Of a DNA stretch of 64,000 nucleotides, positions 1 through 64,000 are shown one piece after another. How positions within the stretch are numbered: the first letter of the stretch is position 1; each line of letters opens with the position of its first letter. The notes below the pieces were generated by a model that was not told the origin of the DNA, did not search any database, and saw only the letters and a program-made list of their open reading frames with translations. The position numbers and the translations under genes were made by a program. This stretch comes from Bacteroidales bacterium. GTDB taxonomy: Bacteria > Bacteroidota > Bacteroidia > Bacteroidales > WCHB1-69. The stretch spans positions 58,230 to 122,229 of the forward strand of contig JAEEQE010000005.1 in the NCBI GenBank assembly GCA_016285145.1, given 5' to 3'.

Positions 1-104
1 ATACGTTACAGCAGATTGAGAGCCATCTCTTGATGAGACATTACGACGGTCTCACTAAGTCGGGCCGTATCAAAGGCCGTATGGGTGGTGTTTATGGAGG
101 ATAA
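1..104 (+). CDS. secY: SecY preprotein translocase subunit, C-terminal end (partial)
   Basis: Only the last 33 codons are in the window. They read in the third frame as TLQQIESHLLMRHYDG... and end in ...GGVYGG followed by TAA. This matches the cytoplasmic C-terminal tail of bacterial SecY, the pore subunit of the Sec translocase in the inner membrane. The stop overlaps the ATG of map (TAATG), so the two genes are translationally coupled, as expected in the spc operon. The gene runs off the left edge; identification rests on the tail sequence and on the position before map-infA-rpmJ. Confidence 0.85.
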   Translation, partial: TLQQIESHLLMRHYDGLTKSGRIKGRMGGVYGG

Positions 105-910
105 TGGAGAACATGTTCAGAAGAATCAAATATAAATCCGAAGCCGACTTCGAGAAGCTGAGAAAGAGCGCTCATGTGGTGGCTGTTGCCTTGGCAGAGG
201 TTGCCAAGTACATCAAGCCCGGTGTGCCCTTGACCTACCTTGACCAGATAGGGGAGGAGTGCATCCGCGACCATCACGCGATTCCTTCTTTCAAGGGGTT
301 CGAGGGTTTTCCCGCTGCGCTCTGCCTCTCGGTGAACGACGTGGTGGTTCATGGCATCCCCAAAGCGGGCATGTACCTGAACGACGGCGATATCCTGTCG
401 GTGGATTGCGGGGCTCTTCTGGACGGTTTTCATGGTGATTTCGCCTACACGTTCGCCGTTGGGGAGGTTTCCGAGGAGGTTCGTCTGCTGATGGACCGCA
501 CCAAGGAATCCCTCAACAAGGCCATCGAGGTGGCTGTGGCGGGCAAGACGGTAGGCGATATCGGCCACACGGTGGAAACATACGTGGGCAAGTACAACTA
601 CGGCGTGGTGCGCGAGCTATGCGGCCATGGCATCGGCAAGGACATGCACGAGCGTCCCGACATCCCCAATTTCGGTCGGCCCAACAGTGGCGATCGTCTG
701 CAGGAGGGCATGTGCATCTGCATCGAACCGATGATCACGCTCGGCTCGCACAAAATTTACATGGAGCAGGACGGATGGACCATCCGCACCCGTGACCACA
801 AGCCTGCCGCCCATTACGAACACCAGCTGGCCATCACCTCCAAGGGAACGGAAGTCATCTCCTCCTATAAACTGATAGGTGAAGTCATCGGAACGAACGA
901 ACTCTATTAA
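104..910 (+). CDS. map: Type I methionine aminopeptidase
   Basis: The product is 268 residues and removes the N-terminal methionine from nascent cytosolic proteins, using two metal ions. Visible family features are the segment [19 protein letters not shown], which holds the two metal-binding aspartates, then GHGIG with the metal-ligand histidine, and the late EPMI and EHQLAIT segments supplying the glutamate ligands. The length is normal for a type I enzyme without an N-terminal zinc extension. The ATG at 104 overlaps the secY stop; a second in-frame ATG at 113 (MFRRIKYKS) is equally plausible. It lies between secY and infA, the usual Bacteroidetes order in this operon. Confidence 0.95.
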
Positions 911-921
911 AAATACAGAAT

Positions 922-1143
922 ATGGCAAAGCAATCATCATTCGATTTGGACGGCATCGTGACGGAAGCGTGCGGGAACGGGCTCTACCGGGTGCAGCTGG
1001 AAAGCGGGCATGTGATCATCGCCCACCTCTCCGGCAAGATGCGCCTGCATTACATCAAGATCCTGCCCGGCGACAAAGTCCAGGTGGCCATGTCTCCGTA
1101 TGACCTCACCAAGGGGCGGATAACCTTCCGTTATAAAAGTTAA
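922..1143 (+). CDS. infA: Translation initiation factor IF-1
   Basis: The 73-residue product is a complete IF-1, a single OB-fold protein that binds the A site of the 30S subunit during initiation. The body contains the family signature around [20 protein letters not shown] and ends in GRITFRYKS, the normal C-terminus. It starts 11 bases after the map stop and lies between map and rpmJ, the standard location in spc operons. The leader is A-rich rather than Shine-Dalgarno-like. Confidence 0.97.
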
Positions 1144-1188
1144 GGAATCAAATAAAGAAAAATAATAACATCAATAAAACAGAAAAAA

Positions 1189-1305
1189 ATGAAAGTAAGA
1201 GCGTCAGTTAAAAAGAGATCAGAAGACTGTATCGTGGTGAAACGTCACGGAGTGGTTTACGTGATTAACAAGAAGAACCCTAAGATGAAACAGCGTCAGG
1301 GTTAG
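1189..1305 (+). CDS. rpmJ: 50S ribosomal protein L36
   Basis: A 38-codon gene, [14 protein letters not shown]... ending in ...KMKQRQG. L36 is a small protein of the large subunit that contacts 23S rRNA. This is the zinc-free form: the usual C-x2-C-x12-C-x4-H ribbon is reduced to one cysteine (C14). The leader is nearly all A and T, typical of Bacteroidetes initiation. It sits between infA and rpsM as in most bacteria. Confidence 0.96.
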
Positions 1306-1355
1306 GATTTATCATCGAATAAAATTATTAATTAACAATAAAATATTAAAGTAAT

Positions 1356-1730
1356 ATGGCAAGAATTGCAGGTATTGATTTACCGAAGAACAAACATGGC
1401 GAGATCGGCTTGACCTACATTTACGGAATCGGCAGAAGCACTGCCCAAAAGATTCTGACGAAGGCCGGTATCAGCTGGGACAAAAAGGTAAATGAATGGA
1501 ACGACGATGAGTTGGCAGTTATCCGTGGATTGGTTAATGATTTGAAGGTGGAAGGTCCTCTGAGATCTGAGGAGCAGATGAACATCAAGCGACTGATGGA
1601 TATCGGCTGTTACAGAGGCATCCGTCACCGTTTGGGATTACCGGTACGTGGACAGAGCACGAAGAACAACGCCCGTACACGTAAGGGACGTAAGAAAACT
1701 GTTGCAAACAAGAAGAAAGCAACCAAGTAG
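1356..1730 (+). CDS. rpsM: 30S ribosomal protein S13
   Basis: The 124-residue product starts [13 protein letters not shown] and has the basic tail [20 protein letters not shown]13 sits in the head of the small subunit and contacts the P-site tRNA and 23S rRNA bridges. The internal segment [12 protein letters not shown] is the helix-two-turn-helix motif, and [14 protein letters not shown] is the conserved RNA-binding loop. It is followed after 35 bases by rpsK. Confidence 0.98.
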
Positions 1731-1765
1731 TTAATAATCATTACGGATAGAGAAAACATACAGTT

Positions 1766-2155
1766 ATGGCAAAAAATACTAAAACATCCAAGAAAAAAGT
1801 TGTCAGAATTGAGGCTTCTGGAAAAGCGTTCATATATGCATCTTTTAATAACGTTATTGTTTCCCTTACCAATAATGACGGTCAGGTTATTTCCTGGTCC
1901 TCTGCCGGTAAGATGGGATACAGAGGTTCCAAGAAAAACACCCCTTACGCTGCCCAGATGGTGGCTCAGGATTGTGCCAAGGTCGCTTACGATCTCGGTC
2001 TGCGCAAGGTGAAGGTTTACGTTAAAGGTCCGGGACAAGGCCGTGAATCTGCAATCCGCTCCATCAACACCACGGGTATCATCGTGGAAGAGATTACGGA
2101 TGTCACTCCGCTTCCGCACAACGGTTGCCGTCCTCCCAAACACAGAAGAGTATAA
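1766..2155 (+). CDS. rpsK: 30S ribosomal protein S11
   Basis: The product has 129 residues. S11 lies on the platform of the 30S subunit next to the mRNA exit path. The signatures [20 protein letters not shown] and [19 protein letters not shown], and the C-terminal [20 protein letters not shown], are diagnostic. The short lysine-rich N-terminus ([13 protein letters not shown]) is usual for this phylum. Part of the run rpsM-rpsK-rpsD-rpoA-rplQ. Confidence 0.98.
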
Positions 2156-2196
2156 TTTTTTACAGTATCTTATAACAATAAAAAAAGTTTACAATT

Positions 2197-2802
2197 ATGG
2201 CAAGATATACAGGACCTAAAACGAAAATCGCAAGAAAATTCAAAGAACCGATTTACGGACCGGACAAGAGTCTGGAGAGAAAGAACTACGCTCCGGGCCA
2301 GCATGGTCAGAGCCGGAGACGCTCCAAACTTTCCGAGTACGGCATGCAGCTTCAGGAGAAGCAGAAAGCCAAATACACCTACGGTCTTCTTGAGCGTCAG
2401 TTCCGCAAACTGTTCCATTTGGCAGCCCGCAAGAAGGGTGTCACGGGCCAGAACCTCATGCAGCTTATCGAGTCCCGCTTGGACAATGTGGTGTTCCGCT
2501 TGGGCATTGCGCCTTCCCGTGCCGCCGCCCGCCAGTTGGTTTCCCACCGCCACATCTCCGTCAACGGCGCCATCTGCAACATTCCTTCCCGTCTGCTGGT
2601 TCCCGGCGATACGGTGGAGGTGCGCGAGCGCTCCCAAGCTCTTGAAGTCATCACCAATTCCCTCAGCGGCAAGGCGATGAACTCCGCTTGGCTCGAATGG
2701 GATGGCAACCTCATGGTCGGCAAGTTCATGAACTATCCGCAGCGCGAGGAAATCCCCGAGACCATTAACGAGCAGGCTATCGTCGAGTTGTACTCCAAAT
2801 AG
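2197..2802 (+). CDS. rpsD: 30S ribosomal protein S4
   Basis: The 201-residue product is a primary 16S rRNA-binding protein. It begins [15 protein letters not shown] and contains the S4 domain from about residue 92 ([20 protein letters not shown]) to about 155. The zinc-cysteine cluster of some S4 proteins is absent, as in many Bacteroidetes. Its TAG stop is the first point of contact with a heptamer repeat array (2801-2896) that separates it from rpoA. In other bacteria S4 can repress its own operon; nothing here shows that directly. Confidence 0.98.
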
Positions 2803-2896
2803 TGATCAGTGATTAGTGAACAGTGATCAGAACAAAGAACCCTTCCGGATCACAGTTCACAGCTCACAGTTCACACGATATTAATTACAGATCACA
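2801..2896. repeat. Inverted pair of 7-bp tandem arrays between rpsD and rpoA
   Basis: Directly after the rpsD stop are four heptamers in phase: AGTGATC, AGTGATT, AGTGAAC, AGTGATC (2801-2828). After a 19-base spacer come heptamers in the opposite sense: GATCACA, GTTCACA, GCTCACA, GTTCACA (2848-2875), then the degenerate CGATATT and AATTACA, and a final in-phase GATCACA (2890-2896). The two arrays can pair into a long hairpin of about 28 bp in the mRNA. The first array includes the last two bases of the rpsD stop codon. The architecture matches the arrays around the two S23-family genes at 26.6-27.1 kb and 55.9-56.4 kb, but no gene lies between the arms here. Confidence 0.8.
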
Positions 2897-2913
2897 AATT
2901 AAAACACAAAAAA

Positions 2914-3909
2914 ATGGCAATATTAACATTTCAGAAACCCGATAAGGTCATCATGAACGAGGCCGACGATTTTCACGGCATATTTGAATTTCGTCCCCTG
3001 CAGCAAGGCTACGGCGTAACCATCGGTAACGCCCTGCGCCGCGTGCTGCTCTCTTCATTGGAAGGCTATGCCATTACCTCCGTCAAAATCGAGGGTGTTG
3101 CCCAGGAGTTCTCCTCCATCGCGGGCGTGATGGAAGATGTCACCGACATCGTCCTGAACCTCAAGCAGGTGCGTTTCAAGAACAAGATTGAGAACAACAA
3201 TGCTGAGAAGGCTACCATCATCATCTCCGGCCAGGAACAGTTCACCGCCGGTGATATGAACCGCTTCCTCAACTTCTTCCAGGTCCTCAATCCCGAGCTG
3301 CTGATCTGCCGCATGGAACCCTCTGTGAAACTGGTCATGGAGATCACCATCGACAAAGGTCGCGGTTATGTGCCCGTGGAGGACAACCACACATTGCACG
3401 AGGGCATCAACGTCATCGCCATCGATTCCATCCATACGCCCATCAAGAATGTGAAGTATGTGATTGAACCGTACCGCGTTGAGCAGAAGACGGACTTTGA
3501 AAAGCTGGTGCTGGAAATCGATACGGATGGTTCCATCAACCCGAAAGACGCGTTGAAGGAAGCCGCCAAGATCCTGATTCAGCATTTTGCGCTTTTCTCC
3601 GATGACAAGATCTCCTTGGATACGCCGGAAGAGCCCGCCACAGTGGAGGATTTTGATGAGGACGACATTCTCAAACGTCAGATTCTCAAATCCAAACTCG
3701 TGGATATGGACCTCTCCGTCAGAGCGCTGAACTGCCTGAAATCGGCAGAACTGGAAACGCTCGGTGACTTGGTGGCCATCCATAAGAGTGACCTCCTCAA
3801 GTTCCGCAACTTCGGTAAGAAATCCCTTGCCGAGTTGGAGGAATTGGTGAAATCCAAAGGTTTGGAGTTTGGAATGAATGTATCAAAGTATAAATTAGAT
3901 AGAGATTAA
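2914..3909 (+). CDS. rpoA: DNA-directed RNA polymerase alpha subunit
   Basis: The product has 331 residues, a normal length. The N-terminal assembly domain carries [20 protein letters not shown], the signature of the dimerisation region. The C-terminal domain (about residues 250-325) carries [16 protein letters not shown] and [18 protein letters not shown], the helix-hairpin-helix segment that binds UP elements and activators. The gene follows the heptamer hairpin after rpsD by 17 bases and precedes rplQ by 4 bases. Confidence 0.98.
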
Positions 3910-3913
3910 TAAT

Positions 3914-4405
3914 ATGAGACACGCGAAAAGAATCAATCATTTAGGAAGAACGGATGCCCATAGAAAGGCCATGATGGCCAATATGGCTACATCTCTGATT
4001 ATGCATAAGAGAATTTCCACGACCTTGGCAAAGGCAAAAGAATTGAGGAAGTTCGTAGAGCCCATCGTCACGCGCAGCAAGAATGATACGACGCATTCCA
4101 GACGTATGGTCTTCTCCCAGCTTCGTAACAAATATGCCGTCACCGAGTTGTTCCGTGAGATTTCCCAGAAGATCGCCACGCGCCCCGGCGGATACACTCG
4201 TATCCTGAAGACCGGCTTCCGCAAGGGTGACAATGCCGAGATGTGCATCATCGAATTTGTGGACTACAATGAAACCTACACCACCGAAGGTGGCAAGAAG
4301 AAATCGACCCGTACCCGTAGAAGCAGCAAGAAGGCTGTCAAGACGGAGGAAGTGGTGGCCGAAGCCGCTGCTGAAACCGTTGCCGAAGAGCCTAAGGCCG
4401 AATAG
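3914..4405 (+). CDS. rplQ: 50S ribosomal protein L17
   Basis: The 163-residue product starts [20 protein letters not shown], the L17 signature, and the conserved core ends near residue 120. A C-terminal extension rich in Lys, Ala and Glu (about residues 125-163, ending VAEEPKAE) is longer than in Escherichia coli but common in Bacteroidetes. L17 lies near the peptide exit tunnel on the 50S subunit. It is the last gene of the ribosomal run; a Rho-independent terminator follows at 4432. Confidence 0.97.
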
Positions 4406-4431
4406 TATTTGTCGTACGGATTACGCCATGC

Positions 4432-4463
4432 AGAGGATGGACTGGTGTTCATCCTCTTTTTTT
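4432..4463 (+). terminator. Rho-independent terminator of the ribosomal operon
   Basis: Arms AGAGGATG (4432-4439) and CATCCTCT (4450-4457) are perfectly complementary and are followed directly by a run of T. It is 27 bases after the rplQ stop. Confidence 0.85.
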
Positions 4464-4570
4464 GTTTGTATCTGCGGTCATTACATTTCATTTGTATAAT
4501 TCGCTGAAAAGTACCATGGCGCGTCTCTACATTCGGTAAATTCTTAGCCTGTCTATATTTGAAATTTATG

Positions 4571-4578
4571 TATTTTTG
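4571..4578 (+). promoter_or_regulatory. Bacteroidetes -7 element upstream of rfbA
   Basis: TATTTTTG fits the TAnnTTTG consensus of the primary sigma factor of this phylum. It is 37 bases before the rfbA ATG. The -33 element is weak at the expected distance. Confidence 0.5.
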
Positions 4579-4615
4579 CACCTCACAAATTGAAAAATAG
4601 AAAACACAACGAGCT

Positions 4616-5476
4616 ATGAAAGGAATCGTATTGGCAGGCGGGGCCGGAACCCGTCTTCATCCCATCACGCTGGCCATGAGCAAGCAGCTTATGCCCATCT
4701 ATGACAAGCCCATGATCTATTACCCGATCTCGACGCTCATGCAAGCAGACATTCGGGAAATCCTCATCATATCCACCCCGCAGGACCTGCCTAACTTCGA
4801 GCACCTGCTGGGCGATGGCTCCCGTATCGGATGTCGTTTCGAGTATAAGGTGCAGGAAGTTCCTAACGGCCTTGCGCAGGCCTTTGTGCTTGGCGAGGAG
4901 TTTATCGGCAATGATAAGGCAGCGCTTGTGCTGGGTGACAACATCTTCTACGGTGGCGGTATCGAACACCATCTGATGGAGAGCAAGGATCCCGACGGTG
5001 GCGTGATTTTCGCCTATCACGTGTCGGATCCGGAGCGTTACGGCGTGGTGGAGTTTGATGCGGACATGAAGGCGGTATCCATTGAGGAGAAGCCCAAGCA
5101 GCCCAAGTCCAACTATGCGGTTCCGGGGCTTTACTTCTACGACAACAGCGTGGTGGAGGTGGCCAAGAACATCAAACCCAGTGCGCGTGGCGAGTACGAG
5201 ATTACGGATGTGAACCGTTATTATTTGGAAGCCGGTAAGCTGAAGGTCTGCAAGTTGGACCGCGGCACTGCTTGGCTCGACACAGGCACGTTCAACTCCT
5301 TGATCGAGGCCACGCAGTTCGTGCAGGTCATCGAGGCGCGTCAGGGCCTGAAGGTGGGCTGCATTGAGGAGATCGCCTACAAGCACGGCTTCATCGATGC
5401 TGCCCAGTTGGAGGAGATTGCCCAGCCCTTGATGAAGAGTGGCTATGGCGCCTATCTGATGGGCTTGCTGAAATAG
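4616..5476 (+). CDS. rfbA: Glucose-1-phosphate thymidylyltransferase
   Basis: The 286-residue protein catalyses glucose-1-phosphate + dTTP to dTDP-glucose + diphosphate, the first step of dTDP-L-rhamnose synthesis for surface polysaccharides. The N-terminus [16 protein letters not shown] is the nucleotidyltransferase signature; [18 protein letters not shown] and [12 protein letters not shown] carry substrate and metal-binding residues, and [13 protein letters not shown] and [10 protein letters not shown] are conserved in the RfbA family. Length is standard. It has its own promoter and terminator, so it is a single-gene unit; no rfbBCD follows here. Confidence 0.96.
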
Positions 5477-5500
5477 AGGGTGTTTTTCATAAGGATACAT

Positions 5501-5535
5501 AAATCCCGTATCACATTGTGGTGCGGGATTTTTTT
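5501..5535 (+). terminator. Rho-independent terminator of rfbA
   Basis: A long stem starts AAATCCCG and closes with CGGGATTT; counting G-U pairs it is about 14 bp with a three-base loop, and it is followed by a run of seven T. Confidence 0.85.
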
Positions 5536-5626
5536 GTTGTCTGTATGTCGTTGTTTTGCCGTGAGGCAGGGCAGCGGGTTTTCGTGTCCACTTTTTGGAG
5601 CTGGTACAATTGTTGCCATAAAATAG

Positions 5627-5706
5627 GGGATTTTGGAATAATCCCGATAATAAAATTTGGGGATTCTGGAATAAAATCCACTTTTTGTTTTTGGGATTCT
5701 GGAATA
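5627..5706 (+). repeat. Three 33-bp-spaced copies of a GGGATTyTGGAATA motif (operator-like)
   Basis: The 14-base motif occurs at 5627-5640 (with TTTT), 5660-5673 and 5693-5706, exactly 33 bases apart, that is about three helical turns. Copies 1 and 2 are followed by AATCC(C), giving a short dyad with the GGGATT start. The third copy lies between the -33 and -7 elements of the promoter at 5688-5719. Spacing, dyads and position suggest binding sites for a repressor of the downstream ATPase gene; the binding protein is unknown. Confidence 0.65.
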
Positions 5707-5719
5707 TTTAGTATCTTTG
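5688..5719 (+). promoter_or_regulatory. Promoter of the AAA/DUF4143 ATPase gene
   Basis: A -33 element TTTTTG (5688-5693) is separated by 18 bases from a -7 element TATCTTTG (5712-5719), close to the Bacteroidetes consensus. Repeat copy 3 fills the spacer. The ATG at 5740 is 20 bases downstream. Confidence 0.7.
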
Positions 5720-5739
5720 CACTTGAAAATAAACTTGTT

Positions 5740-7080
5740 ATGGCGGAAGAAAGAATATTCAAACGCAAGATTTACAACCAGATGCTCCAATGGAAACATG
5801 AGCGGGACGGCAAAACTGCGCTTCTGGTAAAAGGGGCGCGGAGAGTAGGCAAATCAACGATAGTGGAAGAATTTGCACGAAACGAATATCAGTCCTACCT
5901 TCTAATCGACTTTTCCGAGGCCTCACAAGAGGTGAGGTCTCTTTTTGACAACCTGATGGACCTCAACTACATCTTTCTTCGCCTACAGTCGCTCTACAAC
6001 GTTAATCTTCATGAACGGCAGTCGGTTGTCATTTTCGACGAGGTGCAGAAATGTCCAATGGCCCGCCAGGCCATTAAAAAACTCGTCAAGGACCATCGCT
6101 ACGACTATATCGAGACAGGCTCGCTTATATCTATTCGTAAAAACACGAAGGACATAATCATCCCAAGCGAGGAAACCAGAATAAGTATGTATCCCATGGA
6201 TTATGAAGAGTTTCGTTGGGCGTTGGGTGATTCCGCCTCAATTCCTCTTTTGAGGCAGTTCTACGACAAATGGCTTCCACTTCGACAGGCCTTGAACAAG
6301 GCTTTACGCGACTTTCACCTCTACATGCTGATTGGAGGGATGCCACAAGCGGTAAACGAATACCTTGACACCAACAACCTCAGCAAGGTTGATCTGGTGA
6401 AACGTGAAATTCTGGAGTTGTATTTTGACGATTTTATCAAGATAGATCCCACTTATCGTGCGTCAAGGCTGTTTCAAGCTATTCCGTCGGAGCTGAACAA
6501 AAACGCCTCGCGTTACCAGGTTGGCAGTGTGCTGTCCGATAGCGAACGCAAAAATATCGATGAAATTTTGGAAGCAATGAGGGAAAGCATGGTCGTCAAT
6601 TTCGCATTTCATGCCAACGACCCATCGGTTGGGTTGCCATTACACAGCAATACGGAACAGTACAAAATATATGTTGGCGACACGGGACTGTTTGTCACTC
6701 TTGCTTTTTGGGACAAGGACATCACCGAGAACGTCATCTATCAGAAGCTTCTCTCCGACAAACTCTCCGCCAACCTTGGCTATGTCTATGAGAACATTGT
6801 TGCACAAGTGCTCACGGCCAATGGCAACAGACTCTTCTACCACGCATGGCCTTCAACGACTTCAAACCACAACTACGAGGTTGACTTTCTCCTTTCGCGA
6901 GGAGCAAAAATATGGCCTCTTGAGGTAAAGTCTTCTGGCTACAAAACCCACAAATCGCTTGATGAGTTCTGCCGCAAATATTCCGAACGCATAAACAACC
7001 CACATCTTATCTACACCAAAGACTATGGCAAGAATGGTGTCACCACACTGCTTCCCGTTATGATGACGATGTTTTTGTGA
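5740..7080 (+). CDS. AAA_14 / DUF4143 family ATPase
   Basis: The 446-residue product belongs to the widespread AAA_14-DUF4143 family, whose cellular role is poorly known. Residues 25-40 hold the Walker A site KGARRVGKSTIVEEF; VVIFDEVQK is Walker B; ETGSLISIRK is the sensor region. The C-terminal DUF4143 part contains EVDFLLSRGAKIWPLEVKS, the D...ExK arrangement of a PD-(D/E)xK nuclease-like fold. I chose the ATG at 5740 because the promoter -7 element ends at 5719, which excludes upstream in-frame starts. The C-terminal sequence LIYTKDYGKNGVTTLLPVMM is mirrored by a stray fragment at 23006-23089. Members are often accessory genes with variable distribution. Confidence 0.88.
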   Translation: MAEERIFKRKIYNQMLQWKHERDGKTALLVKGARRVGKSTIVEEFARNEYQSYLLIDFSEASQEVRSLFDNLMDLNYIFLRLQSLYNVNLHERQSVVIFDEVQKCPMARQAIKKLVKDHRYDYIETGSLISIRKNTKDIIIPSEETRISMYPMDYEEFRWALGDSASIPLLRQFYDKWLPLRQALNKALRDFHLYMLIGGMPQAVNEYLDTNNLSKVDLVKREILELYFDDFIKIDPTYRASRLFQAIPSELNKNASRYQVGSVLSDSERKNIDEILEAMRESMVVNFAFHANDPSVGLPLHSNTEQYKIYVGDTGLFVTLAFWDKDITENVIYQKLLSDKLSANLGYVYENIVAQVLTANGNRLFYHAWPSTTSNHNYEVDFLLSRGAKIWPLEVKSSGYKTHKSLDEFCRKYSERINNPHLIYTKDYGKNGVTTLLPVMMTMFL

Positions 7081-7129
7081 AATATAACGTAACCTAATCT
7101 AATCTAATCCAATTTTTTTTATCTTTGTC

Positions 7130-7166
7130 CCGTTGTTTTGCCAAAAGACAGAACAACGGTTTTTTA
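7130..7166 (+). terminator. Rho-independent terminator after the ATPase gene
   Basis: Arms CCGTTGTT (7130-7137) and AACAACGG (7152-7159) are followed by seven T. A TATCTTTG box lies just upstream (7120-7127), so a very short promoter-proximal transcript is also possible. The remaining bases of this 349-base gap hold the element at 7306 and nothing else I can recognise. Confidence 0.7.
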
Positions 7167-7305
7167 TTGAAAAGAAAGCGAGTTTTCGCTTATCCGTCTC
7201 GGTGAATCTGGACAATTCTCGAATGTTAGTACGGATATCGGAAATCAAGCTTGCCTAATGAGTATTTATTGCCAAATACGAATAGGTGGGGCTTGTTCTT
7301 CAGTA

Positions 7306-7389
7306 TCTTACTAACAGGGAGTCCAGCCCTACCGAGTGGAGACTGTCGAATTGAAGCTCCACTTTCTTTGTGTGTGGTGTTCAGTAAGA
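7306..7389 (+). ncRNA. Candidate structured RNA or conserved intergenic element
   Basis: An outer pair TCTTACT (7306-7312) / AGTAAGA (7383-7389) encloses two further hairpins: AGGG (7316-7319) / CCCT (7327-7330), and AGTGGAG (7335-7341) / CTCCACT (7357-7363). This gives a closed multi-branch fold. The overlapping ORFs on both strands show no protein-like features. It lies 41 bases before the giant FISUMP gene, so it may be its 5' leader. I cannot match it to a named RNA family; assignment as RNA is inference from the nested complementarity. Confidence 0.35.
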
Positions 7390-7429
7390 AAGATAACGTT
7401 GATAGTATTAACAAATATAAATTTCAGAT

Positions 7430-10400
7430 ATGAGAAAAATTTTCACATTGATAATCATGGTGCTGGCCGTATATAACTTGTTTGCTCAAGCACCGCAGAG
7501 GATGACCTATCAGGCCGTGGTGCGCAACAGTGCCAATGTCCTGATTGCCAACCAGAACGTGTCGGCACGTATTTCCATTTTGCAGGGTTCTGCGCAGGGT
7601 GCAGCCGTATATGTGGAGCAGCATAACACGACAACCAACGCTAACGGGTTGATGACTGTGGAGATTGGCGGTGGCTCGCCTATGGCGGGCGTTTTCGCCA
7701 ATATCGACTGGAGTACCGGTCCCTATTTCCTGAAATCGGAGATTGACCCGGAGGGCGGCATCAACTACTCCATTGAGAGTGTGCAGCAGTTGTTGAGCGT
7801 GCCCTACGCTCTGTATGCAAAAGAGGCGGGCAACGGTTTCAGCGGCGACTACAACGACTTGACGAATGTGCCCACCTTTACGGAATCTCAGATTCTGAGC
7901 ATCAGCCACGATACTATCTACCTCACAGGCGGCAGCTTCGTGAAACTGCCCGCCGGTTTTGATGGCGATTATAACAGTTTGACGAATAAACCAAACTTGT
8001 TCAGCGGAGCCTACAACGATCTAACGGGCAAACCCAACCTCGCGCCCGTGGCCACGAGTGGCGCCTACGGCGACCTCACCGGGCAGCCGACCATCCCTGC
8101 CGAGCAGGTGAATGCCGACTGGATTGCTACTTCCGGCAAGGCGCAGATACTCAACAAACCGATGCTCTTCAGCGGCAACTACAACGATCTGACTAATAAG
8201 CCGACATTGTTTGATGGTAATTATAATTCGTTGAGCAACAAGCCTATACTGTTTAGTGGCAATTATAACGATTTGACGAACAAGCCGACCCTGTTTGACG
8301 GGAACTACAACTCGTTGAGCAACCGCCCGAACCTGTCGGCGGTGGCTTTGAGCGGCAGTTATAACGATTTGATTAACAAACCGGCCTTGTTCGACGGAAA
8401 TTACAATTCGTTGAGCAACCGCCCGAATCTCGCGCCAGTGGCCACGTCGGGCAGCTATGCCGACCTGACCAACAAACCGAACTTGGCCACGGTGGCCACC
8501 AGCGGCAGTTACAACGACCTCTCCAACCGCCCCGCCATCCCTTCCGAGCAAGTGAATGCCGACTGGACAGCCATTTCCGGCAAGGCGCAGATTCTCAACC
8601 GGCCCAACCTCGCGCCCGTGGCCACATCAGGCAACTACAACGACCTTACCAACAAGCCCACTATCCCGGCCGAGCAGGTGAACTCAGACTGGAATGCCAC
8701 CTCCGGCAAGGCGCAGATCCTTAATAGACCCAACCTCGCGCCTGTAGCCACTACCGGCAATTATAGCGACCTTAACGGTAGACCCAACCTCGCACCAGTA
8801 GCCACCTCGGGCAACTACAACGACCTTAACAATCTTCCCACCATCCCTAATGTCCCTACAGACGTTAGTGTCTTTACCAACGACGCCGGCTACCTTACTC
8901 GCGATTCCCTCCCCACCAACGTGAGTGGCTTTACCAACGACGCTGGCTACCTTACCACCTTCACGGAAAGCCAAATCCTGAGCATCAGCAATGACACCAT
9001 CTACCTTACGGGCGGCAGCTTCGTGAAACTGCCCGCCGGCTTTGACGGCGACTACAACAGCCTTACCAACAAGCCGAACCTTTTCAGTGGTGCTTACGGT
9101 GACCTTACAGGAAAACCCAATCTTGCGCCCGTAGCCACCTCAGGCAACTATAATGATCTCACCAACAAGCCCACTATCCCTACGGTCCCTACTGACGTTA
9201 GTGTCTTTAACAATGACGCCGGCTACCTTACCCGCGACTCCCTCCCCACCAACGTGAGTGGCTTTACCAACGACGCTGGCTACCTTACCTCCTTCACGGA
9301 AAGCCAAATCCTGAGCATCAGCAACGACACCATCTACCTCACAGGCGGCAGCTTCGTGAAACTGCCCGCCGGCTTCGATGGCGACTACAATAGCCTGACA
9401 AACAAGCCTAACTTCGCGCCTGTTGCCACCTCGGGCAACTACAGCGAACTTAACGGCAAGCCCAATCTCGCGCCAGTAGCCACTACCGGCAATTATAGCG
9501 ACCTTAACGACCTTCCCACCATCCCTACGGTCCCTACTGACGTTAGTGTCTTTAATAACGACGCCGGCTACCTTACCCGCGACAGCCTCCCCACCAACGT
9601 TAGCGTCTTTACCAACGATGCTGGCTACCTGACCTCCTTCACGGAAAGCCAAATTCTGAGCATCAGCAACGACACCATCTACCTCACAGGCGGCAGCTTC
9701 GTGAAACTGCCCGCTGGCTTCGATGGCGACTACAACAGCCTGACAAACAAGCCTAACCTCGCGCCAGTAGCCACTACCGGCAATTATAACGACCTTAATG
9801 ACCTTCCCACCATCCCTAATGTCCCCACCAACGTTAGTGCCTTTAACAATGACGCCGGCTACCTGACCTCCTTCACGGAAAGCCAAATTCTGAGCATCAG
9901 CAACGACACCATCTACCTCACGGGCGGCAGCTTCGTGAAACTGCCCGCTGGCTTCGATGGCGACTACAACAGCCTGACAAACAGGCCCAACCTCGCACCA
10001 GTAGCCACCTCGGGCAACTACAGCGACCTTAACGGTAAGCCCAATCTCGCGCCAGTAGCCACTACCGGCAATTATAGCGACCTTAACGACCTTCCCACCA
10101 TCCCTAATGTCCCTACTGACGTTAGTGCCTTTAACAATGATGCCGGCTACCTTACTCGCGACTCCCTCCCCACCAGCGTCAGTGCCTTCACCAACGACGC
10201 GGGCTACCTGACCTCTTTCACGGAGAGCCAAATCCTGAGCATCAGCAACGACACCATCTACCTTACGGGCGGCAGCTTCGTGAAACTGCCCACTGCAGAG
10301 GGATTTAGCGGCAGTTACAATGATCTCACCGACAAACCCACCATCCCTAATGTTCCCACTAACGTTAGTGCCTTTACTAACGACGCCGGCTACCTAACCT

Positions 10401-13400
10401 CTTTCACCGAAAGCCAAATCCTGAGCATCAGCAACGACACCATCTTCCTCACAGGCGGCAGCTTCGTGAAGCTGCCCGCTGGCTTCGATGGCGACTATAA
10501 CAGCCTGACAAACAAGCCCAACCTCGCACCAGTAGCCACCTCGGGCAACTACAGCGACCTTAACGGCAAACCCAATCTTGCTCCCGTGGCTACCAGTGGC
10601 AACTACAACGACCTTAACGACCTTCCCACCATCCCTAATGTCCCTACAGACGTTAGTGTCTTTAACAATGACGCTGGCTACATTACAGCTGCGGATGTGC
10701 CCGCCCAGGTGAATTCCGACTGGAACGCCACCTCCGGTGTGGAGGAGATCCTGAACAAGCCCACGAATGTGAGTGCCTTTAACAACGATGCTGGCTACCT
10801 AACCGCCGACAGCCTCGCCAATCTTAACAACCAACTTGACGCCTTGCAGCACGCCTTTGACAGTTTGCAGCAAATAGTGGAAAACGACCATTTTGTGTGC
10901 GGCACCTCCACCGTTTCCGACCACGAGGGCAATGTTTATCACACGGTGAAGATTGGCAACCAGTGCTGGACGAAGGAAAACCTGCGCACCACCACCTCAC
11001 CGAGTACGGGAACATACCTCATCCCAGCTCCCGGAACTGACTACACCTACACGGGCAAGCAAGCCCGATGGTACAACGACGACTCCACTACCTACGCGCC
11101 GATGAACTACGGTCTGCTCTATAACTGGAACGCGGCGGTGGATACCTTCAATACAGCGTATGGGGAAACCAGTGTAAACACCAGCCAGAGCAATGCGGTG
11201 TCGGTGAACTTCATAGGCAACCGCCGAGGCATCTGCCCCGCGGGGTGGCACCTGCCGAGTGATGCGGATTGGAACACAATGGAGGCAACTGTGAGTGGTT
11301 CGAACTGGCAGGCGAGTTATGAGACCACATACGGATGGCGTGGAACTCATGCGGGCAAGCTTGCCGGTGGAGAAAACTGGTCGACCAGTTCCACGTCTGG
11401 AGTTCCTGGCGACTACAGCAATGCCGACCGTAACGCCACGGGCTTTTCCGCTGTTCCAGCGGGCTACTGCTACAGTTCGTCGTTCTACGACGCGGGCTAC
11501 ACCGCCAACTTCTGGTCCTCTACGCAGTATGTGAGCAGTCCGAACTTCGCGTATGTCCGCTACCTGAACTACAGCTACGCCAACGTGAGCAGGGAATACT
11601 ACCTCAAGCACTACGGCTTTTCGGTCCGTTGCCTTCGCGACAATACTACTATCAGCGAGCAAATAGACGCTCAACAGCATATCCTTGACAGCCTTGCGCC
11701 TGTGGCCTTCAGTGGGGATTACAATGACTTGGTGAACACGCCTCCTATCCCTGCCGCGCAAGTGAACTCCGACTGGAACGCCACCTCTGGTGTGGAGGAA
11801 ATTCTCAACAAGCCCACGAATGTGAGCGCGTTTAACAACGATGCTGGCTACCTCACCGCCGACAGCGTCGCCAAGCTGAACAACCAGCTTGACTCCTTGC
11901 AGCAAGCCCTGGAGAACCTGCAGCAGCAGATGCCCTTCATCTGCGGAACCTCCACGGTTTCTGACCACGAAGGCAACATCTATCACACCGTGAAGATTGG
12001 CAACCAGTGCTGGACGAAGGAGAACCTGCGCACCACCACCTCGCCTACAACGGGGACGTACCTCATACCTGATGCAAACGCTACCTATACCTACACGGGC
12101 AAGCAGGCCCGCTGGTACAACAACGACTCCACCACCTACGCGCCGATGAACTACGGCCTGCTGTATAACTGGAATGCGGCAGTGGATACATTCAACACGG
12201 CGTACGGGGAAACCAGTGTAAACACAGACTACGACAATGCATTGTTGGTAAACTTCTCCAGCCACCGCAGGGGTATCTGTCCTGCGGGTTGGCATCTGCC
12301 GAGCGATGCGGAGTGGACGCAACTAACTGACTATGTAAGCACTCAAAGTCTTTATGTGTGTGGCGACACCAATATCAACATTGCTAAGGCGTTGGCAAAC
12401 TCGACAGGTTGGCACACCCATAATAACAATTGCGCGGTGGGCAACGACCCATCGGCGAACAACGCCACCGGCTTTTCGGCCCTTCCCGCCGGCGACTACA
12501 TCGGTTTCTACGACAATGCCCACGGTTACACCTTCTTTTGGTCTTCTACGCATCCCAGCGGCAGTAGCGCGTATAGTCGCAGTGCCGCGTACGGCTGTAG
12601 CCTTGCCTACGTCAGTGCCTACGTAGGTATGAGCACCTCAAGCAAGTACAAAGGTATTTCCGTCCGCTGTCTTCGCAATAACACTTTTATTAGCGAGCAA
12701 ATAGAGGCGCAACAGAGCGTGTTGGACAGCCTTGCGCCTGTAGCCTTCAGTGGGGATTACAATGACTTGGTGAACACGCCTCCTATCCCTGCCGCGCAAG
12801 TGAATTCCAACTGGAACGCCACCTTCGGTGTGGAGGAGATTTTGAACAAGCCCACCAATGTTAGTGCCTTTAACAACGATGCCGAGTACATTACGCAGAC
12901 ACAACTGAATGCTGCCAACTACGTTACCAATAACGGAACGAATTGCGGCAATGCGGTTGACCTGTGTAGTCTGTTGAGCAGACTTGACAGCTTGGAATAC
13001 CGCTTGCAGAATATGCCTACCTCCAACAATAACTCGGCATACGGAGTGCCCTTGAACGACACTTGTCCGCAGCGCATGGTCATGATTAACGGAAGCCGGA
13101 ATGCGTGTTACCATGGTTCAACGGAGGACAACGTCTTTTTCACCGTTTTAGTTGATGGGAGTGCTGTTTACGATGCCTCATATACGTGGTATGTGAATGG
13201 ACAACATATAAATGAATACAATGGTTTCCTCAATTTCTACAGTGGAATGTGGGGACCCACTTACAACAATCCGTATGTCTTTACGGCTAAAGTCACCATG
13301 ACGGATGGATGCTCCTATTTGAGTGGTCCGTTCGAGGTGAATGTGTATGAGCTTCCGGATGTCATTGTCACGGGCAGTGACAGTGTGGTTTGCGAGGGCG

Positions 13401-16400
13401 AGAGTGTGACATTGCGGGCTGGCCTCCGCACCCCCGGCAACCCGATGATTACATATCAGTGGTACGAGAACACGGTGAGCAGCGATAATGCCCTGCCCGG
13501 ACGCACGCACGAGGACGAAATGTTCAAACCTGCGCTTGGCACAACCGACTACATTGTAATTGTAACGCATTTGATGGAAGACTATGGATGCCTTTCTTTG
13601 GATACGTTCCGGGTGAGAGTGGCGGAATGCGATACAGCAGGAGGAACAAACAACCCACAGACGGCATTGCCTACCGTGACAACGGATTCTGTGATGGTTA
13701 TCTCCTCTACGTCCGCCAATTGTTATGGGAACGTCGCTGCAGAAGGCTGCACAGCTGTGACTGCAAGAGGTGTGTGCTGGAGTACTTTGCATAATCCCAC
13801 TATCAACGACAGTCATACCGCCGATAGTGTTGGGATAGGCAGTTTTATAAGCATTTTGACAGATTTGGTAGCTGGCACCACCTATTATGTACGAGCGTAT
13901 GCCACGAACAGAGAAGGAACGGCTTATGGGGAAGAAACGACTTTCACATTGTACTTGGTTGTTCCTAAATCAGGAACTGATAACCACACCATGACTGGCA
14001 ACACGGTTACTGTTTACGACCATGCTGGCCCTGATGCCAACTACGACAATCGTTGCTGGGGAACATTGGTTATTACGGCTCCAGACAGTAACATGCTTTT
14101 GTCTATATCTGGCAGTTATGACACATATAATTATTATGCTGCTCAAGACGACCATTTGATAATTTATAATGGCTTCGGCACCACAGAACTGATTGCCACC
14201 TTGAGGGGTAGCGGCAATATTTCTAACCCGTTTTTTACAACACAGAATACAGTGATGTTACGATTTACATCTAGTAGCTATAGTAGTACAAAAAGTGGCT
14301 TCGAACTATTCATAACTGCAATACCGATGAATGAAGTTCCTACAGTGACGACCGACACAGTGTTCAATATCACCGATTCTTCTGCCACATGCAGCGGCAA
14401 TATTACTGTAAATGGTGGAGTAGAAATAACTGCATATGGAGTGTGTTGGGGATCTTCTCACAATCCAACAATTGACGGCAGTCACACTTCCTATAGTAGT
14501 GGAACGGGCGGTTTTGCTAACGATATCACAGCTCTTAGTGCTAACAGCACCTACTACGTAAGGGCATACGCAACCTGTCAACATGGAACTATATATGGCA
14601 ATGAGGTGAGTTTCAAAACCAGTTATGGTTCCAATGGCGATGCACAACCATGTCAGGGTTCCCATACTATTTCCGATATTGACGGCAACGTTTACACTAC
14701 TGTACAAATTGGAAACCAATGCTGGTTGGCAGAGAACCTTCGTACCACGCGCTATTCCGATGGTACACCCGTTGCTTTAGGCGATACCCTAAATGTAGTA
14801 ACTCCATACCGATATGCTCCTGACTTTAACATAAACTATGTCCCCGAATACGGTTATTTATACAACTGGCCCGCAGTTATGCATGGTTCATCTTCCAGCA
14901 TTTCAAATCCTAGTGGTGTGCAAGGCATCTGTCCCACAGGCTGGCATGTGCCGAGTGATTCAGAATGGACACAGCTGACAGATTATTTGAGAGGTCCTGC
15001 AGCTTATTTTTGCAACAATAACAATAACATAGCTAAAGCATTGACGAGCAATACAGGATGGCACACTTCTATTTATGATTGTACTGCGGGAAATGACATG
15101 GAATCAAACAATGCTACTGGTTTTGGAGCATTACCGGCAGGTCATTTTCAAGGTGGCAGTTACATGAGTTTTAGTGATGAGGCTAACATGTGGAGTTCCT
15201 CGGAAGCATCTAACAATAACGTTTGGTATCGTAGCATTGCCAGTAATTTTGCCTACGTAAGACGTTACAGTGGAACTAAATCTTATGGATATTCGGTACG
15301 ATGTCTTCGTGATATAGCTTCATTATCAGCCTTTCCGGTTGTAACCACCAACACGGTGAGTGAAATTGCAGAAATTACCGCTACTTGCGGTGGAAGTGTA
15401 ACCTCTAATGGTGCAATTGTAACGGCACGAGGTGTCTGTTGGAGTACTTCGCCCAACCCGACCATTGCGGACAGCCATACCACAGATGGTAACGGTGCTG
15501 GCAGTTTTACCAGCAGCCTTACTGAACTTTTACGTTATAACACCTACTATGTACGAGCATACGCCACTACTGATAATGGAACAGTCTATGGCGAAGAGTT
15601 TAAGTTCACCGCCTCTATATATCTGAATGGCGATGAGTTTTCTTGCTCTGGAACACCTACAGTAACCGATGTTGAAGGGAACATCTACAATACAGTACAG
15701 ATCGGTGGCCAGTGTTGGATGAGGGAAAACTTGAAAACAACAAAATACGCGGATAACACTTTGATTGAAGTTCCCATTTACCCCCATGCATCCACAACAA
15801 CAGCCTATCGTAAAAGTCCTAACGGTAAACATTCTAATGCACCCACATACGGATACTTATATAACTGGAGAGCCGTGATGCATAATTCATCGTCCAGCAC
15901 ATCTAATCCAAGCGGAGTCCAGGGTGTTTGTCCTACAGGCTGGCATGTGCCGAGCGATGCGGAATGGACACAGTTGACCGAATATGTGAAAAGCCAAAGC
16001 CTATATTGTGGCAACAGCACTTTCTCTGTTGCAAAGGCACTGGCGGCTGTTCAGGATTGGTACAACAGCACAGACACTTGTGCAGTTGGTAACAATCCCA
16101 ATGAGAATAATGTCACAGGATTTTGGGCATTGCCAGCAGGTAGCTACTATTCCGATGACGGTTATTACAGCTCTAGTTATTACAGTTTTGCCACTGATGC
16201 CTGCTTCTGGAGTGCCACTGAAGGCAGCAGTTCGTCCGCATACAACCGATGTCTCTATTACAACGACAAAAACATAAATCGCTCCAATGAAAGCAAATGC
16301 AACTACTTTTCTGTCAGGTGCTTGCGCGACAGTGCTTCAAGTGGTAACAATGCCACCACTCAAGCTGCATTGCCTACTATTACAACTGATAGTGTAACCG

Positions 16401-18223
16401 CCATTACCGCTACAACTGTTGTCTGCGGAGGTGATGTGACTGCTGAAGGCAGTGAAGTTGTGACAGAGAGAGGTGTGTGTTGGGGTACCGCCCATAATCC
16501 GACTGTGTGTGGAAACCACACAGCCGAGGGTGATGGTGCCGGGCATTTTACTGTCAATATTTCTGGATTGAGAACAGGCACTACTTACTATGTACGAGCG
16601 TACGCTATAAATAATGTAGGAACGGCCTATGGAGAAGAAGTGAGTTTTAAAACCCTAAGAGATACTGTAGGAAATGGTTTGCCCTGTCCGGGAATCCCCA
16701 CAGTTGCTGACATTGACGGTAACATATACAATACGGTGAAGTTTTTGGGGAAATGTTGGATGAAAGAAAATCTGAAAACGACAAGATATGCGGATGGCAC
16801 TTTCATTGAATCAGGCGATTCTTTTAGTCGTGAAACACCCTATCGTTACGCTCCTGACAACGATACCAACAACATTGCCACGTATGGTTATCTTTATAAT
16901 TGGCCAGCCGTAATGAACGGTTCCGTTTCAAATATTGCAAGCCCTAATGGTGTGCAGGGCATTTGTCCCAATGGTTGGCATGTGCCGAATTATGAAGAGT
17001 TGTATTGCATCCCCGGTCCCTTTACGGAATCAGGTATGTGCTCTGATGAAAACGATGATGCGTTTGATGATGAGTACTACCAACAGGTTGGAAACTATGC
17101 ATGCTTTTGGTGTTCCGAACAACGCGATTATCTAGAAGCTTTCTTTCTCGGAATTACTAATTATGCTAGTACTATAGGACGCATTAAATGGAAATCCACA
17201 GGAATGTCTGTCCGCTGTGTCCTCAACGAAGAAGTCGCTACGATACTCCCTACAGTGTCGACGATTACGGCAAATAACCTCACATCCACTTCCGCTACCT
17301 GCGGCGGAAATGTAACTTCCGATGGCGGTGCTACGGTGACGGCTCGCGGCGTTTGCTGGAGCACGTCTCAGAACCCGACTATTAGTGGTAATCATACCAC
17401 TAATGGCAGTGGCACGGGCAGCTTCACGAGCAGCCTGACTGGCTTGAGTGCCAACACCACCTATTATGTGCGGGCATATGCAACGAATAGTGTGGGCACG
17501 GCGTACGGAAATGAGGTTAGCTTCACAACTACAAATATGGATGGTCAGTCTTGTCCGGGTGCCCCCACAGTAACAGATATTGACGGAAACACCTATAATA
17601 CGGTACGGATTGGTGAACAGTGCTGGATGAAGGAAAACTTGCGTGCTACGCACTATGCGGACGGTTCGTCAATACCTGCTGGCGGTAACGTGGCTAGTAA
17701 TATAAATCCATATTATTATAATTTTTCTTCATCTACTATAGCATTGGATCAGCGAGGACTGCTTTACAACTGGCAGGCAGTGATGAACGGTGCACCATCA
17801 AGCACTACTAATCCCAGCGGTGTACAAGGAATATGTCCCATGGGTTGGCATGTACCGAGCGAGGCGGAGTGGAATCAACTTACCGATTATGTAAGTAGTC
17901 AGAGCCAGTACAAATGTGATAATTACAGCTCCTATATTGCTAAAGCTTTGGCTAGCTCAACGAGCTGGGAAAACAATTCGTACAATTGTACGGTTGGAAA
18001 TGACCTCTCAACAAACAATGCAACTGGTTTTTCTGCCGTTCCAGCTAGCTGGCGAAATAGTCAAGGCTTCATTGCTGCGTGCGCAAATGCATACTTTTGG
18101 TCTTCTTCGGCGGCCGATAGCAACACAGCATGGTACCGCGAATTGAAACATCAAAGTGCCTATGTGTGGAGAGAAAGCGTCTCCTGCTTTGTTGGTTTTT
18201 CCGTCCGTTGTCTCCGCGATTAA
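7430..18223 (+). CDS. Giant secreted FISUMP-domain protein with tail-fibre-like repeats
   Basis: The 3597-residue product has a signal peptide (MRKIFTLIIMVLAVYNLFAQ). Residues about 25-135 form an N-terminal domain seen in Bacteroidetes surface proteins. Residues 138-1150 are repeats of the types YNDLTNKPxL, DVSxFxNDAGYLT and FTESQILSISNDTIYLTGGS, resembling phage tail-fibre stalk modules. Six FISUMP (Fib_succ_major) domains follow at about 1154-1403, 1503-1749, 2407-2629, 2738-2967, 3085-3265 and 3374-3597, each with CWxxENL, ICPxGWHxPS and SVRCLRD; the fifth is shortened. Between them are an Ig-like stretch (about 1880-2070), a CUB-like domain (about 2175-2298) and five fibronectin-like modules with ARGVCW and TTYYVRAYAT. 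There is no T9SS sorting domain at the C-terminus. It is probably a cell-surface adhesin or fibre; function is inferred from architecture only. The next gene starts 21 bases later. Confidence 0.85.
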   Translation: MRKIFTLIIMVLAVYNLFAQAPQRMTYQAVVRNSANVLIANQNVSARISILQGSAQGAAVYVEQHNTTTNANGLMTVEIGGGSPMAGVFANIDWSTGPYFLKSEIDPEGGINYSIESVQQLLSVPYALYAKEAGNGFSGDYNDLTNVPTFTESQILSISHDTIYLTGGSFVKLPAGFDGDYNSLTNKPNLFSGAYNDLTGKPNLAPVATSGAYGDLTGQPTIPAEQVNADWIATSGKAQILNKPMLFSGNYNDLTNKPTLFDGNYNSLSNKPILFSGNYNDLTNKPTLFDGNYNSLSNRPNLSAVALSGSYNDLINKPALFDGNYNSLSNRPNLAPVATSGSYADLTNKPNLATVATSGSYNDLSNRPAIPSEQVNADWTAISGKAQILNRPNLAPVATSGNYNDLTNKPTIPAEQVNSDWNATSGKAQILNRPNLAPVATTGNYSDLNGRPNLAPVATSGNYNDLNNLPTIPNVPTDVSVFTNDAGYLTRDSLPTNVSGFTNDAGYLTTFTESQILSISNDTIYLTGGSFVKLPAGFDGDYNSLTNKPNLFSGAYGDLTGKPNLAPVATSGNYNDLTNKPTIPTVPTDVSVFNNDAGYLTRDSLPTNVSGFTNDAGYLTSFTESQILSISNDTIYLTGGSFVKLPAGFDGDYNSLTNKPNFAPVATSGNYSELNGKPNLAPVATTGNYSDLNDLPTIPTVPTDVSVFNNDAGYLTRDSLPTNVSVFTNDAGYLTSFTESQILSISNDTIYLTGGSFVKLPAGFDGDYNSLTNKPNLAPVATTGNYNDLNDLPTIPNVPTNVSAFNNDAGYLTSFTESQILSISNDTIYLTGGSFVKLPAGFDGDYNSLTNRPNLAPVATSGNYSDLNGKPNLAPVATTGNYSDLNDLPTIPNVPTDVSAFNNDAGYLTRDSLPTSVSAFTNDAGYLTSFTESQILSISNDTIYLTGGSFVKLPTAEGFSGSYNDLTDKPTIPNVPTNVSAFTNDAGYLTSFTESQILSISNDTIFLTGGSFVKLPAGFDGDYNSLTNKPNLAPVATSGNYSDLNGKPNLAPVATSGNYNDLNDLPTIPNVPTDVSVFNNDAGYITAADVPAQVNSDWNATSGVEEILNKPTNVSAFNNDAGYLTADSLANLNNQLDALQHAFDSLQQIVENDHFVCGTSTVSDHEGNVYHTVKIGNQCWTKENLRTTTSPSTGTYLIPAPGTDYTYTGKQARWYNDDSTTYAPMNYGLLYNWNAAVDTFNTAYGETSVNTSQSNAVSVNFIGNRRGICPAGWHLPSDADWNTMEATVSGSNWQASYETTYGWRGTHAGKLAGGENWSTSSTSGVPGDYSNADRNATGFSAVPAGYCYSSSFYDAGYTANFWSSTQYVSSPNFAYVRYLNYSYANVSREYYLKHYGFSVRCLRDNTTISEQIDAQQHILDSLAPVAFSGDYNDLVNTPPIPAAQVNSDWNATSGVEEILNKPTNVSAFNNDAGYLTADSVAKLNNQLDSLQQALENLQQQMPFICGTSTVSDHEGNIYHTVKIGNQCWTKENLRTTTSPTTGTYLIPDANATYTYTGKQARWYNNDSTTYAPMNYGLLYNWNAAVDTFNTAYGETSVNTDYDNALLVNFSSHRRGICPAGWHLPSDAEWTQLTDYVSTQSLYVCGDTNINIAKALANSTGWHTHNNNCAVGNDPSANNATGFSALPAGDYIGFYDNAHGYTFFWSSTHPSGSSAYSRSAAYGCSLAYVSAYVGMSTSSKYKGISVRCLRNNTFISEQIEAQQSVLDSLAPVAFSGDYNDLVNTPPIPAAQVNSNWNATFGVEEILNKPTNVSAFNNDAEYITQTQLNAANYVTNNGTNCGNAVDLCSLLSRLDSLEYRLQNMPTSNNNSAYGVPLNDTCPQRMVMINGSRNACYHGSTEDNVFFTVLVDGSAVYDASYTWYVNGQHINEYNGFLNFYSGMWGPTYNNPYVFTAKVTMTDGCSYLSGPFEVNVYELPDVIVTGSDSVVCEGESVTLRAGLRTPGNPMITYQWYENTVSSDNALPGRTHEDEMFKPALGTTDYIVIVTHLMEDYGCLSLDTFRVRVAECDTAGGTNNPQTALPTVTTDSVMVISSTSANCYGNVAAEGCTAVTARGVCWSTLHNPTINDSHTADSVGIGSFISILTDLVAGTTYYVRAYATNREGTAYGEETTFTLYLVVPKSGTDNHTMTGNTVTVYDHAGPDANYDNRCWGTLVITAPDSNMLLSISGSYDTYNYYAAQDDHLIIYNGFGTTELIATLRGSGNISNPFFTTQNTVMLRFTSSSYSSTKSGFELFITAIPMNEVPTVTTDTVFNITDSSATCSGNITVNGGVEITAYGVCWGSSHNPTIDGSHTSYSSGTGGFANDITALSANSTYYVRAYATCQHGTIYGNEVSFKTSYGSNGDAQPCQGSHTISDIDGNVYTTVQIGNQCWLAENLRTTRYSDGTPVALGDTLNVVTPYRYAPDFNINYVPEYGYLYNWPAVMHGSSSSISNPSGVQGICPTGWHVPSDSEWTQLTDYLRGPAAYFCNNNNNIAKALTSNTGWHTSIYDCTAGNDMESNNATGFGALPAGHFQGGSYMSFSDEANMWSSSEASNNNVWYRSIASNFAYVRRYSGTKSYGYSVRCLRDIASLSAFPVVTTNTVSEIAEITATCGGSVTSNGAIVTARGVCWSTSPNPTIADSHTTDGNGAGSFTSSLTELLRYNTYYVRAYATTDNGTVYGEEFKFTASIYLNGDEFSCSGTPTVTDVEGNIYNTVQIGGQCWMRENLKTTKYADNTLIEVPIYPHASTTTAYRKSPNGKHSNAPTYGYLYNWRAVMHNSSSSTSNPSGVQGVCPTGWHVPSDAEWTQLTEYVKSQSLYCGNSTFSVAKALAAVQDWYNSTDTCAVGNNPNENNVTGFWALPAGSYYSDDGYYSSSYYSFATDACFWSATEGSSSSAYNRCLYYNDKNINRSNESKCNYFSVRCLRDSASSGNNATTQAALPTITTDSVTAITATTVVCGGDVTAEGSEVVTERGVCWGTAHNPTVCGNHTAEGDGAGHFTVNISGLRTGTTYYVRAYAINNVGTAYGEEVSFKTLRDTVGNGLPCPGIPTVADIDGNIYNTVKFLGKCWMKENLKTTRYADGTFIESGDSFSRETPYRYAPDNDTNNIATYGYLYNWPAVMNGSVSNIASPNGVQGICPNGWHVPNYEELYCIPGPFTESGMCSDENDDAFDDEYYQQVGNYACFWCSEQRDYLEAFFLGITNYASTIGRIKWKSTGMSVRCVLNEEVATILPTVSTITANNLTSTSATCGGNVTSDGGATVTARGVCWSTSQNPTISGNHTTNGSGTGSFTSSLTGLSANTTYYVRAYATNSVGTAYGNEVSFTTTNMDGQSCPGAPTVTDIDGNTYNTVRIGEQCWMKENLRATHYADGSSIPAGGNVASNINPYYYNFSSSTIALDQRGLLYNWQAVMNGAPSSTTNPSGVQGICPMGWHVPSEAEWNQLTDYVSSQSQYKCDNYSSYIAKALASSTSWENNSYNCTVGNDLSTNNATGFSAVPASWRNSQGFIAACANAYFWSSSAADSNTAWYRELKHQSAYVWRESVSCFVGFSVRCLRD
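7842..10800 (+). repeat. Coding tandem repeats in the FISUMP protein stalk
   Basis: About 980 codons consist of near-identical modules. FTESQILSIS-type modules recur seven times (starting near 7876, 8961, 9292, 9640, 9871, 10219 and 10402), with long stretches almost identical at the DNA level, such as the codons for GGSFVKLPAGFDGDYNSL. Such identity implies recent duplication and makes copy number prone to change and to assembly collapse. Confidence 0.85.
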
Positions 18224-18244
18224 CCCCAAAATTTCCGCCCCAAG

Positions 18245-21200
18245 ATGTTGTTCGGAAACACTTTCAAACGTTTCGCCTGCCTGATCGCCGCCCTGCTTGC
18301 CTGCCTGCTTTCCATGGCCCAGCAGCCGTTTCCATACAGGGTGGTGGTGAGCACCGTGCCGGGCGACTGCTTCAACAACTGCCAGGCCGTTGTCACCCTG
18401 TATAACGCCCAAGGACAGGTTATCCAGACCAACGACTCGTTGCACCAACCGCTAAACCCCACGGCATATCCCATTGCCAATTTGCAGTACCACTACAAGA
18501 ACCAGTTGTATAACAGTGTCTTCTACAGCGACAGTCATGTCCTTACTATGGATGCGGGAACCTACGACATTGGCGTTTCAGGACAGGTGATGGTACAGAC
18601 GGGTTCGGGCCAGGTGCCGGTGATGGTGGACACCACGCTGCACGGCATCACGCTTGCAAGTTCCTACAACCCCTTCTCCGCCTCGATGCTGGCCATGATG
18701 GCCGGAAACGGCTACATGATGAATGGCACGCTGCACGACCGGTGCGGCAACCGCCCCGCCGCCCCTTGCGCCGACCGTGGCCGGGTGCAGATGAAACTCA
18801 TGGCTGGTCGGTTTCCCTATACTGTGCTTATTATCAATGCGCAGCAGGACACCATCCGCCGAGAGGTTTTCCATCAGCGACAACACAACGGGACAGACTC
18901 CTTGTACGCCGACTACAGAGACTATTACACGTTTGACAGTCTGGCGGCAGGTACTTACCGCATCGTGGCATACGATGCATGTTCCTATTCTTTGGTGCTC
19001 TATCATACGGTCCCATTGAACGATGTGCGGGTCAACTACCTCTGTTTCCGGAATGTTCCGCCCAATTCCTCCGACTCGAACACGGTTCGCTTTGCGGTGC
19101 AGTTCAACACCCCGATGAGCGTCTGTAATTACGACTACAGCTATTATGAATCCATTTTCCAGTATCGCTTCATTCATCCCGATGGGTCGGGCCAGACCGA
19201 TACCTCGTCATGGCGCCCTGTTGTCGGATCCTCATTGTCCAACCTGTATAACGGCATGTATTGCGACACGTTGGATTTTGCCGGCCGGTATTGCGACCTG
19301 TATGGAAGCACGGTGCGTTTCGAGGTGCGGGACCTGTGCCATCTGGATACTGTGTCGATGTTGATGACAATCAAACACCCTGACACTATGTGTTATGTGA
19401 CAGACGTTTGGGACGATGGCTTTTGTCTCGGGCAGACAACCTACGACACATGTTCTCAGGTGTGCGATACTTCCGTACACTTCACACTGATGTACCGCAT
19501 TTGGTATAACTGCGGCCATGACAATTACTTTACATCCTCAAACTATACCAATCAGTTCTTTTACACGTATCCTTTGCATTGGGTTTACAAGAATATTGCC
19601 ACGGGACAGGTGATAAAAACGGATCCAGTGTATGAAATGACAGAGAAGTCCATATTGACCAATACCGATGTGGAAAGCATATACGGTCGGTACTCATACC
19701 TTCCGTTGCCGGTTGAGCGCTCGCTTGTGGATGCCCATGGATGTGTGCTCATGAGCCGCTTTGACACGTTGGTGTTTGTTCGGGATACAACGCCTGCCGA
19801 GTCGCCATATCCCTGGAAAATCGAAACCAATTTCAACCGAAACAACTACTCGCGGTGTTTCTATACGAACCGCGCCATTTGGGTGTATGAGCAAGCTTCT
19901 CCGTTCCCGATGTATCGGGATTCGACGGTGGTGCGTTTGGTTAAGAGCCCGTTGTATAACAAGTATAATTTTACGGCCACATACGCTCAAGGGCAATGGA
20001 CGATTGTGAAGGATGACACGCTGAACAACGATGCGAATATCGTGGCTACAGGGATGAACGTGTCAATTAGCAACAACCGACTCTCTGGGGGACTGTATGT
20101 TTTTGTATGCGAAACTGTTTGTGGCACCGATACATTACAGGTGGATATTGATGGAATATATTATAATGGTTGGGAGTGGGTTGAGGACCCCGTATATCAG
20201 TCGGAACAGGAGTGCAATGATCTGGTGGTGCTTCCGGTGGCTGGGAAATACCGATATTACACCTATCACATAGATTCCCAGGTGAGCAATGATGAACCCA
20301 TTGTCACATCGTATGACTATACGCCCAATATTAATCTTGTGTCTGGTGTGGTGGGAGGCTATTCCTCCACATCAACATCCATGAATGTGCCGTTTCGTTT
20401 CACCATGCCTGGTGAGTATGTCATAAAAATGAGTGTTTGGGGATGTGATTCCGAATATTTTCACATTGATACTATTCTGTTTGAACGTGTGAGAATTGAT
20501 TTTGAAAAAGCATACGCGGTGATGTGCGACTCGACGGTGAATACGGGAACCGTCATTGCGCGGGCTGTCAGAGGAACCCCTCCATATACATACAGTTTGT
20601 ACAGCCAACCGGATTTGCACGGCAGTCTGTTGGGAACGAGTCAAAGCGGAGCGTTATATGGTGTGCCCATGCAGATAGGTCAGGAAATGTCAGTGGTTGT
20701 GATGGATTCATGTGAAAACAGCTACTATGTTAATATTGTAGCGATGTCATTGGCCCAAAGTCAGCTGCTATGGTTCGATGGAGGGACGCCGGATCCGGGC
20801 GTGTGTGTGGGTGACACTGTCACGTTGGAGGCACTTCCGGTCAATGATTTCATCACCTATACCTGGACGGGGCCGGGTAACTTTACTGCAACGGGCCGGC
20901 AGATTACTTTCTGTGCGGCGGAGACCTCGTATCGGGGCTGGTTGTCGGTGGAACTGTTGAACACCGGGTGTCCGTCGCGGATTAGAGACAGTCTGTACTT
21001 GAATGTTTTGGCCCCGCCCCAAGTGTTTGTCAGTGCGGCTGGGGTGGTTTGCCCTGGCGAGATGGCCAGGGTGGACTTCACGGCATTGGGGACCGATACC
21101 GTGTTCTTCAACATGTGCCGCTCTTTCGCGGGTACGCAGTCCTGCCTGCCCCTGAACGTGTTGGCACAGGACACGCTTTCCCTATACTTTCCCATTGAAA

Positions 21201-22747
21201 CGGAAAATCTATTCTGGGTGGGCCAGTCCGCTGACAATTATTGTCCCGGATCCCCTTATGATGATTCTGTCCGGGTGTCGGTATTTCCGGCTACCAATAC
21301 CATTGACACTGCCCGTATTTCCGCCCGGGATACGCTGGTGTGCTATGGTGGTGATGCCACGCTTTCGGTCTCATCAACTCTGGCCAATCCTTGCATTTTG
21401 AACTGGTTTGATAATACTTTGCAAAATGTTGTGCTTAAGCAAGACACCTTGCACTCTGCGAGTGATATATCTACATTCACTATTCCGCAGCTTCTTGTGG
21501 ATACCACCCTGCAGGTGGCTGTCTGGTACCAGGACAATTGTCCAGCCCATATCGGACGTGCGGATGTTTGGATGAACATGCGAAGTGGTACTACGGCAAT
21601 CCTGCCGGGACAGGGAGTTAGGCTTTATGATTCCGGTGGTGCGGATAATCCATGTTCCAATAATGAGATGCTTGTGCATACGTTTCAATCGCCCAGTGGA
21701 TTATTCAGGATTCATTTCCATACACTTGATTTATCTGCAGGTGACACCTTGTATGTGCTCGCGTCCAGTTCCATTGTGGGCTCTTTCTCGGGTACCTCGC
21801 TGCCCGCAGATATTACGTTGGCAGGCTCTACGGTAACGTTCAGATTTGTTTCCAACCAATCAAACACTTCGTCAGGTTGGAGTCTTGATATTTTGACTCC
21901 TGTGCTTCAGACAGAGGTTAGTGTCAGTGTGATTCGCTTTTTTGACACGCTTACAGCGTCTGTATGTCAAAGTGAGGAACTGTTTTCCTATCCTCCGTTC
22001 TCACGGATTGACATTTCTGAAATCGGTGTTTTGCAGCTGGACACGATGTTGTCTTCCGCCATGGGATGCGACAGTGCTGTTACATTAAAACTTGAAGTTC
22101 TACCAGTCAAAGGCAGCAGATTGGATACAGCTATCTGTGAAGGAGGCGAGTTTGTGATGGGAGATTATCGTTATAGTGACGCTGGAACGTATCGCTGTAA
22201 TTTTACGGCTGAAAACGGGTGCGACAGTGTGGTTACGCTATATCTGGATGTTGTCAGAAATAAGACGGAAATAATACCGTTGGAGGAAGATTTCTGCAAG
22301 CGCTACCATACCATCCTGACAGTGCCTATAGATGGTGATGATTATATTTGGAATACTGGGGATATAACCTCATCTTTGGATGTTGAGTCGCCAGGAACGT
22401 ATATGGTGACCATCCATCATCGGGGATGCGTGGTTACGGCCCGTTATGACATCGACTCCTGTCATTGGGTGCTATACCTTCCGAATGCCATCACCCCGCT
22501 CAAGCCTGATGGGTTGAATGATGTTTTTTGTCTTCTTGAGGAACAGAAAGCGTGGATTGAAGAATTCGAGTTATATGTCTTCAACAGGTGGAGCGAAATG
22601 GTTTACACAACCCGCGATAAGAACTTCAGATGGGATGGGTCTGTTAGAGGTCGAATTTATCCGAACAACCTGTATAATTATTATATCCGGTTGACAGACA
22701 AGACTGGACAGAAATTGTTTTATCAAGGTACTTTGATAACATTATGA
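18245..22747 (+). CDS. Secreted protein with T9SS type B (gliding-motility-type) sorting domain
   Basis: The 1500-residue product starts with a signal peptide (MLFGNTFKRFACLIAALLACLLSMAQQ). The body has no domain I can name with confidence; it is rich in cysteine, tyrosine and aspartate, with Ig-like or PKD-like beta segments in the second half (for example CVGDTVTLEALPVNDFITYTW and VVCPGEMARVDFTAL). The last 90 residues, from LPNAITPLKPDGLNDVFCL through ELYVFNRWSEMVY to FYQGTLITL, are the gliding-motility-associated type B C-terminal domain that directs secretion through the type IX system. It lies 21 bases after the FISUMP gene on the same strand, so the two are probably co-transcribed and may act together at the cell surface. 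Confidence 0.85.
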   Translation: MLFGNTFKRFACLIAALLACLLSMAQQPFPYRVVVSTVPGDCFNNCQAVVTLYNAQGQVIQTNDSLHQPLNPTAYPIANLQYHYKNQLYNSVFYSDSHVLTMDAGTYDIGVSGQVMVQTGSGQVPVMVDTTLHGITLASSYNPFSASMLAMMAGNGYMMNGTLHDRCGNRPAAPCADRGRVQMKLMAGRFPYTVLIINAQQDTIRREVFHQRQHNGTDSLYADYRDYYTFDSLAAGTYRIVAYDACSYSLVLYHTVPLNDVRVNYLCFRNVPPNSSDSNTVRFAVQFNTPMSVCNYDYSYYESIFQYRFIHPDGSGQTDTSSWRPVVGSSLSNLYNGMYCDTLDFAGRYCDLYGSTVRFEVRDLCHLDTVSMLMTIKHPDTMCYVTDVWDDGFCLGQTTYDTCSQVCDTSVHFTLMYRIWYNCGHDNYFTSSNYTNQFFYTYPLHWVYKNIATGQVIKTDPVYEMTEKSILTNTDVESIYGRYSYLPLPVERSLVDAHGCVLMSRFDTLVFVRDTTPAESPYPWKIETNFNRNNYSRCFYTNRAIWVYEQASPFPMYRDSTVVRLVKSPLYNKYNFTATYAQGQWTIVKDDTLNNDANIVATGMNVSISNNRLSGGLYVFVCETVCGTDTLQVDIDGIYYNGWEWVEDPVYQSEQECNDLVVLPVAGKYRYYTYHIDSQVSNDEPIVTSYDYTPNINLVSGVVGGYSSTSTSMNVPFRFTMPGEYVIKMSVWGCDSEYFHIDTILFERVRIDFEKAYAVMCDSTVNTGTVIARAVRGTPPYTYSLYSQPDLHGSLLGTSQSGALYGVPMQIGQEMSVVVMDSCENSYYVNIVAMSLAQSQLLWFDGGTPDPGVCVGDTVTLEALPVNDFITYTWTGPGNFTATGRQITFCAAETSYRGWLSVELLNTGCPSRIRDSLYLNVLAPPQVFVSAAGVVCPGEMARVDFTALGTDTVFFNMCRSFAGTQSCLPLNVLAQDTLSLYFPIETENLFWVGQSADNYCPGSPYDDSVRVSVFPATNTIDTARISARDTLVCYGGDATLSVSSTLANPCILNWFDNTLQNVVLKQDTLHSASDISTFTIPQLLVDTTLQVAVWYQDNCPAHIGRADVWMNMRSGTTAILPGQGVRLYDSGGADNPCSNNEMLVHTFQSPSGLFRIHFHTLDLSAGDTLYVLASSSIVGSFSGTSLPADITLAGSTVTFRFVSNQSNTSSGWSLDILTPVLQTEVSVSVIRFFDTLTASVCQSEELFSYPPFSRIDISEIGVLQLDTMLSSAMGCDSAVTLKLEVLPVKGSRLDTAICEGGEFVMGDYRYSDAGTYRCNFTAENGCDSVVTLYLDVVRNKTEIIPLEEDFCKRYHTILTVPIDGDDYIWNTGDITSSLDVESPGTYMVTIHHRGCVVTARYDIDSCHWVLYLPNAITPLKPDGLNDVFCLLEEQKAWIEEFELYVFNRWSEMVYTTRDKNFRWDGSVRGRIYPNNLYNYYIRLTDKTGQKLFYQGTLITL

Positions 22748-22807
22748 ATTTGTGGCGGTCAATACAAAACATGTATATAGATTTATTTAAAATTGCCTGT
22801 TTTTTGC

Positions 22808-22969
22808 ATGATTTCCAAAGGCCGCTATGATGAGTCAAAACGCGAATACCACTTCAGGAATGGCAACTACGAATATGTTTTTAACACAGCTTTGGAACGG
22901 TTGCAAATCCTGTACACGGATCCTGAGACAAAGAAGGTTGAGGTGGTGAGGGGTTATGAGTGGAAATGA
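22808..22969 (+). CDS. Small hypothetical ORF, possibly a gene remnant
   Basis: A 53-codon ORF begins MISKGRYDESKREYHFRNGN and ends VVRGYEWK. The amino-acid composition looks protein-like, but no family is recognised and no promoter is evident. It lies in a 341-base gap next to a clear ATPase gene remnant, so it may be the tail of a deleted gene. Low confidence that it is expressed. Confidence 0.3.
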   Translation: MISKGRYDESKREYHFRNGNYEYVFNTALERLQILYTDPETKKVEVVRGYEWK

Positions 22970-23005
22970 TTGAGATTACCGCTTGTTGATGGTACTTAAC
23001 GGTCT

Positions 23006-23089
23006 CTACAAAAACATCGTCATAAACGCTGGCACCAGAAGCGTTTCCCCATCTTTTTTCAGGTCTTTCGTGTAAACCAGAGGTTCCAT
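23006..23089 (-). pseudogene. C-terminal remnant of an AAA/DUF4143 ATPase gene
   Basis: Reading leftwards from 23089, 27 codons give MEPLVYTKDLKKDGETLLVP followed by AFMTMFL and a stop. The intact ATPase at 5740-7080 ends LIYTKDYGKNGVTTLLPVMMTMFL, so the fragment is its homologous tail. No upstream part of such a gene is present: the preceding sequence is the end of the peptidase gene in another frame (TGATG overlap). It is therefore a leftover of an ATPase gene that once lay here. Confidence 0.7.
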
Positions 23090-25401
23090 CACTTTTTCAC
23101 CACCTTCTGCGTTAGATGCTGCGCGCCGTCCTGGGCGTTCAGGAAATAGACGCCGCTGGAAAGGTGTTGCACATTGAAGGTGTTGCTGCCCGGCTTCAGG
23201 CGCACGACCATGACGGTGCGGCCCGTGGAGTCGGTAAGGGTGGCCCGTATGGGCTTCTCGGTACCCTGCACCAGAATGTTCAGCTGGTCGGCAACCGGGT
23301 TGGGGTAGAGGTGCCAGCCAGTGTGGTTCTCAATGTCAGCGACGCTCGCGTTGGCATCTCCCACCGCCAGACAGTACTGACCGGGTTGTAGGACGGTGGT
23401 CTTGACGTAGCCTGCCAGCATACTGCCTGTGCGTGTGTGTTGGATTACACGCCACGGCATGGAGGCATTTTCCCGGTAAAGCAGCTTTAACTGCGAGATG
23501 TCATAATCGGCATCAAACCACCCGTAATCCAACTGTCCCTCAAAACCTCTACGGTAACGAAACTGGATGTAGCCCAACGGAATGGTGTTGATGGCTGTGT
23601 TGTAGGCCATCCCGATTGTCCAATAGTGCGTGTTGGCCATCTTGTAGATGCCGGCGGGAAGCTCGTCGGGAACATCCGGAGCTACCAAGTTGTGCTCGAT
23701 GCGCACTAAGATGGTGTCGGGGAAGGACTCCAACCGGAAGGTGCAGTCGGCATCCGTGGGCGACCAATTGGTGCCGTTGGTGAGCGATCGCGTGTAGTCA
23801 ATTATGGCATCCGTGATTTTCTCCGCGTAGTCCACCATGCCGAAAGCGGGAGTGAACGGGATAGTCACGTCCACATGGCCGAATTCGCCGGAAAATGCCA
23901 CGTTCGGGATGGTGTACAGTTGGCGTTGCTCAGACACAAAGGTGAGGTCCACACGGTTGTCGTTGATGGGTTGGGTGGCGTGATAAAGCTTCTGGTGCAG
24001 ATAGATACGGTATTGGTTGCCCGATAGGGGTATAATGGAATCAATGGAGAAATGCGGGAATCCGGGTTGGTGTACCCATCCCTCGTAAAAAGCGGTCAGG
24101 TTGACACCCGTTTCCTGTGACAGGTAGTTGAAAAGTTCCGGCGAGGAGACATTTTGGAAGGCGTAATGGTTGAGCAAGCTGCGCATCCCGCTGAAAAACA
24201 GCGAGTCGCCCAGATAGTTGCGCAGGGTGTGCACAATCAGCGAGCCTTTGTCATAGGAGTGCATGCCGTAGGTGTGATTTTGTGGTACATTGTCCAAAGC
24301 ATAGTAGCCCTCGTCGTTGTGGGCAAGCTGTTGCAGCACCTCATGATGTTTGTCGCGGATATAACCGCTGTAGTTGTCACTGATCAGACCCGCGACCAAC
24401 GCTTCCGAGTAGGTGGCAAACCCTTCGTTGATCCACATCTCCTCGGCCCGTTGGCAGGTGATGAGGTCGCCAAACCAATGGTGGAACAGCTCATGCGCAT
24501 AGAGTTGCTCGTATTCGGTGCCCCCGGTGATGGCGGCGTTGGGGTAGGCGATGTTGGTGGCGTGCTCCATGGCTCCACTGTTGAAGTTCACGGCTACGTA
24601 ACCCACACGCTGCCAGCGGTATGGCCCGAACAATTGCTCGTACATGCGCAGGATGTCCTTCAGATGCACAAAAGAACCCGCCACCTTGTTGATGGTGTTG
24701 GGCTGGGCGTAAATCTGGATGGGAATAATGCGCTCTTGGCCATGGAATGTGTCGGCGTAGAGGCGGTAGTCGCCCACGGCCACGGAGGCCAAATAGGTAG
24801 GGATGGGGTCTGTCATGTTCCAGGTCCACAGACGGCTGCTGTCGGCCAGCGTCAGCGAGTCGGTGAGCATGCCCCCGCAGACGGCCCTCTTGCCCGCCTC
24901 GGTGCGGACGTGCAACGTGTAGGTGGACTTGTCGGTGAACACGTCCAGGCAGGGGAACCACACGCGTCCGATGACGTGCGGCTGGTAGTCAAGGTCCACC
25001 CCGATGTTATAGCAGTATTGCCCCGAGTAGTGGATGCCGCCCCAGGCCATGCCCGGCAGAAAGGGTGTGCCGTGGTAGCAGACGCGCACTGCGACGGTGT
25101 CGCCCTGCTGCAGGGTGGGGGTGCTGATGTGCATCTTCTCGCCCTGTTGGGTGAAAGTGGCCTGCTGCCCGCCGACAAAAGCGGAGTCCACGGTCAATCC
25201 CGCCAGATCCAAGGTGATCTGGTTGAGGTTGTTTTGTTTGGCGATGACGGTGAGCTGTGCATCCCCATAGATGATTTTCGTGCTGAAGTCGCGGATGTCG
25301 AGCTGGAGGTCGTAGTGGGCCACGTGCAAGGTGTCGCCAAGGTCTTGGGCGTGCAGGCTTGCGGCGAAAAGGGTGATGAGGATGAGCAGGGTTCTTTTCA
25401 T
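23089..25401 (-). CDS. Secreted M1 family aminopeptidase with T9SS type A sorting domain
   Basis: The 770-residue product has a signal peptide (MKRTLLILITLFAASLHAQ), an M1 beta-rich N-terminal domain, and the zinc site HELFHHWFGD (about residue 302) followed by the glutamate ligand in MWINEGFATYSEA. The substrate-binding motif reads GAMEH instead of the canonical GAMEN. The C-terminal domain starts near GWHLYPNPVADQLNILVQG and ends TQKVVKK, a type A sorting domain for the type IX secretion system. The enzyme probably releases N-terminal amino acids from peptides outside the cell. It is divergent from wecB, with a separate promoter at 25441-25448. Confidence 0.9.
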   Translation of the reverse strand: MKRTLLILITLFAASLHAQDLGDTLHVAHYDLQLDIRDFSTKIIYGDAQLTVIAKQNNLNQITLDLAGLTVDSAFVGGQQATFTQQGEKMHISTPTLQQGDTVAVRVCYHGTPFLPGMAWGGIHYSGQYCYNIGVDLDYQPHVIGRVWFPCLDVFTDKSTYTLHVRTEAGKRAVCGGMLTDSLTLADSSRLWTWNMTDPIPTYLASVAVGDYRLYADTFHGQERIIPIQIYAQPNTINKVAGSFVHLKDILRMYEQLFGPYRWQRVGYVAVNFNSGAMEHATNIAYPNAAITGGTEYEQLYAHELFHHWFGDLITCQRAEEMWINEGFATYSEALVAGLISDNYSGYIRDKHHEVLQQLAHNDEGYYALDNVPQNHTYGMHSYDKGSLIVHTLRNYLGDSLFFSGMRSLLNHYAFQNVSSPELFNYLSQETGVNLTAFYEGWVHQPGFPHFSIDSIIPLSGNQYRIYLHQKLYHATQPINDNRVDLTFVSEQRQLYTIPNVAFSGEFGHVDVTIPFTPAFGMVDYAEKITDAIIDYTRSLTNGTNWSPTDADCTFRLESFPDTILVRIEHNLVAPDVPDELPAGIYKMANTHYWTIGMAYNTAINTIPLGYIQFRYRRGFEGQLDYGWFDADYDISQLKLLYRENASMPWRVIQHTRTGSMLAGYVKTTVLQPGQYCLAVGDANASVADIENHTGWHLYPNPVADQLNILVQGTEKPIRATLTDSTGRTVMVVRLKPGSNTFNVQHLSSGVYFLNAQDGAQHLTQKVVKK

Positions 25402-25440
25402 AATATAATGCGGTTAAATGTTTGGGGAATAATGCGGCTG

Positions 25441-25448
25441 CAAAGGTA
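25441..25448 (-). promoter_or_regulatory. -7 element of the M1 peptidase gene
   Basis: On the minus strand this reads TACCTTTG, matching TAnnTTTG, 40 bases before the peptidase ATG. It is back-to-back with the wecB promoter. Confidence 0.55.
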
Positions 25449-25466
25449 CGCAATTATTTTTTTCAT

Positions 25467-25474
25467 TACTTTTG
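25467..25474 (+). promoter_or_regulatory. -7 element of wecB
   Basis: TACTTTTG matches TAnnTTTG. Its position favours the wecB ATG at 25493 over the upstream in-frame ATGs at 25472 and 25484. Confidence 0.5.
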
Positions 25475-25492
25475 CAATTCAAAATGTCAGCA

Positions 25493-26578
25493 ATGAAGAT
25501 TCTATCGGTTATCGGTGCGCGGCCCCAGTTCGTGAAGGCGGCGGTGGTGAGTGCGGAAATACATAACACCCCCGGTGTCAGCGAGGTGTTGGTCCATACC
25601 GGCCAGCATTTCGACGCAAACATGTCGCAGCTCTTTTTCGAGGAGATGGGCATCCGGCAGCCGCAATACAATCTGGGTATCCACAGCTTGCCCCACGAGG
25701 AGATGGTGACACAGATGCAGGCAGGTATTGAACGGGTGATCCGTGACGAGTGCCCCGACTGGCTGTTGGTCTATGGCGATACGGATTCCACGCTGGCCGG
25801 CGCACAGGCTGCCCGCGCGTGTGCGGTGCCGCTGTGCCATGTGGAGGCTGGCCTGCGCTCGTTCAATCCCAAGATGCGCGAGGAATATAACCGCATCCAG
25901 ACCGACAAACTCAGCGATGTGCTGTTTGCGCCCACCACGACAGCTGTGCGCAATCTCGAACACGAAGGTATTGACCCGAAGAAGATTATCCTTACCGGCG
26001 ATGTGATGAAGGATGCGGCCCTGCTGTTCGCGCCGCAGGCACGCAAACCGCAAGTGGAACTGCCGGACGAGTTCGTCCTCTGTACGTTACATCGGGCCGA
26101 GAATACGGATAATCCCGAAATCTTGAAAGAGCTGCTGTTGGCTTTGGAGATGGTCTGCCAATTTGTGCCGGTGGTGCTGCCGTTGCATCCGCGCACCCGT
26201 CAGAAGATGCAGGAAATCAACTATCCGATAGGGCAGTCGCCCATCTTGTTTATAGATCCCGTGGGCTATTTGGAAATGCTCTATCTGTTGCTACATTGCC
26301 GCTTGGTGCTCACCGACAGCGGCGGCGTGCAGAAAGAGGCCTATTTCGCCCACAAATACTGCATGACCCTTCGCGAGGAGACCGAATGGGTGGAACTGTG
26401 CGCCCGCGGCTATAATCATCTGCTCGGGCACAACCATATAGATATTGTATCGACTGTACAGAATTTTCTGTCGATGCCGCCTTTGTTCACCGATGATCTC
26501 TATGGCGACGGCCACGCGGCACGTACCATTGTTTATTGTTTGCAGAATGATAAGGAAGCGGGGGTAATTAACAATTAA
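25493..26578 (+). CDS. wecB: UDP-N-acetylglucosamine 2-epimerase (non-hydrolysing)
   Basis: The 361-residue protein interconverts UDP-GlcNAc and UDP-ManNAc for surface polysaccharide synthesis. Family features are MKILSVIGARPQFVKAA at the start, HTGQHFD, VYGDTDSTLAGA, HVEAGLRSFN, the LHRAENTDN segment and DSGGVQKEAYF near the C-terminus. The start at 25493 is chosen because MKILSVIGARPQ is the usual N-terminus and because of promoter position. The last five codons (GVINN) and the stop are formed by the beginning of a heptamer repeat array (26566-26600), so the original C-terminus was probably altered when the array arose. Confidence 0.93.
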   Translation: MKILSVIGARPQFVKAAVVSAEIHNTPGVSEVLVHTGQHFDANMSQLFFEEMGIRQPQYNLGIHSLPHEEMVTQMQAGIERVIRDECPDWLLVYGDTDSTLAGAQAARACAVPLCHVEAGLRSFNPKMREEYNRIQTDKLSDVLFAPTTTAVRNLEHEGIDPKKIILTGDVMKDAALLFAPQARKPQVELPDEFVLCTLHRAENTDNPEILKELLLALEMVCQFVPVVLPLHPRTRQKMQEINYPIGQSPILFIDPVGYLEMLYLLLHCRLVLTDSGGVQKEAYFAHKYCMTLREETEWVELCARGYNHLLGHNHIDIVSTVQNFLSMPPLFTDDLYGDGHAARTIVYCLQNDKEAGVINN

Positions 26579-26600
26579 TAATTAACAATTAACAATTATT
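26566..26600. repeat. Left 7-bp array flanking the S23 gene
   Basis: Five in-phase heptamers: AATTAAC, AATTAAT, AATTAAC, AATTAAC, AATTATT. The array starts inside wecB and covers its stop codon. It is the inverted counterpart of the array at 27114-27141. Confidence 0.8.
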
Positions 26601-26756
26601 GTTGTTTGTATAATAAAACGATGGGGTGGATCGTTGTTGTGGATTGTACGCGTATGTGATGAATAAAGAAAAGCATCCTTAATGCGTATCAACGAACAAT
26701 TGGGTTGCAGTGTCAATTGTTTGATTCTAATCCACTAATTGTAAAATGTTAATTGA

Positions 26757-27125
26757 ATGAAGACAAGTAACGTGTTGTTGGAGAAAACGAAGCATTTTGC
26801 GTTGCGAATCATAAGGATGTATTCATTTCTTGTAAAGGAAAAAAACGAATATGTTATGTCAAGGCAGATATTACGTAGTGGAACAAGTATAGGCGCTAAT
26901 GCCAGAGAAGCGTCAACCGCCCAAAGCAAACGGGATTTTTATTCCAAATTACATATATCGTTCAAAGAAGCGGCTGAAACCGAATATTGGCTGGAGTTGT
27001 TACATGAAAGCGGATATATTGATGAAGAACCTTTCAATAGCATACATGAGGAATGTCGTGAGCTACTGAAAATCTTAACATCCATCCTCAAGACCAAGCC
27101 CCCCTTGACAACTATTAATTATTAA
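26757..27125 (+). CDS. Four-helix-bundle (S23/IVS-type) protein
   Basis: The 122-residue product belongs to the family of four-helix-bundle proteins encoded by 23S rRNA intervening sequences (S23). Diagnostic features are RQILRSGTSIGANAREASTA, the loop motif of the family, and FYSKLHISFKEAAETEYWLELLHE. Relatives include Avd, an accessory protein of diversity-generating retroelements; no reverse transcriptase is present here. Biochemical role is unknown; the family is thought to bind nucleic acid. It starts at an ATG after 156 non-coding bases and ends inside an inverted heptamer array. The unit sits between the convergent genes wecB and the MutS-like gene, as if inserted there. Confidence 0.88.
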   Translation: MKTSNVLLEKTKHFALRIIRMYSFLVKEKNEYVMSRQILRSGTSIGANAREASTAQSKRDFYSKLHISFKEAAETEYWLELLHESGYIDEEPFNSIHEECRELLKILTSILKTKPPLTTINY

Positions 27126-27141
27126 TTGTTAATTGTTAATT
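27114..27141. repeat. Right 7-bp array flanking the S23 gene
   Basis: Four in-phase heptamers: ATTAATT, ATTAATT, GTTAATT, GTTAATT, the reverse complement type of the left array. It covers the S23 stop codon (27123-27125) and the stop of the convergent MutS-like gene (27129-27131). Confidence 0.8.
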
Positions 27142-28481
27142 AGCCCCCCGTCCACCCCCAGCAGTCGTGCGATGGAGAATGCCTCCATGGGCACCTCGTC
27201 GGCGTCGGTTTCCACCAGGGAGTAGTCGATATAGTCGCCGATGTTGTGCACGGTGACGGGTGTGTCGCCCCGCAGCTGGAGGCCCTTCACGCGCAGCCGC
27301 CGGCAGTTGGCGCTGATGCCGCTGTAGTGTGTGGTGACCAGAGAGGTGATGCCGAGTTGTGCGGCCAGTTTCAGGTAGTTGCTGACGATGCGTTTGCCCT
27401 CCTCGGGGTTGGTGGTGCGGGCCAACTCGTCCACTAAGGCTAATATTCTCTTTCCAGCTCGTCCGGCCTGGATGATGTCGTGGATGGTGAGAATCTCCAC
27501 GGCAAAAGAGGATAGTCCGCTGATTTCGGACTGCCGGTCGCCGATGCTGCTGTAGATTTCGTCCATGACGGTCATGGCGGCGTGTTTTGCGGGCAGGTAG
27601 AATCCGAATTGGCAGAGGTGTTGGGCCAGGGATACGGTTTTCAACAGCACGGACTTGCCCGCCATGTTTGCTCCGGTGATGAGTACGGTCTCGCATCCGA
27701 AGCGGATGTCGATGGGCTGGAAATGACGGCCTTTTTCCTCTAAAACGGCCGCCACTTCGGGATTGTACAGCTGATGCAGGTCTGTATGGTCGGAGAGGGT
27801 GGGGCGACAGGCGTTCCATTCGATGGCCAGTTGGGCTTTGGCGAGCAGCAGGTCTAAATGGGCAAGCTGTTCCAGATTGTGGGCCATCGCCTCGCGGTAG
27901 GGTTGCAGCTGTTGCGACAGAGAGGCCCGCACGCGGTCTTCCACCTTCTGGGCTTGGAAACAGAACTCCTCCGCCTCGGCCGCACTTTGTGCATTCTGGA
28001 TGCGCTCACGCCATTGGGCGAGCTCGTGATCATAGAGCGAATAGACGTAGAAATGAGGGATGCCGGTGTGCTCGGGATCCAATAGTGTGATGACAGCGTC
28101 CATATTTTCCAGCGGGCAGATGTCGCTGCCGCAGGCTTCTAACGCCTCCGCAATCTTGCGAGTGAGGATAGCGGTCTTCTTGATCTCGAACAGCTGGATA
28201 TCGTCCATCACGCTGCCGTCGGCCAAGGCGGACAGTGTGGGCCGTATGTCGTTGATCTGGTGCAGATGGTTGCGTATGCTCATCAACTTGCTCCGGAACT
28301 GGTCGTTGCGGCGCAGGTCAATGGCTTTGGACAAAAGGTCGAACTCCGCCTCCAATTCCTGCGCGGAGGTGCTGAACGGCAGGTCCAACAGATACTTCCG
28401 GCCCAAATTGGAGGTGAGCTGGAGCTGCTCATACACATAGTGCAGGGCGGAGTTTTGTTCGAAAGCATTTTTGAAAAGCAT
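27129..28481 (-). CDS. MutS-family ATPase (MutS-like, lacking mismatch-binding domain)
   Basis: The 450-residue product has the MutS core (lever/clamp helices, about 1-240) and ATPase domain: Walker A TGANMAGKSVLLKT, the signature region SSFAVEILTIHDII, Walker B ILALVDELARTTNPEEG and the VTTHYSG switch. There is no N-terminal mismatch-recognition domain, so it is not MutS1. Short MutS-like ATPases of this type are also found in lysine- and ornithine-fermentation gene clusters of anaerobes, but no such genes are adjacent. The last residues (GGLINN) are encoded by the heptamer array, which supplies the stop codon. Promoter at 28511-28518. Confidence 0.82.
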   Translation of the reverse strand: MLFKNAFEQNSALHYVYEQLQLTSNLGRKYLLDLPFSTSAQELEAEFDLLSKAIDLRRNDQFRSKLMSIRNHLHQINDIRPTLSALADGSVMDDIQLFEIKKTAILTRKIAEALEACGSDICPLENMDAVITLLDPEHTGIPHFYVYSLYDHELAQWRERIQNAQSAAEAEEFCFQAQKVEDRVRASLSQQLQPYREAMAHNLEQLAHLDLLLAKAQLAIEWNACRPTLSDHTDLHQLYNPEVAAVLEEKGRHFQPIDIRFGCETVLITGANMAGKSVLLKTVSLAQHLCQFGFYLPAKHAAMTVMDEIYSSIGDRQSEISGLSSFAVEILTIHDIIQAGRAGKRILALVDELARTTNPEEGKRIVSNYLKLAAQLGITSLVTTHYSGISANCRRLRVKGLQLRGDTPVTVHNIGDYIDYSLVETDADEVPMEAFSIARLLGVDGGLINN

Positions 28482-28510
28482 AGTCGTCAGTTTCGTTTTT
28501 TTAAGGTTGG

Positions 28511-28518
28511 CAAAGATA
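28511..28518 (-). promoter_or_regulatory. -7 element of the MutS-like gene
   Basis: The minus strand reads TATCTTTG, a perfect TAnnTTTG match, 30 bases before the ATG at 28481. Confidence 0.6.
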
Positions 28519-28564
28519 CGATTTTATTTCGGAGAAGATGCAGTCCCTCGCCGATATCCTCGTG

Positions 28565-28607
28565 CTGACTTTTTGTCAGTCGTTCATGTTTGGCAATATT
28601 GTTGCTT
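28565..28607 (+). promoter_or_regulatory. Sigma-54-like promoter with upstream palindrome, before clpB
   Basis: TTGGCAATATTGTTGCTT (28590-28607) has the -24 GG and -12 GC of a sigma-54 promoter at the canonical 10-base separation. Eleven bases upstream is the perfect inverted repeat CTGAC-TTTTT-GTCAG (28565-28579). No TAnnTTTG box is visible in this interval on the plus strand. The pair suggests regulated, stress-induced transcription of clpB. Confidence 0.5.
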
Positions 28608-28614
28608 GGTTATT

Positions 28615-28644
28615 CCGCCGCCTGATATTAGACGGCGGTTTTTT
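28615..28644 (+). promoter_or_regulatory. GC-rich hairpin with T-run in the clpB leader
   Basis: Arms CCGCCG (28615-28620) and CGGCGG (28633-28638) are followed by six T. It resembles a terminator but lies only 22 bases before the clpB ATG, at about the predicted transcription start. It could attenuate clpB, stabilise the 5' end or act as a thermosensor. Confidence 0.45.
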
Positions 28645-28665
28645 GAAGAAAGGAAAAAGAATATT

Positions 28666-31263
28666 ATGAACCCGAACAATTTGACAATCAAAACACAAGA
28701 GGTTATCTCCAATGCCCAAATGATTGCCATGCGCAATCAGAACCAGCAAATCGAGAACCTCCATTTCTTGAAGTCCATGCTCGACATGGACGATAATGTT
28801 GTACCCTTCCTGTTGAAGAAACAGGATTGTAACCCTAAAACGATTGCCTCTGTGGTGGACCGCGAAATCGCCCGCCTGCCGAAAGTTACCGGAGGTGATT
28901 TCTATCTCGGTGGCAGTGCCCAAACCGCCATGCAGAAGGCTATCATCTTCTGTCAGGATTCCGGTGACGAGTATGTCTCGCTGGAGCATTTGCTCTACGG
29001 CATCCTCATGGCAGGCGACAAGGCCTCGCAGATTCTGAAGGACGCCGGCCTCACCGAGAAGGGCATGAAAAGCGCCATCAACGAACTGCATAAGGGCAGC
29101 AAGGTGACATCAGCCTCCAATGAGGAGACATACAATGCACTCAATAAATACGCCAAGAACTTGAACGACATGGCCCGTCAGGGCAAGCTGGATCCGGTCA
29201 TCGGGCGTGACGAGGAGATACGTAGAGTGCTGCAGATCCTGTCGCGCCGTACCAAGAACAACCCTATCCTGATTGGTGAGGCCGGCGTGGGTAAGACTGC
29301 CATCGCTGAAGGACTGGCCCAGCGGCTCGTGAGCGGCGACATTCCCGAGAACTTGAAGACCAAGAAGCTCTATTCGTTGGATATGGGCGCCCTGATCGCA
29401 GGCGCCAAGTACAAGGGCGAGTTTGAGGAGCGATTGAAGAGCGTCATCAATGAGGTGGTGGAGTCCAACGGCGAAATCATCCTCTTTATCGACGAGATCC
29501 ACACCCTTGTGGGCGCGGGTGCGTCGGGCGAGGGTGCGATGGATGCCGCAAACATCCTCAAACCGGCACTGGCCCGAGGCGAACTCCGCTCCATCGGTGC
29601 CACCACGTTGGATGAGTATCAAAAATATTTTGAGAAAGACAAGGCTTTGGAGCGTCGTTTCCAGCCCGTCAAGATTGAAGAACCCGACAAATACAGCGCC
29701 ATCTCTATCCTCCGCGGACTGAAGGAACGTTATGAGAACCACCATAAGGTCAAAATTTTGGATGAGGCTATCATCGCTGCCGTGGAGCTCTCGCAGCGCT
29801 ATATTGGCGATCGTTTCCTGCCCGACAAGGCTATCGACCTCATTGACGAGGCGGCGGCCAAGCTGAAACTTGAAATCAACTCGGTACCGGAAGAGTTGGA
29901 TGAGGTGGAACATAAAATCAGCCAGCTGGAAATCGAACGAGAGGCTTTGAAACGTGAGAACAATGCCGAGAAAGTGGCGGAGTTGAGTGGCAAAATTGCG
30001 GAGCTGCAGGAAAAACGAAACTCCATATCCTCTAAATGGCGCAGCGAAAAGGAAATTATGGACAAAATCCAGCATTGCAAAGATGAAATCGAAGCCTATA
30101 AGCTGGAGGCCACCAATCAGGAGCGGCAGGGCAACTATGGCCGGGTGGCCGAGTTGCGCTACGGCCTGATCAAAAACGACGAGGACCAGATCGTGAAGTT
30201 ACAGAAGGAGTTGGAATCATTGCAGGGCGACAACGCCCTCATTGACGAAAAAGTGGGTGCCGATGACATCGCCGAGGTGGTGGCCCGCTGGACAGGCATC
30301 CCTGTTACTAAGATGATGCAGAGCGAGAAATCCAAATTATTGCATTTGGAAGAAGAACTGCACAAACGTGTGGTGGGTCAGGATGAGGCCATTGGAGCTG
30401 TTTCGGATGCCATCCGACGGAGTCGAGCAGGCTTGCAGGATGCCAAACGTCCTATCGGCTCGTTTATCTTCATGGGCACCACCGGCGTGGGTAAGACGGA
30501 ATTGGCAAAAGCCCTGGCCGAATACCTGTTCAATACGGAGGATGCCATGATCCGCTTCGATATGAGCGAGTTTCAGGAGTCCTATTCGGTGTCAAGGCTC
30601 ATCGGTTCGCCTCCAGGCTACGTGGGCTACGATGAAGGTGGCCAGCTTACCGAGAAGGTGCGCCGCAAACCCTATTCTGTCATCCTGTTCGACGAGATTG
30701 AAAAAGCCCACCCCGATGTCTTCAATGTGCTGTTGCAGGTGCTGGACGACGGGCGATTGACCGACAACAAAGGTCGTGTGGCGGATTTCAAGAACACCAT
30801 CATCATTATGACCTCCAATCTCGGATCTAACATAATACAAGACAATTACGCCGACCGTGCCAATTATTCAGACACGGAAGTCTTTGAACGGACCAAGGCT
30901 GAAGTTACTGATTTGTTGAAGAAGACGCTGAAACCCGAATTCCTCAACCGTATTGACGAGATTGTGATGTTTCAGCCGCTGTCCAAGCGCGAAATCAAGG
31001 CCATCATCGACCTGCAGTTGGCCCAATTGGGTGATTTATTGGCGCAGCGCAATATCAAGATCGAGTTCAGCAAGTATGCTATGTCGTTGCTGGCAGATCT
31101 GGGCTATGACCCGATATATGGAGCCCGTCCGCTGAAACGTGTGATTCAGAAACTCATCTTGAACGAGTTGTCGAAAATCATCTTGGCGGATGACATCGAC
31201 CGTGACTGCACCATCATGGTGGATTCGGTGGAAGACGGCAAGTTTGTGTTCTATAAGAAGTGA
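28666..31263 (+). CDS. clpB: ATP-dependent chaperone ClpB
   Basis: The 865-residue protein is a complete ClpB disaggregase, which with the DnaK system rescues aggregated proteins in the cytosol. It has the N-terminal Clp domain (1-145), first AAA domain with [13 protein letters not shown] (about residue 204) and [14 protein letters not shown], the coiled-coil middle domain (about 390-520), and second AAA domain with [20 protein letters not shown] (about 604). The start at 28666 ([14 protein letters not shown]) aligns with the family N-terminus; the in-frame upstream extension overlaps the promoter and hairpin. It converges with the unknown gene to its right. Confidence 0.97.
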
Positions 31264-31319
31264 TTGGACGATTCTTTCTTAGGAGTTAAGAAACTGATAA
31301 GAAGTTGAAATAGCCAGTT

Positions 31320-33620
31320 TTAAAACCCTCTGGTAGGGCGCGCGGAGCTTGGAATGACTGAGCTCCGCGTTCTCGTATTGCCGGAGCCGGGAACGCTTGT
31401 GGGGCGTGAGGTCGTGGTAGTGGGACGGGCGGATGTGGAGGTCGTGGGCCGCTGCGTGGGAGTGTTGCTGGAAGAAGGACGTGCTCCGGAGGAGGGTGCA
31501 GTCGTTGTTGGACGGGAGGTGGCTGGCGAAGACGGCTTGGCAGAGGGAGTTGGGGAAGATGATGACTGTGCCTTGTAGTTGGTTGTGGAACTCACACGGC
31601 TGATTTTCGAGGAGATGTTGTGGCCGCCCGTGGTCACCATATCGTTGTAGGTGATGATGATGGAGGGCGTTTTCAGGTAGCGTCCGCCGGATTTGCTCAG
31701 GCTTTGAACATAGTAATTCTTCACCTCGGCCAGATTCACGCCCAGAAGTGTCAGGTTGTTCTTGCCAATAACGCGCATCAGCTCGTTGACCTTGCGGGCT
31801 TGCATCATGCGGTTGTAGGCGGCCTGACTGTTGATGGTGGTGCCGCGCGGGTAGGAGAGGTAGCGCGCCAGCAGTTTGAGATTGTCGTCCGAAAGTCCCT
31901 TCAGCAAGCTGCGCACGGAATGGAACTCGCTGACGATGCGGCTTTTCTGCTGCCGATGTACATCCTGATAGATTCGTTTCTGATCCTCCTCCGAATAGGT
32001 GAAATTGTATTCGGCCTCATGGCGACGCATCTGCCGGTGGACCTCTTTCTCGCCGTAATTGTTGAAGTGGATATTAGCCATCGAATCAGATACCTGTTCG
32101 ATTTGGTCGTCGGTCAGGTTCTTGAAGATGTTGAGCATATTCCAACATGCTCCGGCGAGCAGATAGGGTTTGTTGCTCGGAAACGAGGGGTGGAGCAGCT
32201 TGCCTTTGTAGCGGATGCCGTTATCCATGAAGAGCTGGTATAAGGCGGTGTACTGCACCACGCGGGCGATGTCGGTGTTGCCGCAGGTGGCGAAATAGTT
32301 ACCCGCCCGCCGCTCGTAGGTGGCGCCCACACTCTCGCTGCGCTCCTGCGAGTTGAAATACGAAACCGGCAGCGCTCCCGTTCGGTTGAGGGTGTAAATG
32401 GTGTATCTGGGCAGGTCGATGGCGTACATGGTGTTGGCCGTGTTCCAGTTGTAAACCAGCTGCTCCAATCCTAATTTCTTGAAAAGAGGTTGGTCGAAGG
32501 GAAAATAACCGGGACTGGGGTAGTGGTAGGTCGACTCCTGGATGGTGCCGCTCTCCGACCAGTCCTTGAGCAGGATGTCGGTGATGGTCAGCAAGTGTCC
32601 GAGTTCGGTGTTCTCCAGCTCCTTGCTGAGGTAAGTGGGGCACCAATCGCGCCCGTCGGCCATCTTGCCGGCCAGGAAGTCGTTGATGTCGAGGCTCTGC
32701 GACAGCTCTTTGGCGCTGATACTGGCAATGAGCAGCACGGTCTCCACGCGCAGGGGCGGCAGCGTCTGCAGGTCGGCCTCGCGCTCGCGCCCGATGACGA
32801 CCAAAGTGGTGGAGTCGCGCAAGGCACCCAAGATGAGGTCCGCGTCTAAGGCGAACTGCCGGATGGTGCCCATCTGCCGACTGATGTCGCTGTTGCGGCG
32901 GATGCACCAAGCCACAAGGCCGGGCTCTTTGCTGAAATAGACCCCGCGTCGCTTCTGGCGGAACATCTGACTGACTGTGAGTGTCTTCGAAGTGTCTTTG
33001 CCATCTATGAAAAGCTCGCCCGCCTGTATGAACCAGTCGTCAAATTCGGCTAACGAGATCTGATAATCCAGATTTTCCGAGGAGAAATAGTGACGTTTCG
33101 TGTCAGACAACAGGTTGATGCTGTTGGGCTTGTAGTCCGACAGGAATTGTTTCTTGGAGATTCGCGCCACAAGAGAATCGATGTTCTCCGTGGTGGCGTT
33201 GCCTAAGACCACCATCAGGTCAGTGATGCGTCCGTCGTATCCTATTTTGAATTGGCGTTTGGAGGTCTGATGGGTGTATTTGGCAAGGATTCTCTCTAAC
33301 GTGTCCGGTTCGAAGAAGGGTGCCGGTTCGGAGATGAGGATGATGCGACTGCTGTCGGGGAAGGTGGCCGTGCCGATGGTTTGGTAGTGCATCCGGAAAT
33401 GCTTGCGGAACAGGTTATAGACGGAATCCTGTTTCTGGAAGGCTAAGGTGCTCGCTATGGCTACATGCTGGTCGGGAATGTACTCCACCCGCATGACGCT
33501 GGCGGCCTGCTGCTTGATGCTCTCCACTACTTTGGTGTGCCGCCCGAAGGTGAACAGGCAGCCTAAGGCCAGCAGGAGGATGGCGCCGCTGATGATGCTG
33601 ATGCGAAGGGGCTTGCTCAT
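31320..33620 (-). CDS. Unknown membrane-anchored protein with Ser/Thr/Pro-rich tail
   Basis: The 766-residue product is not recognised with confidence; it resembles the large, poorly described DUF3352-like proteins of Bacteroidetes. Residues 7-25 form one membrane segment (ISIISGAILLLALGCLFTF) that would act as anchor or uncleaved signal. The middle 640 residues appear globular and extracytoplasmic. The last 95 residues are low complexity (many S, T, P and R, with ARPTTTTSRPT-like repeats), resembling a disordered, possibly glycosylated tail. It starts 4 bases after the maf stop, so the two form an operon. The 3' end contains a strong inverted repeat (31341-31369). Confidence 0.6.
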   Translation of the reverse strand: MSKPLRISIISGAILLLALGCLFTFGRHTKVVESIKQQAASVMRVEYIPDQHVAIASTLAFQKQDSVYNLFRKHFRMHYQTIGTATFPDSSRIILISEPAPFFEPDTLERILAKYTHQTSKRQFKIGYDGRITDLMVVLGNATTENIDSLVARISKKQFLSDYKPNSINLLSDTKRHYFSSENLDYQISLAEFDDWFIQAGELFIDGKDTSKTLTVSQMFRQKRRGVYFSKEPGLVAWCIRRNSDISRQMGTIRQFALDADLILGALRDSTTLVVIGREREADLQTLPPLRVETVLLIASISAKELSQSLDINDFLAGKMADGRDWCPTYLSKELENTELGHLLTITDILLKDWSESGTIQESTYHYPSPGYFPFDQPLFKKLGLEQLVYNWNTANTMYAIDLPRYTIYTLNRTGALPVSYFNSQERSESVGATYERRAGNYFATCGNTDIARVVQYTALYQLFMDNGIRYKGKLLHPSFPSNKPYLLAGACWNMLNIFKNLTDDQIEQVSDSMANIHFNNYGEKEVHRQMRRHEAEYNFTYSEEDQKRIYQDVHRQQKSRIVSEFHSVRSLLKGLSDDNLKLLARYLSYPRGTTINSQAAYNRMMQARKVNELMRVIGKNNLTLLGVNLAEVKNYYVQSLSKSGGRYLKTPSIIITYNDMVTTGGHNISSKISRVSSTTNYKAQSSSSPTPSAKPSSPATSRPTTTAPSSGARPSSSNTPTQRPTTSTSARPTTTTSRPTSVPGSGNTRTRSSVIPSSARPTRGF
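31341..31369. other. Perfect inverted repeat at the convergent gene ends
   Basis: CGCGGAGCT and AGCTCCGCG, 9 bp each with an 11-base loop, lie within the end of the anchored-protein gene, 78 bases after the clpB stop. There is no T-run on the plus strand side. It may help end transcription of clpB. Confidence 0.4.
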
Positions 33621-33624
33621 TCGG

Positions 33625-34218
33625 TTATTTGCGGATGATATTTTGTAACATTTCCCAAAGCAGACAGGTGGGCAGGCCCATCACGTTGTAGAAGGAACCG
33701 TGGATGGCCTGGATGCCGATGTACCCGATCCACTCCTGTATCCCGTATGCGCCGGCCTTGTCCAACGGGCGGTAATGTTCCACATAGTACTGCAGTTCCT
33801 CGTCCGAAAGCTCGACGAAGGTGACGCCTGACGAGCGGAAGTCGGTCAGCATACGGTCGGGGGTGGCCACCGTAAGGCCGCTATAAACCACATGAGTCTC
33901 TCCTGACAGCTGGCGAAGCATTTGCAGGGCCTCGTCGTTGTCCTTTGGTTTGCCGATGATGTTGCCGTCGGCCACCACGATGGTGTCGCAGGCGATGAAG
34001 ATGGTGTTGGCCGGATACCGTGTCATGTCGATGGCGGAGAGTTTGAGTTTTGAGAGGTACTGCACCACCTCGGCGGGATAGAGCGAAGGGTCGTAGGATT
34101 CCTCCACCTCGGAGGAGATCAGTTCATATTCAATGCCCATGTCGGAGAGCAGCTCACGTCTGCGCGGCGACTTGGAGGCCAGGTAAATCTTGTAGTTTTT
34201 CAGTTCGTCCAATAACAT
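33625..34218 (-). CDS. maf: Maf-family nucleoside triphosphate pyrophosphatase
   Basis: The 197-residue product belongs to the Maf/YhdE family, which hydrolyses non-canonical or pyrimidine nucleoside triphosphates to monophosphates. Visible motifs are LASKSPRRRELLSDMG at the N-terminus, ACDTIVVADGNIIGKP, and the C-terminal DKAGAYGIQEW followed by GSFYNVMGLP. I chose the ATG at 34218 (MLLDELKNYKIYLASKSPRR); an upstream in-frame ATG at 34242 overlaps the -7 element. First gene of a two-gene operon with the anchored protein. Confidence 0.93.
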   Translation of the reverse strand: MLLDELKNYKIYLASKSPRRRELLSDMGIEYELISSEVEESYDPSLYPAEVVQYLSKLKLSAIDMTRYPANTIFIACDTIVVADGNIIGKPKDNDEALQMLRQLSGETHVVYSGLTVATPDRMLTDFRSSGVTFVELSDEELQYYVEHYRPLDKAGAYGIQEWIGYIGIQAIHGSFYNVMGLPTCLLWEMLQNIIRK

Positions 34219-34239
34219 AGCGGTTAGTTTAATCGGCGG

Positions 34240-34247
34240 CAAAGGTA
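34240..34247 (-). promoter_or_regulatory. -7 element of the maf operon
   Basis: The minus strand reads TACCTTTG (TAnnTTTG), 22 bases before the chosen ATG. Confidence 0.55.
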
Positions 34248-34289
34248 CAAATTTATTGGGAAATATTTAAGGTTTTTTTAATGGTGTGA

Positions 34290-34566
34290 AAATACGATTG
34301 TTTTAAAACGGGAGAACCGTCCATTAACCGTTGAATATGAATCTCCTACGGAGATTTGAAAACCATGTGTGGCATTTGTTTGCTACAGATAGGCATCCCC
34401 TACGGGGATGTTACCCCACGCCTCGTCACACCTCACCTCGTCTTACCTCACCTCACCACCGCCTCCTCCGGCACGGTTTTGCATATCAGCCCGATGCGGG
34501 TGTTTGCGGCGTGCCGGTTGATGCCGGAATCTTGTTTCCGAATTCCGCTGAACCCCGTTAGGGGTT
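34290..34566. repeat. Palindrome-rich interspersed repeat, copy A
   Basis: About 277 bases are highly similar to 35168-35446 in the same orientation. The unit starts AAATACGATTGTTTTAAAAC and contains perfect palindromes: ATCTCCTACGGAGAT (34341-34355), CATCCCCTACGGGGATG (34394-34410) and AACCCCGTTAGGGGTT (34551-34566). Another palindrome AACCCCGTATGGGGTT (34604-34619) and a second partial copy of the head (34648-34663) lie beyond the shared unit. Small ORFs in it are not protein-like. This accounts for most of the gap between maf and hicA. Confidence 0.75.
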
Positions 34567-34684
34567 CCCTATCTGTAGCCGATGGCATTCCCGGCCGAGT
34601 CACAACCCCGTATGGGGTTGCACATCTCGAGTTTCAGGGTGTAAAAATGCGATTGTTTTAAAACTAAATAGGAGGTGATAATTT

Positions 34685-34879
34685 CTAATTGCTTCCGACT
34701 TTTGGGATTCCAAGCTCTGAGCATATCTCCTTTGCCAAAAGGTCTTTTATGTCCGAATGTCTCGGAACGGCAGCGGTCAACTGGTTTTTCGTGTTGATAT
34801 AGAGACTGTGTTTTTTGCCTTCACGAGCCAATATGCATCCCTGAGACTGAAGATGCTTTATGAGAAGTTGCCTTTTCAT
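34685..34879 (-). CDS. hicA: HicA-type mRNA interferase toxin
   Basis: The 64-residue product is a small basic double-stranded RNA-binding-like protein of the HicA/YcfA family, which cleaves mRNA. Features are the N-terminal helix and QSQGCILAREGKKHSLYIN, in which the catalytic histidine of the family (KKHSLY) is present, followed by AAVPRHSDIKDLLAKEICSE. Its ATG overlaps the hicB stop (ATGA), so it is translated after the antitoxin. The order antitoxin-toxin differs from the classic hicA-hicB order. Confidence 0.85.
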   Translation of the reverse strand: MKRQLLIKHLQSQGCILAREGKKHSLYINTKNQLTAAVPRHSDIKDLLAKEICSELGIPKVGSN

Positions 34880-35091
34880 ACAAGAGCGAGTTTCCTATAG
34901 AACACACCAGATCGGCTGCTTTTTCGGGCTTTTTCTTTATAGTAGTCAAGAACCAGACTGATTGCATCCTTCATGTTTTCCATAAGTTCGTCGAGGGTTT
35001 CACCCTGGCTCATTGCGGCCGGGACCTGTATGCACTTCCCGACATACCATCCGCTTTCGGGATCTTTCTCTATTATTATTGTGTATTCCAT
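34876..35091 (-). CDS. hicB: HicB-type antitoxin
   Basis: The 71-residue product matches the short HicB fold (degraded RNase H-like): MEYTIIIEKDPESGWYVGKC, QVPAAMSQGETLDELMENMK and DAISLVLDYYKEK. It should bind and neutralise HicA. There is no clear DNA-binding domain; the last 20 residues are basic. The ATG at 35091 is chosen over an upstream in-frame ATG because HicB proteins begin at this sequence and the -7 element is at 35121-35128. Confidence 0.85.
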   Translation of the reverse strand: MEYTIIIEKDPESGWYVGKCIQVPAAMSQGETLDELMENMKDAISLVLDYYKEKARKSSRSGVFYRKLALV

Positions 35092-35120
35092 ATGGTTTCC
35101 TTTTTTTCGTATTAACGCCG

Positions 35121-35128
35121 CAAAGATA
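35121..35128 (-). promoter_or_regulatory. -7 element of hicBA
   Basis: The minus strand reads TATCTTTG. The surrounding plus-strand sequence GCCGCAAAGATAGCATTTTT is identical to that in front of the DUF4160 gene (36182-36201), so both small modules share a promoter block. Confidence 0.65.
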
Positions 35129-35167
35129 GCATTTTTTTTGGTGCGAGGTGTTTGCTTTTTGTACTGC

Positions 35168-35446
35168 AAATACGATTGTTTTAAAACGGGAGAACCATCC
35201 ATTAACCGTTGAATATGAATCTCCTATGGAGATTTGAAAATCACGTGTGGTGTACGTTTGCTACAGATAGGCATCCCCGTAGGGGATGTTACCCCACGCC
35301 TCGTCACACCTCACCTCACCTCACTTCACTTTACCTCACCACCGCCTACTCCGGCACGATCAGCCCGATGCGGGTGTATGCGGTGTGGCGGTTGATGCCG
35401 GAATCTTGTGTTGTTCCCCGAATTCCGCTGAACCCCGTTAGGGGTT
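35168..35446. repeat. Palindrome-rich interspersed repeat, copy B
   Basis: Second copy of the unit at 34290-34566, same orientation. It keeps ATCTCCTATGGAGAT, CATCCCCGTAGGGGATG and AACCCCGTTAGGGGTT; paired changes preserve complementarity in the first two. Together with copy A it brackets hicBA. The rest of the gap to 35594 holds only the terminator at 35531. Confidence 0.75.
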
Positions 35447-35530
35447 GTACATTTCGTATTTGCACCATAAAAACTTGAAATCTGGTAAAAATCAAAAAAG
35501 TTCGAAAGTTTATAAGTGGTGCTAACTACC

Positions 35531-35558
35531 AAAAAAAAACGGCCCTGCATGAGGCCGT
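35531..35558 (-). terminator. Terminator of the DUF4160-DUF2442 operon
   Basis: On the minus strand ACGGCC...GGCCGT forms a 6-bp stem followed by a run of nine T. It is 37 bases after the DUF2442 stop. Confidence 0.75.
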
Positions 35559-35594
35559 CGGTGTGTTGTTTGTACACGGTTTTTGCAGGGCTAT

Positions 35595-35861
35595 CTATGC
35601 TTCGTGTGAATACTTCTGGAAATTTCCAAGAATTTGTTCGATATGGATCACTTCATCACATTTGTCGAATGTGAATCCGTTGTCCATACGATACCAATCC
35701 TTTCTATCTTTCATTGACAGTTTCTTGATACTCGGAAAACGCGACACGTCAACAACGACGCTCCGACCGTCTTCCAAATCAACTTGCATTTTCCCTCTAG
35801 CGGGAAATGTTACGTTTTTGATTTCAGGGATTACATCCCAATAACCTTCTATTGCATACAT
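35595..35861 (-). CDS. DUF2442 domain protein
   Basis: The 88-residue product contains the DUF2442 pattern: a short beta-rich start (IPEIKNVTFPARGKMQVDLE), then DVSRFPSIKKLS, DRKDWYRMDNGFTF and EVIHIEQILGN. DUF2442 genes are commonly paired with DUF4160 genes, and the pair has features of a toxin-antitoxin module; the function is not proven. It begins 4 bases after the DUF4160 stop and is co-transcribed with it. Confidence 0.8.
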   Translation of the reverse strand: MYAIEGYWDVIPEIKNVTFPARGKMQVDLEDGRSVVVDVSRFPSIKKLSMKDRKDWYRMDNGFTFDKCDEVIHIEQILGNFQKYSHEA

Positions 35862-35865
35862 GATG

Positions 35866-36156
35866 TTACTCCTTTACTTTTATTATTGACACTTTACTAC
35901 CTTTCTTGAAAACGTTCCATTGGTTCATCAGTTCTTTTCTATATTTTGATGCGATGGAAAGTACTTCCTTTATCTGATTGTCGGTCAGCGTTCCTTTGGA
36001 GGCCACTTCAACTGTTGGTTCGAGCCATATCTTACACATTTTCTTCGTGTCCCGTTTACCTACATGGATGTGCGCTCTGTTTTCATTACTGTCAGTCCCG
36101 AAAAAGATGAACGTCCAGATGATTTTAGCTGTTATATAAATTAGAACTTTGGGCAT
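35866..36156 (-). CDS. DUF4160 domain protein
   Basis: The 96-residue product carries the DUF4160 core: FFGTDSNENRAHIHVGKRDT, with the conserved HIHV histidines, then KIWLEPTVEVASKGTLTDNQ and ISIASKYRKELMNQWN-like helices. Such proteins sit next to DUF2442 partners in putative toxin-antitoxin pairs. First gene of the pair; promoter at 36186-36193. Confidence 0.8.
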   Translation of the reverse strand: MPKVLIYITAKIIWTFIFFGTDSNENRAHIHVGKRDTKKMCKIWLEPTVEVASKGTLTDNQIKEVLSIASKYRKELMNQWNVFKKGSKVSIIKVKE

Positions 36157-36185
36157 GTTTGTCTCCTCCTTTTATGTTAACGCCG

Positions 36186-36193
36186 CAAAGATA
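36186..36193 (-). promoter_or_regulatory. -7 element of the DUF4160-DUF2442 operon
   Basis: The minus strand reads TATCTTTG, in a block of about 25 bases identical to the hicBA promoter block. Confidence 0.65.
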
Positions 36194-36236
36194 GCATTTT
36201 TCATTACGCGGTTGCTACACATATTCGAAATTTATG

Positions 36237-36244
36237 TATATTTG
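36237..36244 (+). promoter_or_regulatory. -7 element of the polytopic membrane protein gene
   Basis: TATATTTG matches TAnnTTTG; a possible TTG at 36212-36214 is 22 bases upstream. Divergent from the DUF4160 promoter. Confidence 0.5.
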
Positions 36245-36285
36245 CAACGTTAAATCGCATTATCTTTCAGCGTAAACGCAATAGG

Positions 36286-38658
36286 GTGATGTTGATGTCA
36301 GTCAAAACAATGAACAGTAACGTGGTAGTGACAGGCCATTCTCAAGCACGGTATCCCAAAACGGTTCTCTACATCGGCGCCGTGTTGACCATGCTATCTA
36401 CTCTGCTGCTCTTCCGTTTGTTTTTTGGCGCCGGAATGCTTAGCCATCCCTCCCAATATTTTTTCTCCGTATCCTCCTATGATCTGATCAAGGATGTTTA
36501 CAATACCACGTACCATACCCGATACGACAGCAGTCTCATTCATTGCACCTCCATGGCGTACCCATACGGTGAGCATCACACCTATACGGGTCTGCAGGTT
36601 CTGGTCTCTGCGCCGCTCCAGCTATTGCAGAAGATGGGCGTGCATGATGCGTGGAAAGCTTGCCTGACACTGATTAACCTCTATGTGATCCTGTCAATTC
36701 TCTTGTGCTCGTTGTTTCTATATCTTTTGTTCCTCGAATTGAAAATTCCTCCGTTCCCTTCTGCTTTCGGGGCGGTTTTCATCACCTTCCTGATGCCGCA
36801 GTTGATGCGTGTGGGCGGGCATCTCACGTTGAGCTATCTTTGTGTCATTCCCATGGCGTTGTACTTTATCGCACGCCTGCATGGCACCCGACATTGGAAA
36901 TGGTCTGTTTTCTATGGTGTCCTTCTTCTGCTCAGTACCTTGGCTCATCCCTATTATGGGGCGTTTCTGGCCGACATTTCCATAGTGTATCTGCTTTATC
37001 TTTTGTTTTCACATAAGAAAAACAGGTGTAAAATCTCGCAGGTGGGATTATATTTCCTTCTCCAGTTCATTTTGCCCGTGGTGCTGTTTTTCATTCTTGC
37101 AAATTATGGTGATACAGCCACGGACAGAACGGCCGTTGCCGATGGGATGTACCTTTTCAGAGGGCGAATGGAAGGACTTCTGCTGCCGTTCCATAGACTT
37201 TTAATGATTGCTCCTCTTCGGAATTGGGGCATAAATCCGCCCCAATGGGAGACTCTCAGCTATGTCGGGGTGGTGGCCCTAATCGCATTTGTGGTTTGGG
37301 TTGTACGCATTCTGTGGGATTTGGCTCATCTGCGTGTGACGCATCTTTTCCGTCCTACTGACAATCCGGTGCTTAACGTTTTTCTTTGGGCTTCCGTGTT
37401 GCTTACGCTGGTGGCAACAGTGTTGCCGGTTATCACGAGAGCTCATCCGGATCTCTCTATCCACCTGTCGGCCTTGGCACAGCTGAGGTCTTTGGGTCGT
37501 ATGTTGTGGCTTCCATTTGTAACGCTCAATGTGCTGGCTGTTTATTGGGTATGGCAATGGGTCTCGAGTTTCCGGAGGACAGGATGTAAAATCGCTGTCC
37601 TTATATTGGTGTGCGTGGCTTACAGCTACGAGGTGTATGCCTACGCTCCGCTGATGGGCCATGTGCAAACGTATCCGCAATGGACTGATTATGATAATGA
37701 TTTACCTGATAATCAATGGGTGGCGAAAATCAATTCGTCGGATTATCAGGCGATCCTCTCGTTGCCGGTTTTCCATGTGGGTTCCGAGCATTACAACTTG
37801 CCGGTACAACCTGAAACGATGCATGTCAACACGTATGTTTCTTTCAAAACGGGACTGCCCTTGATTTGCGTTTACAGTGCGCGCAGTCCCATCACGCAAT
37901 CCTACAACAGCGTTGAGCTTGCTTGGGAACCTTGGAAGGATTACTATATTCTGGAGGATCTGCCCAATGAACGTCCGTTGCTCATAGTGTCGCTTCCGGA
38001 TCGGAATCGGTTGAATCCGAATGAAAAACGGATTTTGGATTATGCGGATTCTCTATTCTCCACGGAGAAATTCGTCTTGTACAGCATTCCTGTTTCCAAA
38101 TTGCGTCAGCTGTGTCGGGATTATCAATTGGAAAGAAAGGTGTTGTATGATAATGCTTTAAAAGACGATGTGCCCTATTATTTCAAAACATGGGATGAGA
38201 AAGACTCTGGGATGTTGGCGGCAACGTGCAATAAACAGGTTCTCCTGTATGACGATACCATTGACCATGCTTGGGGCGACAGTGTGAATATATCATTTTG
38301 GATCCCGAATTATCTTGATGATCTGATGGGACGCAATATTGTCTCCGTGAAAGCGATAACGGCCGATAGTAGCGAGATGTCCGTGGCCTGGGGTAACATC
38401 TTCTATTTTGCCAAAGTCATTGACGGCAGGGCTGGATTGGTGTCCATACCGGTCCGTTTCCCGGAAAATGCGGTTCGTCTGTGCGTTGAGGTGGGCAACA
38501 AACGTCTGCCCACGCGGCAAGTTTTTTTCGACCAGCTGCTTATCGCCCCGCAGGGCAGGAATGTGGCCTTGCCGTATGTGCGCCAACGGGATACCGTAAA
38601 GTTGTTGGATAATATTCCATTGTGGCATCCTATGCCAACCGCCGGTTGCAAACCGTAA
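36286..38658 (+). CDS. Polytopic membrane protein, GT-C-glycosyltransferase-like
   Basis: The 790-residue product has about 10-11 hydrophobic segments in its first 460 residues and a soluble C-terminal part of about 330 residues, probably periplasmic. The layout (N-terminal TM, a long first loop with SVSSYDLIKDVYNTTYHT, many TMs, C-terminal globular part) resembles integral membrane GT-C glycosyltransferases and DUF-type relatives, which use lipid-linked sugars. I do not recognise a specific family, and no acceptor or sugar can be assigned. Starts at 36286, 36289, 36295 or 36310 are all possible. It converges with ettA (8 bases between stops). Confidence 0.6.
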   Translation: MMLMSVKTMNSNVVVTGHSQARYPKTVLYIGAVLTMLSTLLLFRLFFGAGMLSHPSQYFFSVSSYDLIKDVYNTTYHTRYDSSLIHCTSMAYPYGEHHTYTGLQVLVSAPLQLLQKMGVHDAWKACLTLINLYVILSILLCSLFLYLLFLELKIPPFPSAFGAVFITFLMPQLMRVGGHLTLSYLCVIPMALYFIARLHGTRHWKWSVFYGVLLLLSTLAHPYYGAFLADISIVYLLYLLFSHKKNRCKISQVGLYFLLQFILPVVLFFILANYGDTATDRTAVADGMYLFRGRMEGLLLPFHRLLMIAPLRNWGINPPQWETLSYVGVVALIAFVVWVVRILWDLAHLRVTHLFRPTDNPVLNVFLWASVLLTLVATVLPVITRAHPDLSIHLSALAQLRSLGRMLWLPFVTLNVLAVYWVWQWVSSFRRTGCKIAVLILVCVAYSYEVYAYAPLMGHVQTYPQWTDYDNDLPDNQWVAKINSSDYQAILSLPVFHVGSEHYNLPVQPETMHVNTYVSFKTGLPLICVYSARSPITQSYNSVELAWEPWKDYYILEDLPNERPLLIVSLPDRNRLNPNEKRILDYADSLFSTEKFVLYSIPVSKLRQLCRDYQLERKVLYDNALKDDVPYYFKTWDEKDSGMLAATCNKQVLLYDDTIDHAWGDSVNISFWIPNYLDDLMGRNIVSVKAITADSSEMSVAWGNIFYFAKVIDGRAGLVSIPVRFPENAVRLCVEVGNKRLPTRQVFFDQLLIAPQGRNVALPYVRQRDTVKLLDNIPLWHPMPTAGCKP

Positions 38659-38666
38659 ATCGTTGA

Positions 38667-40346
<1,680 letters not shown>

Positions 40347-40347
40347 G

Positions 40348-40387
40348 ATTTACAATTAATAATGAACAATTAATAATTAAAAATTAG
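40348..40387. repeat. 7-bp array forming the ettA leader
   Basis: In-phase heptamers read ATTTACA, ATTAATA, ATGAACA, ATTAATA, ATTAAAA, then ATTAG. The type is the same as at 26566-26600, but no inverted partner is visible between here and the patB stop at 40454. It directly precedes the ettA start codon. Confidence 0.65.
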
Positions 40388-40453
40388 TGGTTTTAAAGTT
40401 GGAAAGAATGTAAATAATAACGTTCATAGTCTCTTAACTTCTACGCCGAATAG

Positions 40454-41626
40454 CTAACATTCACCTTTAAGGTTTCGTATCCGTTCCAACGCTTCCTGCA
40501 CGTTGGCGCGCGGGGTGCCAATGTTCATGCGCATGAAGCCGTCGCCGTCAGGACCGTAGTCCAGGCCGCTGTTCAATCCCACTTTGGCTTCATGGATGAG
40601 TTTGTCCACCAGCTCTTTGTGCGGAATGTTCCATGCTCGGAAGTCGAGCCAGAGTAAGAAGGAGGCCTCAGGACGCATCATTTTGATTTCGGGCATGTTT
40701 TGTTGTAGATATTGTTCGGTGAAGTCAATGTTCCCGACTAAGTAGTCAAGCAGTTGCAGGCGCCATGGGTCGCCGTGTGCGAAGGCGGCCTCGGCAGCCA
40801 CGTAGGCGAACAGTGTGCCTAAGGAGAGCTCGTTGGCATCCAAAAAGCCGAAGAACTGCTTCTTGATGTCGGCATCCGGCACATAGCATACGGAGGAGGC
40901 CAATCCTGCCATGTTGAAGGTCTTGCTGGGCGCGATGAAGGTGATGGAGTTGTGCAGCGCCTCTTCCGACACCGTGGTGAAAGAGGTGTGTGTAAAACCG
41001 GGCAGCGTGAGGTCGGCGTGGATTTCGTCCGCAATGACGAGCACATTCTGCCGGTAGCAGATTTCGGCAATTTTCTGCAATTCATCTTTGGTCCACACGG
41101 TGCCGCCGGGGTTATGTGGGTTGGCGAGAATCATCACCTTGCACCCTTTGGCCTTTTCTTCCAAATCGTTGTAATCCAGGGCAAAACGTCCGTTAACGGT
41201 TTTCAGCGGACTGCTCACGAACACGCGTCCGCTGCGGTGCGGCACGTTGATGAAAGGCGGATACACGGGCGTGGTGATCAGCACCTTGTCGCCGGGGTTG
41301 GTGAAGGCTTGCAGCACGAAGGCGATGCCTTGCACGATGCCGGGGATGAAGTGGATGTTTTTCCACCGGGTCTCGATATGATAATGCTCCCGCATCCAGT
41401 TGAGCACAGCCATCTTGTAAGTCTCTGGGGCAAATGTGTAGCCGAACACTTCGTGGTCGCATCGTTTGCGTACGGCCTCCACGATGAAGTCCGGGGTCTT
41501 GAAGTCCATGTCGGCCACCCACATGGGCAGCACGTCATCGGTGCCGAACACCTCGTTCAGCATGTCGTGTTTCACGCAGCTGGTGCCGCGCCGGGGAACG
41601 ATCTCGTCAAAATTATAGAGCATCAT
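40454..41626 (-). CDS. patB: PatB/MalY-type PLP-dependent C-S lyase (aminotransferase fold)
   Basis: The 390-residue product is a fold-type I PLP enzyme. LPMWVADMDFKTPDFI near the N-terminus is typical of the PatB/MalY family; ANPHNPGGTVW and ADEIHADL hold cofactor-binding residues; the Schiff-base lysine is in APSKTFNMAGL (about residue 235). Members are usually cystathionine beta-lyases that release pyruvate, ammonia and a thiol, with secondary aminotransferase activity; the substrate here is inferred. The start at 41626 (MMLYNFDEIVP) is preferred because the in-frame ATG at 41635 is too close to the -7 element at 41647-41654. Confidence 0.85.
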   Translation of the reverse strand: MMLYNFDEIVPRRGTSCVKHDMLNEVFGTDDVLPMWVADMDFKTPDFIVEAVRKRCDHEVFGYTFAPETYKMAVLNWMREHYHIETRWKNIHFIPGIVQGIAFVLQAFTNPGDKVLITTPVYPPFINVPHRSGRVFVSSPLKTVNGRFALDYNDLEEKAKGCKVMILANPHNPGGTVWTKDELQKIAEICYRQNVLVIADEIHADLTLPGFTHTSFTTVSEEALHNSITFIAPSKTFNMAGLASSVCYVPDADIKKQFFGFLDANELSLGTLFAYVAAEAAFAHGDPWRLQLLDYLVGNIDFTEQYLQQNMPEIKMMRPEASFLLWLDFRAWNIPHKELVDKLIHEAKVGLNSGLDYGPDGDGFMRMNIGTPRANVQEALERIRNLKGEC

Positions 41627-41646
41627 CAGAATCATTTTTGAAGATG

Positions 41647-41654
41647 CAAAGGTA
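41647..41654 (-). promoter_or_regulatory. -7 element of patB
   Basis: The minus strand reads TACCTTTG. It is back-to-back with the acyltransferase promoter. Confidence 0.5.
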
Positions 41655-41667
41655 GCGTTTTTTTTCT

Positions 41668-41675
41668 TATTTTTG
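41668..41675 (+). promoter_or_regulatory. -7 element of the acyltransferase gene
   Basis: TATTTTTG matches TAnnTTTG, 13 bases before the ATG at 41689, so the leader would be very short. Confidence 0.5.
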
Positions 41676-41688
41676 CGCCTTTTATATT

Positions 41689-42786
41689 ATGCTGGGTATT
41701 GAAACGGATCATAAACGGATTTTCGGGCTTGATTTCCTCCGAGCTGTGGCCATATTCCTTGTGGTGCATGGACATGGCGCTTCTCTTTTGTTGGATACCC
41801 GTCTCTCGTTTCTGACAAAAATACCTCTTCCGGATGCGGTGGATATCTTTTTTGTGTTGACGGGCTTCCTTATCGGCGGATCGTTTCTTTCTTATGCGGA
41901 AAAAAACACGGGTGTGGATATTTGGAAGACGTTGCGGTTTTATGTGCGCTCGGCCTTGCGCATTCTGCCCTGTTATTACTTGATTCTGATTGTGTATCTG
42001 ATATTGGTGCATAATCAGTTGGTGCCAGGAAACACCGAATCCTCGCCCGTTTGGCAATTTGCCACTTTTACGCAAAACCTGTTCACTCCATTCTGCGATT
42101 TCTATTGGGAGTCTTGGTGTTTGCCGATACAATGGTGGTTTTATATGTTTTTCCCGCTGCTCATGACGCTTTTCTCCGGACACTTCGGCTCGCGCCGTCT
42201 GGTTCCTGTCATCTGTGCTGGATTCATTTCCGTATCTATCCTGTTCCGAATCTTGGTTTCTGGCCACGCTACGGATTTGTTTGGGTGGGATGTCTGGATT
42301 CGGAGGACGGTGGCCTCGCGTTGTGATGCCGTCTATATCGGTGTGTTGGCCGCATGGGTGCAGATGTACGCGCCTGATGTGTGGCGGCGTCACGCTTTGA
42401 AAAGCTTGCTGGTGGGTTTGGCCTTGTTGGTGATGCTTGTCTTGATAACGCAAAAACCGGGCACCATTTTCAAGAATGTGTTCAGCTGTACGTTTCAAAC
42501 GGTGTCATTTGCGATGCTGCTTCCGTTTATGTCGTGCAAATCCAAGGCCCGCACGGCATGGGGCGGTTTTGTCTCGCATATAAGCGTGCTCTCGTTTGCA
42601 ATGTATATGGTGAATCTGGTGGTGATGCAGCTTATATTGGCAAACTTCAATGAGTTGTTCCATCAATGGGGCGCTTGGGGTTACGTGGTCTATTGGATGA
42701 TAGTCCTCGTTTTATCCTATTTGCTGTATATGATGGTGGAAAAACCGTTTATGAAACTTAGAACACGAGTGTCTTTATTTGGATAA
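41689..42786 (+). CDS. Acyltransferase 3 (OafA-type) membrane protein
   Basis: The 365-residue integral membrane protein has about ten hydrophobic segments. GLDFLRAVAIFLVVHGHG holds the conserved arginine and histidine of the Acyl_transf_3 family; DIFFVLTGFLIGGSF and RSALRILPCYYLILI are also typical. Such enzymes transfer O-acetyl or other acyl groups to surface polysaccharides or peptidoglycan from the cytoplasmic acyl-CoA pool. The acceptor is unknown. It is followed after 30 bases by ddh, possibly in the same transcript. Confidence 0.85.
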   Translation: MLGIETDHKRIFGLDFLRAVAIFLVVHGHGASLLLDTRLSFLTKIPLPDAVDIFFVLTGFLIGGSFLSYAEKNTGVDIWKTLRFYVRSALRILPCYYLILIVYLILVHNQLVPGNTESSPVWQFATFTQNLFTPFCDFYWESWCLPIQWWFYMFFPLLMTLFSGHFGSRRLVPVICAGFISVSILFRILVSGHATDLFGWDVWIRRTVASRCDAVYIGVLAAWVQMYAPDVWRRHALKSLLVGLALLVMLVLITQKPGTIFKNVFSCTFQTVSFAMLLPFMSCKSKARTAWGGFVSHISVLSFAMYMVNLVVMQLILANFNELFHQWGAWGYVVYWMIVLVLSYLLYMMVEKPFMKLRTRVSLFG

Positions 42787-42816
42787 TTTTTTTATAACTT
42801 ATTAAAATACAATAAA

Positions 42817-43677
42817 ATGCAAACACGAATCGCCATTTTAGGATATGGAAACATAGGCAAGGCCGTGGAACAGGCCGTGCTGGCTGCCGACGACATGCTG
42901 TTGGCCGGCATTTACCATCATAACGACAATCTGGACACCATCGACGCGGATGTGGTGGCGCTGTGCACGCCCACGCGTGAGGTGCCGGATTTCGCGGAGA
43001 AGCTGCTGGCCCGCGGGATTTCCACCGTGGACAGCTTCGACATCCACGGGCAGATTTTCGACCTGCGCAAGCGTCTCACCCCCGTCGCCAAGGAACATCG
43101 TGCGGTAAGCGTCATCGCCGCTGGCTGGGACCCCGGCTCTGATTCGGTGGTGCGTGCGCTGCTGCTGGCCCTCGCCCCCAAAGGCATCACCTACACCAAC
43201 TTCGGCCCGGGACGCAGTATGGGTCACACGGTCGCAGCCAAAGCCATTCCCGGTGTGAAGAACGCGCTCTCCATGACTATCCCGCTCGGCACGGGCATCC
43301 ATCGCCGCATGGTCTATGTGGAATTGGAAGAGGGTGCCGACTTTGCCACCGTGGAGAAACTGCTGTTGCAGGACGACTATTTCGCCCATGACGAGACCCA
43401 TGTGGTGCCGGTGTCCTCCATCGACGAGCTGAACAATGTGGCCCATGGGGTCAATCTGGTGCGCTCCGGTGTGAGCGGCGATACCCACAACCAGCGCTTC
43501 GAGTTCAACATGGAAATCAACAACCCGGCCCTCACGGGACAGGTGCTCGTGTCGTGTGCGCGTGCCGCCATGCGTATGCGCGAGGAACAACGTCTCGGTG
43601 CCTTCACCATGATAGAAATACCGCCCATTTACCTCCTGCCTGGCAATGAGGAACAGCTGATCCGGACGCTCGTGTAA
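42817..43677 (+). CDS. ddh: meso-Diaminopimelate D-dehydrogenase
   Basis: The 286-residue product matches diaminopimelate dehydrogenase, which makes meso-DAP in one NADPH-dependent step from tetrahydrodipicolinate for peptidoglycan and lysine synthesis. Features are the Rossmann start RIAILGYGNIGKAVEQAV, VVALCTPTREVPDF, VDSFDIHGQIFDLRK and AGWDPGSDSVVRAL, with NFGPGRSMGHTVAAKAIPGV in the substrate-binding domain and FEFNMEINNPALTGQVLVS near the C-terminus. Length is slightly shorter than the Corynebacterium enzyme, as in Bacteroidetes. It stands alone, with no dap genes nearby. Confidence 0.92.
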   Translation: MQTRIAILGYGNIGKAVEQAVLAADDMLLAGIYHHNDNLDTIDADVVALCTPTREVPDFAEKLLARGISTVDSFDIHGQIFDLRKRLTPVAKEHRAVSVIAAGWDPGSDSVVRALLLALAPKGITYTNFGPGRSMGHTVAAKAIPGVKNALSMTIPLGTGIHRRMVYVELEEGADFATVEKLLLQDDYFAHDETHVVPVSSIDELNNVAHGVNLVRSGVSGDTHNQRFEFNMEINNPALTGQVLVSCARAAMRMREEQRLGAFTMIEIPPIYLLPGNEEQLIRTLV

Positions 43678-43748
43678 GAATAATAGATTGAGGTGGAGAG
43701 TTTTGTTACAGTATGTTGGATTGAAATGCTTTTGTTCTAATGTTCTAA

Positions 43749-44360
43749 ATGGAAAAACGAATCATGTATATTTCAGAAGAGGAACTCCAACGGATAGTGG
43801 CCTTGGCGGTGAAAAAGGCACTGGAGGAAATATTGCCTGGCGTGAAAGAGGAACCTCAGGTGAACGAGCCACCAGCTGCATATAATGTGGATGTGAAAAA
43901 TTTCACGGAAGAGGAATTGAAGGAGGCCATGCGATTGATGGAATCCAATAGGGGCAAAGATGGTGAACCCAAGGTGGGGATTTTCTGGTACGATCCTCAA
44001 AAAAATGAACTTTTTGGTGTGCGTTCTCATCTGGTGTCTGATTATGTGAAACCCAACGCCCGATCAGAATTCGGATGTGTTTCCTGTTCGGAAATGCACG
44101 AGGATGTCTGGAAAAAGGAATATAACCGTCAGAAATTCAAACATAATGGGGTGGGCCCTTATCGTGGTGCATACGAAATGACCCCCCGAGGCCGAATCTT
44201 TTATGATCCGGAAACGGATGTTTATACCATTGCAGTGGGACAGTGGATTGAACAATATCCGCAGGCGGTGGCCCTTGTTGAAGAGGAATTCAATTTGAAG
44301 GATACCTGTCATGAGGTGAAAACAGCCTATCATTGGGACATCGGACAAAAATGGATGTGA
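43749..44360 (+). CDS. Hypothetical protein
   Basis: The 203-residue product is not recognised. It has no signal peptide or membrane segment. The first 30 residues form a predicted helix (SEEELQRIVALAVKKALEEI), followed by a linker and a compact region with GIFWYDPQKNELFGV, FGCVSCSEMHEDVWKKEY (a CxxC and a histidine that could bind metal), RGAYEMTPRGRIFYDPETDV and VGQWIEQYPQAVALV. An alternative start is the ATG at 43764. It is preceded by 71 bases with no clear promoter and lies between ddh and the HerA-like gene. Confidence 0.6.
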   Translation: MEKRIMYISEEELQRIVALAVKKALEEILPGVKEEPQVNEPPAAYNVDVKNFTEEELKEAMRLMESNRGKDGEPKVGIFWYDPQKNELFGVRSHLVSDYVKPNARSEFGCVSCSEMHEDVWKKEYNRQKFKHNGVGPYRGAYEMTPRGRIFYDPETDVYTIAVGQWIEQYPQAVALVEEEFNLKDTCHEVKTAYHWDIGQKWM

Positions 44361-44418
44361 GCATGGCCCCGCATTGGATGCGGTTGGATTTTTAGTGCGA
44401 GGATGTCTGAAAAATGAT

Positions 44419-44426
44419 TATCTTTG
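44419..44426 (+). promoter_or_regulatory. -7 element of the HerA-like gene
   Basis: TATCTTTG is a perfect TAnnTTTG match. It excludes an in-frame ATG at 44424 as the start and supports the ATG at 44508 with a leader of about 75 bases. Confidence 0.6.
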
Positions 44427-44507
44427 CACGGTAATAATAAAACGATTTCCCGTCGTCCGGACAGGCGGGGAATCGGTGATTTGTCTGCCGGAGAAAAACG
44501 AGAAAAC

Positions 44508-46091
44508 ATGTACGACAACGAACGCGGGCTCTATATCGCCCATTGCGCGGAAGGCGCACTCTCCATACAAGGTAAAATGGCCAATCGGCATGGACTCATT
44601 GCAGGTGCCACCGGAACGGGCAAGACTGTCACCTTGCAGGTGATGGCCGAGACGTTCAGCCAGGCGGGCGTACCCTGCTTCATGGCCGATATGAAAGGCG
44701 ACCTGTCCGGCATCAGCCAGGCCGGTGCCCTCAGCAGTTTCATCGAGAAGCGGATGCCGGAATTCGGCATCGAGTCGCCCCAGTTCCAACCCTGTCCCGT
44801 GCGATTCTATGATGTGTATGGCGAACAGGGGCATCCGATACGTGCCACGGTCTCCCAGATGGGCCCTCAGCTGTTGTCGCGCATCCTCGGCCTCAACGAG
44901 ACGCAGGACGGCGTGCTCAACATTGTCTTCCGCATCGCCGATGACCGCGGTCTGCTGATTCTGGATTTGAAGGATCTGCGCTCCATGCTCGACTACGTCT
45001 CCAAACACGCCAAGGAGTACACCACCCGCTACGGGAATATATCCACAGCCACGGTCGGCGCTATCCAGCGGTCCCTGCTGCAACTGGAGAACCAGGGTGC
45101 CGACAAGTTTTTTGGCGAGCCCTCTTTTGACATCCACGACCTGCTCCAGACCGAGAATGGACGTGGGGTGATGAGCGTTTTGGCGGCTGACAAGCTCATG
45201 ATGCAGCCTAAACTCTACAGCACCTTCCTGCTGTGGCTCCTCTCCGAGCTTTATTCGACGTTGCCTGAGGTGGGCGACCAGGATCTTCCCAAGCTGGTCT
45301 TCTTCTTCGATGAGGCACACACGCTGTTCGAGGACACCTCCAAAGCTCTCACAGACAAGATTGAGCAGGTTATCCGTCTGATCCGTAGCAAGGGGGTAGG
45401 GGTATATTTCATCAGTCAGTATCCTAATGATGTGCCGGAGAACATCCTCGGTCAGTTGGGCAATCGTGTGCAACATGCCCTGCGGGCCTACACGCCCAAG
45501 GATCAGAAAGCTGTGCGCGTGGCCGCTGACACGTTTCGTACTAATCCGGAGTTCAAGACGGAGGAGGCCATTTCCACTTTGGAGACTGGAGAGGCATTGG
45601 TCAGCTTCTTAGACGGGAAGGGCGCTCCCGGCATTGTGCAACGAGCCAAGATTCTCTTCCCATTGTCCCAGATCGGGGCCATCACAGCAGAACAACGGCA
45701 GATGAACATCCGTATGAGCCGGATTTATGGAAAATACGATACGATGGTGGACAGTGAGAGTGCGTACGAGATGCTGATGATGGAGGAACAATCAAACTTG
45801 CCGCAGGCGCAGGATTCGGAGGGCAATCTGCCCAAGACATCGGAGAAAGAAACTGCCGGTAATTCCAAGAAAAAGGGTATTCTCTCTAAAGTCCTGAAAG
45901 CCGTTATCACGGCCCTGACAGCCACCTTGGGCACCATCGTGGGCACGGCGGTCAGCGATAAGGTGACCGGAAAGAAAACCAAAAAGACGTCATCCACAGC
46001 CGGCAGGGTGGTGAAGAACACGACCTCGGCGGCCACCCGGACCATCACCCGGGAAATCACCCGCGATATTCTCGGCAACCTGATCAAATAG
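44508..46091 (+). CDS. HerA-like (DUF853) ATPase
   Basis: The 527-residue product is a DUF853/HerA-type P-loop ATPase related to FtsK and VirD4 motors. Walker A is [17 protein letters not shown] (about residue 37), and [17 protein letters not shown] is Walker [21 protein letters not shown] is the region after it. DUF853 members are annotated as helicases but their substrate is not established. The C-terminal 100 residues are Lys/Thr-rich with a short hydrophobic patch ([17 protein letters not shown]). Start chosen from the promoter and from [13 protein letters not shown], the usual N-terminus. No NurA nuclease gene is adjacent. Confidence 0.85.
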
Positions 46092-46112
46092 TGAGCCTTT
46101 AAACACGTAAGA

Positions 46113-46448
46113 ATGAACTCGACAAGACAACAGAAAATAGCAGCCCTGCTCCAAAAGGAACTGGCCAATATATTCTTGCAAGACAGCAAGAGCCTGTACA
46201 ACTGTATGATAACGGTGACGAAAACCACCATCACCTCCGACCTCTCCATTGCGAGGGCGTACCTGAGTATCTATATGGCTCCGGACAAAGATGTGGTGAT
46301 CAAGGCCATCCGTGAGAATACGAAGGATATCCGCTTCCGCCTTGGCCAGCAGATCAGAAACCAGCTGCGCGTGGTCCCCCATCTGGAATTTTTCATTGAT
46401 GACACGCTCGATTATATGGAGCATATTGACCGTCTTTTGAAAAAATAG
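46113..46448 (+). CDS. rbfA: Ribosome-binding factor A
   Basis: The 111-residue product matches RbfA, a KH-fold factor needed for late maturation of the 30S subunit. Features are STRQQKIAALLQKELANIFL at the N-terminus, ITVTKTTITSDLSIARAYLS, and RFRLGQQIRNQLRVVPHLEF. Length is normal. The next gene follows after two bases and starts with TTG, so the two are translationally coupled. Confidence 0.95.
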   Translation: MNSTRQQKIAALLQKELANIFLQDSKSLYNCMITVTKTTITSDLSIARAYLSIYMAPDKDVVIKAIRENTKDIRFRLGQQIRNQLRVVPHLEFFIDDTLDYMEHIDRLLKK

Positions 46449-46450
46449 AG

Positions 46451-47695
46451 TTGGAATTATCAAAACAGAAAACGGCCGGCTTCATCGCGTTGCGTTATGT
46501 TTTCTCGAAAAAGAAACATAATATCATCAACGTCATTTCCATTGTTTCCATGCTCGGTATCATGGTCAGTAGCGCGGCGCTCGTCGTGGTGCTGTCGGTG
46601 TTCAACGGCATGGAGGAGATGATCGGCGGATGGTTCAACTCGTTTAACCCGGATTTCAAAATCACCTTGGTGGAGGGCAAGTCCTTCCCCGTGGACTCGT
46701 TTCCGATGGACGCCCTGCGCCGGATGCCGGAAGTGGAGGCCGTGGATGAGGTGGTCAGCGATATGGCCCTCATTACCTATAACGACCGACAAGAACTCCT
46801 TACCATCAAAGGGGTAGGGGATGATTATGTTTCCAGAAACCGGTTGGACGAGATTCTCATAGACGGCAAATTCGCCTTGTGGCAGGGTGAACAGCCCTGT
46901 GTGGTTACGGGTGCCGTCGCTGCCGGCAAGCTCCAGATCAACCTGCTCAACTACGAGCTGATGAAGACCTATTATCCCAAAAGGACGAAAAAGAACTTGG
47001 CGCAGGCGACGGATGCCTTCAACACGCGCTATCTGTTCCCCACGGGTGTGTTTATGTCGAACACGAACTATGACAATGATGTCATCTTCTGCCCGATATC
47101 CTTTGCGCGCGACCTGATGCACTATGAAGGCGAGGTTACCTCCGTGGAAGTCAAGCTCCGCCCGTCAGCCCATTATGCAAAATGTCAGAAAAAGGTGGAG
47201 GAAATGGTGGGTCGTCGTTTCAAAGTCCAAAACAAATACCAGCAGGAGGCGTCTCTTTTCAAAACAATGCAGTCGGAAAAGCTCATCATTTATATCATTC
47301 TTGCATTCATTCTGTTGGTGGCCGCCTTCAATATCATCGGCTCGTTAGGTATGCTGATGTTGGAGAAGAAGGACGATATGGCGGTGCTGCGTCATCTGGG
47401 TGCCGGCGAATCGTTGATCCGGCGCGTGTTTCTGTATGAGGGCGTGGCTGTCTCGTTCGTGGGTGGATTGCTTGGGGTTCTGCTTGGCGTGGTGATCTGC
47501 CTGATACAGCAGTTTTTCCATGTGGTGAAAATCGGTGACGGCAGCACCGGCTACATCATCCCCTATTATCCTGTGCATATCCGTGTCGCGGATCTCCTTC
47601 TTGTGCTGCTTACAATCTTGATTGTGAGTTTGCTTACCTCGTTCCTGCCAGCCAGAAAATTGAAACAAGCCACCTCAAATCCCTATATGTCATGA
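46451..47695 (+). CDS. LolE/MacB-type ABC transporter permease
   Basis: The 414-residue product has an N-terminal membrane segment (about 25-50), a periplasmic domain (about 55-270) and three C-terminal membrane segments: LIIYIILAFILLVAAFNIIG, VAVSFVGGLLGVLLGVVICL and LLLVLLTILIVSLLTSFLPA. This is the FtsX/LolE topology used for lipoprotein release. Start is TTG, two bases after the rbfA stop; no ATG is available near the family N-terminus (FIALRYVFSKKK). It overlaps porZ by 4 bases (ATGA). The cognate ATPase (LolD) gene is not in the window. Confidence 0.88.
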   Translation: MELSKQKTAGFIALRYVFSKKKHNIINVISIVSMLGIMVSSAALVVVLSVFNGMEEMIGGWFNSFNPDFKITLVEGKSFPVDSFPMDALRRMPEVEAVDEVVSDMALITYNDRQELLTIKGVGDDYVSRNRLDEILIDGKFALWQGEQPCVVTGAVAAGKLQINLLNYELMKTYYPKRTKKNLAQATDAFNTRYLFPTGVFMSNTNYDNDVIFCPISFARDLMHYEGEVTSVEVKLRPSAHYAKCQKKVEEMVGRRFKVQNKYQQEASLFKTMQSEKLIIYIILAFILLVAAFNIIGSLGMLMLEKKDDMAVLRHLGAGESLIRRVFLYEGVAVSFVGGLLGVLLGVVICLIQQFFHVVKIGDGSTGYIIPYYPVHIRVADLLLVLLTILIVSLLTSFLPARKLKQATSNPYMS

Positions 47696-50052
47696 AGAAA
47701 CTGCTCTTTATACTCATTTGTTCGGGCTTGCTGCTGTCTTCGTTCGGCCAGATTTCGGTCGGGCGGTTCCGCAGCCATATCCCGATGCATGCCTTTCATT
47801 CCGTTGCGGTGGCCCCGGATTATGCGTATGCTGCCACCACCAACGGCATGATGCTGCTGGATTTGTCCACGATGGACGACAAGAAACCAGACCTGCAGTC
47901 ATGGACCAAGGTGGACGGCCTGTCTGACATTGACATCATCAAAATCTATTACGACGAACCCCATAAATGCCTGCTCGTCTGCTATCGGAATGGAAATCTG
48001 GATTTGATCAAGGAGGATGTATTGTATAATGTAAGTGACATCAAGAATAAAACCCTCAGTGGATCCAAGCAGCCTTCTCACATACGCGTGACGGGAGATG
48101 TGGCCTACATCTGTTATCCCTTCGGAGTGGTGCTGCTTGATTTGAACGACTTGTTGGTGCTGGATACATGGTTCACCAAACGGGACGGTCGGCAGTATGG
48201 CGTGACGGACTTTGCGAAAACGGACAATGAGTTCTATATCAGCACTTCCGGCGGCTTGTTCCACATTCGTGCCGATCATCCCAATCCGGCCAATTTCATG
48301 GAATGGGTTCAGGATGAGGCGGCTGGAGATACAGAATACGACCACATAGTTTTCTTCGGCGGAAAGCTCTTCGCCAATAAGAATACAAACAACCCCACAT
48401 CCGACAATCCTGTTCCTGACACACTTTTTGTGCAGGAAGGGACACGCTGGACCGCCACTGACTATGTGTCGTATGACCTGCGTTCGCTTACGGCTGCAAA
48501 CGGCCATTTGCTGATCGGCAACTGGGATCATATTGACATGCTGGATGATAACTTGAGTCTGGAGAAAACGTATCACTGGTATCAGTCTTACGCATATCCC
48601 GACAATCAGGAATCGTTTTTGCGAGGCAAATACATCTGGGTGGCTGATAACCGGTATGGGCTTGTCCGCATCCAGATGGAAGATGAGAGTTACAAAATCT
48701 TCACGGAGAGTGGCCCATATGCGGGTAGCGTGGAAGGCATCAGTTGTGAGAAGGGTGTGGTGGCGGTGGTGCCTGGCTCGCGCAAGGGACCGGCGTACAC
48801 TCAGGGGTTCCAGTACCCGTCTGTTAGCTGGTTCGTCAACCAGAATTGGGACTATGCTGTGAATTTCCGCGATTATGATCCGTTGCACACCACCTTCGAC
48901 CTTACGAATGTGGTCATCAATCCCAATAACGAATCGGAATGTTATGTGGCATCGTGGGGCAACGGCCTCTTCCGTTGTGTGAATCATGAAGTCGTGGAGC
49001 ATTACACCCCGCAAAACAGCATCCTCGACTCCACCGCAAACGGTTGGGTGTTCGTGTCGGGGCTGGCATACGACAATCATGGCAATATCTGGATGACAAA
49101 CAGCCAGTGTGACAATATGTTGAAGATGATGGAGCCCGACGGCACGTGGCACGAGTACAACATCACCCAAGGGGTGCTGACGGCTTCCCCCGCTGGTGTG
49201 GTGGCTGAAAACCTGCTGATTGATTCCCGTGGGTACAAATGGGTGAACTTCCCCCGCGACGACAATGTAAACCGTTATCATCTGGTGGCTTTCACGGAAA
49301 GCGGAACCTACGATAACCCTGGGGACGATAAGTTCGTGCGTATCAATATGAATGCCGCCTCCGAAGTCAACTCCACTAACGTTTTTTGTGTGGCAGAGGA
49401 CTTGGATGGGGAGATTTGGATTGGCACTGACAAGGGCATCAAGGTGATCTATTATCCTGATAAGGTTTTCGATGGCAATGTCTATCCCAAAAACATCCTT
49501 TTGGAGCAGGATGGATACACGTCTGTACTATTCGAGTTTGAGGAGGTTACTGCCATTGCGGTGGATGGCGCGAACCGCAAGTGGGTGGGCACGAGCAAGG
49601 GAGGTGTTTTCCTGATCAGCGAAGACGGTACGGAGGAGCTGCTTCATTTCACCGCAGAAGACCATCCGCTGTTTTCCAACCAGATTTCCTCTATCGGCAT
49701 TGATCCCCTGAGTGGGGAAGTCTTCTTCGGAAGCACCAAAGGACTGGTCAGCTACCGTGGAGCGGCCACGCATGGCTCAGAAGATTACAGCGATTTGATG
49801 GTTTTCCCCAATCCGGTACGGCACGGCTATACTGGTCCGGTGGCAGTGAAAGGTTTGAAGAGCAATTCGTTGTGTAAGATAACAGACTCTGCTGGACGAT
49901 TGGTGTGGCAGGGCTATAGCAACGGTGGCGAGCTGGTATGGAATTGCTTGGACCATTTTGGCAGACGTCCGGCCACGGGAGTCTATTATGTGATGGCCTC
50001 CGACGAGAACGGCAAGGAGAAGATTGTCTCCAAAATCCTGTTTGTACATTAG
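47692..50052 (+). CDS. porZ: PorZ-like type IX secretion system surface component
   Basis: The 786-residue product has a signal peptide (MKKLLFILICSGLLLSSFGQ), then beta-propeller repeats of the two-component-regulator type (for example HSVAVAPDYAYAATTNGMML, GEIWIGTDKGIKVIYYPD, NRKWVGTSKGGVFLISEDG), and a C-terminal domain beginning DLMVFPNPVRHGYTGPVAVKG. Size and architecture match PorZ of Porphyromonas gingivalis, a surface protein of the type IX sortase complex that presents anionic LPS. The position before recO also fits. It would serve the T9SS cargo proteins encoded elsewhere in this window. The alternative is a generic propeller protein with a type A sorting domain. Confidence 0.75.
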   Translation: MKKLLFILICSGLLLSSFGQISVGRFRSHIPMHAFHSVAVAPDYAYAATTNGMMLLDLSTMDDKKPDLQSWTKVDGLSDIDIIKIYYDEPHKCLLVCYRNGNLDLIKEDVLYNVSDIKNKTLSGSKQPSHIRVTGDVAYICYPFGVVLLDLNDLLVLDTWFTKRDGRQYGVTDFAKTDNEFYISTSGGLFHIRADHPNPANFMEWVQDEAAGDTEYDHIVFFGGKLFANKNTNNPTSDNPVPDTLFVQEGTRWTATDYVSYDLRSLTAANGHLLIGNWDHIDMLDDNLSLEKTYHWYQSYAYPDNQESFLRGKYIWVADNRYGLVRIQMEDESYKIFTESGPYAGSVEGISCEKGVVAVVPGSRKGPAYTQGFQYPSVSWFVNQNWDYAVNFRDYDPLHTTFDLTNVVINPNNESECYVASWGNGLFRCVNHEVVEHYTPQNSILDSTANGWVFVSGLAYDNHGNIWMTNSQCDNMLKMMEPDGTWHEYNITQGVLTASPAGVVAENLLIDSRGYKWVNFPRDDNVNRYHLVAFTESGTYDNPGDDKFVRINMNAASEVNSTNVFCVAEDLDGEIWIGTDKGIKVIYYPDKVFDGNVYPKNILLEQDGYTSVLFEFEEVTAIAVDGANRKWVGTSKGGVFLISEDGTEELLHFTAEDHPLFSNQISSIGIDPLSGEVFFGSTKGLVSYRGAATHGSEDYSDLMVFPNPVRHGYTGPVAVKGLKSNSLCKITDSAGRLVWQGYSNGGELVWNCLDHFGRRPATGVYYVMASDENGKEKIVSKILFVH

Positions 50053-50065
50053 AAAAGAGCGTGTT

Positions 50066-50779
50066 ATGCTGATTAACACCAAGGGCATAATCCTACATTC
50101 GACGAAATATTCCGACACCTCATTGGTGGTGAAAATCTATACGGAGGCGCGGGGTACGCAGTCGTTCATCGTGAAAGGGGTTTTCGGGAAAAAGGGCAAG
50201 TTGCGTCCTGCGTTTTTCTCCTCCTTGGCATTGGTGAATCTCACGTTCGACGACAATCCGCGCCATAATTTGAAATACATTCGCGAGATGTCTCTTCAGC
50301 AAACGCCCTCGGACCTGTCCTTTGATCCAGTGCGCAGTTCCATCTTGATGTTTTACAATGAGTTGTTGTATAAACTACTGCCTGAAGCAGGGGAGGATGT
50401 TGTGCTGTTCCATTTTCTGGAGCAGGAGATAACGGATGTGGCCGGGGCGGGGGAACTCTTTCCTGACCGGCCGTTGCGCTTTATGATCCGGTTGAGTGTG
50501 GTGCTGGGTTTTTTCCCGGAAAACAATTATTCGGAAAAGGAATGCCATTTTTCCTTGGCAGAAGGCCGTTTCCAGTCCTATTATGTGGATGAACGCAATG
50601 ATCTTCCGGAGGATGAAAGTCGCTACCTGTCGCAGCTGATATGTGATGACGGGATGGTGCGGGCGGATCGCACCTTGCGGAACAGTTTGCTCCGGTATCT
50701 TATACAATATTATATAATACATAACGAGCAGATCAGGACCATCGAGTCGGTGGATGTGCTGGCTGCTGTTTTGCATTAG
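50066..50779 (+). CDS. recO: DNA repair protein RecO
   Basis: The 237-residue product has the RecO N-terminal OB fold (INTKGIILHSTKYSDTSLVV, YTEARGTQSFIVKGVFGKKG) and the helical C-terminal domain. RecO loads RecA onto single-stranded DNA with RecR in gap repair. The zinc cluster cysteines are not evident, as in many Bacteroidetes. The ATG at 50066 (MLINTKG) is chosen by alignment to the family; an upstream in-frame ATG lies inside porZ. Confidence 0.92.
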   Translation: MLINTKGIILHSTKYSDTSLVVKIYTEARGTQSFIVKGVFGKKGKLRPAFFSSLALVNLTFDDNPRHNLKYIREMSLQQTPSDLSFDPVRSSILMFYNELLYKLLPEAGEDVVLFHFLEQEITDVAGAGELFPDRPLRFMIRLSVVLGFFPENNYSEKECHFSLAEGRFQSYYVDERNDLPEDESRYLSQLICDDGMVRADRTLRNSLLRYLIQYYIIHNEQIRTIESVDVLAAVLH

Positions 50780-50798
50780 GATTAATCGAATTTATTCG

Positions 50799-50806
50799 TA
50801 TTTTTG
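50799..50806 (+). promoter_or_regulatory. -7 element of obgE
   Basis: TATTTTTG fits TAnnTTTG, 23 bases before the obgE ATG at 50829. Confidence 0.55.
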
Positions 50807-50828
50807 CGCCGGTAAAAACAATAAGGAA

Positions 50829-51848
50829 ATGGGTGAAGAACAATTTATCGATTATGTGAAGATTTTCTGCCGTTCGGGCAATGGTGGGTCGGGATCGGCG
50901 CACCTGGCGCATACGGCACGTAACCCGAAGGCCGGTCCTGACGGTGGCGATGGTGGCAAGGGTGGCAGCGTCATCCTGAAGGCCAACCGCAACCTGTGGA
51001 CGCTGCTGCATCTGCGCTACACCAAGCACATCTTTGCAGAGAACGGTGGAAATGGGCAGAAGAACAAATGCTTTGGCAAGAATGGTGAGAATGCGTACAT
51101 TGAGGTGCCCCTCGGCACGGTGGTGCGTATGGTTGACACTGACGAGTTTGTCGGGGAGGTGCTGGAAGATGGCGAGGAACTGGTGGTGATGAAAGGCGGA
51201 CGGGGCGGCCTCGGCAATGTGCATTTCAAAAGTCCCACCATGCAGACACCACGTTTCGCACAGCCGGGTGAGGAAGGCGTGGAAGGTTGGATAAGCTTGG
51301 AACTCAAAGTGTTGGCGGATGTGGGCCTCGTGGGTTTCCCGAATGCCGGCAAGTCCACCCTGATCAGCCAATTGTCAAATGCGAAACCTAAAATCGCCAA
51401 CTATCCCTTCACCACGCTAACGCCCAATCTCGGTATGGTGGCTTACCGTGACTTCCAGTCGTTCGTCATCGCCGATATTCCTGGCATTATCGAAGGTGCC
51501 TCTGAAGGCAAGGGCATTGGTCTGCGTTTTTTGCGCCATATCGAGCGCAACTCGGTGCTGCTTTATATGATCCCCGTAGTCTCGGAGGAGGGACTTCGCA
51601 CGGCGGATGAGATTGTGCGCGAGTGGAACATCCTCCGCCATGAACTGGAGGCTTATAATGATGAGTTGCTTGACAAACGGTACCTTGTCGCTCTCACCAA
51701 ATGTGACCTCACCACCCCCGAGGAGGTGGAACGGATTTTGACAAATCTTCCGAAAAATATTCCCGTTATGAACATTTCATCCTTGACAAATCTGCATCTC
51801 ACAGAGCTTAAGGACCGCCTTTGGACGCTTTTAACCTCAGAGGATTAA
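50829..51848 (+). CDS. obgE: Obg-family GTPase
   Basis: The 339-residue product has the glycine-rich Obg domain (about 1-160, with GGNGQKNKCFGKNGENAYIE), then the G domain with GFPNAGKSTLISQLSNAKP (P-loop), TTLTPNLGMV, DIPGIIEGASEGKGIGLRFL (G3) and TKCD (G4). There is no C-terminal OCT domain. Obg binds the 50S subunit and couples ribosome maturation to the stringent response. Start at 50829 (MGEEQFIDYVKI) fits the promoter and the family; the in-frame upstream stretch is inside recO and the promoter. Confidence 0.96.
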   Translation: MGEEQFIDYVKIFCRSGNGGSGSAHLAHTARNPKAGPDGGDGGKGGSVILKANRNLWTLLHLRYTKHIFAENGGNGQKNKCFGKNGENAYIEVPLGTVVRMVDTDEFVGEVLEDGEELVVMKGGRGGLGNVHFKSPTMQTPRFAQPGEEGVEGWISLELKVLADVGLVGFPNAGKSTLISQLSNAKPKIANYPFTTLTPNLGMVAYRDFQSFVIADIPGIIEGASEGKGIGLRFLRHIERNSVLLYMIPVVSEEGLRTADEIVREWNILRHELEAYNDELLDKRYLVALTKCDLTTPEEVERILTNLPKNIPVMNISSLTNLHLTELKDRLWTLLTSED

Positions 51849-51919
51849 TTTCTATTATACTGATTGTCAAGAATATAATATTAAATCAAATATAAAACGA
51901 AAAAAAAACACAAACAGAG

Positions 51920-51949
51920 TTGACATATTGAAAAAAAAGTGTATTTTTG
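51920..51949 (+). promoter_or_regulatory. Promoter of rpmG-DUF4295
   Basis: A -33 TTG (51920-51922) and a -7 TATTTTTG (51942-51949) are separated by 19 bases, the consensus spacing. It lies directly before rpmG, so rpmB is not co-transcribed here. Confidence 0.7.
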
Positions 51950-51985
51950 CGCCGTTAAAGAACGAAAGAAAAAGGAGATAGAAAA

Positions 51986-52174
51986 ATGGCAAAGAAAGTA
52001 AAAGAAGCTCGTCAACAGGTTATCCTGGAATGTACGGAACAGAAGGCAAGTGGGGTTCCGGGCATGTCAAGATATATCACGACGAAAAACAGAAAGAACA
52101 CGCCTGACAGATTGGAATTGATGAAATACAATCCGTATCTGAAGAAAATGACGTTACACAAAGAAGTTAAATAA
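51986..52174 (+). CDS. rpmG: 50S ribosomal protein L33
   Basis: The 62-residue product reads [18 protein letters not shown] and ends MTLHKEVK, with [23 protein letters not shown] typical of L33. The zinc-cysteine pairs are mostly lost (one cysteine remains). In many Bacteroidetes rpmB precedes rpmG; here the promoter is directly upstream and rpmB is absent. DUF4295 follows after 15 bases. Confidence 0.95.
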
Positions 52175-52189
52175 TAAAATCGAAGAGAG

Positions 52190-52345
52190 ATGGCAAAGAA
52201 GGTTGTTGCAACATTGAAAAGAGAAGGTGGCGTTACCTATACGCGCGTCGTGAGAATGGAACGCTCACCGAAGACGGGAGCTTACACCTTTAAAGAGGCT
52301 GTAGTTGACTCCTCCACTGTAAAAGACTTTTTGGCTAAAAAGTAA
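52190..52345 (+). CDS. DUF4295 small ribosome-associated-context protein
   Basis: A 51-codon gene, MAKKVVATLKREGGVTYTRV... ending FLAKK. DUF4295 proteins are a Bacteroidetes-specific family always found between rpmG and ftsY. They are basic and of ribosomal-protein size, so a ribosomal role is suspected but unproven. A strong terminator follows at 52371. Confidence 0.9.
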   Translation: MAKKVVATLKREGGVTYTRVVRMERSPKTGAYTFKEAVVDSSTVKDFLAKK

Positions 52346-52370
52346 TATTTTGTTTTCATGGTTGAAGAAA

Positions 52371-52398
52371 GGTTCCCCCTCCCGGGGGAGCCTTTTTT
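52371..52398 (+). terminator. Terminator after rpmG-DUF4295
   Basis: GGTTCCCCC and GGGGGAGCC form a 9-bp stem with a four-base loop, followed by six T. Confidence 0.85.
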
Positions 52399-52436
52399 CG
52401 TTTGGGGAGGGTACATCCTCGTATTGTTTTTTTCGC

Positions 52437-52444
52437 TATCTTTG
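52437..52444 (+). promoter_or_regulatory. -7 element of ftsY
   Basis: TATCTTTG matches TAnnTTTG, 51 bases before the ftsY ATG at 52496. Confidence 0.55.
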
Positions 52445-52495
52445 CAACTGCATTTTTCCCCGCTTCGGCGGGCGTTATTTCTAAACTTTTCACGC

Positions 52496-53455
52496 ATGGG
52501 ATTCTTTTCTATATTTTCAAAAGAGAAAAAAAAGGAACTGGATGAAGGCCTCCAGAAATCCAAGGAGAGCTTTTTCGCAAAACTCGCTAAAACGGTGGTG
52601 GGGAAGTCCAAGGTGGACGACGATGTGCTGGACCGTTTGGAGGAAGTGTTGGTTACCTCGGATGTGGGTGTGGAGACCACACTCCGCATCATTGAACGTA
52701 TTGAGAGTCGCGTTTCGCGTGACAAGTACATTGGTACCGAGCAGCTTAATTCCATTCTGAAAGAGGAAATAGCAGGCCTGTTGTTGGAAAACGATATCGA
52801 GAAGGCCAACGATTTTGTAATCCCGAAGTTGGAAACCCCTTATGTGGTTCTCGTGGTGGGCGTGAACGGTGTGGGCAAAACCACCACCATTGGCAAGTTA
52901 GCCTACCAGTTCAAGAAAAAGGGCTACTCGGTCACGCTGGGTGCCGCCGACACGTTCCGTGCCGCTGCCATCGAGCAGTTGGAGGCGTGGGCCAAACGCG
53001 CTGACGTGCCCATTGTCACCCAGAAGATGGGTGCCGACCCGGCGGCGGTGGCTTACGACACCGTTGCATCCGCCATCGCCCGAAAGAGCGATGTGGTCAT
53101 CATTGACACGGCCGGCCGTCTGCACAACAAGACCAACCTGATGAACGAACTCATCAAGATCAAGAACGTGATACGCAAGCTGGTGCCTGAAGGGCCGCAT
53201 GAGGTACTGCTGGTCCTCGACGGCTCTACAGGTCAAAATGCTTTTGAACAAGCCCGCCAGTTTTGCGCCGCCACGGAAGTCAATGCACTGGCCATCACTA
53301 AACTGGACGGTACCGCCAAGGGCGGCGTGGTCATCGGTATCTCCGACCAGTTCAAAATCCCCATCAAATATATCGGTGTGGGCGAGAAAATCGACCAGCT
53401 GCAGGTATTCAACCGTGCCGAGTTTGTGGATTCCCTGTTCCCCGATAACTGGTAA
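52496..53455 (+). CDS. ftsY: Signal recognition particle receptor FtsY
   Basis: The 319-residue product is the SRP receptor GTPase. It starts MGFFSIFSKEKKKEL, with a short N-terminal basic region, then the N domain and the G domain: VVGVNGVGKTTTIGKLA (P-loop), AADTFRAAAIEQLEAWA, IDTAGRLHNKTNLMNEL (G3) and TKLDGTAKGGVVI (G4-G5). It targets ribosome-nascent chain complexes to SecYEG. Start at 52496 is chosen because upstream in-frame sequence contains the terminator and promoter. It is followed after 35 bases by the ispH-purH reading frame. Confidence 0.96.
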   Translation: MGFFSIFSKEKKKELDEGLQKSKESFFAKLAKTVVGKSKVDDDVLDRLEEVLVTSDVGVETTLRIIERIESRVSRDKYIGTEQLNSILKEEIAGLLLENDIEKANDFVIPKLETPYVVLVVGVNGVGKTTTIGKLAYQFKKKGYSVTLGAADTFRAAAIEQLEAWAKRADVPIVTQKMGADPAAVAYDTVASAIARKSDVVIIDTAGRLHNKTNLMNELIKIKNVIRKLVPEGPHEVLLVLDGSTGQNAFEQARQFCAATEVNALAITKLDGTAKGGVVIGISDQFKIPIKYIGVGEKIDQLQVFNRAEFVDSLFPDNW

Positions 53456-53490
53456 AACATCATTTGAAAATACTTTAACATCCGAATACT

Positions 53491-55902
53491 TTGCAAGTTA
53501 CCATCGACCACAATTCGGGATTCTGCTTCGGAGTGATTCACGCCATCCAAACGGCGGAGAAATACCTGTCGGAGCACGACACCCTCTATTGTCTGGGCGA
53601 TATTGTGCATAACAATGAGGAGGTGAAACGGCTCACAAACCTCGGCTTGCGGGTCATTCGCTATGAGCAGTTCCGCCAGTTGCGCGACACTACCGTGCTG
53701 ATACGCGCCCACGGCGAGCCGCCGCAAACCTATCAGACGGCTAAAGAAAACAACATCACCCTCATAGATGCCACTTGTCCGGTGGTGTTGAAACTGCAAC
53801 AGCGCATCGCCGACTTCTATCGAAACCCTGAAAATGCGGATATACAAATTCTTATTTTCGGGAAGAAAGGCCATGCCGAGGTGGTGGGTCTGATGGGACA
53901 GGCCGACAACCGCGTAATCGTGATTTCTTCGTTAGAAGAGATTGACCGAATCGATTACCAGCGCCCGGCTATGCTCTATTCTCAGACGACACAAGGCCTT
54001 GAGCCGTATTATCAGCTAATTGGGCTGATCAAGGAACGCTACGAGGCCGTCGGCCATGGCGACATGTTCCATTATGCTGACACGATTTGCCGGAAAGTGG
54101 CCAACCGTACGGATGAAATCGCCGCCTTCGCCCGTCAGCACGACGCTGTCCTCTTCGTGTCGGGTGAACAGAGCTCCAACGGTCTCTATCTGTTCGACAT
54201 CTGTAAAAAAAACAATCCAAACAGCTATATGGTTTCCCATGCCGGCCAGATTGGCGCCCTGAACTTGACAGGCTACCAGTCGGTGGGCATCTGTGGTGCC
54301 ACTTCCACGCCCATGTGGCTGATGGAGGAGTGTAAAAATTTGATTATCAATAAACAACAAAACAATATGAAAAGAGCCATTATCAGCGTAAGCGACAAAA
54401 CCGGCATCGTACCTTTCGCCGCCGGACTTATAGAAGCAGGTTATGAGATCATCTCTACCGGCGGAACAAAAAAGGCCCTGGATGCAGCAGGTCTTAAAAC
54501 CATTGGAATCAGTGAGATCACGGGATTTCCGGAGATTATGGACGGGCGTGTGAAAACCCTGCATCCGAAAGTGCATGGCGGCTTGTTAGCCATCCGTGAT
54601 AATGAGAAACACCAACAGGAGATGCGCGAGAACGGCATTGAACCCATCGATATGATAGTGGTGAATCTTTATCCGTTCAAGCAAACCATTGAAAAGCCGG
54701 ATGTTACATATGAAGATGCCATCGAGAATATCGACATTGGCGGTCCCACCATGCTGCGCAGTGCCGCCAAGAACCACAAATTCGTCACGGTGGTGGTGGA
54801 TGCCGGCGATTACGACGCGGTGTTGGCGGAAATCAAGGAGCACGGCGACACCACGTTTGAGACGCGCCGCCGTCTGGCCGCCAAGGTCTTCCGGCACACG
54901 GCTTCGTACGACAGCTATATCTCCGCTTACCTGACAGAACAGGCGGGTGAGTGCGAGCCGGAAAGCCTTACGATGACCTTTACGCGCAAGCAGAGCCTGC
55001 GATATGGCGAGAATCCCCATCAGGAGGCCACTTTCTATGCGGGGAAAAAGCAAGGCTATTCCATCGCTTGGGCCGAGCAGCTGCATGGCAAGGAATTGTC
55101 GTACAATAATATACAGGATGCAGATGCCACCTTGCAGATTCTGAAAGAGTTCAAAGAGCCGGCCATGGTGGCTGTGAAGCACAAGAATCCCTGTGGGGTG
55201 GGCTTGGGCTCCAATGCCTTGGAGGCATGGCAGCGCGCATACGAGGCGGACCCGGTGTCCATCTTCGGTGGCATCGTGGCCTCCAATCGCGAAATCGACC
55301 TGCCCACGGCGGAAGCCATGAAGCCGGTCTTCCTCGAAATCATCCTCGCCCCGAGCTTCACCCAAGAGGCCTTTGACCATCTTGCCACCAAGAAGAATAT
55401 CCGTCTGATGACCTTCGACCCAAGCACGGAAAACAGCGATGATAAGATGTTCATCAGTGTGCGCGGCGGCATGTTGCAGCAGACTATTGACAACAAGTCC
55501 ACGGAGGATTATGCGCTGAACGTTGTTACCGAGAAAAAGCCGACGGAGCAGGAATACGAAGACCTGTTTTTGGCGATGAAGATCTGCAAGCACGTACGTT
55601 CCAATGCGATAACGGTGGCCAAGGATGGCAAGATTGCCGGCATTGGGGCAGGACAGATGAACAGGGTAGGGGCCGCTCATATTGCCTTCGAGGAAGCCAA
55701 AGCCAAGGGTATCACTTCCGGACTTTGCCTGGCCTCCGATGCGTTCTTCCCCTTCGATGATGTGGTGAAGATGGCCGCCCAATACGGCGTTACGGCTATC
55801 ATCCAGCCCGGCGGCTCTGTGCGCGATGAGGATTCCATCAAGGCCTGCAATGAGTTGGGCATCGCGATGGTGTTCACGGGAGTGAGACATTTTAAGCACT
55901 GA
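53491..55902 (+). CDS. ispH-purH: In-frame IspH-PurH fusion (HMBPP reductase + AICAR formyltransferase/IMP cyclohydrolase)
   Basis: A single 803-codon frame joins two complete enzymes. Residues 1-285 are IspH (4-hydroxy-3-methylbut-2-enyl diphosphate reductase, last step of the MEP pathway): SGFCFGV (first Fe-S cysteine), IDATCPVV, VSGEQSSNGLYLFDICKK and CGATSTPMWLMEE. Start is TTG; no ATG exists in frame before it. Residues 293-803 are PurH (last two steps of IMP synthesis), from MKRAIISVSDKTGIVPFAAG to FTGVRHFKH, full length (511 residues). The join is ECKNLIINKQQNNMKRA, without a stop. An internal ATG at 54367 with an A-rich leader could allow separate PurH synthesis. Stops occur in both other frames at the join, so a one-base error in the AAAAA run is possible. 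Confidence 0.85.
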   Translation: MQVTIDHNSGFCFGVIHAIQTAEKYLSEHDTLYCLGDIVHNNEEVKRLTNLGLRVIRYEQFRQLRDTTVLIRAHGEPPQTYQTAKENNITLIDATCPVVLKLQQRIADFYRNPENADIQILIFGKKGHAEVVGLMGQADNRVIVISSLEEIDRIDYQRPAMLYSQTTQGLEPYYQLIGLIKERYEAVGHGDMFHYADTICRKVANRTDEIAAFARQHDAVLFVSGEQSSNGLYLFDICKKNNPNSYMVSHAGQIGALNLTGYQSVGICGATSTPMWLMEECKNLIINKQQNNMKRAIISVSDKTGIVPFAAGLIEAGYEIISTGGTKKALDAAGLKTIGISEITGFPEIMDGRVKTLHPKVHGGLLAIRDNEKHQQEMRENGIEPIDMIVVNLYPFKQTIEKPDVTYEDAIENIDIGGPTMLRSAAKNHKFVTVVVDAGDYDAVLAEIKEHGDTTFETRRRLAAKVFRHTASYDSYISAYLTEQAGECEPESLTMTFTRKQSLRYGENPHQEATFYAGKKQGYSIAWAEQLHGKELSYNNIQDADATLQILKEFKEPAMVAVKHKNPCGVGLGSNALEAWQRAYEADPVSIFGGIVASNREIDLPTAEAMKPVFLEIILAPSFTQEAFDHLATKKNIRLMTFDPSTENSDDKMFISVRGGMLQQTIDNKSTEDYALNVVTEKKPTEQEYEDLFLAMKICKHVRSNAITVAKDGKIAGIGAGQMNRVGAAHIAFEEAKAKGITSGLCLASDAFFPFDDVVKMAAQYGVTAIIQPGGSVRDEDSIKACNELGIAMVFTGVRHFKH

Positions 55903-55906
55903 GATC

Positions 55907-55934
55907 GGCTGTTAGCCGTTAGCTATTAGGTTTT
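55907..55934. repeat. Left 7-bp array flanking the second S23 gene
   Basis: In-phase heptamers: GGCTGTT, AGCCGTT, AGCTATT, AGGTTTT. It begins four bases after the purH stop and covers the stop codon of the S23 pseudogene (55926-55928, minus strand). It is the inverted counterpart of 56361-56409. Confidence 0.75.
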
Positions 55935-56278
55935 TAATGTGGAAATTAACTTGTTAAGCCTTTTTTCTATAATCAATAATCTAGCACAGATTTGTTTTAA
56001 TTGGGTATCATCCAAATATTTCAAATTATAAGCTATGATTGTTTGTGTTTCTAATTCAAATGCAGATCCAATGCTTATTTCTAAGAAATGGATAAATTCC
56101 CTGCTGGATGTTCTCGATCCCCTTCTGCTATGTTGGCTGCAATTGATACTGCGGATCTCCTCATTTGATCTGACAAAGCATAGCGTTCGTATGTTGGAAA
56201 ACCTTTTAAATAATTATAGATGTCTGTTACTAATGATATTGCGTCATTCCATACTCCATATTTCCTAAAATCCATCAT
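55926..56278 (-). pseudogene. Frameshifted four-helix-bundle (S23/IVS-type) protein gene
   Basis: The first frame gives MMDFRKYGVWNDAISLVTDI ... MRRSAVSIAANIAEG, the diagnostic loop of S23 proteins, then drifts out of frame and stops. The continuation SRTSSREFIHFLEISIGSAF ... LNKLISTLKT is in another frame. Restoring one base in the G4 run (plus-strand CCCC, 56119-56122) gives a 117-residue protein of normal family length. Total length 353 is one base short of 118 codons. Either a recent one-base deletion, a phase-variable tract or a sequencing error. It lies on the minus strand inside inverted heptamer arrays. Confidence 0.8.
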
Positions 56279-56360
56279 TCTATCTTTTGTTTATTATATT
56301 CTAAATAACGATTGTTAATTAATGATATTGTTTGATTTATATATTTTTTAATAAACAACT

Positions 56361-56409
56361 ATTAACCAATGACTAAAGACCAACGGCTAACGGCCAATGG
56401 CTAATGGCA
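56361..56409. repeat. Right 7-bp array flanking the second S23 gene
   Basis: Seven in-phase heptamers: ATTAACC, AATGACT, AAAGACC, AACGGCT, AACGGCC, AATGGCT, AATGGCA. Opposite sense to the array at 55907-55934. It explains a spurious upstream ATG (56397) in frame with ung. Confidence 0.8.
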
Positions 56410-56444
56410 ATTTTAAATTCTCACCCCCCAAAACCCCAATCCCA

Positions 56445-57116
56445 ATGATAACCCCTCAAATCGAAAATTCTTGGAAACAAGTGTTGTGGGACCAGTTTCA
56501 AGCTCCCTATTTTGCTGAGTTGAAGCGCTTTTTAATAGAAGAGAAGCAGCATTACCGGGTGTTTCCCCCGGGTGGTTGCATTTTCAATGCGTTCAACAGC
56601 ACACCGTTTGATCAGGTGAAGGTCGTGATTATCGGGCAGGATCCTTACCATGAGGTGGGGCAGGCGCATGGGTTGTGCTTTTCCGTGCAGGATGGGGTGC
56701 CCTTTCCCAAGTCGCTGATTAACATATTCAAGGAGTTGAGTGACGATGTGGGTTTTGTTACGCCACGGAGCGGCAACTTGCAGAAGTGGACGCAGCAGGG
56801 CGTGTTGCTGCTCAATGCCACGCTCACGGTGCGCGAACACGCCGCAGGTTCGCATCAGGGGCATGGCTGGGAGACCTTCACCGATTGCGCCATCCAGCGC
56901 CTTTCGGAGCAGAGGGAGGGTTTGGTGTTCCTTTTATGGGGTAACTATGCCATCAACAAGCGCGCCCTGATTGACACAAGCAAGCATTATGTGCTCACCG
57001 CCGCACATCCGTCGCCGCTATCGGCTTTCCGTGGTTTCTTCGGGTGCAAGCATTTTTCCAAAACCAACGAACTGCTGAAGCAGATGGGCAAAATACCCAT
57101 AGATTGGCAGTTGTAA
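56445..57116 (+). CDS. ung: Uracil-DNA glycosylase
   Basis: The 223-residue product is a family 1 UDG that removes uracil from DNA. Motifs are VVIIGQDPYHEVGQAHGLCF (catalytic aspartate in GQDPYH), LLNATLTVREHAAGSH, LLWGNYA and the DNA-intercalating loop HPSPLSAFRGFFGCKHFS. The ATG at 56445 (MITPQIENSWKQVLW) is chosen; the in-frame ATG at 56397 is inside the heptamer array. It converges with the helicase gene. Confidence 0.95.
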   Translation: MITPQIENSWKQVLWDQFQAPYFAELKRFLIEEKQHYRVFPPGGCIFNAFNSTPFDQVKVVIIGQDPYHEVGQAHGLCFSVQDGVPFPKSLINIFKELSDDVGFVTPRSGNLQKWTQQGVLLLNATLTVREHAAGSHQGHGWETFTDCAIQRLSEQREGLVFLLWGNYAINKRALIDTSKHYVLTAAHPSPLSAFRGFFGCKHFSKTNELLKQMGKIPIDWQL

Positions 57117-57131
57117 GTATAAAGAGTCAGA

Positions 57132-60100
57132 TTAGTTAGAAGATAATTTCTGCAATACCAAATCAGGAAGGATAACAGCACTCTCTTCACTGTCATCTTT
57201 GCCTTTCCAAGCCAGTATGCTGCTGATTTTTGCAGCTGATACACGGTAGCCTTTTTTGTTCCAGTTTTCGATCTCCTTACGTTTGTCTTTGGATAATAAT
57301 ACGACTCTATCTCCGGAAGGGGTACGCAGACAACCGTCATCATAATAGAGTGCGGTGCTACCCTTAAGTTGGAAAACAAGATTTTTTTTATCCTTGAAAA
57401 AGTTCAGGTTCACATCATGCATGGATAGTTGCAATACAATGTTATCAGGTTCGGGGTATTGTTCCATGTCATAATGATATTTAGTGGAATTTCTTTTTAA
57501 TGATTTGAAAATCTGTGTATTGCAATGAATGAAAAGGTTTTGTTTTGCACGGGTTAGGCCTACATAAAGTTTTCGGATTTCCTCCGTTTTTTCTATCTCT
57601 TGATGATTTAGTAGCATATAAACGGTGTCAAATTCCCGACCTTTCGCCTTGTGAATAGTGGAAACGAAGATGGTAGCGTCACCTTCTCCACAAAAGTCTT
57701 CAAGCTTAGATTCAAATAAAAATTCGTTGAGGTCGCTGTAATATTTGGACTTGTTGGTCTTTTCAAAAGCGGTGAAAAAGTTTTGGACATATTCCAAGCA
57801 GGAACTCTCCTTGTATTTTTGGATTGTTTTTTGTTTAGCATCATTCCATAACTCATCACTGATAAGAGGGGATGTCGTATTGTCGCCGATTTTTTTCAGG
57901 AAATAGCGTATTTCCATCATATTGTAGAAACGGAATCCGTCAGCCGATTGGATTAATTGTGCGCGTAGGCCCATCTTGTTCAGAAGTCCTGCTGCTTGCG
58001 CAGCCTCATCGTTAGTGGTGGTGAGCAAACAGGCTCTTTCTCCCTGATAGGTGGTTTTAATGTCGCGGCACACTGGGAAAAGTAGATTATCACAGAGATA
58101 TTCGGTTATTCTCACATTCCCGGATTCTTGGCTAACTGCTATACAATCGTGAGTTTTCATTCGATTAGGAAGTCTTTTCACGAACGCTTCTGCAAAAGAG
58201 ACAATTGCTTGTCTGCTACGGTAATTTTCCGTCAGTTCATATTTCACAGCACCAAATTCATCAATCAACATCCGCATGTATTTGGCATCGGAGCCGCGGA
58301 AACTATAGATGTTTTGGTCGTCGTCGCCAACGGCAATGACACGCATTTCTTCATTCTGTTTCATTAAAGCCTTGACAAAGGCATACTCGTGGGCATCCAT
58401 ATCCTGCGCTTCATCAATCACTAACACGGTCTTGCTTATTCGACTGGATTCCACTTGGCCGGTTTCAATCATCTGGGTGGCACGTGCCACCACATCATCT
58501 GAATCTTCCAATGATCCGTTTTCACCGAGCAGGTCGAAACTATAGGAGTGAAATGTCTTGATCTCCACTAAATAGGCAGTATTGCCGATGAGTTCAATTA
58601 GACGTTGCTTGAACTCAGTGGCGGCAGCACGAGAGAAGGTCAGCATGAGAAGTTGCTCGTGTTTTACATCTTCCAATAATAATAGAGATGCTAGTTTGTG
58701 AACCAACACGCGAGTCTTTCCGCTTCCAGGACCAGCAGCCACTACAATGTACTTGGACGTCTTATCCGTGATGATTTTCCGCTGTGTTTCAGATAATTTC
58801 CCAAAAAGTTGGTGGTACTTCTCAGGGGTGATGTTTTTCTCAATCTCTTTAGCCCGCTCTCCTTTGAAATATGTGGCGATGAATTTGTTGTGATCCATCT
58901 GGAAATAGTCCCGTACGTATTTCAATGCCGCATCATAATCCCGCACCATCAGGTTCGCATATTCACCAACGATGTGAATTTGTCTGATCTTCTGTTTGTA
59001 AAACTCATCCAGCATCCGATAGTCCTCAACTTTGTAGCGATATTTCATGTCGGATATGCGACGAATCTGCATGGCGTTGTAAATAACCAAAAAACCTCCT
59101 TCCAATTTTAACGCCCCGATTTTGGACAAATAGAGTAAAGCATCCTCCATGTCCTTCATTTGTACGACTTGCGTTTGTGCAAGCAGATTCCGTTGCGATT
59201 GTGCCGAATAATTTTTTAGCATTTCCGTCAATGAAAATGAAATGGGACAGTCGGAGGCGGATGGGATTTGCTGTTGTTTGATTTTGAACAGTTCACTAAT
59301 AATGTATTGGCATAATTCAATGCGAATCCCTTGTTTCTTTTGAAGTTGTTCGATGTTTTGCTTTATGGTCACTTGCACGCTGTTCCCGCGGATGTGTTCC
59401 TTTTTGATAATGAGGGTTTTCATCGCCAGAAAATTCAGAATCGTGCGAATGTCTTTTACGGTGGAGTGGATGCCCTGCTCGTTGGCTTGCTCGTTTAAGG
59501 TCTTATAGGTGATTTCTTTTTCGCTTTCCGAGAATGTTTTGGTCAGATATAGCTCTAATCGCGCAAATTTGTTGACAGTGTTCTGTGATTTACGTTCGTT
59601 GTCTGTGGTATGAAGGTATGCGGACATGTCATGGGTGTCTGCCAGAATCCCATCTTGGCGCATAAGGTTTACCGCGTTGATCACAGACGCTTTGCTCATA
59701 CCAAGAATATCGGCCAAATAGTCCACGCGAGATTCAGCATCCTCCCCATCAGCTTGGGTTGATTTGGATGTGTTCTTGTTGGAAATCAGAGACTTGATTA
59801 TCCGTATGGCATTTTGGCGGTCATTATTGTCAAAGAGTTTGGAGTTTTCAATTCGTTGTCGTGCCTCGTCCATGTTTTTCACAGTAATGCCGGTAGCGAA
59901 GACGTGAGGCACATTGTTCCCTCGGGTTATGTATCCGGCTTGTTCAAGGGCTGAAATGGCTGTGCGCACGCGCGTTTCAATGTCTGAAATATCGTCGTTC
60001 CATCCCGCTTGCCGTGCAATCTCCAAAGCCGAGCATTGAACGGTCTTGAACTGTCTTGTGAGGTCTTTTATCGCTTTCCAAACCTGCTGTATTTCGCTGA

Positions 60101-61967
60101 TGCTCAATTTTGTCTGATTCAAAAGGATGAAATGCTTGTCTAAATCATGGTCGCTGTAAAGCACATAGCATTTGGCCTGCATCTCTGGGTCACGTCCTGC
60201 ACGCCCTGCCTCTTGAACATAGTTTTCTAATGAATCGGATATGTCGTAGTGGATTACCATGCCCACGTCTTTCTTGTCCACACCCATGCCGAAAGCGGAA
60301 GTGGCCACCATGATTTGTGCTTCGTTGTTGATGAATGCATTCTGATTGTGTACCTTGTCGTTTGCATCCATTTTACCATTGAATGGAAGGGCCGAGTATC
60401 CGTCCCGTGTCAGTTTTTGCGCTAATTCGATTGTTTTTTTTGTGCGCGCGACATAGATGATAGTGGGTTTTGGATTGCCAATCAGAAGATTCCGCATAAA
60501 ATTGTATTTCTCGTCTTCGGTGTCCGCATGGATTACTGCATATTTCAGGTTTTGGCGGTCGGCAGTAGAGGCGAATAATCGCAAGTCAATATCCAGCTTC
60601 CGCTTGAAATAGTCGCAAATGTCAGAAATCACCTTCTGTTTGGCTGTGGCAGTGAAACAGGAAACCGGAATAGGGGCAGTCAAATGTTTTTTGACTTGTA
60701 GCTGCTTGATGAAATCCCCAATGAAGAGATAATCCACACGGAAATCCTGTCCCCAAGAGGAAAAGCAGTGTGCTTCATCAATGACAAACCGAACTACGTT
60801 ACGGGATAAAAGAAGCTTTTCAATGGTTTTGGAGCGCAGCATTTCCGGTGAGATATATAGTAAAGTGGCGCTGCCATCGGACACGCGCTCAAAAGCATCA
60901 GCCCTTGAAATGGGATCCAAAAGCCCGTTGATGGTGACGGCTTCTGTAAAGCCCTTTTCCGACAGGTTGTCCACCTGATCTTTCATCAACGATTGTAAAG
61001 GAGAAATGACAATGGTGAGACCATGCACCGCTCTGCCCGACATAATGGCAGGAAGCTGGAAAGTGAGCGACTTTCCACCGCCAGTTGGGAAAACCGTTAG
61101 CAGCGATTCTCCGTCAATGGCCGCTTGCACGGCACGCTCCTGCATTGGTTCGCCGTCAAATGTCCGGAATTTTGTATAACCAAAAGTCTCTTCCAATCCC
61201 TTGTGAATGTTGAGCTTTTCATTGCAAAACTGACAGCTTGAGTCATGGCATGGAGCGTTACAAAGCTGCCGCATGATATATTCAATGGTAGGGAAGTTGT
61301 GCAGTAGCCAAGGTGGAGTTACTGATTTGTTGTCATCAGTGTTGATAAGGGCTAAGGCGTATGCCAGTTCCATTGGATGTCGTTGGATGAAAGTGGAAAG
61401 ACTGGCGTTTTTGCAAATTCTTCCATCAAAAAAGGAGAGAATAAGATTTTTGATGTCAATCTTTTCAGGAGTTTTTTCTATATAATCGAAAAAGTCTTTG
61501 AATTCCTTGGATGAATAGAGTAAATGAATATAAATCTGTTGGAGTTCAAAAGGGAGGTTGTTATAGACGTTTATTTCGGCATTGAAAAGATCTCTTGCTT
61601 TTTTGCAATCATTCAGTGGGTTGTTAAGCTCCTCTGATTGTAACTTATCGTCCTTAAGTAGTTTGTGATAAGGACGTTTTGGGAAAAGAAGTGGCGACAA
61701 ATATAGGGTGTCGATTTTTTTCTTTTTGTTTAGGGAGTTTATTGACAATATCTTTAGGTCATGATGGATGATGTTGTGACCACAAAGGTATTCTGCTCCG
61801 CTAACAAAGTCAATGAAATCGGGTTGGGAGGATTGGTGAAACTCCTTGCCGGAAATTGTCAAGGCGCCATAATCATGTATCTTTTTGCCATTTGAGTCAG
61901 CCTCAATGTCAATAAAGGCAATCTTGTAAGGGGTGATTCGATGCAGTAATTTAAAAGAAAGTGCCAT
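57132..61967 (-). CDS. Exonuclease-RecQ-UvrD triple fusion helicase
   Basis: The 1611-residue product joins three DNA-processing modules. Residues about 12-130 look like a DEDD 3'-5' exonuclease: IAFIDIEAD (D20, E22), CGHNIIHHDLK (D70) and NPLNDCKKARD (D120); the usual catalytic His before D120 is not seen. Residues about 275-700 are a RecQ helicase: FPTGGGKSLTF, VIDEAHCFSSWGQDFR, SAFGMGVDKKDV and YVQEAGRAGRD. After a middle region of winged-helix-like sequence (about 700-1060), residues about 1070-1500 are a UvrD/Rep-type helicase: AAGPGSGKTRVLVHKL, VIDEAQDMDAHEY, VGDDDQNIYSFRGSD, ELTENYRSRQAIV and YVGLTRAKQN. It has its own promoter. Likely a DNA repair or recombination machine with opposite or sequential unwinding activities; specific role unknown. 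Confidence 0.88.
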   Translation of the reverse strand: MALSFKLLHRITPYKIAFIDIEADSNGKKIHDYGALTISGKEFHQSSQPDFIDFVSGAEYLCGHNIIHHDLKILSINSLNKKKKIDTLYLSPLLFPKRPYHKLLKDDKLQSEELNNPLNDCKKARDLFNAEINVYNNLPFELQQIYIHLLYSSKEFKDFFDYIEKTPEKIDIKNLILSFFDGRICKNASLSTFIQRHPMELAYALALINTDDNKSVTPPWLLHNFPTIEYIMRQLCNAPCHDSSCQFCNEKLNIHKGLEETFGYTKFRTFDGEPMQERAVQAAIDGESLLTVFPTGGGKSLTFQLPAIMSGRAVHGLTIVISPLQSLMKDQVDNLSEKGFTEAVTINGLLDPISRADAFERVSDGSATLLYISPEMLRSKTIEKLLLSRNVVRFVIDEAHCFSSWGQDFRVDYLFIGDFIKQLQVKKHLTAPIPVSCFTATAKQKVISDICDYFKRKLDIDLRLFASTADRQNLKYAVIHADTEDEKYNFMRNLLIGNPKPTIIYVARTKKTIELAQKLTRDGYSALPFNGKMDANDKVHNQNAFINNEAQIMVATSAFGMGVDKKDVGMVIHYDISDSLENYVQEAGRAGRDPEMQAKCYVLYSDHDLDKHFILLNQTKLSISEIQQVWKAIKDLTRQFKTVQCSALEIARQAGWNDDISDIETRVRTAISALEQAGYITRGNNVPHVFATGITVKNMDEARQRIENSKLFDNNDRQNAIRIIKSLISNKNTSKSTQADGEDAESRVDYLADILGMSKASVINAVNLMRQDGILADTHDMSAYLHTTDNERKSQNTVNKFARLELYLTKTFSESEKEITYKTLNEQANEQGIHSTVKDIRTILNFLAMKTLIIKKEHIRGNSVQVTIKQNIEQLQKKQGIRIELCQYIISELFKIKQQQIPSASDCPISFSLTEMLKNYSAQSQRNLLAQTQVVQMKDMEDALLYLSKIGALKLEGGFLVIYNAMQIRRISDMKYRYKVEDYRMLDEFYKQKIRQIHIVGEYANLMVRDYDAALKYVRDYFQMDHNKFIATYFKGERAKEIEKNITPEKYHQLFGKLSETQRKIITDKTSKYIVVAAGPGSGKTRVLVHKLASLLLLEDVKHEQLLMLTFSRAAATEFKQRLIELIGNTAYLVEIKTFHSYSFDLLGENGSLEDSDDVVARATQMIETGQVESSRISKTVLVIDEAQDMDAHEYAFVKALMKQNEEMRVIAVGDDDQNIYSFRGSDAKYMRMLIDEFGAVKYELTENYRSRQAIVSFAEAFVKRLPNRMKTHDCIAVSQESGNVRITEYLCDNLLFPVCRDIKTTYQGERACLLTTTNDEAAQAAGLLNKMGLRAQLIQSADGFRFYNMMEIRYFLKKIGDNTTSPLISDELWNDAKQKTIQKYKESSCLEYVQNFFTAFEKTNKSKYYSDLNEFLFESKLEDFCGEGDATIFVSTIHKAKGREFDTVYMLLNHQEIEKTEEIRKLYVGLTRAKQNLFIHCNTQIFKSLKRNSTKYHYDMEQYPEPDNIVLQLSMHDVNLNFFKDKKNLVFQLKGSTALYYDDGCLRTPSGDRVVLLSKDKRKEIENWNKKGYRVSAAKISSILAWKGKDDSEESAVILPDLVLQKLSSN

Positions 61968-61988
61968 TGTTTTTTACAAAACTTGGCG

Positions 61989-61996
61989 CAAAAATA
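61989..61996 (-). promoter_or_regulatory. -7 element of the triple-fusion helicase gene
   Basis: The minus strand reads TATTTTTG (TAnnTTTG), 21 bases before the ATG. Confidence 0.55.
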
Positions 61997-62103
61997 GCAT
62001 TTTTACGGGAATTTATAGCTTATCAAGGTTTTTCCCCGTTCTTGTTTGTCTTTTGGGAATGCGATATGCTGCATGCATTTCAGTGGCACGGATGTTTCTG
62101 TCT

Positions 62104-62538
62104 TCACATCAATACCACACTCGCCAGCTGCCAGCGGTCGGGGATGAAGTCGAAGTAATAGACAGGTGCGCCCCAGCGGTCCTTTTGCCGCAGTGTGGTG
62201 CCGTCGAGGTAGTAAAGTGCGGCGCCCCAGCGGTCTTTCTGCCGGATGGTCTGCCCGTCGAAATAGAGCAGGGGAGCGCCCCAGCGGTCCTTCTGCCGCA
62301 CCGTCGGGCCGTCCATGTAAAGCAGCGGCTGTCCCCAACGGTCTTTCTGTCGCACCTGTTGCGTCGCCGCATCGTACCATAGCAGCTGCAGGCCCCAACG
62401 GTCCTTCTGGCGGATGGTGTTCTCCTCCATATAGTAGAGCTTCGCCCCCCATCTGTCCTTCTGATAGACGGTTTGCGCCCGGCCCGCCGGCGCGAGGAAT
62501 GTAATGATGGCAAACAGGAATACAATTCTTTTTTTCAT
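62104..62538 (-). CDS. Small secreted protein with tandem RQKDRWG repeats
   Basis: The 144-residue product begins with a signal peptide (MKKRIVFLFAIITFLAPAGRA). The rest is six or seven copies of a roughly 19-22-residue repeat centred on (Y/R)QKDRWGxxLLYxDG, ending VYYFDFIPDRWQLASVV. The repeat is regular: aromatic residues and DG turn motifs suggest a beta-hairpin solenoid, distantly like MORN or WG repeats. No family is recognised. The ATG at 62538 is chosen for the signal peptide; an upstream in-frame ATG at 62565 overlaps the -7 element. The -7 element is only five bases before this ATG. Confidence 0.7.
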   Translation of the reverse strand: MKKRIVFLFAIITFLAPAGRAQTVYQKDRWGAKLYYMEENTIRQKDRWGLQLLWYDAATQQVRQKDRWGQPLLYMDGPTVRQKDRWGAPLLYFDGQTIRQKDRWGAALYYLDGTTLRQKDRWGAPVYYFDFIPDRWQLASVVLM

Positions 62539-62543
62539 ACGGG

Positions 62544-62551
62544 CAAAAATA
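62544..62551 (-). promoter_or_regulatory. -7 element next to the RQKDRWG repeat gene start
   Basis: The minus strand reads TATTTTTG. It ends five bases before the ATG at 62538, which predicts a leaderless transcript. Confidence 0.45.
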
Positions 62552-62565
62552 CGAATTAATTTCAA

Positions 62566-62826
62566 TCAAACTATCGGATCCCCGCAAAATTTCCGTCTTA
62601 GACGCTTTCCGCAATGCAGTCCCATCCACATCTCGTCGAACTGCTGCATGGATTGGCACTCCTCCATGCCCTTCCGCACTAACTGCGCCAGTGCCGCCAG
62701 GAACGGCATCGTGCCGTCCCCGACTTTCACGTAGTGGTTCTTGATGTCGGTGGTGCCAATACACAGCGACTTCCTGACGGATGCCACGCGGGAGAGGACG
62801 TGGAAGATGACGACGCTATTTTTCAT
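62566..62826 (-). CDS. Hypothetical protein overlapping the channel gene end
   Basis: The product has 86 residues (89 from an alternative ATG at 62835): MKNSVVIFHVLSRVASVRKS ... EECQSMQQFDEMWMGLHCGK ... KFCGDPIV. There is no membrane segment; it has three cysteines and a basic C-terminus. No family recognised. It overlaps the last bases of the channel gene in another frame, consistent with translational coupling. It may be a real small gene because the sequence is not low complexity. Confidence 0.4.
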   Translation of the reverse strand: MKNSVVIFHVLSRVASVRKSLCIGTTDIKNHYVKVGDGTMPFLAALAQLVRKGMEECQSMQQFDEMWMGLHCGKRLRRKFCGDPIV

Positions 62827-63592
62827 TTTTTTCATTGATTAATAGGTCGATCTTTTTTTCAATCTCATTGAGTTTTGCTTTCACATCGTCGTTGTTGTCG
62901 GCCACCATGGCATCCACGAAGATAGAGTTTATAAAAGACATCCCGACGATGCCGCCCATGATTAGCAGCAGGCAGAAATACAAACGCACAATGGTGCCTA
63001 TCGCCGGAGCAGTGGCCGCTGCGATGGTGTCGGGAATGTCATACCAGCCCTCTACGGTGCAGATGCGGAAAACGGAGTAGATGGAATCCCAAGGGGTGGC
63101 GAAATAGGCGGGAGCGATGTCCTTGAACATGCTGCAGTTGATCAGCCCGAAAATGACAATGATGACGAAAAAAGCGAGCAGGATGGCGTACGATTCGCGC
63201 AGCGCCAGCTTGAACCCTTTGATGATTTGACCGAAGTTGGGGAAGAAATGCAGTACCCGAAAGAAACGCAGCACTCGCATGACTCTGAAAACGAGCAGGA
63301 TGGACAAATCCATCAGACCTGTGGGGATGAACATTTCCACTAACGATGGCAACGACAGAATGACCAAAATACCATCTAAGCGATTCCACCCCGATGACCA
63401 GTAGCCTTTACATCCTAACTCTTTATGCTTGACTATCATCTCAAGCAGGAATACAATAGTGCTGAAGAAATCCAAAATAGTGATGACCGGATGCGTTATT
63501 CCACTCACTTGCAAATAGATGACTACAGCGTTCAACAATATTATGCTGAGGATGAATTTCTCGTTTAGAAGAAGATTTTTCAAGTACTTCAT
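62816..63592 (-). CDS. Voltage-gated ion channel of the bacterial sodium channel type
   Basis: The 258-residue product has the six-segment plan of a one-domain channel. S1-S3 lie at about 10-90; the voltage sensor S4 is VFRVMRVLRFFRVLHFF, with arginines every third residue; S5 is YAILLAFFVIIVIFGLI; the pore helix and filter are DSIYSVFRICTVEGWYDIPD; S6 is LYFCLLLIMGGIVGMSFINS. The filter TVEGW differs from the TLESW of NaChBac but keeps the glutamate and tryptophan, so sodium or mixed cation selectivity is likely. The C-terminus (KAKLNEIEKKIDLLINEK) is a coiled coil for tetramer assembly. Confidence 0.88.
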   Translation of the reverse strand: MKYLKNLLLNEKFILSIILLNAVVIYLQVSGITHPVITILDFFSTIVFLLEMIVKHKELGCKGYWSSGWNRLDGILVILSLPSLVEMFIPTGLMDLSILLVFRVMRVLRFFRVLHFFPNFGQIIKGFKLALRESYAILLAFFVIIVIFGLINCSMFKDIAPAYFATPWDSIYSVFRICTVEGWYDIPDTIAAATAPAIGTIVRLYFCLLLIMGGIVGMSFINSIFVDAMVADNNDDVKAKLNEIEKKIDLLINEKNEK

Positions 63593-63611
63593 ATCCGTTT
63601 GTTTTAGGACG

Positions 63612-63619
63612 CAAAAATA
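63612..63619 (-). promoter_or_regulatory. -7 element of the channel gene
   Basis: The minus strand reads TATTTTTG (TAnnTTTG), 19 bases before the ATG. Confidence 0.5.
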
Positions 63620-63689
63620 AGAAAAAAGTGTGCTAAAGAGAGGTTCACCTCAGATGATAAATATCAATAAAATCACGAAGCGATTAGGC

Positions 63690-63723
63690 AAAAAAAAACG
63701 CCGCACTCTTGCGAATGCGGCGT
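63690..63723 (-). terminator. Terminator of hsp20
   Basis: On the minus strand ACGCCGCA and TGCGGCGT form an 8-bp stem followed by a long T-run. It lies 26 bases after the hsp20 stop. Confidence 0.85.
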
Positions 63724-63749
63724 GAAATCATTAACCCTGGATTTGAAGA

Positions 63750-64000
63750 TTATCCGATGGTGATGGTGCGGGCGAGTTTGGGCTCCTCTTTCTGCACTCT
63801 CGGCAGGGTGATGGTGAGGATTCCGTGCTCCACTTTGGCCTCGATATGGTCCTTGTCAACATCCTCGGGCAGGGTGTAGTTCTGCTCGTAGTTGGTGTAG
63901 GAGAACTCGCGGCGCAGATAGTGGTGCTTTTTCTCCTCTTCCTTGTGTTCCATCTTGTTCTCGATGGCGACGCAGAGGTTGCCTTCGTCGTTGATGCTCA
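63750..64000 (-). CDS. Hsp20/alpha-crystallin small heat shock protein (partial)
   Basis: The C-terminal 83 or so residues are in the window; the frame runs off the right edge. Visible are INDEGNLCVAIENKME, YLRREFSYTNYEQNYTLPED, HIEAKVEHGILTITLPRVQK (the GxLxxxxP core of the alpha-crystallin domain) and the C-terminal ARTITIG with the I-x-I anchor. It acts as a cytoplasmic holdase under heat stress. The apparent in-window ATG at 63953 is internal, since homologous sequence continues upstream. Promoter and N-terminus are outside the window. Confidence 0.9.
   Translation of the reverse strand, partial: SINDEGNLCVAIENKMEHKEEEKKHHYLRREFSYTNYEQNYTLPEDVDKDHIEAKVEHGILTITLPRVQKEEPKLARTITIG

Follow-up and report, generated by a model that had tools for sequence, protein, structure and literature searches.

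A gene of the S23 (23S rRNA-intervening-sequence protein) family that lies between wecB and a convergent KamC-like gene in the window, the 64,000-nucleotide stretch of a Bacteroidales genome analyzed in this study, is framed by two inverted arrays of a 7-bp repeat. S23 genes in many phyla are framed by such arrays, the core of the repeat follows the S23 clade, and the framed genes come and go at the same sites among relatives. On balance, we consider them small mobile units, in which an S23 protein recognizes the inverted short-repeat arrays at the ends of its own unit. The features of the two loci in the window are as follows.

25472..26578, + strand: wecB, UDP-GlcNAc 2-epimerase (open reading frame; TIGR00236, 272.7 bits, cut-off 210)
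26566..26598, + strand: left heptamer array, AATTAAC/AATTAAT, 4.7 copies (Tandem Repeats Finder)
26599..26756, + strand: leader from the left array to the S23 start codon, part of the unit (alignment of G000 with G012)
26757..27125, + strand: gene of the S23 / 23S rRNA-intervening-sequence protein, 122 aa (open reading frame, profiles, structure model)
27110..27142, - strand: right heptamer array, reverse complement of the left one (arm complementarity, Tandem Repeats Finder)
27129..28481, - strand: KamC-like gene (MutS-family ATPase), convergent (open reading frame; NF052383, 419.4 bits, cut-off 300)
55906..55929, strand not given: left array of the second unit, GCTGTTA/GCCGTTA/GCTATTA
55932..56254, - strand: second S23 gene, broken (open reading frame pieces)
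56357..56408, strand not given: right array of the second unit, GGCTAAC type, degenerate

Tandem Repeats Finder places the left array of the wecB–KamC-like unit at 26566-26598 (AATTAAC, 4.7 copies) and the right one at 27113-27142 (4.3 copies). The arms 26554-26597 and 27110-27153 are inverted and 84% complementary over 44 nt, including a 20-nt stretch of 100% complementarity. The open reading frames of wecB, S23, and the KamC-like gene end at 26578, 27125, and 27129, respectively, all within the arrays: the stop codon and the last codons of wecB fall in the left array, whereas the right array spans the S23 and KamC-like stop codons, and both flanking proteins have the C-terminal residues INN, encoded by the repeat. 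An earlier sequence-only reading of this locus had described the same arrangement, and it stands in these respects. It had called the convergent gene MutS-like; the product is indeed a MutS-family ATPase, but is better named KamC-like. The reading had also noted a recurrence of the design at 55.9-56.4 kb. This second locus is real, but its S23 gene is split into two pieces, overlapping and in different frames, and the arrays around it are more degenerate than those of the wecB–KamC-like unit; unbroken relatives of the second gene occupy this site in G009 and G024.

An origin of the arrays by chance or base composition was rejected. The real arrays have scores of 21 and 20, and no array with a score of at least 14 occurred in 1,500 kb of DNA simulated with the composition of the AT-rich middle of the unit or in 1,920 kb with that of the whole window (0 in 3,420 kb). 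A known RNA family was rejected as well, given that the region 25400-28600 has no Rfam match at the gathering threshold.

The association of arrays with S23 genes was counted for 62 such genes in 60 stretches, which come from nine genomes belonging to the window's genus. Period-7 arrays flank 45 of these genes on both sides, and 44 of the 45 pairs are inverted. The period-7-only detector leaves 12/62 genes array-free; it was widened to periods 6-14 because flanks read by eye suggested other periods, and this rule was applied identically to all controls. Arrays on both sides were then found for 59/62 S23 genes versus 3/212 outer control pairs at the array score of 9, which is a permissive threshold, and for 53/62 versus 3/212 at a score of 12. 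The outer control windows consist largely of coding sequence, and non-S23 open reading frames of the same size, a fairer control, have arrays on both sides in 17/135 cases (periods 6-14). One-sided arrays are common in controls (56/212 outer pairs, 54/135 same-size frames, and 254/551 frames of all sizes). The array density in the genus stretches is 1.53 per kb within 300 bp of S23 genes versus 0.17 elsewhere. Thus the arrays are not random relative to S23, and there is strong support for the proposal of the sequence-only reading that the gene belongs together with its inverted arrays as one unit. Slippage repeats placed independently of gene family were rejected on the same figures, 59/62 versus 17/135 and the difference in density. 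Period 7 dominates (135/152 S23 flanks versus 53/841 controls), and the usual array contains about 4-5 copies of a 7-bp repeat per arm.

Framing on both sides was also found in named genomes of many phyla (64/72 versus 2/193 controls), on plasmids (14/14 versus 0/13), in Gammaproteobacteria (20/25 versus 1/44), and, more weakly, in a sample of the window's phylum (13/30 versus 1/58). In the latter sample, 23/30 S23 genes have an array on either side, 17/30 lack one on at least one side, and 7/30 lack both. Hence the question raised by the sequence-only reading, whether relatives keep S23 without arrays, receives a divided answer: the framing holds within the genus but is often incomplete in the phylum sample. 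A period-free test gave high values for the plasmid controls (6/14), and the loci L002, L005, and L007 of the window's genome have no period-7 array of score 14.

S23 clades differ in the core of their arrays. In the clade of the window, it is ARTK followed by three free bases, as seen in the left array when read along the S23 gene; the two arms of a unit have the same free bases, which vary from unit to unit. The ARTK label requires 4 changes on the genus S23 tree versus 20.1 after shuffling, with 0/500 shuffles as low, a result that is post hoc. The rule came from the genus data; in named loci fetched separately and used as a test, ARTK is present in 62/72 upstream and 61/71 downstream arrays (shuffled maxima 40). 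It fits the opposite strand too in 40/72 and 41/71 cases; AATT is a palindrome, and therefore the presence of the core is more secure than the direction in which it reads. The Mantel correlation between core and S23 is 0.426 (null maximum 0.119 of 2000), and 0.192 without same-site pairs (null maximum 0.125 of 2000). In one S23 subclade the repeats are mini-hairpins, with 58/60 units paired and four different stems, which favors recognition of the core on a single strand. Mini-hairpin repeats were rejected as a general rule, since a scan of 198 S23 loci yielded nothing beyond this subclade; its other matches look like AT-rich heptamers pairing by composition. Given the clade-specific cores, it is quite likely that the S23 protein binds the core of its repeat.

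The arms may also pair as RNA, as the sequence-only reading had proposed: the transcript of the window unit folds better than 20/20 shuffles (z-score -3.43), which makes such pairing plausible. This fold and the complementarity of the arms would suit an RNA-level element of the 23S rRNA intervening sequence (IVS) kind, in which the arrays pair in the transcript and serve for pairing, not as protein sites, while the S23 part forms a loop that RNase III cuts, and the insert is thereby tolerated between genes. There is a precedent in the Coxiella IVS, which combines an S23 open reading frame with a terminal stem of 28 bp, and RNase III excises IVSs (PMC4990558). We nevertheless assign this explanation a low probability: pairing alone requires neither a 7-bp period nor a clade-specific core, whereas period 7 prevails in the S23 flanks and the core follows the protein; moreover, lone arrays without a partner exist.

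The S23 protein of the window matches PF05635 (E 1.4e-27, 96.5 bits, cut-off 33.8) and TIGR02436 (108.1 bits, cut-off 24). Its structure model is all-helical (pLDDT 92.1), and the model together with Foldseek identifies a four-helix bundle resembling 2RLD (E 2.5e-10) and 2GSC, crystal entries with five identical chains each that are titled conserved hypothetical or of unknown function. 2RLD is BT_0352, the S23 protein of Bacteroides thetaiotaomicron, and 2GSC is XCC0516, whose gene is predicted to have GGGANTN arrays on either side. The profile search detected PF05635 as the sole family and no catalytic domain; a Y1/HUH transposase is likewise absent, in agreement with the all-helical model. 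S23 is the only family-matched gene within the unit, where no transposase gene was found. The Avd protein of diversity-generating retroelements (4DWL, 8UB7) is a four-helix bundle like S23 (Foldseek TM 0.70-0.78), but with an E-value of only 0.06-0.18, and unrelated four-helix bundles, for instance, the copper storage protein, score like Avd against S23. Homology of Avd to PF05635 has been suggested (PMC10053308). At the level of genome presence, the PF00078 reverse transcriptase occurs in just 9/40 genomes and S23 in 40/40. The reverse transcriptase is therefore not supported as a required partner of S23, and for the same reason the Avd comparison supplies no enzyme.

Site comparison supports the mobility of the S23 units. 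At the purH–ung site, relatives show empty, array-only, S23-plus, and S23-minus states, with at least eight state changes on the ung tree, and different S23 families adjoin near-identical ung genes. At the wecB–kamC site, the S23 orientation in G000 is opposite to that in G009 and G024. G000 and G012 are 84% identical over 596 aligned bases, from about 26623; G012 counts for the S23–kamC side only, because its left neighbor is not wecB and the right array alone was found. The sequence-only reading had inferred a self-propagating element. Its mobility agrees with the site comparison, but self-propagation finds no match in a catalytic domain or in recent copies at new sites, where the best pair at sites without flank homology has 84.6% DNA identity. 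The only relatives found that match the window unit at 80% or more across the greater part of its length lie at the wecB–kamC site. No clear target-site duplication was seen by eye in the junctions, where the arrays merge with stop and start codons.

Arrays that abut stop and start codons, as these do when read by eye, could also belong to a host regulation module, in which S23 represses or stabilizes motif-bearing transcripts, its own arrays are autoregulatory, and movement is ordinary horizontal transfer. The translational regulation that MacGregor proposed for TAACTGA arrays (PMC4679880) would fit such a role. However, the purH–ung pair is empty in 5/29 relatives, and broken S23 copies occur both in the window (55.9-56.4 kb) and among the matches listed, seven of which have internal stops; we consider a host module very improbable.

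In the genus stretches, 153/240 strong arrays are not near S23, and therefore arrays exist without S23 too. The 49 inverted array pairs comprise 29 with both arms near S23 and 20 without. Ten stretches were inspected, eight of them at loci of non-S23 inverted pairs: some have nothing between the arrays, and others contain ordinary-looking genes. The abundance of arrays without S23 could mean that the arrays are primary, with replication slippage making landing pads at which S23 cassettes swap by homologous recombination, S23 itself having no role. The interchange of cassette families at purH–ung and the opposite orientations between wecB and kamC agree with this scenario. It is unlikely in our view, as it explains neither the specificity for S23 (59/62 versus 17/135 other genes) nor a core that follows S23 phylogeny.

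If the S23 units are instead mobile and recognize their own arrays, loss of a unit would leave lone arrays and gene-less array pairs, and the protein could act in trans, so that lone arrays would tend to the type of the resident S23, as REP sequences follow RAYT. In the genus, the agreement of lone arrays with the S23 type of their own genome is a trend only (0.728 versus 0.682; better in 104/153). Dispersed arrays matching the resident S23 were found in G798, on four other contigs, and in G439, as one further array. In REP/REPIN systems, inverted repeats flank a RAYT gene, and repeats of this kind are also scattered through the genome. The resident gene between inverted repeats is common to both systems; RAYTs are HUH transposases, whereas S23 shows PF05635 only.

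Arrays of the TAACTGA heptamer were described at gene ends in Beggiatoaceae, Cyanobacteria, and Bacteroidetes (MacGregor 2015, PMC4679880). On the other strand this heptamer is AGTTATC, that is, ARTK plus three bases. The exact (TAACTGA)4 was found in one genome of 339, and the S23 gene of this genome has AGTTATC units in one arm. In contrast to our units, no protein partner was identified for these arrays, and the terms "S23" and "helix bundle" are absent from the main text of PMC4679880. The GGGAATC / GGGANTN repeats of Xanthomonas and the GGGGA(C/T)T repeats of Nostoc are conserved at positions 1-4 and 6, have mostly four units, and frequently form inverted pairs (PMC4692102). They resemble the S23 arrays as heptamers in inverted pairs, and GGGAATC units frame the S23 gene in L322; the exact (GGGAATC)3 was found in 1/23 genomes, all chosen as S23-bearing, and its S23 is framed by GGGAATC units. 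These repeats, however, were studied as G-quadruplexes, and the same two terms are absent from the main text of PMC4692102. Among the titles and abstract starts listed from open-licence PMC papers, none connects heptamer arrays with genes for S23 or a "four helix bundle protein".

Both the S23 units and the 23S rRNA IVSs contain an S23-family open reading frame between terminal inverted repeats able to pair. The units differ in their location between protein genes and not in rRNA (the window unit is not inside a 23S rRNA gene), in their ends made of tandem short-repeat arrays, and in their occurrence in many phyla. IVSs were earlier suggested to be remnants of transposition or mobile elements (cited in PMC4990558). 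At two plasmid loci a framed S23 gene adjoins cas1 (L279) or lies between cas2 and cas1 (L280); a figure legend on CRISPR-linked genes names the 23S rRNA IVP (PMC10910872), and this plasmid neighborhood might explain its presence there.

We suggest that a unit would consist of one S23 gene between two inverted short tandem-repeat arrays marking its ends, and that the S23 protein would recognize the fixed core of the repeat, the other bases being free. Such units would be gained and lost at sites between genes, in many cases right at a stop or start codon, and could be replaced by another S23 unit or reversed in orientation. There is an even chance that S23 is the driver of its own propagation and that the chemistry comes from host enzymes. 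Binding on single-stranded RNA or DNA is possible, though we lean somewhat against it, and the binding of one core by each subunit of an S23 pentamer is a rather doubtful refinement. Falling just short of an even chance is the broadest proposal: the S23 units would be a class of selfish DNA in its own right that spans phyla, and a four-helix bundle acting as a pentamer would read a core of near-fixed spacing on single-stranded nucleic acid. A single system of this kind, having diverged into many core types, would have given rise to the S23-bearing 23S rRNA IVSs, to the lone arrays and array hairpins that occur at gene ends, and to the orphan heptamer arrays reported in Cyanobacteria, Beggiatoaceae, Xanthomonas, and Bacteroidetes.

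The S23 units look widespread and previously unrecognized, and may explain some of the 7-letter repeats reported earlier. Catalogues of heptamer arrays from several bacterial groups give no protein partner, and S23 proteins have been solved without a function; the link between them gives a testable function. If S23 binds its own core, it would define a class of mobile units that is widespread in bacteria and has no known transposase, would offer a candidate origin for the rRNA intervening sequences, and would provide dozens of natural protein–motif pairs from which to learn the recognition code.

The window's S23 gene (PF05635, four-helix bundle), its flanking repeats, and a second copy of the gene are located as follows.

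26566-26598: left array of AATTAAC/AATTAAT units, 4.7 copies
26757-27125, plus strand: S23 gene, between the two arrays
27110-27142: right array, reverse complement of the left array
55.9-56.4 kb: second S23 copy, broken into two frames, with a different, worn heptamer on either side

The sequence-only reading had described an S23 gene framed by inverted heptamer arrays that cover the stop codons of wecB, S23, and a convergent gene, and all of this is seen in the open reading frames: the three stop codons lie inside the arrays, and INN is the C-terminal end of both neighbors, the wecB product and the KamC-like product. The arrays score 21 and 20, and simulated sequence (3,420 kb) contained no period-7 array with a score of at least 14. 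Of the second unit proposed at 55.9-56.4 kb, the framing of S23 (minus strand) by a different heptamer stands, but S23 is broken there and the repeats are worn; its neighbors are presumably purH and ung.

A family search of the window's own genome returned seven rows at six places. Period-7 arrays accompany both units of the window, intact and broken, and the locus L003 (AGAGTTT / AACTCTC), and none was found at a score of 14 at L002, L005, and L007; by eye, L002 is flanked by a worn period-8 pair. S23 with worn or period-8 repeats recurs in the genus (L002, L036, and L083) at one gene pair, which we take to be serC and serA, and is possibly an old, domesticated unit.

The window contains further repeats. 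An inverted AGTGANN / NNTCACT array pair (2801-2875), whose arms are separated by approximately 20 bp containing no gene, lies directly after a stop codon and is a gene-less array hairpin. A lone AATTAAT/AATGAAC array (40348-40386), with the same A-R-T-K core as the window S23 unit, adjoins the apparent start of a minus-strand gene. Besides heptamers, the only arrays scoring at least 14 (periods 5-12) are two of period 5, at 7085-7113 (TAATC) and 35295-35340 (CACCT). Tandem Repeats Finder also reports big coding repeats (periods 42-345 bp) at 8152-10155, apparently one long repetitive gene.

Each of the 40 genomes searched in the genus has S23 matches, from 2 to 18 rows. From nine of these genomes, 60 stretches around S23 genes (each at most 20 kb) were taken, covering a subset of each genome's S23 genes; of the 62 testable genes, period-7 arrays frame 45, adjoin five on one side, and are absent from both sides of 12. 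Arrays are not placed at random relative to S23: at up to 300 bp from the gene these stretches have 1.53 period-7 arrays per kb, versus 0.17 elsewhere; the values for period 8 are 0.19 and 0.036, and the remaining periods tested stay at 0 to 0.05 near S23. The arms resemble each other more in inverted than in direct orientation in 44 of 45 pairs (mean similarity 0.79 inverted, 0.51 direct, and 0.52 between different loci). Other spacings (6, 8, approximately 10-12, and at least 14) were suggested by eye at the 12 period-7 negatives and one contig-edge gene. When the test was widened to periods 6-14 at score 9, 59/62 S23 genes were framed on both sides and 62/62 on at least one, versus 3/212 and 56/212 outer window pairs, 17/135 and 54/135 non-S23 ORFs of 95-170 aa, and 66/551 and 254/551 of all non-S23 ORFs of at least 90 aa. 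A period-free test, requiring at least three shared inverted 8-mers, was positive for 50/63 S23 genes and 10/58 outer controls in the genus, 69/75 and 14/70 in named genomes (among the matches listed), 17/30 and 4/29 in a phylum sample, and 13/14 and 6/14 on plasmids.

The framing extends far beyond the genus. With six S23 sequences as queries, at least 80 loci were found in named genomes, from Clostridia, Bacteroidales, Fibrobacter, Treponema, Lentisphaeria, Ignavibacteria, KSB1, Verrucomicrobia, Pirellulaceae, Alcanivorax, and others. Among the matches listed, a period-7 array occurs on 135/152 flanks versus 53/841 control windows, each other period occurs on only 0-1 of the 152, and, with any period allowed, 64/72 loci whose flanks are long enough are framed on both sides (controls 2/193). 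In Gammaproteobacteria, the solved Xanthomonas S23 (2GSC) matched in 37 of 369 genomes; all 25 scorable loci among the 30 listed have at least a one-sided array, and 20 of them are framed on both sides (controls 13/44 and 1/44). The weakest framing of all sets is that of the phylum sample, the best 30 loci by score in the window's phylum, presumably Bacteroidota, with 13/30 on both sides and 23/30 on either (controls 1/58 and 10/58), and with periods 7, 8, and 14 all present. Among 25 plasmid records with a match, 14 were analyzed (Bernardetia, Monoglobus, Treponema, Dolichospermum, four Nostoc, Euhalothece, Planktothrix, Chlorohelix, Pseudanabaena, Anabaena, and Gloeocapsa), and S23 is framed in 14/14 (controls 0/13). 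On five of these plasmids (L269, L274, L276, L279, and L280) the framed gene sits amid restriction, xis, and cas genes: between restriction subunit S and HsdR, adjoining xisI or xisH/xisI, beside cas1, or between cas2 and cas1.

The repeats follow the protein. In the S23 clade to which the window's gene belongs, the unit, read along the gene, begins with A-R-T-K and its other three bases are free, for instance AATTAAC in the window and AATTGAT, AATTAGG, AATGCGT, or AGTTCAT elsewhere. Among the matches listed for named loci, this core fits 62/72 upstream and 61/71 downstream consensus heptamers, versus an average of 26 to 27 (maximum 40) when shuffled and 40 and 41, respectively, on the opposite strand; the median copy number per array is 4.7 (quartiles 4.4-5.5). 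Four changes of the ARTK label suffice on the genus tree of S23, versus 20.1 for shuffled labels. Protein identity correlates with heptamer similarity in 48 genes (Mantel r 0.426, null maximum 0.119), also after the same-site pairs (47/1,128) are dropped (r 0.192, null maximum 0.125). In one subclade, represented by four loci, two of them apparently the same site, the repeat is instead a mini-hairpin with a G-N-A loop; 58/60 units pair, and their stems are of four kinds (AC/GT, AT/AT, AGC/GCT, and AGCC/GGCT). Compensation of this kind is suggestive of single-strand reading, and it is possible, if somewhat doubtful, that S23 reads its repeats in this form; in the wider scan the mini-hairpin design was not borne out for other S23 clades. 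An IVS-like RNA element, in place of a protein-read DNA unit, remains a rival explanation.

Turnover is visible at the purH-ung site. An ung search gave 38 matches in 37/40 genomes; 30 loci were compared and 29 sorted, L166 beginning at a contig end, with the purH neighbor unconfirmed in L171, L174, L175, and L182. S23 lies on the minus strand in 14/29 and on the plus strand in 3/29; the empty and array-only classes, assigned by eye, comprise 5/29 loci (8-15 bp between the genes, including the stop codon) and 7/29 loci. Among the latter, L163 is a worn remnant, and L173 and L187 carry array pairs without a gene. The four states require at least eight changes on the ung tree, versus a mean of 13.7 when shuffled; branches with good support demand at least five for S23-minus and at least four for empty. 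The ung genes of L177/L178 and L183 are nearly identical, yet their S23 proteins are just 60% identical; the L183 repeats read as period 6. Two array-only alleles, L180 (1240-1333) and L186 (1387-1497 in the ung-forward orientation), have in common a short insert, CTTGAACAGCCCCGTT.GGGGCAAGAGCT, within the array or next to it, resembling a further small element lodged among the repeats.

With the window's S23 as tblastn query, a relative adjoins the KamC-like gene in 4/30 loci. Both wecB and kamC flank S23 in the window's genome (G000) and in G009 and G024, where its orientation is opposite to that in G000; in G012 the gene is oriented as in G000 and the right array is present, with a left neighbor other than wecB. 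KamC of G000 is closest to that of G009 (96%) and its S23 to that of G012 (95%, versus 81% for G009). Since S23 and its flanks give different nearest relatives, cassettes seem to have been exchanged or re-inserted, beyond simple flipping. Relatives sharing at least 80% with the window's unit were found solely at its own site. Of 119 S23 pairs with at least 72% DNA identity, 13 are at sites without detectable flank homology, the best at 84.6%, and no more recent copies at new sites were found among them.

Many arrays stand alone: in the genus stretches, 153/240 strong arrays are away from S23, five of them inside ORFs of at least 200 aa, and 104/153 are closer to their own genome's S23 arrays than to those of other genomes, that is, somewhat more alike. 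An array-first origin, with S23 cassettes secondary, remains a second rival. In L091, an ORF (7968-9169), presumably GalE, contains an in-frame heptamer array encoding a 7-residue peptide repeat, e.g., LNPQPST.

Two heptamers reported elsewhere give a sharper test of the tie between lone arrays and the resident S23. TAACTGA heptamers were described by MacGregor (PMC4679880) and GGGAATC heptamers in a Xanthomonas/Nostoc quadruplex study (PMC4692102), neither of which names S23 in its main text. Exact (TAACTGA)4 occurs in 1/339 gammaproteobacterial genomes, as a single array at a contig end of G439; this genome is among the 37 with an S23 match, 31 of which are within the 339. One arm of its S23 locus (L319) consists of AGTTATC/AGTTGTC, equivalent to TAACTGA on the other strand, and the units of its second arm are mixed. 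Of 23 chosen genomes, all S23-bearing, G798 alone carries exact (GGGAATC)3, on four contigs, none that of its S23, and once as an inverted pair; GGGAATC-type units lie on both sides of its S23 (L322). The heptamers of the G439 arm and the G798 arrays are those of these two papers, respectively.

The predicted S23 model has four helices (pLDDT 92.1) and matches 2RLD (E 2.5e-10) and 2GSC (8e-5) in Foldseek. Each entry has five chains of one sequence; the title of the 2GSC paper, as given in the reference list of PMC10053308, speaks of five four-helix bundles. Q37, S44, N48, E51, and E74 are invariant in 14/14 diverse members. For Avd of diversity-generating retroelements, a link suggested in a passage of PMC10053308, Foldseek gives TM 0.70-0.78 but E 0.06-0.18 (8UB7 chain E, 4DWL), no better than for bundles without any relation, copper storage protein for example. 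No catalytic domain was found in S23, no clear target duplication by eye at the unit junctions, and no consistent reverse transcriptase (9/40 genus genomes only).

From these sequence comparisons, we consider S23 with its arrays to be probably a mobile DNA unit, S23 being the reader of its own end repeats. As a preferred, unproven mechanism, host replication or recombination would act on S23-bound arrays, perhaps single-stranded. The G439 match in one arm only and the indistinct Avd match slightly lower the odds of the mobile unit, of single-strand reading, and of a common source. With chances somewhat short of even, one phylum-spanning S23 system may stand behind both orphan heptamer arrays and S23-bearing IVSs of 23S rRNA.
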